Positions 1-40,469 of a stretch of DNA of 40,469 nucleotides are shown in pieces. The stretch spans positions 1-40,469 of the forward strand of contig NZ_JACHVA010000136.1 in assembly GCF_014230055.1 (NCBI RefSeq), given 5' to 3'. Source of the stretch: Puniceicoccus vermicola. Lineage in GTDB: Bacteria; Verrucomicrobiota; Verrucomicrobiia; Opitutales; Puniceicoccaceae. Under the pieces are notes generated by a model. That model had not been told where the DNA came from. It was given only the letters and a program-made list of their open reading frames with translations, and did not search any database. Position numbers and translations under genes: made by a program. Positions within the stretch are counted from its first letter, which is position 1. Each line of letters starts with the position of its first letter.

Positions 1-630
1 GGACGCGGATAGGGTCCTGAGTGTCCTGAAGCGGTATTTCGTGAGGGATGTTTCGTCCTGCCATTGCGCGGTGGGCGCTGAAGCGACCCACCCACGGTGG
101 GGCATGGCTTGAGGCTAGCCCAGTTGGACGCGGAGAGGGTCCTGAGTGTCCTGAAGCGGCATTTCGTGGGGGATAGTTTGGTCCTGCCATTGCGCGGTGG
201 GTGCTGAAGCGACCCACCCACAGTGGGGCATGGCTTCAGCCTTTCCCGGTTGGACGCGGATAGGGTCCCGAGTGTCCTGAAGCGGCATTTCTTGGGGGGT
301 GTTTGGTCCTGCCATTGCGCGGTGGGTGCTGAAGCGACCCACCCACAGTGGGGCATGGCTTAAGCCTTGCCCAGTTGGACGCGGATAGGGTCCTGAGTGT
401 CCTGAAGCGGTATTTCGTGAGGGATGTTTCGTCCTGCCATTGCGCGGTGGGCGCTGAAGCGACCCACCCACAGTGGGGCATGGCTTAAGCCTTGCCCAAG
501 TTGGACGCGGATAGGGTCCTGAGTGTCCTGAAGCGGCATTTCGTGGGGAATGTTCGGTCCTGCTTTTGCGCGGTGGGCGCTGAAGCGACCCACCCACAAT
601 GGGGGCACAGTTAGCGGATTGAAATCCGCG
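1..630 (+). repeat. Tandem array of ~125-bp hairpin repeats
   Basis: About five units with a 125-126 bp period; the GGACGCGG landmark falls at 1, 126, 252, 377 and 503. Each unit has a B hairpin (GGTGGGCGCTGAAGCGACCC, loop TGAA) followed by a C hairpin (GGGCATGGCTT facing AGCCTTGCCC). The B and C hairpins recur in the 27.5-28.9 kb array, although the linker sequence differs. A GCGGATT/AATCCGC palindrome (614-629) closes the array. Long open frames across it only reflect the periodic sequence. The array lies downstream of the ferric ABC operon and may continue left of the window. Confidence 0.9.
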
Positions 631-649
631 CTGCAGGAGACGCTTTGTT

Positions 650-1762
650 CTATTCTCCGGTGCCTTTGGGGAATGCGAATACCAACCTTCGGTCAATCCA
701 GCAGGGCCGGGTTTCGCCGGCTTTGATTCGTGTGGTCATGCGGTGAAAGGCGCGGAAGCGGAGATTCTCGCAGGTGGGGATGAGGGGTTGGAACTCGGTG
801 ACCCGGCGTCCACCCATGACTCGGGATTCGTGAATTTTTGCCTCAAAGCAAAGGTGGTAATCGGGGGCCTCGTGGGGTTCCCGAAAGACGAAGGCTTGGT
901 CGCGGATGACGACATCGACCGAGCCGCTGGAGATTTCTGACGGGGCTTCCCATTCGCCAAGGGCGCTCTTGAGGAGGCCATTTTCAACGATTCCCGAGAG
1001 GCTGGCGGTTTCCCCGAAGAAACGGGCGGCGAAAGGGGTGGCGGGGCGGAAGTAGAAGTCTTCCGGAGAACCTTCTTGGACGATGTGTCCGTGGTCAAGG
1101 AGGAGAATTCGGTCAGCGAGCTGGGCGGCCTCTTCTCCGTCGTGGGTGACGAGGATGGTGGCGGAGCCTTCGCCGTGAAGGATTCGGCGGGTTTCTTCAC
1201 GCACCGAGAATCGGAGGTTGATGTCGAGATTGGAGAAAGGTTCGTCCATCAGCATCAAGGCCGGACGAAGCGCAATGGCGCGGGCGAGGGCGACCCGCTG
1301 TTGCTGCCCTCCGCTTAGGGTGTGGGGGAATCGGTCATGGGAAGTCCCGAGGCCAACGTGCTCGAGGACTTGGGTCGCTCGTCGGTATCGCTCTTGGGGG
1401 CTGACTCGTTTGAGGCCGAAAACCACATTTTGAATGACGGTGAGGTGCGGAAAAAGGGCGTAGTCTTGGAAAACCATCGAGATGGGTCGTTTCTCGGGAG
1501 GAGAGACTTTGGGTCCATTCGCGACCTGGTTACCCGCGATGAAAATCTTGCCGGTTTCCGGGGCTTCCAGTCCGCTTGCAAGCCGGAGAATGGTGGTTTT
1601 TCCGCAGCCTGAGGGCCCGAGCAGACAGACGATCTCCCCTGGCTGAATCGAAAATGAGATATCCGTGACGCTGGGAGATTTTCCGTAGCGATGGGAGACT
1701 CCCTCGAAGCGGATTGCGGCTGGATCAACTGAGTTCTTCATGCGAATTGCGGTTTCACCCAT
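650..1762 (-). CDS. Ferric iron ABC transporter, ATP-binding protein (FbpC/AfuC-like)
   Basis: Nucleotide-binding subunit that powers import of periplasmic Fe(III) through the permease encoded just upstream. The 370-residue product has Walker A (GPSGCGKTT), Q-loop (VFQDYALFPHL), signature LSGGQQQR, Walker B (LMLMDEPF) and a switch histidine (ILVTHD). An extension of ~130 residues after the ATPase core fits the regulatory domain of FbpC/PotA-type ATPases. ATG at 1762 is used; an in-frame ATG at 1741 is equally possible and neither has a clear Shine-Dalgarno. It is the last gene of the binding protein-permease-ATPase set. Fe(III) specificity is inferred from the neighbours, since thiamine or sulfate ATPases look similar. 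Confidence 0.9.
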   Translation of the reverse strand: MGETAIRMKNSVDPAAIRFEGVSHRYGKSPSVTDISFSIQPGEIVCLLGPSGCGKTTILRLASGLEAPETGKIFIAGNQVANGPKVSPPEKRPISMVFQDYALFPHLTVIQNVVFGLKRVSPQERYRRATQVLEHVGLGTSHDRFPHTLSGGQQQRVALARAIALRPALMLMDEPFSNLDINLRFSVREETRRILHGEGSATILVTHDGEEAAQLADRILLLDHGHIVQEGSPEDFYFRPATPFAARFFGETASLSGIVENGLLKSALGEWEAPSEISSGSVDVVIRDQAFVFREPHEAPDYHLCFEAKIHESRVMGGRRVTEFQPLIPTCENLRFRAFHRMTTRIKAGETRPCWIDRRLVFAFPKGTGE

Positions 1763-1790
1763 TCAGGACTGTGGTGGGGAAGTCAAGGTT

Positions 1791-1863
1791 CGGTGAGTCG
1801 GTGAGTCGGTAGTCGGTAGTCGGTGGACGGTGGACGGTGGACGGTGAGTCGGTGAGTCGGTGG
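1791..1863. repeat. Short tandem repeat (GGTGAGTC / GGTGGAC units)
   Basis: Low-complexity tract between the permease and ATPase genes, built from imperfect 6-8 bp units (GGTGAGTC, GGTAGTC, GGTGGAC). It looks like replication-slippage DNA; the unit number could vary between strains. No function is apparent. Confidence 0.8.
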
Positions 1864-1918
1864 GATTGGGGTATGATCCCTATCGGCATTGGGAACAGTT
1901 GAAGGGTTGATCGGGTGG

Positions 1919-3760
1919 TCACTCGACTTCGCTGCGTTCGGCCCGGGATTTTGACATCATGCGGCTGAGGATGAGGACGGGGGCGAGACCTACTAGAACG
2001 ATCATAAGGGCTGGGGCGGCTGATTCCGCGAAGCGCTCGTCAGAAGCCTGTTGGTAAATATGAACCGCGAGCGTATCGAAATTGAAAGGACGGATCATCA
2101 AAGTGGCGGGAAGCTCTTTCAATACCTCGACAAAGACGAGGAGGGCGGCGGCGAGGGTGCTGGCCCGCAGCATGGGAAAATGGATTCTGCGGAGAACCCC
2201 AACCGGTCCCGCGCCGAGGGTGCGTCCTGCCTGGTCGAGGGAGGGGGAGATGCGTCCGAGTCCGGACTCGACCGTTCCGAGGGAGAGGGTGAGAAAGCGG
2301 GTGACGTACGCGAAGAGGAGGGCGGCGAGGGTGCCGCTGAGGAGAAAGTGGTGGGAAAAGAGGGAGGTCGTAGCCCGATCCGTCCAGCCGAGAATGAGGA
2401 GGACGCCGACGGCAATCACGGAGCCGGGGATGGCGTAGCCCAAGGAGGCCATTCGGGCGGCGCTGCGGGACACGAGTCCCGGCGCAAGTCGAACGTTGTA
2501 GGAGAGGATCAGAGCGAAAAGAACGGCAAGAACGGAGGCGGAGAGGGCGAGGACGATGCTGTGCCATGCCCATTCGAGAGAATCGAGGAGAGAGGGAAAG
2601 AATCCGGCTTGGGTCGAGGCTTCGATGAGAATGCCCAGGGGAATCAGGAAGCCGATGAGGACCGGAAGAAAACAAATTATAAAGGCGCAGAATTTCTTGG
2701 GGATAGAGAGAGGCCAGCGGGGAAGATTCTGGTGCCGGTTGGTCGTGTGAAAGAAGCGTTTTCGCCCGCGGCTGAGGCGTTCCAGAACGACAACGAGGAC
2801 GATGACTCCCAATAGACCGGCGGAGAGTTGCGCCGCGGCAATAGGCGAGCCCAGCCCAAACCAGGTGCGGTAGATCCCGGTCGTAAACGTATCGACCGCG
2901 AAGTAATCTACGGCACCGTAGTCGGCCAACGATTCCATGGCGACGAGGGCTATGCCAGCGGCGAGGGCCGGACGGGCAAGGGGAATGGCTACGCGACGGA
3001 AAGATTGGAGTCGCGATTGGCCCATGGTGCGCGAGGCATCCAGCATGCAGACAGATTGCTCGAGGAAAGAGGCTCTGCAGAGCAGGTAGACATAAGGGTA
3101 GAGGACGAAGGCAAACAGGAAGATAGCTCCACCGAGAGATCGAATCTGTGGAAACCAGTATTCCCGGGCTCCGAGTCCCGTCCAGTTGCGGATCCAATCC
3201 TGAATGGGTCCATTGAAATCAAGAAAGTCGGTGTAGGCGTAAGCGATGAGGTAGGTCGGCATCGCCAGCGGCAGAAGAAGCATCCACTCCAGAATGCGTC
3301 GCCCGGGGAATTGGTACATGGTGATGCACCAGGCCGAGAAGAGCCCGATGAGACCCGCGCCCAGCCCGGCTCCGAAGGCGAGGAAAAGGCTGTTGCGAAT
3401 GTAGAGTCCGAGAACGGTTTCCCGGAGGTGGGCCCACGTTCCGTCGCCTCCCAGTAGGGGGCTGGCCGCTATGACGAAAACGGGGGCAGCGATAATCAGT
3501 GCCAGTAGGCAACCGCCCGTCAGAAGAAGAGGTTTCGTGGACGGACGGGAAATGCGGGATGAGGTCTCCTCAGGAGTCTCTGGTGCCGCCTGCGCGGAAG
3601 CGTTGGCTGTTGTGGAAGAGCCGTCAGAGGGAGGTTGTCCTGCTGGAATCGGGTGTTCGATGGTGTCGTCCGGTGTTCGGAAGTTCGATGTTTTTGATCT
3701 GCGGCTCGTATGAAAGAACGAAATGCCTCTGATGTTGGGCAGATAGGCCAGAACAGACAC
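1919..3760 (-). CDS. Ferric iron ABC transporter, permease (FbpB-like, fused two-domain)
   Basis: Inner-membrane channel of the iron importer. The 613-residue product has a poorly conserved hydrophilic N-terminus (~80 residues, Ser/Thr/Pro-rich), then two tandem binding-protein-dependent transport domains of about six membrane helices each. Each ends in an EAA loop that docks the ATPase: near ASRTMGQSRLQSFRRVAIP in the first half and QAGRTLGAGPVGVLRRIHFP in the second. The motif PLAMPTYLIAYAYTDFL is typical of Fe(III) permeases. The first possible start is a GTG at 3760; no ATG precedes the first helix in frame, so the true start is uncertain. The ATPase gene starts 157 bp beyond its stop. 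Confidence 0.9.
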   Translation of the reverse strand: MSVLAYLPNIRGISFFHTSRRSKTSNFRTPDDTIEHPIPAGQPPSDGSSTTANASAQAAPETPEETSSRISRPSTKPLLLTGGCLLALIIAAPVFVIAASPLLGGDGTWAHLRETVLGLYIRNSLFLAFGAGLGAGLIGLFSAWCITMYQFPGRRILEWMLLLPLAMPTYLIAYAYTDFLDFNGPIQDWIRNWTGLGAREYWFPQIRSLGGAIFLFAFVLYPYVYLLCRASFLEQSVCMLDASRTMGQSRLQSFRRVAIPLARPALAAGIALVAMESLADYGAVDYFAVDTFTTGIYRTWFGLGSPIAAAQLSAGLLGVIVLVVVLERLSRGRKRFFHTTNRHQNLPRWPLSIPKKFCAFIICFLPVLIGFLIPLGILIEASTQAGFFPSLLDSLEWAWHSIVLALSASVLAVLFALILSYNVRLAPGLVSRSAARMASLGYAIPGSVIAVGVLLILGWTDRATTSLFSHHFLLSGTLAALLFAYVTRFLTLSLGTVESGLGRISPSLDQAGRTLGAGPVGVLRRIHFPMLRASTLAAALLVFVEVLKELPATLMIRPFNFDTLAVHIYQQASDERFAESAAPALMIVLVGLAPVLILSRMMSKSRAERSEVE

Positions 3761-3985
3761 CGGAGAGGAATGGTGATCACCATTTCTACGGGTTGTTCCA
3801 GACAGTAAGGGAGGTGCTAAAGCAGCCTCCTCACTTTAGATCGGCGATTTGACTGCGTCTTTTTCTCGTTTCTTGTTGGAGAGGAATGGCGATCGCCATT
3901 CCTGCGCGTCGTCTCGGGCGGGAGGGGAGGCGCTGAAGCCTCCTCCCCACTCTGGAAGACGCCGCGGTTTCGTATCTTGGGCCGA
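3761..3985. repeat. Two composite A+B hairpin modules between iron-transporter genes
   Basis: The gap between binding-protein and permease genes holds two copies of a module: an A hairpin followed by a B hairpin. Copy 1: AATGGTGATCACCATT (3769-3784), then GGAGGTGCTAAAGCAGCCTC (from 3810). Copy 2: AATGGCGATCGCCATT (3885-3900), then a B hairpin at 3921-3949 (GGCGCTGAAGCC core). The two A stems are perfect palindromes that differ by a compensatory change (GTGATCAC versus GCGATCGC). On transcripts they could stabilise the upstream binding-protein mRNA, as REP elements do (inference). Confidence 0.8.
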
Positions 3986-4999
3986 TCAGCGCCAGCCGAC
4001 GCGGTCGAAGATACGGATCGCTTCCGGATTATTGTCGCCGATGACGGAAGAAGGAGTGTCGTTTTCTACAAAGACAAAGCTCTCGAGCACCTCCGGGACC
4101 TCGGCATCCGGATTGACAGGGAATTCGGAGTTTCCATTCGCGAGGATTTCCTGAGCTTCCGGGGAAACCATGAACTCCAGGAACTGAACAGCTTCTTCTG
4201 GGTGGGGGGCACCTTTGACCATGCCCGCTCCGCTGATGTTAACATGCGCTCCGCCTTCACCTTCGCCCTGATTCGGGAAGAAGACTCCAACTTTTTCGAT
4301 CACTTCCTGATCCTCGGGTTTGTCGGAGCCCATCAGGCGAACGTAGTAGTAGTGGTTGGCAATGGCAATGTCTCCCAAGCCGGCGGCGACGGCGCGGAGT
4401 TGGCCTGTGTCGTTCGATTGTGGTTTGCGGGCAAAGTTTTCGACAATACCAGCGGCCCATTCTTCGGCTCCCTCTTCTCCCTCTTCGGCAATGATCATTC
4501 CGAGAAGAGACTGGTTATAGACGTTCGAGGAGCTGCGGATCAGGATGCTGTCTTCCCACTCCGGATCGGTGAGGGCTTGATAAGTCGAGAGATCTGCCGG
4601 ATCAACCCGTTCCTTGGAGTAGAAAATCAGCCGAGCGCGCTTGGTAATTCCAAACCAGAGATTGTCGGGATCGCGGAATTCGGCGGGCACGGATTCGATG
4701 AGGATCTCGGATTCGGCGGGGGCGAAGATACCGGCCTGCTCGGCAGCCCAGAGGCGTCCGGCGTCCACGGTGATAAAAACGTCGGCGGGGGAGTTGTCTC
4801 CCTCGGCTTTGATCCGTTCGAGGAGGGCGTCGCCCTTTCCATCGACCACATTGACCTCGATTCCAGTCTTTTCTTCAAATTTCTCGTAGAGCTCGTCATC
4901 ACCGGGATAGTGGCGAGCGGTATAGATATTGACTTCGGCGGCGTTGGCGAAAATCGCGGCCAAGGGCAATGAGAGGAACGCTAGGTTTTTTCGGATCAT
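3986..4999 (-). CDS. Ferric iron ABC transporter, periplasmic binding protein (FbpA/FutA-like)
   Basis: Captures Fe(III) in the periplasm and delivers it to the permease. A signal peptide (MIRKNLAFLSLPLAAIFANA) precedes a mature start AEVNIYTARHY, where YTARHY and the later ANHYYYVRL tyrosine cluster match iron-ligating parts of FbpA/FutA proteins. The length (~337 residues) is normal. ATG at 4999 gives a clean signal peptide; an ATG at 5017 adds six residues. It is the first gene of the importer; hairpin modules separate it from the permease. It is transcribed divergently from the pseudopilins. A weak Fur-like match (TGAGACTCGTTCTTA, minus strand, about 5003-5017) abuts the start. Confidence 0.92.
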   Translation of the reverse strand: MIRKNLAFLSLPLAAIFANAAEVNIYTARHYPGDDELYEKFEEKTGIEVNVVDGKGDALLERIKAEGDNSPADVFITVDAGRLWAAEQAGIFAPAESEILIESVPAEFRDPDNLWFGITKRARLIFYSKERVDPADLSTYQALTDPEWEDSILIRSSSNVYNQSLLGMIIAEEGEEGAEEWAAGIVENFARKPQSNDTGQLRAVAAGLGDIAIANHYYYVRLMGSDKPEDQEVIEKVGVFFPNQGEGEGGAHVNISGAGMVKGAPHPEEAVQFLEFMVSPEAQEILANGNSEFPVNPDAEVPEVLESFVFVENDTPSSVIGDNNPEAIRIFDRVGWR

Positions 5000-5140
5000 G
5001 TTAAGAACGAGTCTCATTTGCGGGTAAAAGTCAATGGGAATGCCATTATGGAGGGTGAATTGGGACAAATCTCATCGCCGCGCCAGCAAGATGGAGAGGA
5101 AGGAGAACTCCCTGAGGGCGAGCTAGGCCGACAACGTTGG

Positions 5141-5156
5141 GAATTTTGTAAAATTC
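5141..5156. promoter_or_regulatory. 16-bp palindrome in divergent intergenic region
   Basis: GAATTTTGTAAAATTC has 7-bp perfect arms around a 2-bp centre. It sits between the divergent ferric-binding-protein and pseudopilin genes, about 57 bp before the latter. Size and position suit a dimeric repressor site, but no regulator can be named. Confidence 0.35.
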
Positions 5157-5212
5157 TCCTGATCGCAATGGGTCCAAATTTCGATTGCGAAGCCCGAAAA
5201 GTTGAGCATCTT

Positions 5213-5755
5213 ATGAGTATGCGTAAAAAGGACGCGTTTACCCTAATTGAGTTACTGACCGTGATCGCAGTGATTGCCATTTTGGCGGCAATTTCATTCG
5301 GAATCACCTCAGGTGTTTATCAGCGCCAAGCGCGCACGAAGGCGGCGGCAGAGCTTTCGGCCTTGTCGGCAGCCTTAGAATCTTATCGGGCTCAGTATGG
5401 CACCTATCCGATAACGAACGATCCAGGGGTTATGCTTAAGGCTCTGGCCAATCGCGTTAAATGGGATGGGCCTTCCTCGGATGATACCGTCAATATTTCG
5501 GAGCGTCGGCCATTCATTGAGCCTTCGAAGTATGATATTGCTGGTACGGGTGAGTTTTGGAATGACACGCAGACTTTGGTGGATCCATGGGGGAACGGTT
5601 ATCACTATGAGTTTTCAACGGGTAGCTCTTGGAAACGGTTCGGATTCATCTTGTTTTCGGATGGGCCGGATGGGACTTCTGCTGCTCCGGTGGACGGAAT
5701 TATGAACAAGGACCACGCTGACAACGCCGACAACATTTACGCCGGTTCGAACTAA
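5213..5755 (+). CDS. Type II secretion/type IV pilin-like pseudopilin (GspG-like)
   Basis: Prepilin-type protein of ~180 residues. A short basic leader (MSMRKKDA) precedes the FTLIELLTVIAVIAILAA processing motif, with glutamate at +5 of the mature form, then one hydrophobic helix and a globular domain starting RTKAAAELSALSAALESYRAQYGTYP. This matches major pseudopilins (GspG), which assemble a periplasmic pseudopilus after cleavage and N-methylation by prepilin peptidase. The reading frame is open further upstream, but only ATG 5213 (or 5219) gives a proper leader. It lies 13 bp before a second pseudopilin. No other secretion gene is nearby, so its machinery must be elsewhere. Confidence 0.85.
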   Translation: MSMRKKDAFTLIELLTVIAVIAILAAISFGITSGVYQRQARTKAAAELSALSAALESYRAQYGTYPITNDPGVMLKALANRVKWDGPSSDDTVNISERRPFIEPSKYDIAGTGEFWNDTQTLVDPWGNGYHYEFSTGSSWKRFGFILFSDGPDGTSAAPVDGIMNKDHADNADNIYAGSN

Positions 5756-5768
5756 GGGAGATTTAGCT

Positions 5769-6302
5769 ATGAAGAAAAATAAACAAGGTTTTACCCTCAT
5801 TGAGTTGCTCACGGTGATTGCGATCATCGGTATTCTTGCTGGGATCATTATTCCCTCCGTCGGGGCTGTGCGGAAAAGTGCGAAAAAGGCGAAGACGCAA
5901 TCGATGTTCAGTCAGTGGGCTTCAGCAATTGAGCTTTTTCGCCAAGATTATGGCTACTACCCCCTCGCGGCAGATGGGTCGTACGATTTGAGTACTTCTG
6001 GCAACCAAACCAAATTTATCCAAGTGCTGGAGGGGACTGAGACGGGCGCTGACCGGTTGAACAAGAAGAATGTCAGGTACTATTCCTTCCCGGGCGATGC
6101 TTTCGCTATTCCTGACGATGATTCTTCTGGATTGGTCGATGCTTTCGAGAATCCTTCGATTTTCATGGCGGTAGACAATGACCAAGATGGAGTGATCGAT
6201 GCAGCCGATGTGGATATATCGAGCGACGATGTTCGACGTGGAGTCATTTTCTACTCGAAGGCGAATGAAGATTTAGATGCTCCCGAGATTAAGTCTTGGT
6301 AG
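5769..6302 (+). CDS. Pseudopilin (GspG-like) with Asp-rich calcium-type loop
   Basis: Second prepilin-type protein, 177 residues: leader MKKNKQG, processing motif FTLIELLTVIAIIGILAG, then KKAKTQSMFSQWASAIELFRQDYGYYPLAADG. Near the C-terminus DNDQDGVIDAADVD resembles an EF-hand or dockerin calcium loop; GspG proteins bind calcium, though usually through a different loop. A GGAG 8 nt before the ATG is one of the few clear Shine-Dalgarno sequences here. It almost certainly forms an operon with the preceding pseudopilin, with which it shares the N-terminal third but little of the globular part. Confidence 0.85.
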   Translation: MKKNKQGFTLIELLTVIAIIGILAGIIIPSVGAVRKSAKKAKTQSMFSQWASAIELFRQDYGYYPLAADGSYDLSTSGNQTKFIQVLEGTETGADRLNKKNVRYYSFPGDAFAIPDDDSSGLVDAFENPSIFMAVDNDQDGVIDAADVDISSDDVRRGVIFYSKANEDLDAPEIKSW

Positions 6303-6359
6303 GAGTAGTTTTGAATTTTTGATCTGGATTTCTTCGCCGATCGCCCTCTTCACTAACGT

Positions 6360-6869
6360 ATGACAAGCGAGACGCGTTCCTACGTGGTGCGCCGTTCTTC
6401 GATTCACAACCGCGGACTTTATGCGCGGACGTCGATTGAGGAGGGGGAGTACATTATTGAGTACAAGGGGGAGAAAATCTCTAAAGCGGAATCGGAACGG
6501 AGAGCCCTTTCTCAAGAAGCCCGCGGGAAGAAGAACCAGTCCGGTCAGGTCTACATTTTTGACCTGAACAAACGATTTGACCTCGACGGAAATAAGCCGG
6601 GAAATCTCGCCCGCTTTGCCAACCATAGTTGTGAGCCGAATTGTGAGGCCGTCAATTATCGGGGGCGGATCTGGTTCGTCGCCCTGCGAGACATCGAGCC
6701 AGGGGAGGAGCTGACGTTCGATTATGGATATGCTTTGGAAAGCGCCCTTGATCATCCATGTCGCTGCGGAAAGCCGTCCTGCATTGGGTATATCGTCAAC
6801 GAAGCGGATCGCCCGAAGTTGAAGAAGATGCTTCGCAAAAAGAAGAAGAAAAAGGAGAAGAAGTCGTGA
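6360..6869 (+). CDS. SET-domain protein lysine methyltransferase with post-SET motif
   Basis: Predicted SAM-dependent lysine methyltransferase of 169 residues, almost only a SET domain. It begins with RGLYARTSIEEGEYIIEYKGE (interrupted here only by notation; residues ~18-38), then has the SAM/pseudoknot motif RFANHSCEPNC (85-95), catalytic GEELTFDYGY (115-124) and a post-SET zinc cluster CRCGKPSCIGYI (134-145). The tail (156-168) is nearly all lysine, suggesting nucleic-acid or acidic-partner binding, or self-methylation. Such compact SET proteins occur in chlamydiae and other bacteria. The target is unknown. It follows the pseudopilins by 57 bp; co-transcription is possible, a functional link unproven. 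Confidence 0.88.
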   Translation: MTSETRSYVVRRSSIHNRGLYARTSIEEGEYIIEYKGEKISKAESERRALSQEARGKKNQSGQVYIFDLNKRFDLDGNKPGNLARFANHSCEPNCEAVNYRGRIWFVALRDIEPGEELTFDYGYALESALDHPCRCGKPSCIGYIVNEADRPKLKKMLRKKKKKKEKKS

Positions 6870-7033
6870 TCGGCTCGATAGGTTGGATTCATGCCGAATT
6901 GGCCGGATTCCCCGACTCCTCCCTTGCTTGCAGAGGAGGTGCTTCCGTCGGAAGCGGAGGGGTTGGGTTGGATGGGCAACCCGGTTGGATTCGATGTGGT
7001 ATTTCTGCGGATTGAGGTTCTGATTGTAAAGAT

Positions 7034-8263
7034 ATGCCTCCGGATGATAATTCAGCGGGCGCAATGGCGCGACCCGACTCTTTCGACGTTCCTGAAAAGG
7101 AATTGCCGGTTCGGCGTGTATTGATCCTCACTTCGAGCACGGGAGGAGGCCATGATATGCGGGCCAGGGCGTTGAAGTCGTGGTCAGAGACGGAGGAAGG
7201 TCGCAAGTTTGGGCTGAGTGTTGAAATCCATCAAGCTCTTGAGGATACGCACGGCCTTTATGGGTTCGGAGTGAATCTCTACAATCGGATTCAGCAGTTT
7301 TGGCCGAAGCTGCACCACATCTATTTCAATTTTCTTGAGCATGCGAGCCTACACGATTCGGCCGAGAAAATCTGGGGCCGCCATCGGTTTATTGAACGGG
7401 TCCGGGAGGTTCAGCCGGACCTGATCGTGAGCACTCATGCGCACCTCAATCACGGGTTCTTTGAGCTCGCGAAATGGGCGCTTCCCGGTCGACGGATCAA
7501 GTGCGTGACCTATTGCGGCGAGCTTTCGGGAGGATATGGGTTTAGCCGTCACTGGGTGAATCCGAAGGCGGACCTCTTCATCGGGGCGGTCGAGGAGACT
7601 TGCGATGCAGCCTCAACTTTTGGCCTTCACGATGACCGGAACTGGCTCGGGGGCTTCATGCTCGATCCCTCCTTTTACCAAGAACCCTCGACCGATGAGG
7701 AGAGAGCACAGTATCTTCGCGACGAATTTGATTTCGACGCCGATCGCTTCGTGTTGGTTCTGGGGACGGGTGCGAATGGTGCCAACAATCACATTCGTGC
7801 CCTGAATTCTCTTTATGAAGCGCGGGTCTATCCGCAAGTTGTGGCTCTTTGCGGGCGCAAATCGGAGACGGTGGAGGAAATTCTGGCTTGGCAGAAGGAG
7901 CATCCACTCCTTCCAGTGCGGCCGATCCCGTATTACCGTCAGATGAGCTGCCTCTTGTCGGCGGCTTCAGCTGTGGTGGCTCGGTCGGGAACGGGAACGA
8001 CCAGCGAGGCCATTCTTTCCCGTTGTCCTTTGATCTTCAATGGAATCGGGGGCGTGATGCCCCAAGAATGCATTACGGTAAAATTTTGCCGCAAAAACGG
8101 AATCGGGATTTTGCTCCCGCGCACTCACCAGCTACCGGCGATTATCCGCGAATGGATGCAGGAACCCGAAAAGCGGGAGATCGTGGTCAATTCGATGGAT
8201 CGGGTGAGGCCAAAGCGGCATCCATTGGACATCCTTGGAAAATTAAGGAGCTTGGTCGAATGA
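7034..8263 (+). CDS. MGDG synthase/MurG-like glycosyltransferase (GT28 family)
   Basis: Predicted membrane-associated transferase that adds a sugar from a UDP-sugar to diacylglycerol or another lipid. The 409-residue product has the N-terminal MGDG-synthase motif LTSSTGGGHDMRARAL (about 32-47). Its C-terminal nucleotide-sugar domain includes LVLGTGANGANNH, PYYRQMSCLLSAASAVVAR and SGTGTTSEAILSRCPLIF, followed by GGVMPQE. Length and domain order match UgtP/MGDG synthases. Its stop overlaps the start of the next gene by 4 nt (ATGA), so translation is probably coupled. The sugar and acceptor cannot be read from the sequence. Confidence 0.85.
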   Translation: MPPDDNSAGAMARPDSFDVPEKELPVRRVLILTSSTGGGHDMRARALKSWSETEEGRKFGLSVEIHQALEDTHGLYGFGVNLYNRIQQFWPKLHHIYFNFLEHASLHDSAEKIWGRHRFIERVREVQPDLIVSTHAHLNHGFFELAKWALPGRRIKCVTYCGELSGGYGFSRHWVNPKADLFIGAVEETCDAASTFGLHDDRNWLGGFMLDPSFYQEPSTDEERAQYLRDEFDFDADRFVLVLGTGANGANNHIRALNSLYEARVYPQVVALCGRKSETVEEILAWQKEHPLLPVRPIPYYRQMSCLLSAASAVVARSGTGTTSEAILSRCPLIFNGIGGVMPQECITVKFCRKNGIGILLPRTHQLPAIIREWMQEPEKREIVVNSMDRVRPKRHPLDILGKLRSLVE

Positions 8264-9048
8264 TCAACGAGCCTCCGGTTCCGCTGCCATCGGTTTGCGC
8301 TGGATTGTTTTTTCGCGGAGTTCTTCCTGCGTTTGAAGATTATTTGAAATTTGATCCGGGGGCGCAAAAGATTCTCGGGAAAACCCAAGGCGAAGTTCTT
8401 TTCTCGAATGAGGAAGGGGCCAGCGCCTGCCTTCGATTTGAGGAGGGAGGTGTCCGTTGGTCGGATGTTGCTGAAGGGAAACCGAAGATCCATCTCAACC
8501 TCGGATCCGAGGCCAACACGGTTCGGTTTATCCGGGGAGGACTCGCAATTCCCCGCTTGCGGAAGGGCTACACCCACCCTTGGATGCTGTCGAAGCTCTT
8601 GCGTTTGTTTTTGCGTTTTCAGACTTATTTGAAGCCTTCGTCCAAAGATCTACAGGATCCGGAGTTTCGCGTGCTGCATGTCCGCCTGGCCCTAGCTGTG
8701 GCATTATTTTCCTTGGCCGAGATTGGCCGCGAGGATGCATGGGCCCGCCACATGCTCGAAAGCTGCCCCAATGGTAAAGTGAGTTTTCAGGTCGATGGGG
8801 AAGATTTGACGGCGACTATCGAAAAGACCGACTCGGGTCTTCACCCCCGGCGAGGCGGGAAAGACGAGACGGCCTCCGACGCTGTGGTTACGTTTGCTTC
8901 CTCCAAGGTCGCGATGGAAATCCTCACCCAAAAGAGTGATTCGCACGCTGCCGTCGCTCTCGGCGGGATTCGGGTCGAAGGCTATATCCCGCTTGCCGAC
9001 GGGATCAATCACGTCCTCGATCGGGTGTCCCGGTATCTGCCGACGTGA
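8260..9048 (+). CDS. SCP2-like lipid-binding protein (tentative)
   Basis: 262 residues, no signal peptide or clear membrane helix. The C-terminal part (KVSFQVDGEDLTATIEK, then DAVVTFASSKVAMEILTQ and ALGGIRVEGYIPLADGINHV) resembles SCP2-type sterol/lipid carrier domains, in which the AVALG-I-VEGYIPLA segment is typical; the N-terminal half is not recognised. The start at 8260 overlaps the stop of the glycosyltransferase (ATGA), and AAGGAG lies 9-14 nt upstream. Coupling to a lipid glycosyltransferase supports a role in binding or presenting a lipid. The family call is from memory of motif style and needs a profile search. Confidence 0.6.
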   Translation: MINEPPVPLPSVCAGLFFRGVLPAFEDYLKFDPGAQKILGKTQGEVLFSNEEGASACLRFEEGGVRWSDVAEGKPKIHLNLGSEANTVRFIRGGLAIPRLRKGYTHPWMLSKLLRLFLRFQTYLKPSSKDLQDPEFRVLHVRLALAVALFSLAEIGREDAWARHMLESCPNGKVSFQVDGEDLTATIEKTDSGLHPRRGGKDETASDAVVTFASSKVAMEILTQKSDSHAAVALGGIRVEGYIPLADGINHVLDRVSRYLPT

Positions 9049-9059
9049 ATCCGTAGCCT

Positions 9060-9127
9060 GTCGAAATCGCTATCGCGCTTCCGCTCCACATCTCTAACTT
9101 GAGGAGAGGAACGGCGAGAGCCGTTTC
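9060..9127 (+). repeat. Solo copy of the 109-bp hairpin repeat
   Basis: Between convergent genes lies one partial copy of the unit arrayed at 14.3 and 20.6 kb: the CGAAATCGCTATCGCGCTTC segment (from 9062), then the A hairpin AACGGCGAGAGCCGTT (9110-9125). It is in the same orientation as every other copy. Confidence 0.8.
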
Positions 9128-9191
9128 TAAGCAGAGTCAGCGATCTGTTTGTTGAAGCAGCATGGCACGATTGCCGGAATGGAATCCGAGC

Positions 9192-9887
9192 TTATCTGCG
9201 GAAAATCCCGTACTTAAAAATTGCGTACAGGGCACGGACTCCGTCTTTCCAGCCGATTTTTTTTCCTTCGGCATAGGTGCGGCCATAGTAGGAGATGCCG
9301 ACTTCGAAAATCCGGGCCCCCATGCGTGCCGCTTTGGCAGTGAGCTCAGGTTCGACTCCGAAGCGGTCCTCTTCGATCTGGATCTTGGAGATGATCTCTT
9401 TGCGAAAAATTTTGTAGCAGCACTCCATGTCGCTCAAATTGATGTTGGTGAACATGTTGCTGAGGAGAGTGAGAAAGCGGTTTCCGAGCATATGCCAGAA
9501 GAAGACGACACGATGCGGACCGGCACCGGAGAAGCGGGAGCCGAAAACGGCGTCCGCCTTTCCCTCTTGGATGGGTCTTATGAGTAGGGGCAGCTCTTTG
9601 GGGTCGTATTCCAAGTCCGCGTCTTGGATGGCCACGATATCGCCGGTAGCCTCCCGAAAGCCGGTACGGAGAGCGGCTCCTTTTCCCTGGTTCTCTGAAT
9701 GATAGAGCTTCTTGAAGATGGGATCGGTAAAACCGTCTTCGAGAAGTTGTCGCGTGCCGTCGTTCGAACAATCATCGACTAGAATGATTTCCTTGATGGG
9801 AAGATCTTGGACATCGCGGACTCGATCGACAACGGTTTGTAGCGTTTCGTGCTCATTGTAGATGGGGATGACAATCGACATATCCAT
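9192..9887 (-). CDS. Family 2 glycosyltransferase (dolichyl-phosphate mannosyltransferase type)
   Basis: Cytosolic GT-A transferase of ~231 residues, probably moving a sugar to a polyprenyl phosphate or cell-surface glycan. It starts [20 protein letters not shown], has [14 protein letters not shown], the metal-binding DADLEYDP, and [10 protein letters not shown] with [13 protein letters not shown] typical of the DPM1/GtrB-like branch. There are no C-terminal membrane helices. ATG at 9887 (or 9881) is chosen because the upstream open part is not conserved in style. It is 116 bp after the RidA-like gene on the same strand and is probably the last gene of that transcript. Confidence 0.88.
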
Positions 9888-10003
9888 AAAACGAGCATGG
9901 GAAAGGGAAGCTAGGCTGACCAGCATGGAGTTGCTGTAATCTTGATTTGTCGCAGCTAAATGCTCCCTGAAGATTTTGGCCGGCGCTCCTTTTTGCGGGA
10001 CCC

Positions 10004-11068
10004 TCAGTGAACGATTGCCGCATCCAGTTCGATCTCGAAGAGCAGGTCGTCTCGGCATACATCGGATTGAATCATGATGTAGGGGAGGTTTTCGATGCCA
10101 TGTTCCCGAAGATAGCGTTCGAACTCAGGAGCGCTGGCAAAGTCTTTCAGATAAACGACTGCCCGAACCGCATCGCTCCAATCCATCTCTCTCGAGTGGA
10201 GGATCGCTTGGACGACTTCCATGGAGAGAGCGATCTGATGCTGCACATCGTTGAGGTGGACTGTTTTTCCTCCCGGCTCGATGCTGGCGGTGCCGGAGAT
10301 GATCAATTGGCGGAAATTGGGGTGGTTCAGCTCGACGGCCCGGCTGAACGTGCTGCGATAGTCGAGAGCGGGGCATTGAAGAGGGGAGGCGATGGCTTTG
10401 GCATGGACGCGGTTGGTCTTGGGCTGGACGGCAAAAGCTCTCGCCATGAGGGCCGCGTTGCGGCGGTTTCGCGAACCGACACCCGTGCTCGCGGGGACCA
10501 AATTCGCGAATACATTGTGCTTTTCGAAGAAGTCGTCCCGAGCCCGATTGAACTCGTCGTACCATTCGAGAATTCTGTCGTTGTAAAACCACGTCCGAAT
10601 GACGTCCTGAAAGCTCATGCCGATCGTTTGCAGCGCTTGTTCGATTGCATTGAGGATTTGTTCGGTTTGATTGCCCCGGCTCGCCGAGATGTCTGACGGG
10701 AAAAGGTTCCCGATAAGAGCATAGCGCGCTTCTTCGTCTTCATAGACGATCCCGACGTTTTCTGCGTTGAGAAGAATCGGCGTGGCAGGGATCCCTTCCA
10801 CAATCCCCAGTTGGATGCCCTGGTGGAATTCAATGTCGTTCTTCGTTCCATAGAACTCAGTGCATCCGTTTCCGAGAAGAAGTTCTTTGGTTTGATTTGG
10901 AGAGGCGTAAATTTCGGGGCCGATGACCGTTGCGTCCTGAGCGGGGATGTAGTCTTGCAGAGACGAGACGCTTTCGAAGTTGGAGCCCGTGTAAGACAGA
11001 AAGGAGAAAAAGGAATCTTTTCCGGCGAGAGGAATCTTGCTGGCAAGCATGTTGTCGGTGTTGGTCAT
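10004..11068 (-). CDS. RidA/chorismatase-like protein
   Basis: 354 residues in two parts. The C-terminal third ([20 protein letters not shown] to the end) has the RidA/YjgF fold signature, including the SGTASI strand and a [20 protein letters not shown] segment. The central part ([26 protein letters not shown], then [13 protein letters not shown]) resembles chorismatases such as FkbO, Hyg5 and XanB2, which cleave chorismate to hydroxybenzoates or dihydrodiols. It may therefore be a chorismatase-family enzyme or a stand-alone RidA relative; catalytic residues cannot be assigned by eye. It starts 30 bp after the multi-haem gene and is probably in its operon. Confidence 0.7.
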
Positions 11069-11098
11069 GGGAAAGTAAACTTGGGTGACGGTGTTGAA

Positions 11099-12718
11099 CT
11101 AGAGAGACTGGACGAATTGAATTAAACTTTGACGATCTTCCGCAGGGAGGTTTCGAAATTGTTCCCTCGCGAATTCTGCCTCGCCGAAGTGCCAGAGGAT
11201 GGCTTCTTCGAAGTCGCGCGCCCGCAGGTCGTGAAACATGTCGGTATGGTTGGCGGCTTTCTTCATGAGCCCGCGTCCCCAGAGTGGAGGGGTGCGGTAC
11301 GTGCGGTAGCGGCCTTTGTTTTCGTCTCCCATGTCATGCATGAGGAGATCGGTGTACGGCCGGATGATCTGGTGGGAATACGCGGGCATGGGCTCGTACT
11401 TGCCGGTCCTCCATTCGGGTTTGTGACAGCTGACGCATCCGAGTTCTCCAAAGAGTTCACGTCCCCGAATGACTTGCGGGCGATCCAGGTTGCGGGCTGC
11501 CGGAACGGCTAGCCCCCGGTGCCAAATCATAAAGTCCGAGAGATCTTCCTGAGAGAGTTCCGCAGGTTGTTGGCCCTCAAGATCGGAAACGTCGATCCCG
11601 AGTTCGCGTTGGCGGTCCATCCATTGCTCCGTAGCGTAGAGATGAGGTCGGTCTTCCCGCGTCACATTGGTGGTGTTGTAGAGTCCATTGTAGCCGGGGC
11701 CGTTTTGCAGAGTCGCTCGGGTGCAGTGCCAGGTGAACTTTCCGAGTCGTTTTTCTCCGCTATAGGGCTCCGCGATCCACTTGCCGTGCTGCCCTTTCAC
11801 CGGTCCGGGCATTGATTGCTGGCGATCGTATTCCGCGAGGATCGACTCATCGCTGATCGCATCGAGGAGGCCTGTTCCGTAGATGCCGATCGTTGCTTCG
11901 AGTGAGACTTTGTAGTCGTCGGGAAGGGGAATTTGGGGATCGACTATGTCGGCGGTTGGATATGTGAGTGATCCCTCGGTGGGTTTCCCCGCGTTGTAAG
12001 GAGAGCCATCGGGGTAGCGGTTTCCGTATTGGTCGGTAAACTCGTTCCAAGTGATTTCGACATCGCGTGCGTAGGGAGTGTAGGGCGCGACCGAGTGGAT
12101 CTGGAGCATGAAGGTGTAGCCTTCGACAATCGTTCCGTCGGGATTATGAACGAAGGCGATGTAGCCGTTGCCGTATTCCTGGGAAAAGTCGTCGGTTCGT
12201 TTCGCTCTCCCGTAGCCTGGGTGGCAGGAGATGCACGACGATTTGACGTAGGTTGGACCGAGGCCTCCAAATGGAGCGTCAGGATTGGAAACGAAATTGC
12301 CTTCAAAAAAGACTTCTCCAGCGAGGAATTCTTTTTCGAGTCCGGCATCAACGATGGCCGGGCTGGGTTGTTCAAAGGCTTTCGAGGTCGCGTTGAACAC
12401 GGTTCCAGCCTGGCCCCCTGCATAGTAGACGGGAGCCGGTTCGTTGTCTCGTGTTTGAAGTTCAGGGGGAGCGAGATCTCTCCCGTAGGAGACGTGGCAA
12501 GAGACGCACTCGCGTTGAAAGTAGGCGGGGTCAAGATCGGCAAAGGTAACTTCATCACCCTCGGCATTCGGAAAGGCTTCACGGGGAATTCTAGGATGTC
12601 GGATCCCTCGGCTTTGTGCGGCGAGCGGGATGATGCCATCCTTTAATGTCCCGCTCCAGCCGATCAGGCCTGCGTAAGCGATGACTCCCAGGCTTAGATA
12701 AATGTATCCGCGTTTCAT
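11099..12718 (-). CDS. Di-haem oxidoreductase-like c-type cytochrome (DUF1111 type)
   Basis: 539 residues with an N-terminal signal or anchor (GYIYLSLGVIAYAGLIGW) and three CxxCH haem sites: CVSCH (near 71), CISCH (near 162) and CVSCH (near 431). Late motifs YRTYRTPPLWGRGLMKKAA and HDLRARDFEEAILWH are typical of the DUF1111 thiol-oxidoreductase-like family. It is probably exported to the periplasm. Such cytochromes are repeatedly encoded beside imelysin genes, as here, and are thought to act in iron uptake redox chemistry (family context; role inferred). An AAGGAA about 15 nt upstream is the only ribosome-site candidate. Confidence 0.88.
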   Translation of the reverse strand: MKRGYIYLSLGVIAYAGLIGWSGTLKDGIIPLAAQSRGIRHPRIPREAFPNAEGDEVTFADLDPAYFQRECVSCHVSYGRDLAPPELQTRDNEPAPVYYAGGQAGTVFNATSKAFEQPSPAIVDAGLEKEFLAGEVFFEGNFVSNPDAPFGGLGPTYVKSSCISCHPGYGRAKRTDDFSQEYGNGYIAFVHNPDGTIVEGYTFMLQIHSVAPYTPYARDVEITWNEFTDQYGNRYPDGSPYNAGKPTEGSLTYPTADIVDPQIPLPDDYKVSLEATIGIYGTGLLDAISDESILAEYDRQQSMPGPVKGQHGKWIAEPYSGEKRLGKFTWHCTRATLQNGPGYNGLYNTTNVTREDRPHLYATEQWMDRQRELGIDVSDLEGQQPAELSQEDLSDFMIWHRGLAVPAARNLDRPQVIRGRELFGELGCVSCHKPEWRTGKYEPMPAYSHQIIRPYTDLLMHDMGDENKGRYRTYRTPPLWGRGLMKKAANHTDMFHDLRARDFEEAILWHFGEAEFAREQFRNLPAEDRQSLIQFVQSL

Positions 12719-12903
12719 CTGACTGTATTTTGTTCCTTATGAGCGGGGCTGATTTTTTGAAAACCGTCGGGGCATGATCTTCCCCGAAGAGGGCTGCCCG
12801 CGCTTTTAATGGGATGAGTCGCGCAGGCAGCCCGGATGCCTCGGGAGAGGCGAAATGCCAAATGCTATGGCATCGATTTTATGGAGAATTGGTGACCTGC
12901 GTT
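12719..12903 (-). promoter_or_regulatory. Hairpin between imelysin and cytochrome genes
   Basis: The 185-bp gap has a strong stem: GGGCTGCCCGCGC (12791-12803) pairs with GCGCAGGCAGCCC (12821-12833) with one internal mismatch and a 17-nt loop. There is no U-tract, so it is more likely a processing or mRNA-stability element than a terminator. Confidence 0.45.
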
Positions 12904-14007
12904 TCAGCTATCCAGTTTTTCCTGAACGCTCGCGAGTTTCTCGGAGACGAGAAGGCAATCGGCGACCGCAGCATCGATGGCTTCCGATTCTCCGAGATTG
13001 TTCCGGTAGGGGGCCGGGATGGCGCTGACGCTCTTCCGGGCGGTGGCGATCGCCGCTTTTACTCCGGCGTCCAAACCAGGGTCTTGGGCTGCGACTAAAT
13101 CCGAGAGAGAGTCGCCACCGGTCGTTCCTTCGTAGGCATTTTGGATGCTGATCAGGTTGTTGGTGAAGTCGTCGAGAGAATTCCAGCTATACCAGGATTC
13201 ACATTCCTGTGGGTTTTGCGACTCGGCCGGATCTCCGATTTTGGCACCGGCCAATTCGTCTGCGATGTCGATGCAGCCCTGCAAGATTTCCTGGATCGCT
13301 TCGGTCTGGGAGTCGTAGCGGCTTCCGGCTTTCCCCGCGTTGACGAATTCCTGGCCGTAGGAACCACTGGTCTCGATTTCCGCCTCCTCGAGGACTTCCT
13401 TTTTATCCTCCGCAAGATTGTCCATTCCAGTCCACCAAGCTTCTAACGTGATGCAATCCTCGGTCATTACCTGAGTCGCGGCGACCAGATATTGCAGCTC
13501 GGCTTTGGTGAAGTCTGCTGCCGCGCGGGGTTGTCCGTTGCGGAAAAGCAGATACTCGACCGCGTGAAAACCGCGGAGGGCGGCGCCGAGGTAGTCTCGA
13601 ACATATCCTGCGTCCACTTCGAGCTGACCGTTCTCAATGGTGGCGAGAACGTGGTCGAGCTGGGCCTGGTCGAGGGGCCAAGAGTCGAGCTGGGGATCCA
13701 GATCATTGAAAGACGCGGGCCCGAAGAGAAAGGCTTCGCTTTGTTCCCAGTTGGCGCGGGTAGCACGCCAAGCATCAGCAGCTGCTTCTACCCGTGCATC
13801 GGTCGGCTTCGCAGCGAGTTTATTCACCGCCTCATTGAGCTTGAGAGATTCGGTCGCCATGTTGGCGTAGGTCTGGATGACCGTTCCCTCGGTGTAGTGG
13901 GTCAGAACCCCGTCTACAGAATTGGAGGAGAGGCTCTCCGCTTGAGCAGTTGCAATCGCCCCAGACGTCGCAGTGAGGAAGGAGAGGAGGATTCTCTGAT
14001 ATTTCAT
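12904..14007 (-). CDS. Imelysin-family iron-uptake protein (IrpA/EfeO-like)
   Basis: Periplasmic protein of 367 residues proposed to bind iron or haem during uptake. A signal peptide (ILLSFLTATSGAIATAQA) is followed by the imelysin domain with ANWEQSEAFLFGPA, the DSWPLD motif and the hallmark GxHxxE site as GFHAVEYLLF. A low-complexity acidic stretch (LAEDKKEVLEEAEIETSGS) lies in the middle. It is the first gene of a minus-strand set with the multi-haem cytochrome, a pairing known from other bacteria. A good Fur-box match lies ~150 bp upstream, fitting induction under iron limitation. Confidence 0.9.
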   Translation of the reverse strand: MKYQRILLSFLTATSGAIATAQAESLSSNSVDGVLTHYTEGTVIQTYANMATESLKLNEAVNKLAAKPTDARVEAAADAWRATRANWEQSEAFLFGPASFNDLDPQLDSWPLDQAQLDHVLATIENGQLEVDAGYVRDYLGAALRGFHAVEYLLFRNGQPRAAADFTKAELQYLVAATQVMTEDCITLEAWWTGMDNLAEDKKEVLEEAEIETSGSYGQEFVNAGKAGSRYDSQTEAIQEILQGCIDIADELAGAKIGDPAESQNPQECESWYSWNSLDDFTNNLISIQNAYEGTTGGDSLSDLVAAQDPGLDAGVKAAIATARKSVSAIPAPYRNNLGESEAIDAAVADCLLVSEKLASVQEKLDS

Positions 14008-14151
14008 GATTTTCGATTTCAGTGTTTTTGTGAACGAAAGTTGGGTTGGTTAATTCTTTGGCGAATGAGTCTCTTTCTCAGTGATTCGGCCGACGTTATT
14101 TCGGTTTCCGTGGAAAGTGAGGAAGAGGCACATTGAAGCTCTCTGTGATGT

Positions 14152-14166
14152 TGAGATTCAGTATCA
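14152..14166. promoter_or_regulatory. Putative Fur box upstream of imelysin
   Basis: TGAGATTCAGTATCA matches the 7-1-7 Fur consensus TGATAATNATTATCA at 12 of 14 defined positions. It lies ~150 bp upstream of the imelysin start. A TTGACT on the minus strand, 13 nt away, could be a -35 element, which would place the box over the -10. A closely related motif (13/15 identical) occurs at 29212-29226. Confidence 0.6.
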
Positions 14167-14289
14167 TGATGAAGTTAGTCAAATTCTCTTATCTTTTGAT
14201 TTGTTTGTATAAGTAGAAATTATTGACTTAATAACAGAAACGATGTCTGCCCCGCGGCACTCGGCTGTTGGTTCACAGCTCGCTTGGTA

Positions 14290-15296
14290 GAGGAACGGCG
14301 AGAGCCGTTTCTACGGATTAGGCGGTTTGGTCGGAGCGTTCTCGGCGACCGTCGAAATCGCTATCGCGCTTCCGCTCCACCTTTGATTGCGCCTTGTAGA
14401 GGAATGGCGATAGCCATTTCTATGATTTTGCGGTTTGGCCAGAGCATTTTCGGTGACCATTCGAAATCGCTATCGCGCTTCCGCTCCACCTGTGATTGTG
14501 CCTTGTAGAGGAATGGCGAGAGCCATTTCTATGATTTTGCGGTTTGGTCGGAGCATTCTCGGGTCCATTCGAAATCGCTGTCGCGCTTCCGCTCCACCTT
14601 TGATTACGCCTTGGAGAGGAATGGCGATAGCCTTTTCTATGGTTTTGCGGTTTGGCTAGAGCGTACTCGGTGATCATTCGAAATCGCTGTCGCGCTTCCG
14701 CTCCACCTTTAATTGCGTCTTGTAGAGGAATGGCGATAGCCATTTCTATGATTTTACGGTTTGGACAGAGCGTACTCGGTGATCATTCGAAATCGCTATC
14801 GCGCTTCCGCTCCACCTTTAATTGCGTCTCGTAGAGGAATGGCGAGAGCCATTTCTATGATTTTGCGGTTTGGTCAGAGTGTTCTCGGTGACCATTCGAA
14901 ATCGCTATCGCGCTTCCGCTCCACCTGTGATTGTGCCTTGTAGAGGAATGGCGAGAGCCATTTCTATGATTTTGCGGTTTGGTCAGAGTGTTCTCGGTGA
15001 CCATTCGAAATCGCTATCGCGCTTCCGCTCCACCTTTGATTACGTCTTGTAGAGGAATGGCGATAGCCATTTCTATGATTTTGCGGTTTGGTCAGAGTGT
15101 TCTCGGTGACCATTCGAAATCGCTATCGCGCTTCCGCTACACCTTTGATTGCACCTTGTAGAGGAATGGCGATAGCCATTTCTATGATTTTGCGGTTTGG
15201 ACAGAGCGTACTCGGTGATCATTCGAAATCGCTGTCGCGCTTCCGCTCCACCTTTAATTGCGTCTCGTAGAGGAATGGCGAGAGCCATTTCTACGG
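14290..15296 (+). repeat. Tandem array of 109-bp hairpin repeats (left of moco cluster)
   Basis: Ten A hairpins with starts at 14290, 14399, 14508, 14616, 14725, 14834, 14943, 15052, 15161 and 15270, a period of 108-109 bp. Each unit has stem AATGGCGATAGCCATT (or AACGGCGAGAGCCGTT), a TTTCTATGATTTTGCGGTTT linker, then a CGAAATCGCTATCGCGCTTC block. GCGATAGC in the hairpin is the exact reverse complement of GCTATCGC in the linker, so alternative pairing is possible. The last unit runs into a B hairpin (15314-15334). The same unit forms the array at 20.6-21.5 kb. No gene is seen here. Confidence 0.95.
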
Positions 15297-15313
15297 ATGC
15301 GCTTGGAGGAAAT

Positions 15314-15334
15314 GGAGGTGCTGAAGCAACCTCC
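15314..15334 (+). repeat. B-type hairpin
   Basis: GGAGGT and ACCTCC arms enclose a GCTGAAGCA core. It lies 18 nt after the last A hairpin of the array, the same A-then-B order as at 3.8-3.95 kb. The remaining ~97 bp to moaA holds no recognisable gene. Confidence 0.75.
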
Positions 15335-15431
15335 CCACATAGGATCCTCTGTGGATCTTTGACTTCTCCGTTCTATGTTGGAAAGGACTTTCCAACATGC
15401 CGCGATTGGGTCGACGGTTCCCTTTTGTCCT

Positions 15432-16463
15432 TCAGCCGCCGAGACGCCACATTTCTTCGTGCACCTTCGGGGAGTTGGCTTGGCCGCGAATCTCGGAGTA
15501 GCGGTCATTGCGATGCCGCCAAATCGATTTCAGTTTCTCGGGAAAGTTTTCGTCGCTTTTGAGAAAGGGTTTAAGGGGGATGCCGGTTGAAGAATAGAGG
15601 CAGGTAAAGAGCTCGCCTTCGGCTGAGACACGGGCGCGGGTGCAGTCGCCACAGAAGGGCGCACTGATGGACTCGATGAATCCCACGGTTCCTCGTCCGT
15701 CGGTGTATTCGTATTCGCGAGCAACCGCGCCAAAGGGAATCGGGAGGGGTTTGAGTGGGGACAATCCGGTGAGTTGATCGCGTAGTTCTGCTCCTGTGAC
15801 GACTTCTTTCCGGTCCCAGTGATTTTGGGTGCCGACATCCATGAACTCGATGAAGCGTAGGGGAAATCCTCTGTCCCGTGCCATTCGGGCGAGGGGGAGG
15901 ACCTCGGATTCGTTCCATACGCGTTGGACGACGGTGTTGAGTTTGACGCCCAATCCCTCGCTGCGAGCAGCCTCGGCGGCTTCGAGGACGTGTTCGGGAT
16001 GGACTCGGCGCCCAGCCATGCGCTCGGCAACGGTAGGATCCAGAGCGTCGAGGCTAATGTTTACCCGGTTCAGGCCCGCCTTTTTGAGGTCTGGAGCCAT
16101 GGAGGCGAGGCGCATGCCGTTGGTCGTGAGAGCGAGATCGAGGGAAGGGTCGAGATCCCGGAGTCTGGCAATCAAGTCGGGGAGGTTGGGGCGAAGGAGA
16201 GGCTCCCCTCCGGTCAGTCGGATCTTCTGCACTCCGAGGGAGAGAAAGGCTGAGGCGATTTCGGTCAGTTCGTCGAAGCTCAACAATTCGGAGAGGTTGC
16301 GGAATCGAAAGTCCTCGCCAAAAACTTCAGCGGGAAGGCAATAGCGGCAGCGCAGATTGCAGCGATCAATGACTGAGAGGCGGAGGTCCCGGAGAAGGCG
16401 GCCCCGCTGGTCGGCGACACTGGCGATTGGCGGTGTAGATTCCTGTGGAAGAGGGGCGCTCAT
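15432..16463 (-). CDS. moaA: GTP 3',8-cyclase MoaA
   Basis: Radical-SAM enzyme of molybdenum-cofactor synthesis; with MoaC it turns GTP into cyclic pyranopterin monophosphate. The 343-residue product has the N-terminal 4Fe-4S site CNLRCRYC, the SAM-binding TGGEPLLRP, and the C-terminal second cluster APFCGDCTRARVSAEGELFTC. It ends in Gly-Gly (WRLGG), the dipeptide needed for activity in known MoaA proteins. The start at 16463 overlaps the moaE stop as ATGA. It is the last gene of the cluster. The family call is certain. Confidence 0.97.
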   Translation of the reverse strand: MSAPLPQESTPPIASVADQRGRLLRDLRLSVIDRCNLRCRYCLPAEVFGEDFRFRNLSELLSFDELTEIASAFLSLGVQKIRLTGGEPLLRPNLPDLIARLRDLDPSLDLALTTNGMRLASMAPDLKKAGLNRVNISLDALDPTVAERMAGRRVHPEHVLEAAEAARSEGLGVKLNTVVQRVWNESEVLPLARMARDRGFPLRFIEFMDVGTQNHWDRKEVVTGAELRDQLTGLSPLKPLPIPFGAVAREYEYTDGRGTVGFIESISAPFCGDCTRARVSAEGELFTCLYSSTGIPLKPFLKSDENFPEKLKSIWRHRNDRYSEIRGQANSPKVHEEMWRLGG

Positions 16464-16921
16464 GCGCCTTCCGTGGTCTTTGAGGAGTGGGAGTGGGCGC
16501 AGTGGCAGGCGGTCGGGTCGACCCATTCGTCGCTGCCGTCGGTGTAAAACTCGTGCTTCCAGATCGGAACGTGAGCCTTAATCTCGTCGACCGCGTGGCG
16601 GCAGGCTTCAAAGGCCTTGTCCCGGTGAGGCGCGCAGGCTCCGACCCAGATCGCGAGGTCGCCCGGGACGAGAGAGCCGATCCGGTGTTCTGCCCGGATT
16701 CCGGTGAGTGAATGTTGATCGAGAATCTCGTGGAGAATCTTCTCTCCGACCTTTAGCGCGAGGGCTTGGTAGGCCTCGTAGTCCAACCGGGTGACGCCGC
16801 GACCGAGGTGATGGTTGCGGACCCATCCTTCGAAGACGCAAAAGCCTCCTGCCTCTTGATTGAGCATGGGGCTGCGGAGGAGGTCGGGGCGAATCGGTTT
16901 CTCGGTCAGTGAAAAGAGCAT
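16460..16921 (-). CDS. moaE: Molybdopterin synthase catalytic subunit MoaE
   Basis: Large subunit of molybdopterin synthase; with thiocarboxylated MoaD it inserts two sulfurs into cyclic pyranopterin monophosphate. The 153 residues include FEGWVRNHHLGRGVTRLDYEA, HRIGSLVPGDLAIWVGACAPHRDKAFEACRH and the active-site lysine region DEIKAHVPIWKHEFY (each quoted in part; full span about residues 28-125). A His/Cys-rich end (TACHCAHSHS) is unusual and could bind metal. The start at 16921 is 1 nt after the moaD stop; its own stop overlaps the moaA start by 4 nt. Confidence 0.96.
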   Translation of the reverse strand: MLFSLTEKPIRPDLLRSPMLNQEAGGFCVFEGWVRNHHLGRGVTRLDYEAYQALALKVGEKILHEILDQHSLTGIRAEHRIGSLVPGDLAIWVGACAPHRDKAFEACRHAVDEIKAHVPIWKHEFYTDGSDEWVDPTACHCAHSHSSKTTEGA

Positions 16922-16922
16922 C

Positions 16923-17165
16923 TCATCCTCCGGCCATGGGCGGCATAAAGGCGATGGTGTCGCCGTTGTGAATGGATTCGTCAGCGGGGCAAAGCGCTTC
17001 GTTGCGGGCAAATCGGAGACTCTGGATCTTGTAGGGAAAATCGAGCGTCTGAGCCCGTTCCCGAATCAAATCCGCGATCGTGGATGCCGCAGTGTTGACC
17101 TCTTCCTGATGGGTCCCCGCATCTTCCCGCAGGCGACCAAAATAGAGAATGGTGACCTGGCTCAT
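16923..17165 (-). CDS. moaD: Molybdopterin synthase sulfur-carrier subunit MoaD
   Basis: Ubiquitin-like sulfur carrier of 80 residues. It starts VTILYFGRLREDAG and ends FMPPMAGG, the Gly-Gly tail that is adenylated and thiocarboxylated before docking into MoaE. Length and ends are canonical. Its start overlaps the mobA stop (ATGA). The MoeB-type activating enzyme it needs is not in this window. Confidence 0.95.
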   Translation of the reverse strand: MSQVTILYFGRLREDAGTHQEEVNTAASTIADLIRERAQTLDFPYKIQSLRFARNEALCPADESIHNGDTIAFMPPMAGG

Positions 17166-17800
17166 GACGGTGAATTTGACGTAAGACCGTGGATACGTTC
17201 CAAGTCCTCGGGCGTGTTGGCGTTCTCCAGTGCCCGGGGGTGAGGAAGGTTGTGGAGGCTGACGCGTTCCCCTTGCTGGATGAGGAATTTGCGCGGACAG
17301 GGATGGTCTCCGGAGAGGCGCTCGGAAAGGAGAGGTGCCGCGGCCGGTTCGTAGATCGCGCAAAGCGGTTCCGGCAGTCCATCGAAATTGCTGAGGAAGG
17401 CGGTGGCCAGCTTGGTGGGATCGCGGTGACCGATGAGAGTTTGCAGGGTTGCGGGATCGAGGAGGGGAAGGTCGCAAGCGAGGACGAGCCAGGCGTGATC
17501 CGGGTTTCGGGCGAAGGCGTCCAGAATTCCGCCGAGGGGACCGCGTCCGGGAGCAGAATCGACGATCTTGGGATGGCGAGTAGGCTCCGATTCAGGGAGT
17601 TCCTGATCCTCGCGGATGGACAGGTAGGCATCCGAGCGGACCGTCTGCAGAAGGTTCCAGGTGCGCAGCCAGAGAGGGCCCTCAGGGGTCGAAAGCGAAG
17701 CTTTGTCACGGCCCATGCGCCGGCTCTTGCCGCCGACGAGGAGGAGTCCGCTGAGCGAGGGAGCGTCTGGGTGGGTCGTCACTTGTTCAATCGGTGTCAT
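17162..17800 (-). CDS. mobA: Molybdenum cofactor guanylyltransferase MobA
   Basis: Cytosolic enzyme that adds GMP to molybdopterin-bound molybdenum to give the MGD/bis-MGD cofactor of DMSO-reductase-type enzymes. The 212-residue product has the GTP-binding signature LLVGGKSRRMGRDKA, the DSAPGRGPLGGILDAF region and ACDLPLLDP metal site. ATG at 17800 is chosen over a TTG five codons upstream because it gives the normal distance to the signature. It starts the second block of the cluster, 368 bp after moaC, and overlaps moaD by 4 nt. MobA presence implies at least one bis-MGD enzyme elsewhere. Confidence 0.93.
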   Translation of the reverse strand: MTPIEQVTTHPDAPSLSGLLLVGGKSRRMGRDKASLSTPEGPLWLRTWNLLQTVRSDAYLSIREDQELPESEPTRHPKIVDSAPGRGPLGGILDAFARNPDHAWLVLACDLPLLDPATLQTLIGHRDPTKLATAFLSNFDGLPEPLCAIYEPAAAPLLSERLSGDHPCPRKFLIQQGERVSLHNLPHPRALENANTPEDLERIHGLTSNSPS

Positions 17801-18167
17801 GAGAATTTTTATCAATGATCAGCATGGGTCCGGACGCCTCCGTCCGCTGGCCCCTCCGGATCATTCGATAACTCTAGTCTTAAGAAGCAGGTTCTTTGAG
17901 GAGCGCGGAATTTATTCCGCCCCGCCTGCCTCTCGGTCTTTTTGCGAGTGTCTACGAAGAGCGACCTCTCAAACGGAGCTGTTCCAACGGGGCGGAATGA
18001 ATTCCGCGCTCCATTTGAGACCCATGATCCGGGTGATAAATTAATAGATTTGAGGATATCCTTCCTCCTTGTAGGTGAAGGGAGAGACGAACGATTGTGG
18101 GTGGCGAGGTTCTTCTCGACTGGATGAACTCTTAGGCGATCGGTATGGAAATTTGGGTGCAGCACAC
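17801..18167. repeat. Long inverted repeat splitting the moco operon
   Basis: The 367-bp gap between moaC and mobA has no gene. Two 25-bp arms at 17900-17924 and 17988-18012 are inverted copies with one mismatch. Each is itself palindromic: GCGGAATTTATTCCGC (17905-17920) and GCGGAATGAATTCCGC (17992-18007). The gap could fold into a ~113-nt hairpin on the moco transcript. Related palindromes sit at 614-629 and 33868-33883, so this is a dispersed element rather than a dedicated terminator. Confidence 0.75.
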
Positions 18168-18650
18168 TCATCCTCGTTGAAAGTCGCTCTTGCCGCCAGT
18201 TTTGGAAACCAGGGAGATCTCTTCAATGACGATCTCGTGGCTGAGACTCTTGGTCATGTCGTAAAGGGTGAGGGCGGCGGTACTGACTCCGGTGAGCGCT
18301 TCCATCTCGACACCGGTTTTCGCCTCGGTGGCGACGGAGCAAAGAATCGAGATGCGCTGGGTTGCCGGGTCCGGCTCGATCTGGATCTTGCACCGTTCGA
18401 GGGGAAGAGTGTGGCAGAAAGGGATGAGCTCCGCGGTTTTCTTGGCTCCCATGATCCCCCCGATGCGGGCGACGTCGGCGATGGCCCCTTTCGAGGTTTG
18501 AAAATCATTCTGGCTGAGGATTTCCCACGCTTCGTCCGGATAGCGAACCCAGGCTTGGGCTTGTGCTTCGCGGCGGGTGACGGTTTTCGCAGAGACGTCC
18601 ACCATGCGGGCTTGGCCTTGCGAATTGAGATGAGTGAGTGACTGGGTCAT
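18168..18650 (-). CDS. moaC: Cyclic pyranopterin monophosphate synthase MoaC
   Basis: Converts the MoaA product to cyclic pyranopterin monophosphate. The 160-residue product has MVDVSAKTVTRREAQA, KGAIADVARIGGIMGAKKT, the PFCHTLPL active-site segment, TGVEMEALTGVSTAALTLYDMTK with the catalytic lysine at its end, and ISLVSKTGGKS. This is full length. It overlaps the moeA stop by 4 nt. It is the last gene of the first moco block. Confidence 0.97.
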   Translation of the reverse strand: MTQSLTHLNSQGQARMVDVSAKTVTRREAQAQAWVRYPDEAWEILSQNDFQTSKGAIADVARIGGIMGAKKTAELIPFCHTLPLERCKIQIEPDPATQRISILCSVATEAKTGVEMEALTGVSTAALTLYDMTKSLSHEIVIEEISLVSKTGGKSDFQRG

Positions 18651-19849
18651 CGTTGCCAGAGTTGGTAAGAGAAGGAAGTGAGTGGCGCAGTGTTGCCGGA
18701 TTGGGCCGGAATTTCAAGAAAGCCTGCGCTGTTGGCCAGGCGGGCATAGTCGCCGGAATTGTTGGTCGGTTGGAGGCGCGCCTTGCCCTCGGGGGTGAAC
18801 TGAAAGGGGAGGAATCGGGTTAAATCCGGATGGGGAGGAACGGTGTCGGTGGTCTCAACCGTGGGCCGGGAAGGATTCGCAGCTCCGGCGCAAGCGAGCA
18901 AGAAGGGAATGACGTAGCGATGGGTTGCGATGAGAGTCGAAACCGGATTGCCGGGAAGTCCGAAAATTGCAGTTCGGTTGCGCTTGGTCCAGAACCCCAT
19001 CGGTTTGCCGGGGCGTTGGGAGACTCCGTGGAAGATGCGCTGCCCCTGCTGATCGAGCGCTTCCGGAATCCGATCCCGTTTGCCACGGGAGACTGCGCCG
19101 GAAATGATGACGAGATCGTTCTCGGCAATCGCACAGGCTAGGATTTGTTCCTGGGTGCGGATGTCGTCAGAGAGGTGGGAAACGAGTCCGGCCGGGAAGC
19201 CTGCGGAGGCCAGAGCGTTCTCGATGACGTAAAGATTCGAGCGGCGGATTTGAGTCGGCCCAGGGCTCGCCTGCACGGGAACGAGCTCATCGCCGGTTCC
19301 AAAAATAGCGATACGGGGCAACTGGCTGCAGAGTGGTTCGGCGTAGCCACAGGAGGCCGCAATTCCCACCTCGACCGGACCGAGGAGACTGCCGGCGGAA
19401 AGGAGCGGTGTGCCCTTGGGATAGTCGGAGGCTTGCCGATGCACGCCATCCTCCGGGGAGAGGGGGGCGCTTTCCTCGAACCGGAACTGGTTGTCTCCGA
19501 GGGACGTCGTCGATTCGTAGGGGATGACCGCGTCCGCGCCCGGAGGTAGGGAGGAGCCAGTCATAATTTCGAGAGCGGAAAGGCGGGGAGCCGGAAGGGG
19601 CGCAGTGTCTTCTCCGGCATGGATGCGGGCGGCAATGGTGAAAATGGCACCCGGCTCGGCCTCGGCAGCTCGCACGGCATACCCGTCTAGCATGCATCGA
19701 TCAAATGGGGGCAGGTCTCGGTCGGCGCGAACCTCTTCGCGGAGAACTCGACCCGCCGCCTTCTCCAAGGGGCAGCGGACGGAAGGTGCCGGGTGGACGT
19801 GGCTCTGCAAAAGACGGTCGGCTTCCGAAACGGGAATTTTGGAGCTCAT
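18647..19849 (-). CDS. moeA: Molybdopterin molybdenumtransferase MoeA
   Basis: Inserts molybdate into adenylylated molybdopterin. The 400-residue product has PPFDRCMLDGYAV (functional Asp in LDGYA), GSSLPPGADAVIPYE, FGTGDELVP, SGAVSRGKRDRIPEAL, QRPGKPMGFW and FGLPGNPVST, the full MoeA set. ATG at 19849 overlaps the stop of the MOSC gene (ATGA). No separate MogA/MoaB adenylyltransferase is encoded in the cluster; it must lie elsewhere or be replaced. Confidence 0.96.
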   Translation of the reverse strand: MSSKIPVSEADRLLQSHVHPAPSVRCPLEKAAGRVLREEVRADRDLPPFDRCMLDGYAVRAAEAEPGAIFTIAARIHAGEDTAPLPAPRLSALEIMTGSSLPPGADAVIPYESTTSLGDNQFRFEESAPLSPEDGVHRQASDYPKGTPLLSAGSLLGPVEVGIAASCGYAEPLCSQLPRIAIFGTGDELVPVQASPGPTQIRRSNLYVIENALASAGFPAGLVSHLSDDIRTQEQILACAIAENDLVIISGAVSRGKRDRIPEALDQQGQRIFHGVSQRPGKPMGFWTKRNRTAIFGLPGNPVSTLIATHRYVIPFLLACAGAANPSRPTVETTDTVPPHPDLTRFLPFQFTPEGKARLQPTNNSGDYARLANSAGFLEIPAQSGNTAPLTSFSYQLWQR

Positions 19850-20370
19850 GAAGTTAGTCGGTTGGCGGATAGAATTTCGAGAGATTGCGAGCCCAAGCTT
19901 AACCGCCCGGATTGGAGAATCCGGCAGCGAAGGCCTCCCCGATTTTTGAGCCACTCAAAGGCTCCTGGCGCCACCGCTTCATCCATCCAGAAACAGGGAG
20001 CACACTCCTCACTGCCCGAAAATTCGACCTCGCCGAGGCGAAACTGCTTTCCGACTAGAGCGTTGAGATCGATTCCTTGGAGGAGGACATTGCGCCGGAG
20101 GAGGGCTCCTTCGATGTCAGGCAGTTTCAGTTCCCGGGCCAGCTGCTCAAGAACGGCAGCGTCAAAAAAGGTAATCTGTCCTTTGAAGTCGGGTTTGTGA
20201 TTGTAGTAGCGATCCCCGACCAGTCCCTTGCCTGCGTGACATTCGATCTCCGGCACGGATATGATCCCGTTGTGGAGACGTTCCTGACCGTAGCGTCCCT
20301 TGAAATCGTGCCCCGGCGAGAGCCAGATTTTTTGGATTTCAACGGGAATGTGCGAGTGAGAAGAAGGCAT
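19846..20370 (-). CDS. MOSC-domain protein
   Basis: 174-residue MOSC-domain protein, related to the C-terminal domain of molybdenum-cofactor sulfurase and to YiiM-type proteins. MOSC proteins carry sulfur on a conserved cysteine or bind the cofactor. Seen here: HAGKGLVGDRYYNH, GALLRRNVLLQGIDLNALVGK, the Cys-bearing SGSEECAPCFWMDEAV and NRGGLRCRILQSG. It begins the moco transcript and overlaps moeA by 4 nt. It may modify the cofactor or act in detoxification; context favours cofactor handling. ATG at 20370 is chosen over an upstream in-frame extension that is not conserved in style. Confidence 0.88.
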   Translation of the reverse strand: MPSSHSHIPVEIQKIWLSPGHDFKGRYGQERLHNGIISVPEIECHAGKGLVGDRYYNHKPDFKGQITFFDAAVLEQLARELKLPDIEGALLRRNVLLQGIDLNALVGKQFRLGEVEFSGSEECAPCFWMDEAVAPGAFEWLKNRGGLRCRILQSGRLSLGSQSLEILSANRLTS

Positions 20371-20563
20371 CGGAGAGTTGGTGAGAAAAAGGCGGGCGCG
20401 AAGAAGTGTCTCTTCCGCGCCCACCTGAGCATCGAACAACGAATCGAAGGGATATGCAAATCAGAGTGGATTTTCGAGAGAACTCAAAAACGATCCACCT
20501 CCGGTGCGCCTACACCCGACTATGGTGGCAGCCATTTCGGCGGATTCCTTCCCTAGCCTCGGA
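20371..20563 (-). promoter_or_regulatory. 5' leader of the moco operon with hairpins
   Basis: Non-coding leader upstream of the MOSC gene. A strong stem pairs GGGCGCG (20394-20400) with CGCGCCC (20416-20422), extended by an inner AAGA/TCTT. A second weaker pairing is GTGGAT with ATCCAC (about 20467-20499). I could not match it to the known Moco riboswitch. It may be a simple leader. Confidence 0.35.
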
Positions 20564-21462
20564 GAGGAATGGCGATAGCCATTTCTACGGTAAGGCGGTT
20601 TTGCCGGAGCATTCTCGGCGACCACTCGAAATCGCTATCGCGCTTCCGCTCCACCTTTGATTGCGTCTTGGAGAGGAATGGCGATAGCCATTTCTATGAT
20701 TTTTCGATTTGGTCGCAGCATTCTCGGCGACCATTCGAAATCGCGATCGCGCTTCCGCTACACCTTTGATTGCGCCTTGTAGAGGAATGGCGATAGCCAT
20801 TTCTACGGTAAGGCGGTTTGGCCGGAGCATTCTCGGTGACCATTCGAAATCGCTATCGCGCTTCCGCTCCACCTTTGATTACGTCTTGTAGAGGAATGGC
20901 GATAGCCATTTCTACGGTAAGGCGGTTTGGCCGGAGCATTCTCGGTGACCATTCGAAATCGCTATCGCGCTTCCGCTACACCTTTGATTGCGCCTTGTAG
21001 AGGAATGGCGATAGCCATTTCTACGGTAAGGCGGTTTGGCCGGAGCATTCTCGGTGACCATTCGAAATCGCTGTCGCGCTTCCGCTCCACTTTTGATTAC
21101 GCCTTGGAGAGGAATGGCGATAGCCATTTCTACGGTAAGGCGGTTTGGCCGGAGCATTCTCGGTGACCATTCGAAATCGCTATCGCGCTTCCGCTCCACT
21201 TTTGATTACGCCTTGGAGAGGAATGGCGATAGCCATTTCTACGGATTAGGCGGTTTGGTCGGAGCATTCTCGGCGACCATTCGAAATCGCTATCGCGCTT
21301 CCGTTCCACCTTTGATTGCGCCTTGGAGAGGAATGGCGATAGCCATTTCTATGATTAGGCGGTTTGGTCAGAGCATTCTCGGGGCCATTCGAAATCGCTG
21401 TCGCGCTTCCGCTCCACCTTTGATTGCGCCTTGGAGAGGAACGGCGAGAGCCGTTTCTACCG
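20564..21462 (+). repeat. Tandem array of 109-bp hairpin repeats (right of moco cluster)
   Basis: Nine A hairpins with starts at 20564, 20673, 20782, 20891, 21000, 21109, 21218, about 21328 and 21436. The unit is the same as at 14.3-15.3 kb, in the same orientation. Here most units carry a TACGGTAAGGCGGTTTGGCC linker instead of the TATGATTTTGCGG linker of the left array, so each array has been homogenised separately. The last hairpin changes to AACGGCGAGAGCCGTT, as does the first unit of the left array. Confidence 0.95.
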
Positions 21463-21484
21463 CATACGCCGCTCAGGTTCCGGA

Positions 21485-21928
21485 CTAGACCTCCACCACG
21501 GCCCAGGAGTCGGTCACCGAAACGGGAAAAGTCTCGACCGAAGGATCGGGATCTTCGGCGGAGATCGCTTCCTCTTGGGCTTCGCCGTTCTCGTCTTCCC
21601 GATACACGGTGTAGGATTTCACCCGGCACCGATGCGGGTTGAAGAGGCTGCGGCCGGTCGTGATGTCAAACTCCCAGCCGTGCCACGGGCAGCGAACGAC
21701 TTGGCCATCCATCCCGTAGGCAAACTCGCCGACCTTCCCAGGCAGGGTCGTACCACCGACGTGTCCTTGGCAAAGGGGAGCGAGTTGATGCGGGCATTGA
21801 TTGCGGATGGCGTGCAAGCGTCCCTGCACGTTGTAGACGCCGATGGATCGCCCTTCGACTTCGACGATGCGGTGTTCGCCGGGAGGGAGCTCGGAAACGG
21901 GAAAGAGACGATGTTTCGTGCGGGGCAT
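21485..21928 (-). CDS. Rieske [2Fe-2S] protein
   Basis: 147-residue soluble Rieske protein. The cluster-binding boxes are CPHQLAPLCQG (about 45-55) and CPWHGWEFD (about 80-88), the ferredoxin/dioxygenase-component type rather than the bc1 type, and no transmembrane anchor is seen. It probably passes electrons to an oxygenase or partners the amidohydrolase next door. Its start overlaps the amidohydrolase stop by 1 nt (TGATG), so the two are co-translated. The C-terminus is rich in Asp/Glu. Confidence 0.9.
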   Translation of the reverse strand: MPRTKHRLFPVSELPPGEHRIVEVEGRSIGVYNVQGRLHAIRNQCPHQLAPLCQGHVGGTTLPGKVGEFAYGMDGQVVRCPWHGWEFDITTGRSLFNPHRCRVKSYTVYREDENGEAQEEAISAEDPDPSVETFPVSVTDSWAVVEV

Positions 21929-23037
21929 CAGTTTGTGGGGGTTGCGGAATTGGCGGCCTCCTCGGACACGGTACTTTCCTGCGGGGGAAGACCGTAGAGC
22001 TCGGCGGCGTTGTCATAGAAGATCCGCTTGCGGGCGGCTTCGTCGAGCTTGCGGGGAAGGACGAAGCGCGGATCGTCGCCGTCCCAGTGCGGATAGTCGC
22101 TGGAGAACATCAGGGTTTCCTCTGCGTGGATCATGTCGAAAATCTGAAGCAAGTGCTCAGGTTTTTCCGGTTCCTCGATCGGTTGGGTCGTGAGGCGGAC
22201 ATGACGCCGGATCAGTTCGCTGGGCGGTTCGGTGAGCCAAGGGGTCAACTCGCGCAGCGCCTTCCAGTTCTTGTCGAGGCGCCAGAGGAGGTGCGGGAGC
22301 CAAGCAATTCCGCCTTCGATAGCGACGAACTTCAGTTCCGGAAATTGATTGAACACTCCTTCAATCGCCAGAGAGGCGATTTGTCCCATGTAGTTCTGAG
22401 AGAGGCTGGTGTGCCATTCAAAATAGCTGGAGGGCATGCCCGCATAGGGACGGTTGCTGATCCCATTGCCTTCCGCGCCGGGGTGGACGGCGACGGGGAG
22501 TCCCATCTCGCAGGCCGCTTCGTAGATCGGCCAATATTGTTCGCGGCCCAGGGGAGATTCTGAGGCCGAGGTCATGATGATTTCGCGGAACTCGGGTCGT
22601 CCACCGAGGCGACGAATCTCCCGAGCGGCGGCTTCGGGCCAATTCGGGGCCACGAGGATGGCGCCGACGTAGCGAGGATCAAAGCTGAGCCAGCTCTCGA
22701 GCATGTAGTCGTTGTAGGCGCTGCAGAGAGCGGCCGCATATCGATAGTCGGCGGAGACACCAGCCGCGAGGAGCCCGGCAGGGTGGAGGATCCCGTAGCG
22801 GATCTGATTGGGAACGAAATGGTGCTCCAGGGTGTAGGCGGGGTCCGAGCACGCCTCGCCACCACCGGGAGGCGTGGCATCGCGGCGGTTCACTCCGTGG
22901 GGATTGCCGAAGCCGTTCCCTCCCGGGAGAGCCAGACCCCGGGCGGCCAACGCCTTGGGCATGTGAGCCAGCACTTCTTTCTTGTCTGGAGAGTGGTGGA
23001 CGTCGGTATCGATGATGGGCAGAGTTTGTTCTTTCAT
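21928..23037 (-). CDS. Amidohydrolase-2 family metal-dependent hydrolase/decarboxylase
   Basis: 369-residue TIM-barrel enzyme of the amidohydrolase-2 group, which includes ACMSD-type decarboxylases of aromatic breakdown. Metal and active-site features: IIDTDVHH at the N-terminus, VAVHPGAEGNG in the middle, and SSDYPHWDGDDP near the C-terminus. EGGIAWLPHLLWRLDKNW is also typical. It is sandwiched between an IclR regulator (4-nt overlap) and a Rieske protein (1-nt overlap). The substrate is unknown; an aromatic or cyclic acid is the likeliest class by context. Confidence 0.88.
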   Translation of the reverse strand: MKEQTLPIIDTDVHHSPDKKEVLAHMPKALAARGLALPGGNGFGNPHGVNRRDATPPGGGEACSDPAYTLEHHFVPNQIRYGILHPAGLLAAGVSADYRYAAALCSAYNDYMLESWLSFDPRYVGAILVAPNWPEAAAREIRRLGGRPEFREIIMTSASESPLGREQYWPIYEAACEMGLPVAVHPGAEGNGISNRPYAGMPSSYFEWHTSLSQNYMGQIASLAIEGVFNQFPELKFVAIEGGIAWLPHLLWRLDKNWKALRELTPWLTEPPSELIRRHVRLTTQPIEEPEKPEHLLQIFDMIHAEETLMFSSDYPHWDGDDPRFVLPRKLDEAARKRIFYDNAAELYGLPPQESTVSEEAANSATPTN

Positions 23038-23843
23038 GAGACGGGCGATAGGGAGGTTTCGTGGGGGATCGATTGGGATTGCGGGCGTTGTCGGTCGAGA
23101 AAGGGGAGGAGTCGTTTGGATTCCGCCAGGAGGGCGTCGATGACCGACTGGCGCTCAGAGGATGAAGGGGATGAATCCCCCGGAAAGCTGGCCCCCAGTG
23201 AACCTTTGAGGGCATTGTTTCGATTAAATAGAGGGACCGCGACGCGATGGGGGTCTCGATCGTGGATGTCGACGAACCCGACCTCCCGAACTTTCGCGAT
23301 GGCGCTCTCAAGCTTTTGCGCGGATCCCCAATAGCCGGCGCCGTACATCGCGAATGGATAAAGAGTTTCGCATTGTTTGCGGGGATGGCTCGGCCAAAAG
23401 GCCAAATGACACAGACTCGATGCCGAAGTATAGGGTGGGAGCCAGGTGCGGGATCCGCGAATGACGACATTTTTCCGCGAGGGCTCAATGAGTCGATCGC
23501 ACAGCACGTCAACGCCCTCCGCCTCCGCGGTGATGAATCTCCATTGAGGATGTTCTTCGGCCAGTTTGAGCAAACTCTCGTCGATCGCCGCCCCACTTCC
23601 GAAAGCAGTCCCCCGGTTCAAGGCTTCGACCGAAGCTCCGAGCCCATACCGGATCGGTCGGGTATGGGTTTTCTCCAAATATCCCCGGTCAGCTAGTGTG
23701 CGGGCCAGGTTGAAGAGAGTGGTATTCTTGAGGCGGGTCCGCTCGGAGAGTTCCTGTAACGTCATCCCCGCCGGCGAAGTCGCAATGGACTCAAGAATGT
23801 CCAGAGCCCGGTGGAGTGATTGCACGCTTTGTGATTGAGCCAT
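23034..23843 (-). CDS. IclR-family transcriptional regulator
   Basis: 269 residues: N-terminal winged helix (SVQSLHRALDILESIATSPAG, about residues 6-26, then LQELSERTRLKNTTLFNLARTL) and a C-terminal effector-binding domain (about 90-250). The family usually controls an adjacent catabolic operon in response to an aromatic or small-acid ligand. Here it is the first gene of the operon itself, overlapping the amidohydrolase by 4 nt, so autoregulation is likely. The inverted repeat ATTCAT-N5-ATGAAT at 23891-23907 is a candidate operator. Confidence 0.9.
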   Translation of the reverse strand: MAQSQSVQSLHRALDILESIATSPAGMTLQELSERTRLKNTTLFNLARTLADRGYLEKTHTRPIRYGLGASVEALNRGTAFGSGAAIDESLLKLAEEHPQWRFITAEAEGVDVLCDRLIEPSRKNVVIRGSRTWLPPYTSASSLCHLAFWPSHPRKQCETLYPFAMYGAGYWGSAQKLESAIAKVREVGFVDIHDRDPHRVAVPLFNRNNALKGSLGASFPGDSSPSSSERQSVIDALLAESKRLLPFLDRQRPQSQSIPHETSLSPVS

Positions 23844-23933
23844 GAGATAAACATGGGCGAAATGATGAAAATCGGCAATTCAGAAAATAGATTCATCTAT
23901 TATGAATGTATTCCTATAGTGATGCGCCCCAAA

Positions 23934-23969
23934 CGTACCACAGGCAGCCTGCCTGTGATTCCCGCGAAG
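23934..23969 (+). repeat. 36-bp direct repeat, left copy
   Basis: Identical to 27135-27170; includes the palindrome CACAGGCAGCCTGCCTGTG (23939-23957). The two copies bracket the toxin-antitoxin/CRISPR segment. Shorter relatives of the palindrome occur at 36675-36693 and 38783-38801. Confidence 0.9.
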
Positions 23970-24193
23970 TAATTGTCGCAAAAGAAGAGGGTGATTGAGA
24001 TCTCCAACGACGTTTAGAAAAGAATATCTCCTCCTTGCATCGAGATGTTGTTCTCGAGCAGCCACAGATGGAGATCTGTCGCCCAAACGTATTGGAAGGC
24101 GGGATTGGAGACCGGATCCAAGAAGGGTCCAAGGTGAAAACACCCGATGGTCCGCTGCCGGAAGGAAGCCGACCCCGAGAAGGGGGCGACCTC

Positions 24194-24276
24194 GCCGGGA
24201 AGAAAGTACTTCTTACTTCCTTTACGGTTCGCTTCTTCCCGGAGAGGCGGAGAGGAACGGCGAGGGCCGTTTCTAC
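24194..24276 (+). repeat. 83-bp repeat flanking the toxin-antitoxin pair, left copy
   Basis: Starts GCCGGGAAGAAAGTACTTCT and ends with A hairpin AACGGCGAGGGCCGTT (24256-24271). About 80 percent identical by eye to 25452-25535 on the other side of the toxin-antitoxin genes. Confidence 0.75.
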
Positions 24277-24330
24277 AAAAAGATCCTCTGTTGAGTGTTT
24301 TGGGATGGGATCGGCGCTTGGAGGGTTTTC

Positions 24331-24966
24331 TTAAGGGCTCCTGTAGACGTGTAACGCTCCCGCGAGGATCGGTTTGGCCCACTCGGGTGCATCCGGACGC
24401 ACGGATCCGACAATTCTCTTCTGGTCCACCTGGAGAAGAAGTTTTGGGACGGGAGTTTCGCCAGCCTTGGGGTCGGTCTCTTGGGAATTGTCGAAAAGAC
24501 GGAGGCTGTACAAATGGGGGAGGAGTTGAATGAGGTTCCGGCGGCTGCTGTTCCAGCGCGTGCGTATGGCGGCTTCGGGAATATCGTGCCCGCCATGGGT
24601 AACCCGTTTTTTCACGCGTGCCAAATTCTGTTCCACGGAGGCGAGGCCGACATACCAGATCTTCACCTTCAACCCTTCTTGAGCGGCTTGCGTGAGCAGT
24701 TGAGTTATCGTCGTCCCGCCCAAGGTGGTTTCAAAGGCATAGGTCTCTCGCCGTTCGATGGCCTTCTCGAGCATTTCTTTGCCGAGGGTCCAGGCGTGCC
24801 CGTTGGCGAGGGCCTGGCTCAGGTTTGGATGAATCTTTCGCAGTGTTTTGGCGGCGGCATCGGGATTGTAGTATTCGACGCCATGGGCAACGAGGTTGGC
24901 GCCGCCGATACTGCTTTTTCCGGAACCATTGACCCCGGCTAAAACGAAGATCGTCGGGTTGGGCAT
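24331..24966 (-). CDS. Zeta-toxin-like P-loop kinase (toxin)
   Basis: 211-residue P-loop protein of the zeta-toxin/UNAG-kinase type. Walker A GVNGSGKSS (about 11-19) is followed by YYNPDAAAKTLRKIHP, a segment typical of zeta domains, FETTLGGTT, and a basic lid-like region (VKKRVTHGGHDIPEAAIRTR). Known members phosphorylate UDP-N-acetylglucosamine or other substrates and are toxic unless neutralised. The start overlaps the antitoxin stop by 1 nt (TGATG). It could instead be a metabolic kinase, but the coupling to an antitoxin-like gene favours a toxin. Confidence 0.82.
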   Translation of the reverse strand: MPNPTIFVLAGVNGSGKSSIGGANLVAHGVEYYNPDAAAKTLRKIHPNLSQALANGHAWTLGKEMLEKAIERRETYAFETTLGGTTITQLLTQAAQEGLKVKIWYVGLASVEQNLARVKKRVTHGGHDIPEAAIRTRWNSSRRNLIQLLPHLYSLRLFDNSQETDPKAGETPVPKLLLQVDQKRIVGSVRPDAPEWAKPILAGALHVYRSP

Positions 24967-25322
24967 CAGTCCTTCTTCGCGGCTTCAGCGAGGGCCGATT
25001 TTCCAAGTTCGGTCGGGGAGGCCTCGAATGCATCATCGTAGGCCTGTCGGGCAGACTCGGTTTGCATGCCGGCAAAGCGGGTGTCGTAGTCCTTACGGAG
25101 AACTTCCAAGGGGTCCCGGGCGGCGAGCTCGGCGATCATTTGGTCGTAAAGTTGGGCTGAGAGGAGAATCGCTTCCCGCTTCCGGTTGCGGGTAATGCTC
25201 ACCGCTCCCGCATCGAGCGCCAACTCGTACACCCCCTTGAAGGCGTTCTTGAGCTGAGAAGCCGAGGAGGTCGGCAGATCTTGGGAAGGGTGGAGCGCGT
25301 GAAGATTGTAGGTCGAGGCCAT
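24966..25322 (-). CDS. Phd/YefM-like antitoxin
   Basis: 118 residues. The N-terminal half (TSSASQLKNAFKGVYELALD, then VSITRNRKREAILLSAQLYDQMI) has the Phd/YefM DNA-binding fold signature; the C-terminal half, rich in Ala, Asp and Glu, would bind the toxin. ATG at 25322 is preferred to 25340 because the latter lies inside a perfect palindrome (25324-25340) that looks like the operator. Classical zeta toxins pair with epsilon; a Phd-type partner is a different combination. Overlaps the toxin start by 1 nt. Confidence 0.78.
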   Translation of the reverse strand: MASTYNLHALHPSQDLPTSSASQLKNAFKGVYELALDAGAVSITRNRKREAILLSAQLYDQMIAELAARDPLEVLRKDYDTRFAGMQTESARQAYDDAFEASPTELGKSALAEAAKKD

Positions 25323-25323
25323 A

Positions 25324-25340
25324 ATGGCAAATATTGCCAT
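25324..25340. promoter_or_regulatory. Palindromic operator of the toxin-antitoxin pair
   Basis: ATGGCAA-ATA-TTGCCAT is a perfect 7+3+7 palindrome directly before the antitoxin start at 25322. Its position suits autorepression by the antitoxin, usual for Phd/YefM systems. Confidence 0.6.
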
Positions 25341-25685
25341 ATTTGCTTGAAAGTCAATGATTGGGGGCGTGGGGGCGGAGGGCGTGGGCGCTTTGCCGGG
25401 AAAAATGGGAGCTTCCAGCTCCCGCGTGCTGCCTCACCGGAGTGCTGCCTCGCTGGGAAGAAAGTATTTCATCCTTCCTCTACGGGGTGCGCTTCCTTCC
25501 GGAGATGGGGAGAGGAGCGGCGAGAGCCGTTTCTGGGATCTTCCGAAAAGCTCGGTCCCGTCTGGGCGAATTTCTTCTTCGCCGGGAAAAAATCAAAGTA
25601 GTGGGAGCTTCCGTGCTTCGCTTTACAGTTTCGGAGGACAGGTCCAGCAATCCGGGAATTGCGGATTGGAAGGGTGGGGATCCAA
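25341..25685. repeat. Gene-free region with several hairpin repeats
   Basis: Holds GGGAGCTTCCAGCTCCC (25406-25422), the right copy of the 83-bp repeat (25452-25535, A hairpin AGCGGCGAGAGCCGTT), and a GTGGGAGCTTCCGTGCTTCG element (from 25601) that recurs near 37047. No gene is seen. Confidence 0.7.
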
Positions 25686-26240
25686 TCATCCAAACAGCCC
25701 TTCATCCGGATCTTCCGACTCTAGGCTTCGATGATATTCGAGAATCGCGGTAAGTGGGTCGGTGGAACGAATAATCTCCTCGGATAAGCGGATTGGCGGG
25801 AACGGCGGCTCGTTGGAATTTTCAGGAGTATTCTGAATTTTCTGCCACTCTTGTACATCCGCGAAGAGACGGTGATACCGAGTTTGCCAACTACGGGCTT
25901 CACGCTGGGCTTGGCCCACCCAGGCGATCAGATCGAGTCGATCAACGGTTCTCAGTCGGGTTTCGGCTTCGGGGAGGTCCAGATAGACTCCGGTCAATAC
26001 GCGGTGCCAGATCGCGAAATAGACCGGATAGAGCTTTCCTTCGTTTTCTTTTCTCGTGATGGAGATCCAGCAAGACTCCTCGACGATGCCGGTTGCGACG
26101 GGGGATTCATCCAGGACAGAGCCGATTGAAAAATTTCGTAGTAGACTCCCAAATTTCTTGGTCTGGATCTCGGCGATGGAATGCTTTCCATCCGGTAGAT
26201 GGAGAGGCTCGGGAAGGTGAATGGTATCGTAAAGGCCCAT
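25686..26240 (-). CDS. Hypothetical protein beside the CRISPR array
   Basis: 184 residues, not recognised. It starts [18 protein letters not shown]; the frame stays open upstream into the CRISPR array, so the start at 26240 is chosen as the first ATG outside it. The protein is soluble, acidic at the C-terminus, and has a central [20 protein letters not shown] helix-like segment. There are no known catalytic motifs and no signal peptide. It could be array-associated by position only, or cargo of the segment between the 36-bp repeats. Confidence 0.6.
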
Positions 26241-26329
26241 TGATGAGGGAGAAATTAGAACAGTGTATTTTTGTTCATGCTTGGTCCTTCTGTCAAATGA
26301 GAGTGGTCTGTCATGCGAGCGGGATTCTG

Positions 26330-26820
26330 GTTTCAATCCGCGCCCCCGTGAAGGGGGCGACCGCACGCGTTGCACCGCGGCTAACGGTATTGCCTGTTTC
26401 AATCCGCGCCCCCGTGAAGGGGGCGACCTTTTCGCCTAATGAGGAGGATGTCACTGTTGAGTTTCAATCCGCGCCCCCGTGAAGGGGGCGACCTTATGCT
26501 TTTCCCGCTTGGGTAAAAGCAATGCTTGTTTCAATCCGCGCCCCCGTGAAGGGGGCGACACCGGAGAGCGCATTTCGATTTATCCAAATGACCGTTTCAA
26601 TCCGCGCCCCCGTGAAGGGGGCGACATTTCCGGATCGTGCCCAAGGGCCCACACAAGGGTTTCAATCCGCGCCCCCGTGAAGGGGGCGACGCAATCGGCC
26701 ACCGTCAACGGCAAGAGCTACACGTTTCAATCCGCGCCCCCGTGAAGGGGGCGACGTTTGTGGGTTTATGCGATAACCTTGACAGATCGTTTCAATCCGC
26801 GCACCCGCAAGGGGTGCGAC
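26330..26820. CRISPR. CRISPR array, 8 repeats and 7 spacers, I-C-type repeat, no cas genes in window
   Basis: 32-bp repeats at 26330, 26396, 26461, 26528, 26594, 26659, 26724 and 26789. They start GTTTCAATCCGCGCCCCC and end GGGGGCGAC. Spacers are 33-35 bp and all different. The reverse complement (GTCGC...GGATTGAAAC) is the usual written form of type I-C repeats, implying crRNA transcription on the minus strand. Repeats 1-7 are identical; repeat 8 has CGCACCC-GCAAG-GGGTGCG, where an A/T pair replaces a C/G pair and keeps the stem. No cas gene is within 13 kb on the right or 26 kb on the left. Confidence 0.97.
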
Positions 26821-27266
26821 AGCTTTTAAGTTTCAAGTTGGTTTTTCGGGCTTTGCGAGAGGGAAATGCGAGAACCTCGTTTTTCAGTATAGTATTTCTG
26901 TCAAAGAGCGCAGGGTGGATGGGATGCCACGAATCTGCGAGCTTGAGGTTCGCGGAGTGGCCTCTTTTTCACTGCCTGAGAATATGGAGGTTTCTTTAGT
27001 GCAGATCTGTGGGGCTCTCAATTCCGAAAAGTTGTGCTCGCTTGGGTATCGTTTTAAGCTCGGTAGGAGGCAGTTGCGACCGTGGCTTCGCTATTCTCGG
27101 AGGGTAAGGATGAATAGTCGCAATGCTTCTTACTCGTACCACAGGCAGCCTGCCTGTGATTCCCGCGAAGGAGCGGCCCTAAAGAGGTGTATTGAGAGAG
27201 CCTTCGACGATGCCTGGATCCCATTCGCGGCTGGCTCTCTCGCCGAAATTCCCTCTAATAGGGCGT
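26821..27266. other. AT-richer CRISPR flank and right 36-bp direct repeat
   Basis: The first ~90 bp are AT-rich, including CAGTATAGTATTTCTGTCAA (around 26883-26902), and could be the CRISPR leader if the array is read on the minus strand. A 36-bp direct repeat (27135-27170) follows, identical to 23934-23969. An open frame at 26915-27301 spans that repeat and has no recognisable domain, so it is not called. Confidence 0.55.
27135..27170 (+). repeat. 36-bp direct repeat, right copy
   Basis: Exact copy of 23934-23969 in the same orientation, with the palindrome CACAGGCAGCCTGCCTGTG at 27140-27158. Sequences outside the 36 bp differ at once, so the repeat ends are sharp. Confidence 0.9.
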
Positions 27267-27437
27267 ATGAAAAATTGGGAAATCTCTGTTTTCGGTCGTA
27301 GGGTTTTGGGGCTTTTCGGGGTTCTGACTTTGTTGGGACTCGGGGGCTGTGTGACGACCACCGAGGTCGATGACGGCGATGGCATTGTCATGGAAGAAGA
27401 GCCTCCGCTGGTGGATCAGGTGAAAGTGGAGAACTGA
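27267..27437 (+). CDS. Small lipoprotein
   Basis: 56-residue precursor: basic N-terminus, hydrophobic stretch VLGLFGVLTLLGLGG, lipobox LGGC, then a short acidic tail (TTTEVDDGDGIVMEEEPPL). The mature part is about 29 residues, so it is likely an anchored acidic peptide in the envelope. Its style resembles the lipoprotein at 37261. ATG at 27267 gives a normal signal; no Shine-Dalgarno. Function unknown. Confidence 0.65.
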   Translation: MKNWEISVFGRRVLGLFGVLTLLGLGGCVTTTEVDDGDGIVMEEEPPLVDQVKVEN

Positions 27438-27467
27438 GACCGGGGAAGGGGCACGCGGTTCTCTTGT

Positions 27468-28890
27468 GGGCACGGCTTCAGCCTTGCCCAGGTAGCGGCA
27501 TGGCTCGCTCCTATTTCTTGAGAAGAGCTTGTCGTCGAACGGGTTTCTTTTCGAGGTGTGTGTGTGCATGCTGATGGAGGGCGCTGAAGCAACCCTCCTC
27601 CTGTGGGGCACGGCTTCAGCCTTGCCCAGGTCGAGGCATGGCTCGCTCCTATTTCTTGGGAAGAGCTTGTCGTCGAACGGGTTTCTTTTCGAGGTGTGTG
27701 TGTGCATGCTGATGGAGGGCGCTGAAGCAACCCTCCTCCTGTGGGGCACGGCTTCAGCCTTGCCCAGGTCGAGGCATGGCTCGCTCCTATTTCTTGGGAA
27801 GAGCTTGTCGTCGAACGGTTTTCTTTTCGAGGTGTGTGTGTGCATGCTGATGGAGGGCGCTGAAGCAACCCTCCTACAGTGGGGCATGGCCTTCAGCCTT
27901 GCCCGGGTAGCGGCATGGCTCGTTCCTGTTTCTTGGGAAGAGCTTGTCGTCGAACAGTTTTCTTTTCGGGGCGTGTGGGTGCATGCTGATGGAGGGCGCT
28001 GAAGCAACCCTCCTCCTGTGGGGCACGGCTTCAGCCTTGCCCAGGTCGAGGCATGGCTCGCTCCTATTTCTTGGGAAGAGCTTGTCGTCGAACGGGTTTC
28101 TTTTCGAGGTGTGTGGGTGCATGCTGATGGAGGGTGCTGAAGCAACCCTCCTACAGTGGGGCACGGCTTCAGCCTTGCCCAGGTCGAGGCATGGCTCGCT
28201 CCTGTTTCTTGGGAAGAGCTTGTCGTCGAACGGTTTTCTTTTCGGGGCGTGCGGGTGCATGCTGATGGAGGGCGCTGAAGCAACCCTCCTCCAGTGGGGC
28301 ATGGCCTTCAGCCTTGCCCGGGTAGCGGCATGGCTCGCTCCTGTTTCTTGGGAAGAGCTTGTCGTCGAACGGTTTTCTTTTCGGGGCGTGCGGGTGCATG
28401 CTGATGGAGGGCGCTGAAGCAGTCGAACGGTTTTCTTTTCGGGGCGTGCGGGTGCATGCTGATGGAGGGCGCTGAAGCAACCCTCCTCCAGTGGGGCATG
28501 GCCTTCAGCCTTGCCCAGGTCGAGGCATGGCTCGTTCCTGTTTCTTGGGAAGAGCTTGTCGTCGAACGGTTTTCTTTTCGGGGCGTGCGGGTGCATGCTG
28601 ATGGAGGGCGCTGAAGCAACCCTCCTACAGTGGGGCATGGCCTTCAGCCTTGCCCGGGTAGCGGCATGGCTCGTTCCTGTTTCTTGGGAAGAGCTTGTCG
28701 TCGAACAGTTTTCTTTTCGGGGCGTGTGGGTGCATGCTGATGGAGGGCGCTGAAGCAACCCTCCTCCTTGGGGGAATGGCTTTCAGTCTTGCCCAGTGAG
28801 TTGGCTCGCAGACTCCCTCTCCTTGCGGCCATCTGGCAAAATGGTTCTTCTTGCGATGAGCTGTGGGTGCTGAAGCCGCCCACACAGGGG
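27468..28890 (+). repeat. Tandem array of ~138-bp hairpin repeats
   Basis: Landmark GTCGTCGAAC at 27531, 27669, 27807, 27946, 28084, 28222, 28361, 28558 and 28697, plus a truncated ~61-bp unit near 28421; period 138-139 bp. Each unit has B hairpin GGAGGGCGCTGAAGCAACCC and C hairpin GGGCACGGCTTCAGCCTTGC, the same two hairpins as the array at 1-630 but with a different linker (AAGAGCTTGTCGTCGAACGG). A degenerate last B hairpin lies at 28862-28884. Because 138 is divisible by 3, long repetitive open frames appear on both strands; these are not genes. Confidence 0.95.
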
Positions 28891-28903
28891 AGTGTTTGAG
28901 CAC

Positions 28904-29190
28904 GAAAAAGCCCGGGACCTTGCGGGCCCGGGCTTCCGGAGAGGGGTAGTGCTTTTTCTGGATCCCTCTCCGTGGTGCTTACAAAAGCGGTCGAATTCTA
29001 CAGTGGTGAGCGAGAATCAAGAGACCGCTTCAAAATTGGAATCCGGGAGGGAAGGTGCCGATCGGTCGGATTAATGCCCGATCGGCACCGTTTCCCGGAA
29101 GCTCTCTTTCGATCTCCCCGTCTCAGAAGGAACGGGACTGGACGGGAAGACAGGTGAACGAGAACCATGCTTTCATTACAGATAGGATTG
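28904..29190 (-). ncRNA. Candidate structured small RNA with intrinsic terminator
   Basis: Read on the minus strand, this gene-free stretch has four successive stems. First, GGTGCCGATCGG/CCGATCGGCACC (29054-29089, 12 bp perfect), nested inside TCCGGGA/TCCCGGA (29042-29099). Then AAGCGGTC/GACCGCTT (28985-29040). Then GGAGAGGG/CCCTCTCC (28938-28971). Last is AAGCCCGGG/CCCGGGCTT (28909-28935), followed by TTTTT, a good intrinsic terminator. A TTGACA upstream (minus strand, about 29222-29227) overlaps a Fur-box-like motif; the -10 is poor. I cannot match it to tmRNA, 6S, SRP or RNase P RNA. The ends are estimates. Confidence 0.45.
28909..28935 (-). terminator. Intrinsic terminator, minus strand
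   Basis: 9-bp GC-rich stem AAGCCCGGG/CCCGGGCTT followed on the minus strand by a run of five T. No protein gene on the minus strand lies upstream of it within this window, which supports a non-coding transcript. Confidence 0.65.
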
Positions 29191-29211
29191 AGATTTGAAG
29201 TAAGTTGAAAG

Positions 29212-29226
29212 TGAGACTCAGTGTCA
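29212..29226. promoter_or_regulatory. Fur-box-like motif
   Basis: TGAGACTCAGTGTCA is 13/15 identical to the motif upstream of imelysin (14152-14166) and fits 10 of 14 positions of the Fur consensus. It overlaps a minus-strand TTGACA. It lies ~240 bp upstream of the plus-strand FtsK-type gene, so either direction could be the target. Confidence 0.4.
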
Positions 29227-29290
29227 ATAGGTTTTTTTGGAAAAGTTTTGGGGGGACGTTGAGAGGTTTTGACGTTGGGACGTTCAGGCG

Positions 29291-29362
29291 TTCAGAGGTT
29301 CAGAGGTTCAGAGGTTCAGAGGTTGAGAGGTTGAGAGGTTGAGAGGTTCAGAGGTTGAGAGG
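29291..29362. repeat. 8-bp tandem repeat upstream of the FtsK-type gene
   Basis: Nine perfect or near-perfect copies of TTCAGAGG/TTGAGAGG, ending 99 bp before the ATG at 29462. The unit is not a multiple of three and lies in the promoter region, so length change could alter promoter spacing. Confidence 0.85.
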
Positions 29363-29461
29363 TTTTTAGGTTTTTCGGCTGGGGTGGGTTCTTTTCTCCT
29401 AAAACATTCTTGCGAAGAATTGGGGAATCCGGCTCCTTGGAACGTTTGGTATTCTCGCCTA

Positions 29462-31390
29462 ATGTTTCGTTCTATCGCCGGATCTCTCAGTCAGTCGAAG
29501 CTCGCTGATCGCTTAAAGCAGTGGGCTTCTACCTTTGCGCGCGAAGAGGACGACTTGGAGCCCCTTCGCTACATAACGGATGAGGAGGAGGAGAGTGCGG
29601 AGCCCCCCGTGGCGGAGCGGCAAGCGGATGCGGTCGAAGAGGCGGTGCCGGAGCCGGTGGACCCCGCCAAAGAACGGGAGGCTTTCTGGTCGACCGAATG
29701 GGAGCGCATTGAGGAGTGGAACGCCGAGCTGGCGGAGCGGATTGCCCGCCGGGAGCAGCGGAAGACCGATCACGCGAAATGGATGAGCGAATGCCTGGAG
29801 CGCGTGGCCGAGGCCTTGCAAGCGCCAGCGGTCCCGGATCCGGAAACCGCAGAAGAGGCGGAGCAGACCGAGGCAGCCCCTGAGGTGGATCCGGCGGAAG
29901 TGGTGGCAACCTCGACTCCCGAACCTCTCCCCGAGCCGGTGGAAGGGTATCACTCCGGCGATGTGGATGGTTACTCCATCCCTTCGGTGGAGTTTCTCCG
30001 GGCGGCGAACGATTATTCCGATGCGGGGATGTCCGACGAGGAGCTGGAGGAGCAGCAGGCGAGCTTGCAGCAGACTTTTGATAACTTCTCGATCGACGCC
30101 ATCGTCTGCGATGCCACGGTGGGACCACGGGTGACGCAATACCGGGTGAAGCCGGGTTACGGCGTCCGGGTTGAAACGATTTCGAATTTGGAGAACAACA
30201 TCGCCCTGGCGATGAAGGCCAATGCCGTCCGTATTCAGGCACCGATTCCCGGGGAGCCTTACGTGGGGGTAGAAGCGCCGAATCCGCGGAGCCGCACGAT
30301 TACGCTGAAGGAGGCGCTGCTTTCCGAAACCTGGAAAAGCAGCACGGCCAATCTACCGATTGCCCTCGGGATGGACATTACGGGGCAGTTTCAACTTTGC
30401 GATCTGGCGAAAGCTCCGCACTTGCTCATCGCCGGTGCGACCGGAAGTGGTAAATCGGTCTGTATCAATAACATCATTCTCTCGCTGCTCTATCGCTTTG
30501 AGCCGGGAGAGTTGGAGCTGGTGCTGGTGGACCCGAAGCGGGTGGAGATGGCCATGTACAAAGATCTCCCGCACCTGATTCATCCAGTGGTCGGCGATCC
30601 CAAACAGGCCTGCCAGGCCTTGAAGTGGTTGGTGCGGGAAATGGAATCCCGCTACGAAACCCTCGCCGAGCGGCGGGTGCGCAATCTTGCCGGCTACAAC
30701 GAGAAGGCCCGCAAGGAAGGATTTGCTCCTTTGCCCTACATCGTCCTCATCATCGACGAGATGGCCGATCTGATGATGACCGCCAAGGAGGACGTGGAGA
30801 CCCCGCTGGCCCGATTGGCCCAGATGTCGCGCGCGGTTGGGATCCATACGATTCTTGCGACCCAGCGGCCGAGTGTGAATGTCATCACCGGGGTCATTAA
30901 AGCCAACTTTCCGACGCGCGTGGCTTTCCAGGTATCCTCGCAAATCGACAGCCGGACGATCCTTGATGGCAAGGGTGCAGAAGCGCTGCAGGGAAAAGGG
31001 GATATGCTCTACACTCCTCCGGGACAGTCCCGCTTGCGGCGTTTGCAAAGCCCCTTCGTCGACGACGACGAGATCAACAAGATCACCGATTTCATTCGCG
31101 AACAGGCTCCTCCGCGCTACCGGGTGGAACTCATCGCCGAGGATGCCCCCGGAGGTGGAGAGTTTGCCGCCGAAGGCGAAGAGGGAGGCGATCCTCTCTT
31201 GATGGACGCGTTGGCGATCGTTGCCACAACCGGGAAGGCGAGCACCAGCTTCCTCCAGCGGAAGTTGAAAATCGGCTACAATCGGGCAGCGACCCTGGTC
31301 GAGGAGCTCGAAGTGCGCGGGCACATCGGTCCGCAGGTCGGGAGTTCGCCCCGCGAAGTCTTTGTCACTCCGAGTGAGCTCCCACGCTGA
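29462..31390 (+). CDS. FtsK/SpoIIIE-type DNA translocase without membrane domain
   Basis: 642-residue hexameric dsDNA-motor homologue. Residues 1-200 are acidic and helical with no membrane segment (canonical FtsK and SpoIIIE have about four). Then come the alpha/beta motor region (FDNFSIDAIVCDATVGPRVT), Walker A GATGSGKSV (325-333), Walker B VLIIDEMADL (428-437), LATQRPSVNVITG, and a C-terminal winged-helix gamma domain (about 575-635) of the type that reads polar DNA sequences. ATG at 29462 follows an upstream open stretch that is repeat DNA. First gene of a four-gene operon; its stop overlaps the next start by 1 nt. It may be the cell's only FtsK or a specialised soluble paralogue. Confidence 0.93.
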   Translation: MFRSIAGSLSQSKLADRLKQWASTFAREEDDLEPLRYITDEEEESAEPPVAERQADAVEEAVPEPVDPAKEREAFWSTEWERIEEWNAELAERIARREQRKTDHAKWMSECLERVAEALQAPAVPDPETAEEAEQTEAAPEVDPAEVVATSTPEPLPEPVEGYHSGDVDGYSIPSVEFLRAANDYSDAGMSDEELEEQQASLQQTFDNFSIDAIVCDATVGPRVTQYRVKPGYGVRVETISNLENNIALAMKANAVRIQAPIPGEPYVGVEAPNPRSRTITLKEALLSETWKSSTANLPIALGMDITGQFQLCDLAKAPHLLIAGATGSGKSVCINNIILSLLYRFEPGELELVLVDPKRVEMAMYKDLPHLIHPVVGDPKQACQALKWLVREMESRYETLAERRVRNLAGYNEKARKEGFAPLPYIVLIIDEMADLMMTAKEDVETPLARLAQMSRAVGIHTILATQRPSVNVITGVIKANFPTRVAFQVSSQIDSRTILDGKGAEALQGKGDMLYTPPGQSRLRRLQSPFVDDDEINKITDFIREQAPPRYRVELIAEDAPGGGEFAAEGEEGGDPLLMDALAIVATTGKASTSFLQRKLKIGYNRAATLVEELEVRGHIGPQVGSSPREVFVTPSELPR

Positions 31391-32880
31391 TGAAGGTTCC
31401 GAGCACCATTGAAGAGCTGCTGGAGCTGATCCAGACCCAGGGAGTCGATGCCGTGGCTCGCCGTTTTCGGAAGCCTCCGGTTCCCACGAAGCTCCTTTTG
31501 GCGCTGAGCCAGTCGAATCCTCCCGAGGAAGGATGGATTTTTCTGACCTCCTACGCTCTGACGCCGAGTAGCCTGCTCGAAGAAATCGGAGCCCAGTCCG
31601 CCGACTATCCGGCATCGGTATTGGTCCCGTTGACACAGAATCCGCGGACGCCTCCGAGCACTCTTTCCGCCTTGGTCCGTCATGAAGATCCGGAGGTGAA
31701 GGCGGCTGCGGGGAGTAATCCGAATCTGCCCCAGCGCGATATCGAGGCGCTCCTCGAAGAGAAAATTCCGGAGGTCTTGCGGACACTCGCTTCGAATCCC
31801 TCGCTGAAATTCCGGGCCCAGGCGATTCTGGCCGCGCAAGGGGATGCCTCGGTGCGCCTCGAGCTGGTGAACAATAAAAACCTGCATCCGGATCTGTTGG
31901 TGGCCCTGTCGGCGGATCCGAGTCCGCTGGTCCGGCACACGCTAGCCTCCTCTGCCAAAGTGGATGACGAGATCTTGCTCTTCTGGGCCGACAGTGATCG
32001 CGAGGAAATCCAGCACGCTCTCATCAGCCGCGGTACCCTTTCGAAAGAGGTCTGGCGCTCGTTGATTCTCTCGCCGCATGAATCTGTGCGGAAGGCCGTG
32101 CGCGAGACGCGCAAGCTCGACGAGGTGGAAGTTCTTCATCTCAGCCGTTCGGAGGCCTACGAAGACCGCGAGTTTGTGGCGCTGCGCAAAAAGGTCGCCC
32201 CGGGGATTCAGCACGAGTTGGCCCATGATACGGAAACCGATATCCGGATCGCCCTCGCAGGAAACCGCTGCATCGAGCCGGAGGTGGCCGAGTTTCTGGT
32301 CACCGGGGAGGACATTGAGGCCTGCCTCGCTCTTCTCGAGAATCCGGACATGCCGCCGGGGCTCTTCCTCGAACTGGCTTGGATGAATCAGCCGAGCGTC
32401 ACAGCGGCCCTCGCCCGCAACAAGAAGACTCCCGAGGAAGTCCTCCAGTATCTGACCAACGAAAAACTTTCGGCCGTGGCCTTGGCTTACCTCGCGATCA
32501 GCCGCCGTCCGGCGACCTGGTTGCGTTCCGAGCTGGCCCACGCCCTGGCCCGGCACGAATTGCCATCCTTCCGGGCTCTGGCTGCGAGTTCTCTTCACCT
32601 CTCAGAGCAGGCTCGCAATCGACTCCGCGACGATCCCTCGGCGCGGGTGAGTAAGATGGCGCTGGCCTATCCGGCAGAGGAGACGCCCACCAGTGCGCCG
32701 CTGCCGACCGATGCTCTCCAGAATTGCCTGAATGAACTCTCGGCGATCATCTCGGGCGCTTTTGCCATCGTGCCCGACGCCAAAGACGAAGAGGATCGCC
32801 CGACGGACCCCAAAATTGAGGAGGCGGACTCGGAAGAGCTTGCCGCCTCGGAAACTTTAGAAACAAGAACCTCTGATTAA
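31390..32880 (+). CDS. LRV/HEAT-like repeat protein in the FtsK operon
   Basis: 496 residues made mainly of degenerate ~22-25-residue helical repeats resembling leucine-rich variant/HEAT repeats, for example PLTQNPRTPPSTLSALV, LVNNKNLHPDLLVALSADPS and DPSPLVRHTLASSAKV. The last ~70 residues are acidic and disordered. There are no membrane helices. Such solenoids bind protein partners. The TGATG overlap with the FtsK-type gene implies coupled translation, so the most economical guess is a partner or adaptor of the motor. No catalytic motif is seen. Confidence 0.75.
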   Translation: MKVPSTIEELLELIQTQGVDAVARRFRKPPVPTKLLLALSQSNPPEEGWIFLTSYALTPSSLLEEIGAQSADYPASVLVPLTQNPRTPPSTLSALVRHEDPEVKAAAGSNPNLPQRDIEALLEEKIPEVLRTLASNPSLKFRAQAILAAQGDASVRLELVNNKNLHPDLLVALSADPSPLVRHTLASSAKVDDEILLFWADSDREEIQHALISRGTLSKEVWRSLILSPHESVRKAVRETRKLDEVEVLHLSRSEAYEDREFVALRKKVAPGIQHELAHDTETDIRIALAGNRCIEPEVAEFLVTGEDIEACLALLENPDMPPGLFLELAWMNQPSVTAALARNKKTPEEVLQYLTNEKLSAVALAYLAISRRPATWLRSELAHALARHELPSFRALAASSLHLSEQARNRLRDDPSARVSKMALAYPAEETPTSAPLPTDALQNCLNELSAIISGAFAIVPDAKDEEDRPTDPKIEEADSEELAASETLETRTSD

Positions 32881-32894
32881 CCACTAAAACGATT

Positions 32895-33326
32895 ATGGCC
32901 AAGAAGACCTCAAAACCGATCTCGTTGGATCGCAATGACATCATCCTCGGTGCCGACGCGGAGACGATTCGCGCAGCCCTCGAGGCCCGTGAGCAGATCG
33001 ACGTGTTGCTGAACGAACGCGCGGAAGCCTACCGCAAGATCTCCGAACTCGAAGACCAGGTGGACGACCTCCTCGGCGACGATTCGGAATTCCCCTTCCC
33101 GGAACCCGAGCTGCCCGTTGCCAGCTTTGGCAATAAGCCGAAGACAGCCCGCAAGCGCGCACCCGCACCGAAACCTCCGGCACCCTCGAAATCGTCGGAT
33201 GATTCGGAATCCGTTCCCGCGCTGAAGCCCGCTGCCTCTCCGAAGGCAGCGGACGATCAGAGCGCCGAATCCGCAGACAAATCGAAGTCTGCCGAGAACT
33301 CTTCGGAAGATTCGAAGGAGTCCTAA
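32895..33326 (+). CDS. Small coiled-coil protein with disordered tail (FtsK operon)
   Basis: 143 residues, function unknown. An N-terminal helix (about 20-60: IDVLLNERAEAYRKISELED) ends in a FPFPEPE motif (66-72). It is followed by a Lys/Ala/Pro/Ser-rich low-complexity tail (KTARKRAPAPKPPAPSKSSD onward). The helix plus FP.P.PE block matches residues 11-47 of the next gene's product, so the two are paralogous in their N-termini. It starts 14 bp after the repeat-protein gene; no Shine-Dalgarno. Confidence 0.7.
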   Translation: MAKKTSKPISLDRNDIILGADAETIRAALEAREQIDVLLNERAEAYRKISELEDQVDDLLGDDSEFPFPEPELPVASFGNKPKTARKRAPAPKPPAPSKSSDDSESVPALKPAASPKAADDQSAESADKSKSAENSSEDSKES

Positions 33327-33351
33327 GCAGGACTGAAGTGGGTTTTCGCCC

Positions 33352-33774
33352 ATGGATATAAGCACGCAACAGCGCATCGAACTTGAGCACCTCCTGCTCC
33401 AGCGGGAGGGGGCGTACGCGCGTGTGCACCAGGCGGAAGCCGAAATTCATAAAATCTTCGGGGAGGAGTTTCCGCTGCCGCCTCCGCCCGAAGACGTGGC
33501 CACCGGACCGGTCACGAAAAAGAAAACCCGCAAGAAGCGGGTGGCCGCGAAGAAAAAAGCCGTGCCCAAGATCCGCACCCTCGACCCGGACGAGAGTGCC
33601 TACCGCATCATCTTCCTCCAGGAGGGCAGCGAAGTCGAGGAAGTCCACACGGATCGCAAAGCGATCCAAAACCTCTTCAAGACCGGCGCCGCCGATGAGG
33701 CTGTGGTCCGAATCGAAACCCTCGATGCCTCTGGATCGACGGTGGAGCGCATCTACGAGCGAGAAGAGGGGTAG
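33352..33774 (+). CDS. Small coiled-coil protein with Lys-rich linker (FtsK operon)
   Basis: 140 residues, function unknown. N-terminal helix LEHLLLQREGAYARVHQAEA and FPLPPPPE (11-47) mirror the preceding protein. A strongly basic linker (TKKKTRKKRVAAKKKAVPK, 55-73) could bind DNA. A distinct C-terminal domain follows (YRIIFLQEGSEVEEVHTDRK, then RIETLDASGSTVERIYERE), likely a small beta-rich fold. Last gene of the operon, 25 bp after its paralogue. Confidence 0.7.
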   Translation: MDISTQQRIELEHLLLQREGAYARVHQAEAEIHKIFGEEFPLPPPPEDVATGPVTKKKTRKKRVAAKKKAVPKIRTLDPDESAYRIIFLQEGSEVEEVHTDRKAIQNLFKTGAADEAVVRIETLDASGSTVERIYEREEG

Positions 33775-33867
33775 TTGTCCGATTCCCAGGGACGGCGGGG
33801 CTGCGCGCCACGCTCATCCGCCTCACTGCAATCGAGTCCCCAGTTTTCCGCGTATAGAGCGCGGACC

Positions 33868-33883
33868 GCGGATTTCAATCCGC
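33868..33883. repeat. GCGGATT palindrome (dispersed element)
   Basis: GCGGATTTCAATCCGC, 7-bp arms, between the convergent FtsK operon and beta-helix gene. Same element as 614-629 and the pair in 17900-18012. No other feature is seen in 33775-34042. Confidence 0.65.
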
Positions 33884-34042
33884 CCCGTTGGAAGAGCCGC
33901 GTGGGAGAGGAGATTTTGCCGCGGAAAAGCGCAAAGAGTCAGATAAGAGAAGAGGGGAGGGCAGAGATCCGTCTCTGCCGCGTCATTGGAAACCGAGTGC
34001 TGACCTCTTTCGGCTTTTGCCCGAGAAAGTTGCCCATCGGGA

Positions 34043-36520
34043 TTACTCCCAGGCTGTATCGACTTCGAGCGCGCGGTAGAAGCGGGACTTGTCGAGAAGG
34101 GGAAGCGATTGAGTCTCCGGAGGTCCATCGTCGAGCCACTGGACGGACCAGCCCGACGCGTAGATGGCGGGGAGAACGGTTTCCCAGATCATTAGATCTT
34201 CCGAGAACTGGATGTAATATTTCCCGCCGGGCTTTGCGTTGAAATCGATCAGGATGGAGCCGCCCGGGAGGGGAGTGATTGAGGTGATCTTAAAGGGCTC
34301 CGGGTTCGAACGGGTGAGCCGGGCTCCGGCTGCGTCGAGAATGCTGGATGGGACCTGGGATTCGTTGGAGATGAAGAAATTCAGGTCGTAGGTCATTCGG
34401 GTGGGATATTTCACCCCGTCAAAGGTGTAGGGGCAGATGTCGAAAAATTGGTAGTCCCCGAAGTAGTTTTCCGTGTAGTGGATATCGCCGAAGGTCCGGC
34501 ATCCGCCCGTATCGCTACCGTAGGAAATCTTCAGGTCGGTGAGAAGGCTGAGGACGTCCTGCATCTCGTTGGCGAGGGCGACCGGCTGGAAGATGCTTCC
34601 GCCGAGCGGACCTTGGCCAAAGTCGATGTAGCCGGGAGGGTTGTCGAAGGAGACATTGTTGCGAAGGGTGATGTAGCGGCTTCCGCCATCGGTGTAAAAA
34701 ATGTTGCCACCCCCGTCGGGACGCTTGTTGCTGGCGACGTTGCCCTCGATGAGCATCCCGTTGGCGAGGTCAGGGCCTTGGCGGCCGAGGGTGTAGATGG
34801 CTCCGCCGTCCCAGACCGTTTCGATGAAGTTCTCGATGCGATTGTTCATCACGCGGTTTCCTCGGTTGGCGGTGAGGGTGGTGAAGGTGCCCCACTGGCC
34901 CGGGCAGGCGTTGGGGGCGCCGACATAGGTCGAGCCGTCGAAGGGGTCCAAAAGTCCCCAGCCCCAGCCGAGTGCGATGGCCGACCAAGGAGTGTGGGTG
35001 ATGGTGTTCTCGAGGATGGAGGTCCGCTCGGTGAAACCGACAAAGATCCCGGCGGCATCGACGTAATCTTTCCCGGTGTGGGTGATCAGGTTGTTGGAGA
35101 CCGCGTTGTCGCTCGTGTATCCGGCCGCATTCTCCGGGCGGGCATCGAGCTTCTGCACGCCGCCAATCTGGATCGCCGCGGAGGAGATGTCGGTGAAGAT
35201 GTTGCTGTCGACGGTGTTGTTCTGGCTGCCGCGGCCGAAGTCGAGGGCCACGCCGCCGAGATGGGCAAAGATGCTGTTGCGGAATTCGATGTCGTGGGCG
35301 TAGCGGAAACTAAGGTTTCCCGGCGTGCGCGTGACGGTCTCCACATGTCCGCTGAAGTTCGTCGGGTTGGAATCGCCGGTGACGTGGAATCCGCTCTGGT
35401 CGCAGATGTAGCCTTCGCCGTTCTGGCTCGGTCCGAGCCAGGTCGAGTAGGAAAAGGTGAGGTTCTCTATGCGGACATTGGCGACCGGAGAAAGATCGGA
35501 ACCATGCCCTTGTATCAACGTCTCGATGACTGGAAGTTCGGCATCGATCGTGGCGATATCTTCGCCGACGCGGGGAATGTAATAGATCACGTCGGCGGTT
35601 TCATCCAGATACCACTCGCCGGGTTCGTTGAGGAACTGATAGGCGTTTTCGAAATAGGTCACTTCGAAGAAGCTCCACATTCCCGGTTGCCCGACATCGC
35701 TCGGATCGTCTCCCTTACCCTTCGTGCTGTCGCCGGCGTTGCGGAACATATTGGCGTTCCACCAGCCGGGAGTCTGCATCTTGATGAGCTTGCTGTTGTC
35801 GTTGAGAATGCCCGGGTCCTCGGTGACTTCATCAATCAGACAACGCATGGACTTCCACTGGGTGATGATGACGGCCTCGATCTGGCTTTGATTGGTCCAG
35901 GTCGTCGGGTCGCGCCAAGCTTCCGGATTGAGGGGATCGACGATGTATTCGATGCCTCCTCCACCGGTCACCGGAACCGTCCGGTCCGGGTTGCCGCAGG
36001 TCGGATCGGGGAGGTGGTCGGGTTGAAACTTGGGGACAAAGCTGGCAGGGTAGTCGATGGTTCGCGCCCGCACGGTCCGCTGTTCGTTGACGAAGAACTG
36101 GCGGGATTGAACGCCGTCTGGAACCGCGGCGCCGTAGATGCCGAGGTCCGAATCCACCAGAGTCCAACCGTCGACCGGAATGGAGCCGACAATCACCGGG
36201 ATCTCATCGGTGACGGCCCGGTAGACGACGTCGAATCCGTTCTGGCCGGAGTCAGCGTCTGTGAGGATCAGAGGACTCGCGAGGCGATAGACGCCGCCGT
36301 AGAGATTGACGTGGAGGTCCTGCGACTGGGTGGGGAGGAGATCGCGGACCGCGAGCTTCGCGCGTTCCAGAGTGAGAAAGGGTTCGGACTCCGAGCCGGG
36401 ATTGCTGTCGTCTCCGAGGGGAGAAACCCAGAAATCGGCGGCTAACGGCGACGGGCTGACCACGGCGAGTACGGAAGAGACCAGAAATGCGAAGGACCGA
36501 CAACAGAACATCAGATCCAT
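34043..36520 (-). CDS. Secreted right-handed parallel beta-helix protein (possible GH141-like carbohydrase)
   Basis: 825-residue exported protein with signal peptide (FAFLVSSVLAVVSPSPLAA). The N-terminal DFWVSPLGDDSNPGSESEPF is typical of beta-helix polysaccharide-active enzymes. A long series of beta-helix coils follows (VRIENLTFSYS, IEFRNSIFAHLGG, NTVDSNIFTDIS, NAVSNNLITHTG, NRVMNNRIENF). It ends in a domain with NAKPGGKYYIQFSEDLMIWE common at the ends of verrucomicrobial secreted proteins, perhaps for export or sorting. A glycan-degrading role is inferred; catalytic residues cannot be assigned. ATG at 36520 or three codons later. It appears monocistronic. Confidence 0.82.
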   Translation of the reverse strand: MDLMFCCRSFAFLVSSVLAVVSPSPLAADFWVSPLGDDSNPGSESEPFLTLERAKLAVRDLLPTQSQDLHVNLYGGVYRLASPLILTDADSGQNGFDVVYRAVTDEIPVIVGSIPVDGWTLVDSDLGIYGAAVPDGVQSRQFFVNEQRTVRARTIDYPASFVPKFQPDHLPDPTCGNPDRTVPVTGGGGIEYIVDPLNPEAWRDPTTWTNQSQIEAVIITQWKSMRCLIDEVTEDPGILNDNSKLIKMQTPGWWNANMFRNAGDSTKGKGDDPSDVGQPGMWSFFEVTYFENAYQFLNEPGEWYLDETADVIYYIPRVGEDIATIDAELPVIETLIQGHGSDLSPVANVRIENLTFSYSTWLGPSQNGEGYICDQSGFHVTGDSNPTNFSGHVETVTRTPGNLSFRYAHDIEFRNSIFAHLGGVALDFGRGSQNNTVDSNIFTDISSAAIQIGGVQKLDARPENAAGYTSDNAVSNNLITHTGKDYVDAAGIFVGFTERTSILENTITHTPWSAIALGWGWGLLDPFDGSTYVGAPNACPGQWGTFTTLTANRGNRVMNNRIENFIETVWDGGAIYTLGRQGPDLANGMLIEGNVASNKRPDGGGNIFYTDGGSRYITLRNNVSFDNPPGYIDFGQGPLGGSIFQPVALANEMQDVLSLLTDLKISYGSDTGGCRTFGDIHYTENYFGDYQFFDICPYTFDGVKYPTRMTYDLNFFISNESQVPSSILDAAGARLTRSNPEPFKITSITPLPGGSILIDFNAKPGGKYYIQFSEDLMIWETVLPAIYASGWSVQWLDDGPPETQSLPLLDKSRFYRALEVDTAWE

Positions 36521-37260
36521 AAGAGTGTCTAAACCGGGTTATTATTCCAGATAATTTGGAAATATCTGGCCACGAAAAGGCACATAGAGGTCCACGGAGG
36601 GTGGGGCTGAGGGAGCGGGAGATGAGTGGCCGCCTGGATTTCTCATGGTGGTGAAAGCTTTCGTGCTTGAGTAGCACAGGCAGCTTGCCTGTGGATTTGC
36701 GCAGCAGCTTAGCCACGAAAATGCACGAAGATTCACAAAAAGGGAAGGGACGTGGGGCGCAGGGCGTGAATGGCACTAGTTTAAGAGGTTTTATGGAATG
36801 GGAACCTCCCCACCCCCGACATAGTCGGGAGTCTTCCCCTCCTACTCGTAGGAGGGGAGTCAGAAAATTACAAAAAGACTCCTCCCCTGCTACAGGGGAG
36901 GGGGATCCCGCGGACGCGGGATGGAGGGGTTCCTCTTCAAAAGTCGCCAATATCAAAATTTCCCCGCTAAAACCCTTAAACTAGTGCCACTCGGGCGCAG
37001 GGCGAGGGAGGTGGGGGGACGGCTTCGCCGGGACTCCCCAAAGTAGTGGGAGCTTTCGTGCTTCGCTTTGCCGCTTCGCAGAACAAGTCCAGCTCCCGCA
37101 TCGCTTCGGAATGGGGGAGGGCAGAACTCCGTCTCAGCGGTTTTGGAAGGAGAGGTGGCGAACGTCCAACGCTGAACTTGGCCCGTCCAACTTTTGACGT
37201 TCGCTCTCGGGCATTTTCTGAAAAGGGCAGTTGCCTGATTTTTTCGGACAACGTATCAAG
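36521..37260. other. Gene-free region with repeats and MITE-like element
   Basis: Contains a CACAGGCAGCTTGCCTGTG palindrome (36675-36693), a MITE-like element (36771-36989), and a GTGGGAGCTTTCGTGCTTCG element (around 37047) related to one near 25601. No gene was recognised. Confidence 0.6.
36771..36989. mobile_element. MITE-like element with 22-bp terminal inverted repeats
   Basis: Left end TGGCACTAGTTTAAGAGGTT (36771 on) and right end 36968-36989 are inverted copies differing by one inserted base. The 219-bp interior has no gene but several perfect palindromes: CCCCTCCTAC-TC-GTAGGAGGGG, CTCCCCTG-CTA-CAGGGGAG and ATCCCGC-GGAC-GCGGGAT. A GGGCGCAGGGCG direct repeat lies 3-4 bp outside each end. 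Size, inverted ends and lack of a transposase fit a non-autonomous element. The parent transposase is not in the window. Confidence 0.7.
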
Positions 37261-37584
37261 ATGAGTGTGTTTGTAAGGGGAAAGTCTCGTCACCGATTTT
37301 TGATCCGAATGCTTTGTCTGCCAACGCTGGTCGCGCTGAGTGGTTCGGGGTGCAAGAGTCAGTCGCAGGAGGACTACCGTCCTGCGTGGGTTCGCCAGTC
37401 AGAAGCGCAATTTTCCGGCAAATCTTTTTCGGAACTGGCGACGGGGCAATCTTCACAGAGGTCCGGGGGTGCCGGAAACTCTTCTCCGAAACCGAGTTCG
37501 CCGCGAGCGGAACCGAGATCCATGCCTACGCCGGCAGGCGTGCAGTGGGGGGAAACGCGCGTTATGGTTGAGGTCGAGGAGTGA
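37261..37584 (+). CDS. Lipoprotein of unknown function
   Basis: 107 residues: basic N-terminus (VRGKSRHRFLIR), hydrophobic core MLCLPTLVALSGSG and lipobox SGSGC, then a Ser/Pro/Gln-rich, mostly disordered mature part. The C-terminal GVQWGETRVMVEVEE echoes the acidic end of the lipoprotein at 27267. ATG at 37261 is preferred to an upstream TTG. It stands alone among repeats. Function unknown. Confidence 0.65.
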   Translation: MSVFVRGKSRHRFLIRMLCLPTLVALSGSGCKSQSQEDYRPAWVRQSEAQFSGKSFSELATGQSSQRSGGAGNSSPKPSSPRAEPRSMPTPAGVQWGETRVMVEVEE

Positions 37585-38056
37585 CCCCGGGGTGTCCTGG
37601 TTATTTTTGGAAACATTGAGCTGACTTGAGTTCCGGCGATGGATGAGTGTTGATTCCTGATCACCTCGGGGGCGGGAGTTTTTGCCATCAAGAGGTAAAA
37701 AACACAAAAGGGAGAGGGATCTGGTTTGGAAATTTTGCAGCATCCAGACGTGAGGCGGATAACCGTTAGGGTGTGAAGTTGGACCGCGGCCCCGTAGACG
37801 CGGGATTCGCTCTGGGGTGGGATGTTTGTTCACCACAGAAAGCACAAAAGACACAAGAAGGGGATGTTTCGGGGAGCGGGTCTCAGGGCGCGGGGCGTGG
37901 GGGCGGCTTTGCGGGGGCTCCTCATGGTAGCGGGCCGCGCATCGAGGAGGAACGGGGACGGGCAGGGCTCCGACTCTACCGCGTCTTCGAATCTTCGGGA
38001 GATTCGCATCGGTGTTCTTAACATTTTTTATTCTCGTATTCTTTGACAAATCTTGG
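37585..38056. other. Gene-free region with degraded repeat fragments
   Basis: G-rich fragments related to other intergenic elements (GGGGCGGCTTTGCGGGGGCT near 37900, compare 38735-38755). No open frame shows a recognisable protein. Confidence 0.5.
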
Positions 38057-38072
38057 TTTTGTATATACAAAA
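38043..38072 (+). promoter_or_regulatory. vapBC promoter with palindromic operator
   Basis: TTGACA (38043-38048) and TATACA (38064-38069; 15-nt spacing) form a plausible promoter. A perfect 16-bp palindrome TTTTGTATATACAAAA (38057-38072) covers the -10 and ends 7 bp before the vapB ATG. This is the expected layout for VapB autorepression. Confidence 0.65.
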
Positions 38073-38079
38073 TGTGTAT

Positions 38080-38313
38080 ATGAAAACGAAAATTTTTAAA
38101 AGTGGGAATTCGAAAGCTGTGAGGATTCCTGCATCGATCCAACTTTCTGGCCCGGAGGTGGAGATCGTTGATCTTGGCGCGGACGGCGTCTTGCTGAAGG
38201 AGTTGGCGCAAACCCGGGACCCGTGGGATCTGTTTCGCGAGGGCTTGGCTGAACTGGGAGGCGAATGGCCGGAACGTGCTCAGGAAAAGGACCAGAAGAG
38301 GCCCGAATGGTGA
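38080..38313 (+). CDS. vapB: VapB-type antitoxin (AbrB/MazE-like DNA-binding)
   Basis: 77-residue antitoxin. N-terminal swapped-hairpin DNA-binding motif MKTKIFKSGNSKAVRIPASI, the hallmark of VapB; the C-terminal DPWDLFREGLAELGGEWPE would block the toxin active site. ATG at 38080 is used because it follows the operator directly; the same frame is open slightly upstream. It overlaps vapC by 7 nt. No Shine-Dalgarno fits between operator and start, so the mRNA leader must be very short. Confidence 0.88.
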   Translation: MKTKIFKSGNSKAVRIPASIQLSGPEVEIVDLGADGVLLKELAQTRDPWDLFREGLAELGGEWPERAQEKDQKRPEW

Positions 38314-38711
38314 AATACCTCCTCGACACCAATGTCCTTATCGAGTGTCTGCGTCGAAACCCGAAGATGGTCGAGACAGTCATGGCCAAGGGGAAAGGAC
38401 ATGATCTCGCGATTTCTGCGGTGACCTACGGAGAGCTATTGGTAGGCATCCACAAGAACGATACTCCTCGTCGGAGAGCGGCTCTGAGCAAAGTGTTGGC
38501 ACCGATGCAGATTCTCGCGTTTGATGACCATGCCGCCGCTGAATTCGCCAAGATCAAATCAGCCTTGGAAAGAACTGGCGAGGGGATCGGCTCCTACGAT
38601 ATGCAGATTGCCGGACACGCGATCAGCGCTGGTCGTCGTCTCGTGACGCACAACGGCGATGAATTCGCACGCGTCAAGCAGCTGAAGTGGGAAGACTGGG
38701 AAAACGGTTAG
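38307..38711 (+). CDS. vapC: VapC-type PIN-domain ribonuclease toxin
   Basis: 134-residue PIN-domain endoribonuclease. Acidic active-site residues: LLDTNVLIECL (Asp), AISAVTYGELLVG (Glu) and GSYDMQIAGHAIS (Asp), with a final THNGDEFARV. Full length. The start within vapB (7-nt overlap) gives coupled expression. VapC toxins cleave tRNA or rRNA when freed from VapB; the target here is unknown. Confidence 0.9.
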   Translation: MVKYLLDTNVLIECLRRNPKMVETVMAKGKGHDLAISAVTYGELLVGIHKNDTPRRRAALSKVLAPMQILAFDDHAAAEFAKIKSALERTGEGIGSYDMQIAGHAISAGRRLVTHNGDEFARVKQLKWEDWENG

Positions 38712-38782
38712 AACGTGAACCTCAGGGCGAGGGGCGCGGGGGCGGCTTCGCCGGGATCTCCAAGGTGGTGGGATCTGAGTAG

Positions 38783-38801
38783 CGCAGGCAGCTTGCCTGT
38801 G
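38783..38801. repeat. CGCAGGCAGCTTGCCTGTG palindrome
   Basis: Relative of the palindrome in the 36-bp direct repeats; it shares the downstream ...GCCACGAAAA.GCAC context with the 36675 copy. Lies in the 286-bp gap between vapC and the membrane-protein gene, where no gene is seen. Confidence 0.7.
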
Positions 38802-38997
38802 AATCTGTGCGGGAACTTGGCCACGAAAAGGCACAAGAATCCACAAAACGAGGAGATGCCCAGTTAGGGGATTTTGTAGCATCCCGCCTGCCTGTCCGCC
38901 ATAGCCTCGTGCGAAGGCTGGGTGAGGCGGATGATCGTTAGATCTTCGCGAAGGTTGCGTTTGCTCCCAGCTGCACTCTACTCTCCTTAGATAAACC

Positions 38998-39951
38998 GTG
39001 GAGGAGAATAGAAGCATCTGGAACGCAGTGACCCGGGACGGAACCGTCTTACTCGGGTTGAGTGGACTCATCTTGATGTTTTGTGGAGCCTTCGCTCTCT
39101 TTCTCTCGTTCTCCGGCGAATTCCTGCCCCATGACGCTGACGCAATCGGTTTTACAGCGGATGGGCTGTGGGTTTTATCCCCCAATCTCGTGGATTTTAT
39201 GCTGCACGACCGGGCAGCTTTCGGGGGAGTCTTACTCGCGATCGGTGCCCTCTATGTTTGGCTAGCGGCCTATCCATTGGCCAACGGGCAAGCTTGGGCA
39301 TGGAAGACCTTCTGCATTTCCGGTGTTCTCGGCTTCGGCAGCTTCCTCCTCTATCTCGGCTACGGCTACCTCGACATCTGGCATGGGATTGCGACCCTGT
39401 TCCTCCTCATCGTCTTCGTCAGTGGACTGTTTCTCAGCCGAAAGGTGGTCCGGAAATCCGACTCTCTCCGATGGTTCCCAACTCTTGCCGAACTGAAGCC
39501 GAATTACCGAAAAGGATTATCCACTCTCTGCTTCTATTTCTATGCCTTCGGCCTGATCAGCGCCGGGATCGTCATCAGCATTGTCGGCATCACCACGATC
39601 TTTGTCCCGTCGGACATTGAGTTCATCGAGCTGTGTGGAGCGGATGTTGCTGCGATCTCGGATTCCCTGCTAGGCGTCATCGCCCATGATCGAGCAGGAT
39701 TCGGCGGAGCCTTACTTACAATCGGAGTTACCGTATGGCTCATTCTTTCGAACGCGAAGTTTTCCAAGAGCCTTTGGCAAACTCTCCTTGTGTCCGGTAT
39801 AATGGGATTTGTCCCGGCAATCGGAATTCACTTTTACATTGGGTACACCGACTTTTTGCATGTTCTGCCAGCTTTCATTGGTGCCTTTGTCTTTGGGGGC
39901 GCCATATTTCTTTCTAGAAACTCGACTCCAACCTCCGCTCCAACGGGGTGA
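38998..39951 (+). CDS. Integral membrane protein with internal duplication
   Basis: 317 residues, about eight membrane helices. Two halves are related: each has HDRA(A/G)FGG(V/A)LL(A/T)IG (about 69-83 and 228-242), a helix with SG(V/I)(L/M)GF, a Tyr-rich YIGYTDF/YLGYGYL segment and a closing GxxFLSR (about 142-148 and 300-306). The start is GTG at 38998; the next in-frame ATG would cut the first helix. The conserved His-Asp-Arg motif next to a helix could be functional. Family not recognised; no link to neighbours. Confidence 0.75.
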   Translation: MEENRSIWNAVTRDGTVLLGLSGLILMFCGAFALFLSFSGEFLPHDADAIGFTADGLWVLSPNLVDFMLHDRAAFGGVLLAIGALYVWLAAYPLANGQAWAWKTFCISGVLGFGSFLLYLGYGYLDIWHGIATLFLLIVFVSGLFLSRKVVRKSDSLRWFPTLAELKPNYRKGLSTLCFYFYAFGLISAGIVISIVGITTIFVPSDIEFIELCGADVAAISDSLLGVIAHDRAGFGGALLTIGVTVWLILSNAKFSKSLWQTLLVSGIMGFVPAIGIHFYIGYTDFLHVLPAFIGAFVFGGAIFLSRNSTPTSAPTG

Positions 39952-40152
39952 ACCTTTGCCGAAACAATATAGCGTGTCGCCGTTTGAGCCTGCGAGAATC
40001 TTAATCTTTTGCGTTTGAACCCCGTGGTCTGTCTGGTGTTCCGTTGGGGAGAGGTTGGGGAGACGTTGGGAAGTTAGTAGGTTGAGACGTTTTGAGGTTT
40101 TTGGGTGGGAGAAAGATGGCGAACGTTAACCTTTCAACTTTAAACCTCGAAC
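39952..40152. other. Short gene-free region
   Basis: Contains imperfect GTTGGGGAGA / GTTGAGACG tracts resembling the 8-bp repeat at 29291. No gene. Confidence 0.45.
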
Positions 40153-40469
40153 TGTCCAATCCTGATTTAAAGTTGTCAGTATAGTTTTGGTTATTGTTTG
40201 CGTTGTAAGAGGATTAATTAAGGGAGACATTCGCCCCCATGGGGGCGGGGCGGCGATGGACTCGCTCCGGGTAGTTCATTTCCAGAGCACGGTGTGGACG
40301 GATCGTATTGAAGCACTCGATAGCGTGCTCTACCATCTTTGCTGCCATCGCTTTTGACGGGAGTTTTCTCCCGAGTCCGTATTCCTGCTTAAGTATGCCG
40401 TTGAGCCGTTCGGCCTGTGAGTTTTCGTAGCAATGATTCACTTCGGTCATACTCACCGAGATACCGCGG
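40153..40469 (-). mobile_element. IS3-family insertion sequence, 3' end (truncated by window)
   Basis: Contains the transposase end and, beyond its stop, a probable terminal inverted repeat starting TGTCCAATCCTGATTTAAAG at 40153, with the TG tip usual for IS3. The other end lies right of the window. The exact tip is inferred. Confidence 0.6.
40214..40469 (-). CDS. IS3-family transposase OrfB, C-terminal part (partial)
   Basis: The frame runs off the right edge. The visible part (ISVSMTEVNHCYENSQAERL, then NGILKQEYGLGRKLPSKAMA and CFNTIRPHRALEMNYPERVH) is the C-terminal end of the DDE integrase core, with the catalytic glutamate in the ENSQAERL region. This places it in the IS150/IS3 group. 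It ends normally, so the element may be intact beyond the window. Confidence 0.9.
   Translation of the reverse strand, partial: RGISVSMTEVNHCYENSQAERLNGILKQEYGLGRKLPSKAMAAKMVEHAIECFNTIRPHRALEMNYPERVHRRPAPMGANVSLN

Follow-up and report, generated by a model that had tools for sequence, protein, structure and literature searches.

A dispersed REP hairpin family in Puniceicoccus vermicola and its probable RAYT partner gene

The hairpin repeated across the window, the 40,469-nucleotide stretch of Puniceicoccus vermicola DNA analysed here, is in all likelihood the REP element of a REPtron, a set of dispersed headed hairpins belonging to one RAYT gene, which on sequence grounds we place at C52:76339-76896. 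The A-type REPs have very probably been spread by a single-strand transposase encoded elsewhere in the genome. The original prediction, that the fold is acted on by a structure-dependent process, is supported by strong covariation between the two arms and by a RAYT gene that lies between copies of these elements. A hairpin first spotted by eye is thus traced to a probable enzyme, through the REP, its inverted partner and a RAYT gene lying among the copies. The REP phenomenon is already in print, as are its main features, among them the complementary stem variants, and the family described here is a well-supported new example. As set out in sections of four papers (PMC3733652, PMC8266576, PMC6006769, PMC3116915), the known kit comprises hairpins headed by GT[AG]G, inverted pairs, tandem reiteration together with flanking DNA, one RAYT per REP type and complementary stem variants.

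The element, a repetitive extragenic palindrome (REP), measures about 26 nt in all and consists of a GGAG or GTAG head, a 9-bp stem and a 4-base loop. In the A element, the GTAG or GGAG head is followed by AGGAAyGGC-GAnA-GCCrTTTCT, which forms nine pairs, the third of them G.T. A G[GT]AG tetranucleotide stands at the foot of 176 of the 198 A copies collected below (GGAG 147, GTAG 29), and the commonest head, GGAG, differs from the known GT[AG]G. The window contains two tandem arrays with a 109-bp unit, detected by TRF at 14287-15293 (9.2 copies) and 20556-21460 (8.3 copies), in which each unit holds two inverted REPs, an arrangement known as a BIME or REPIN (Table 1). Within the first array the head lies directly 5' of each A-type REP and reads GTAG in nine and GGAG in one. 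The second partner, the B element, has the form CGGAAGCGC-GAnA-GCGATTTCG and lies on the minus strand in the first array; its third pair is G.T in all 72 copies, a count that the search pattern itself favours by its letters, and its sixth pair is a G/A mismatch in 69 of the 72. At other sites B is replaced by the A' form, CGGAATGGC-GAnA-GCCATTTCG. Scanning only the window for a head followed by a hairpin returned 79 candidates, many of which are chance matches.

Table 1. REP elements and 109-bp-unit arrays in the window
Feature	Position	Strand	Details
BIME/REPIN tandem array	14287..15293	+	ten A-type REPs
A-type 22-mer starts, first array	14291, 14400, 14509, 14617, 14726, 14835, 14944, 15053, 15162, 15271	+	
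B-type REPs, inverted	14353..15245	-	nine, one per gap between A copies
B-type starts, first array	14353, 14462, 14570, 14679, 14788, 14897, 15006, 15115, 15224	-	
Second 109-bp-unit array	20565..21458	+	nine A-type and eight inverted B-type REPs, alternating
A-type REP	3766..3787	+	AGGAATGGTGATCACCATTTCT, head GGAG
A-type REP	3882..3903	+	AGGAATGGCGATCGCCATTCCT, head GGAG
Inverted REP pair	9062..9128	B 9062-9083 on -; A 9107-9128 on +	heads inside
A-type REP	24253..24274	+	loop GAGG, head GGAG
A-type REP	25513..25534	+	one G.T replacing A-T, head GGAG

Most of the stems listed previously by eye were recovered as described: AATGGTGATCACCATT occurs at 3769, AATGGCGATCGCCATT at 3885, and AACGGCGAGAGCCGTT at 9110 and in the first array copy at 14294, while AATGGCGATAGCCATT and AATGGCGAGAGCCATT are found in the remaining array copies, except that the copy at 14620 carries a T.T mismatch (AATGGC..GCCTTT). 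The copy at 24256 is present but reads AACGGCGAGGGCCGTT with the loop GAGG, and a further copy at 25516 (AGCGGC..GCCGTT, with one G.T) was missing from the earlier list. The complementary stretch GCTATCGC (or GCTGTCGC, once GCGATCGC), for which an alternative pairing with the hairpin had been proposed, is indeed found in the array units, but it lies within the B elements and is part of a second, opposite REP, so that no switch inside one hairpin is involved.

For a larger sample we searched 1,256,174 bases, window included, corresponding to 24% of the genome; these regions were picked mostly around pattern matches, so the counts give no estimate of density. The search pattern was based on sequence only, treated the two arms independently and allowed up to 3 mismatches. 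It returned 244 raw matches, which were reduced to 198 A/A' elements at 56 sites once opposite-strand duplicates had been removed, compared with 0 matches at ≤3 mismatches and 7 at 4 for a reversed-pattern control. When all 435 column pairs of the 198 aligned copies (30 columns) were ranked, the top three were opposite stem positions, namely 1-22, 6-17 and 8-15, bearing out the claim that a change in one arm is compensated in the other. The G values for pairs 1, 6 and 8 are 183, 168 and 72, and the best other pair reaches 42; the same three lead whether or not G is corrected for column background, and pair 9 ranks seventh once it is. Pair 6 is T-A in 97 copies, C-G in 82, T.G in 9, C.A in 6 and otherwise composed in 4; pair 1 is A-T in 152 and C-G in 39; and pair 8 is G-C in 178, A-T in 13 and A.C in 5. 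All nine pairs are standard in 167 of the 198 copies, namely at 13 of the 21 single-copy sites and, where sites hold several copies, in 154 of 177.

Such co-changes could also have been inherited from a few founder hairpins (the TA, CG and outer C-G types) without present selection on the fold. Consistent with common descent, pair 1 separates the A and A' subfamilies by A-T or C-G and may record one old event, columns 1, 6, 17, 22 and 25 are linked across subfamilies (G 30-42), and the variants of pair 8 are confined to few sites. When one random copy was drawn from each of the 56 sites, pair 6 was Watson-Crick in a mean of 47.0 sites (minimum 43) versus 27.3 after shuffling (maximum 38), and pair 1 in 52.1 (minimum 49) versus 36.6 (maximum 47), whereas pair 8 (51.7 versus 47.0, shuffled maximum 53) and pair 9 (51.9 versus 49.6, shuffled maximum 54) were not separable from shuffles. 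Because column shuffles do not model descent, we give most weight to an internal control. Inheritance should link the stem to loop, head and flank columns as well, but within the 152 copies of the A-T subfamily pair 6 has a G of 153, while column 6 or 17 reaches at most 25 with any other column. In addition, TA and CG at pair 6 coexist within 5 multi-copy sites, and the inner stems beside RAYT relatives, described below, differ yet pair fully. Descent from founders as the whole account of the co-changes is, in our judgement, improbable, and we retain a fold on which a structure-dependent process acts.

The two strands of the element are not equivalent. All nine pairs form on the head-bearing strand in the 167 copies mentioned above, and on its complement in 4 of 198. 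The third pair is G.T in 185 of the 198 A copies, of which 170 carry a head on that strand only, none on the other strand only and 15 on neither. A head-first search that left pair 3 free likewise gave G.T in 141 cases, against T.T 2, G-C 2, A-T 2, G.G 1 and A.C 0. As pair 3 is G.T on the head-bearing strand and never A.C, it is probably the head-bearing strand that folds. Single-change forms in the A family show no clear strand preference, since outside pair 3 there is no clear excess of G.T (24 cells) over A.C (18 cells).

This polarity bears on whether the hairpin works as RNA in transcripts of neighbouring genes, as a terminator, an mRNA 3'-end stabilizer or a processing site. The first array sits in the interval between two minus-strand ORFs, an imelysin one (12904-14007) and a MoaA-like one (15432-16526), a position that would suit such a role, and REPs elsewhere in bacteria are thought to act in RNA, with G.T in REP stems taken as a sign of RNA in part of PMC3733652. 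However, A and B stand inverted in one array, and the polarity of pair 3 therefore follows the element and not the transcript: each type carries G.T on its own head strand, and any transcript gives A.C in one of the two. One transcript cannot explain both, whereas single-stranded DNA recognized by a RAYT can. The Rfam 15 scan of the window also gave no match above the gathering score. We regard an RNA role as unlikely and prefer single-stranded DNA, because the G.T wobble goes with each element's own head, whichever transcript strand this lies on; its polarity thus provides a sequence-based argument that the selected form is DNA rather than RNA.

The original prediction had called for a RAYT-type transposase gene, and one was found among copies of the same REP. 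An alignment of five RAYT-like proteins used as a profile gave 36 matches in the genome, including C52:76504-76809 (E 2.1e-6), which belongs to a full gene of 186 aa (C52:76339-76896, hereafter P0001) flanked on both sides by A/A' elements, at C52:76045-76249 and 76932-77015. The encoded protein carries an HUH motif (MPDHAH) and Y135, and both the HUH motif and the tyrosine are invariant across 15 aligned proteins, comprising P0001 and 14 of the 16 strong matches (E <1e-31) that a search of 132 genomes of the order returned outside its own genome. Any match at E ≤0.001 was found in 35 of the 132, its own genome included. In its own genome P0001 has one strong match, itself (E 2.5e-134), the next being 2.9e-5 and 1.2e-4. 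The profile of the 15 matches E. coli TnpA-REP (PDB 4er8) at E 1.4e-9, compared with 0.0074 for P0001 alone, and all 15 match the REP-associated tyrosine transposase model NF047646 at E ≤0.01. P0001 itself scores below the curated cut-off of that model (47.4 versus 80 bits, E 1.7e-12), and so is a homologue but no member by the NCBI threshold, and it also lies below the PF01797 cut-off (13.8 versus 23). Taken with its flanking elements, P0001 is the probable RAYT partner of the A/A'/B REP family.

None of 34 related genomes, two same-genus ones among them, contains the exact A pattern; such a pattern cannot trace the family across species, and conservation was therefore tested through the RAYT gene. 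We examined 95 loci, made up of 80 named loci kept from 364 confirmed and 15 from the order-wide search, its own locus included. Among the 80 named loci listed of the 364 confirmed, 68 are titled Verrucomicrobiota, including Puniceicoccaceae and Opitutus, and the other 12 Planctomycetes, Lentisphaerae, Kiritimatiellaeota, Armatimonadetes or plain 'bacterium'. Repeated headed hairpins occur within 1 kb of the RAYT gene at 39 of the 95 loci, on both sides in 36, compared with 2, 2, 3, 4 and 2 loci when the flanks were shuffled five times. Hairpins are identical in at least two cases, between L154 and L182 and between L163 and L244, where a single genome may have been counted twice. The automatic test found no repeated headed hairpin at 56 of the 95, where some flanks stop at contig ends. 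The usual head beside these relatives is GTAG or GTGG. Under a detection scheme in which every non-Watson-Crick pair counts equally, the irregular pair in the 39 hairpin loci is G.T in 26, A.C in none and another in 10, and 22 also or only have hairpins with none; the G.T is located at pair 3 in 16 of the 39. In the same-genus genomes, RAYT relatives at 50% and 44% identity (L158, L162) have different hairpins in their flanks. Beside some relatives the outer stem CGGA..TTCG is retained and the inner five pairs are changed. Of 42 matches anchored on head and outer stem, 28, drawn from 5 loci including its own, have all five inner pairs Watson-Crick, 5 have four and 9 have three or fewer. These RAYT relatives, with hairpins of the same outline and different sequence, offer RAYT-REP pairs outside Proteobacteria for studying the recognition of folded single-stranded DNA.

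The elements also show regular spacing. In 173 of 210 cases an element is inverted relative to its neighbour. Where stem ends face each other, the site median is 39-46 bp at 23 of 28 sites, 22 bp at one and 76-82 bp at four, and facing heads lie 17-25 bp apart at 14 of 25 sites and 34-43 bp apart at 11. Spacers from one site resemble each other (mean score 0.72-0.73), whereas spacers from different sites score little above shuffled sequence (-0.05 versus -0.15; -0.16 versus -0.23), some neighbouring arrays excepted; unit length, too, is almost constant in one site and different from site to site. These features agree with ordinary local repeat growth by slippage or unequal crossing-over that needs no RAYT after the first insertion, and tandem repeats of a REPIN with its flank are described for Pseudomonas fluorescens in a section of PMC3116915. 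Local growth is a reasonably likely origin of the arrays, but leaves the dispersed copies, the 39-46 bp stem spacing and the RAYT association unexplained, and for the array step it is compatible with a REP family served by a RAYT. Under such a combined scheme, the RAYT would bind the head-bearing strand as folded single-stranded DNA, to judge from sequence polarity, and would cut and join beside the folded strand, copying REP pairs to new sites. Copying may be limited to copies still able to fold, leaving compensated stems behind, and after insertion the REP pair and adjoining DNA may be amplified in tandem on the spot, giving each site its own unit length.

The two 109-bp-unit arrays of the window have spacer sequence in common, though they lie about 5 kb apart, and sharing of spacers is visible by eye also in some site pairs on contigs C52, C101, C126 and C138. 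The sharing between neighbouring arrays hints at regional copying.

Our comparison with known systems, based on portions of the published texts, reveals both shared and distinct features. Like the REPs and REPtrons of E. coli, Stenotrophomonas maltophilia and Pseudomonas fluorescens, the present family combines a tetranucleotide head with a short hairpin, inverted pairs and tandem arrays that include flanking DNA, and, like known REPtrons, it has a RAYT flanked by its own REPs and stem variants that preserve pairing (PMC3733652, PMC8266576, PMC3116915, PMC6006769). Unlike in these REPs, its head is mostly GGAG and unequal types share one unit (A with B or A'); its third pair is G.T, whereas E. 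coli REPs have a bulge there; and P0001 falls under the present Pfam and NCBIfam cut-offs. The IS200/IS605 elements resemble it in having an HUH Y1 transposase and a hairpin with a 5' guide tetranucleotide (PMC8266576, in part), but here one strong transposase copy accompanies many hairpins, and the two do not repeat as one unit. Opitutus terrae (Verrucomicrobia) is described in a portion of PMC3733652 as rich in GTAG repeats, with several REP families and many elements headed GTGG; it probably belongs to the same phylum and likewise is described as having several REP families in its genome. A full-text literature search combining the transposase's full name with 'Verrucomicrobi' returned PMC3733652 alone, whose main text, figures aside, has 0 mentions of GGAG as the main head, and neither this head nor a strand polarity of the wobble was met in the portions of PMC3733652, PMC8266576, PMC6006769 and PMC3116915 that treat REPs. 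A tentative and rather doubtful extension is that, in a RAYT clade of Verrucomicrobiota and relatives, the lower-stem G.T, which is mostly at the third pair and in every case on the strand with the head, may be the mark by which the transposase separates a REP from an inverted REP, replacing the E. coli bulge and forming with the GGAG head a further recognition code, while the 39-46 bp stem spacing, free in sequence, may reflect a complex that grips two hairpins.

The genome contains other RAYT-like genes. The automatic hairpin test was positive at 4 of 11 (C16, C127:8113, C9 and C52) and negative at C92 (two genes), C36, C139, C127:41345 and C141; it also missed the RAYT at C80:19748, which a pattern search showed to have C/D elements on both sides. 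Besides C52, the genes at C16:517, C9:20166 and C127:8113 are each bracketed by repeated headed hairpins of their own, so that at least four RAYT-hairpin pairs are present by the automatic test, and five with C80. Visual inspection does show palindromes near C92:32749 and C139, and the RAYT-like matches at C16:517, C9:20166 and C92:7801 contain an in-frame stop.

A separate family of Y1 transposase-like proteins of about 320 aa is represented in this genome, outside the window, by 34 copies longer than 250 aa (for example L065, L036 and L016), one of them at a contig end. PF01797, tried as a RAYT query, gave 50 genome matches, most of them to this family, and missed the cognate gene. The family was rejected as a REP partner, as a search of up to 800 bases around each of its 34 genes, less where the flank was shorter, found repeated headed hairpins at none. 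Its median pairwise identity is 76%, and in a cluster of 14 the third codon positions average 80% identity over the first 55 codons. In 21 copies inspected by eye, a short palindromic block lies upstream, the spacer is copy-specific and similarity stops at the stop codon. The family resembles the REP-less subclasses 2.1/2.3 as described in part of PMC6006769.

Two more arrays, with units of 125 and 138 bp, occupy 1-604 and 27461-28796 of the window and contain further headed palindromes, C and D, of which lone copies lie at 3810, 3926 and 15314. The D palindrome, GTGG-GGCATGGCTTAAGCCTTGCCC, has 4 plus-strand matches in each array at ≤4 mismatches, and the C palindrome, GTGG-GGAGGTTGCTTCAGCACCTCC, has 6 matches at ≤5 mismatches. 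The window also carries two short tandem repeats, one of 7-8 bases (TCGGTGAG) at 1790-1862 and one of 8 bases (GTTCAGAG) at 29258-29364, the latter overlapping the start of an FtsK-like ORF (29339-31390).
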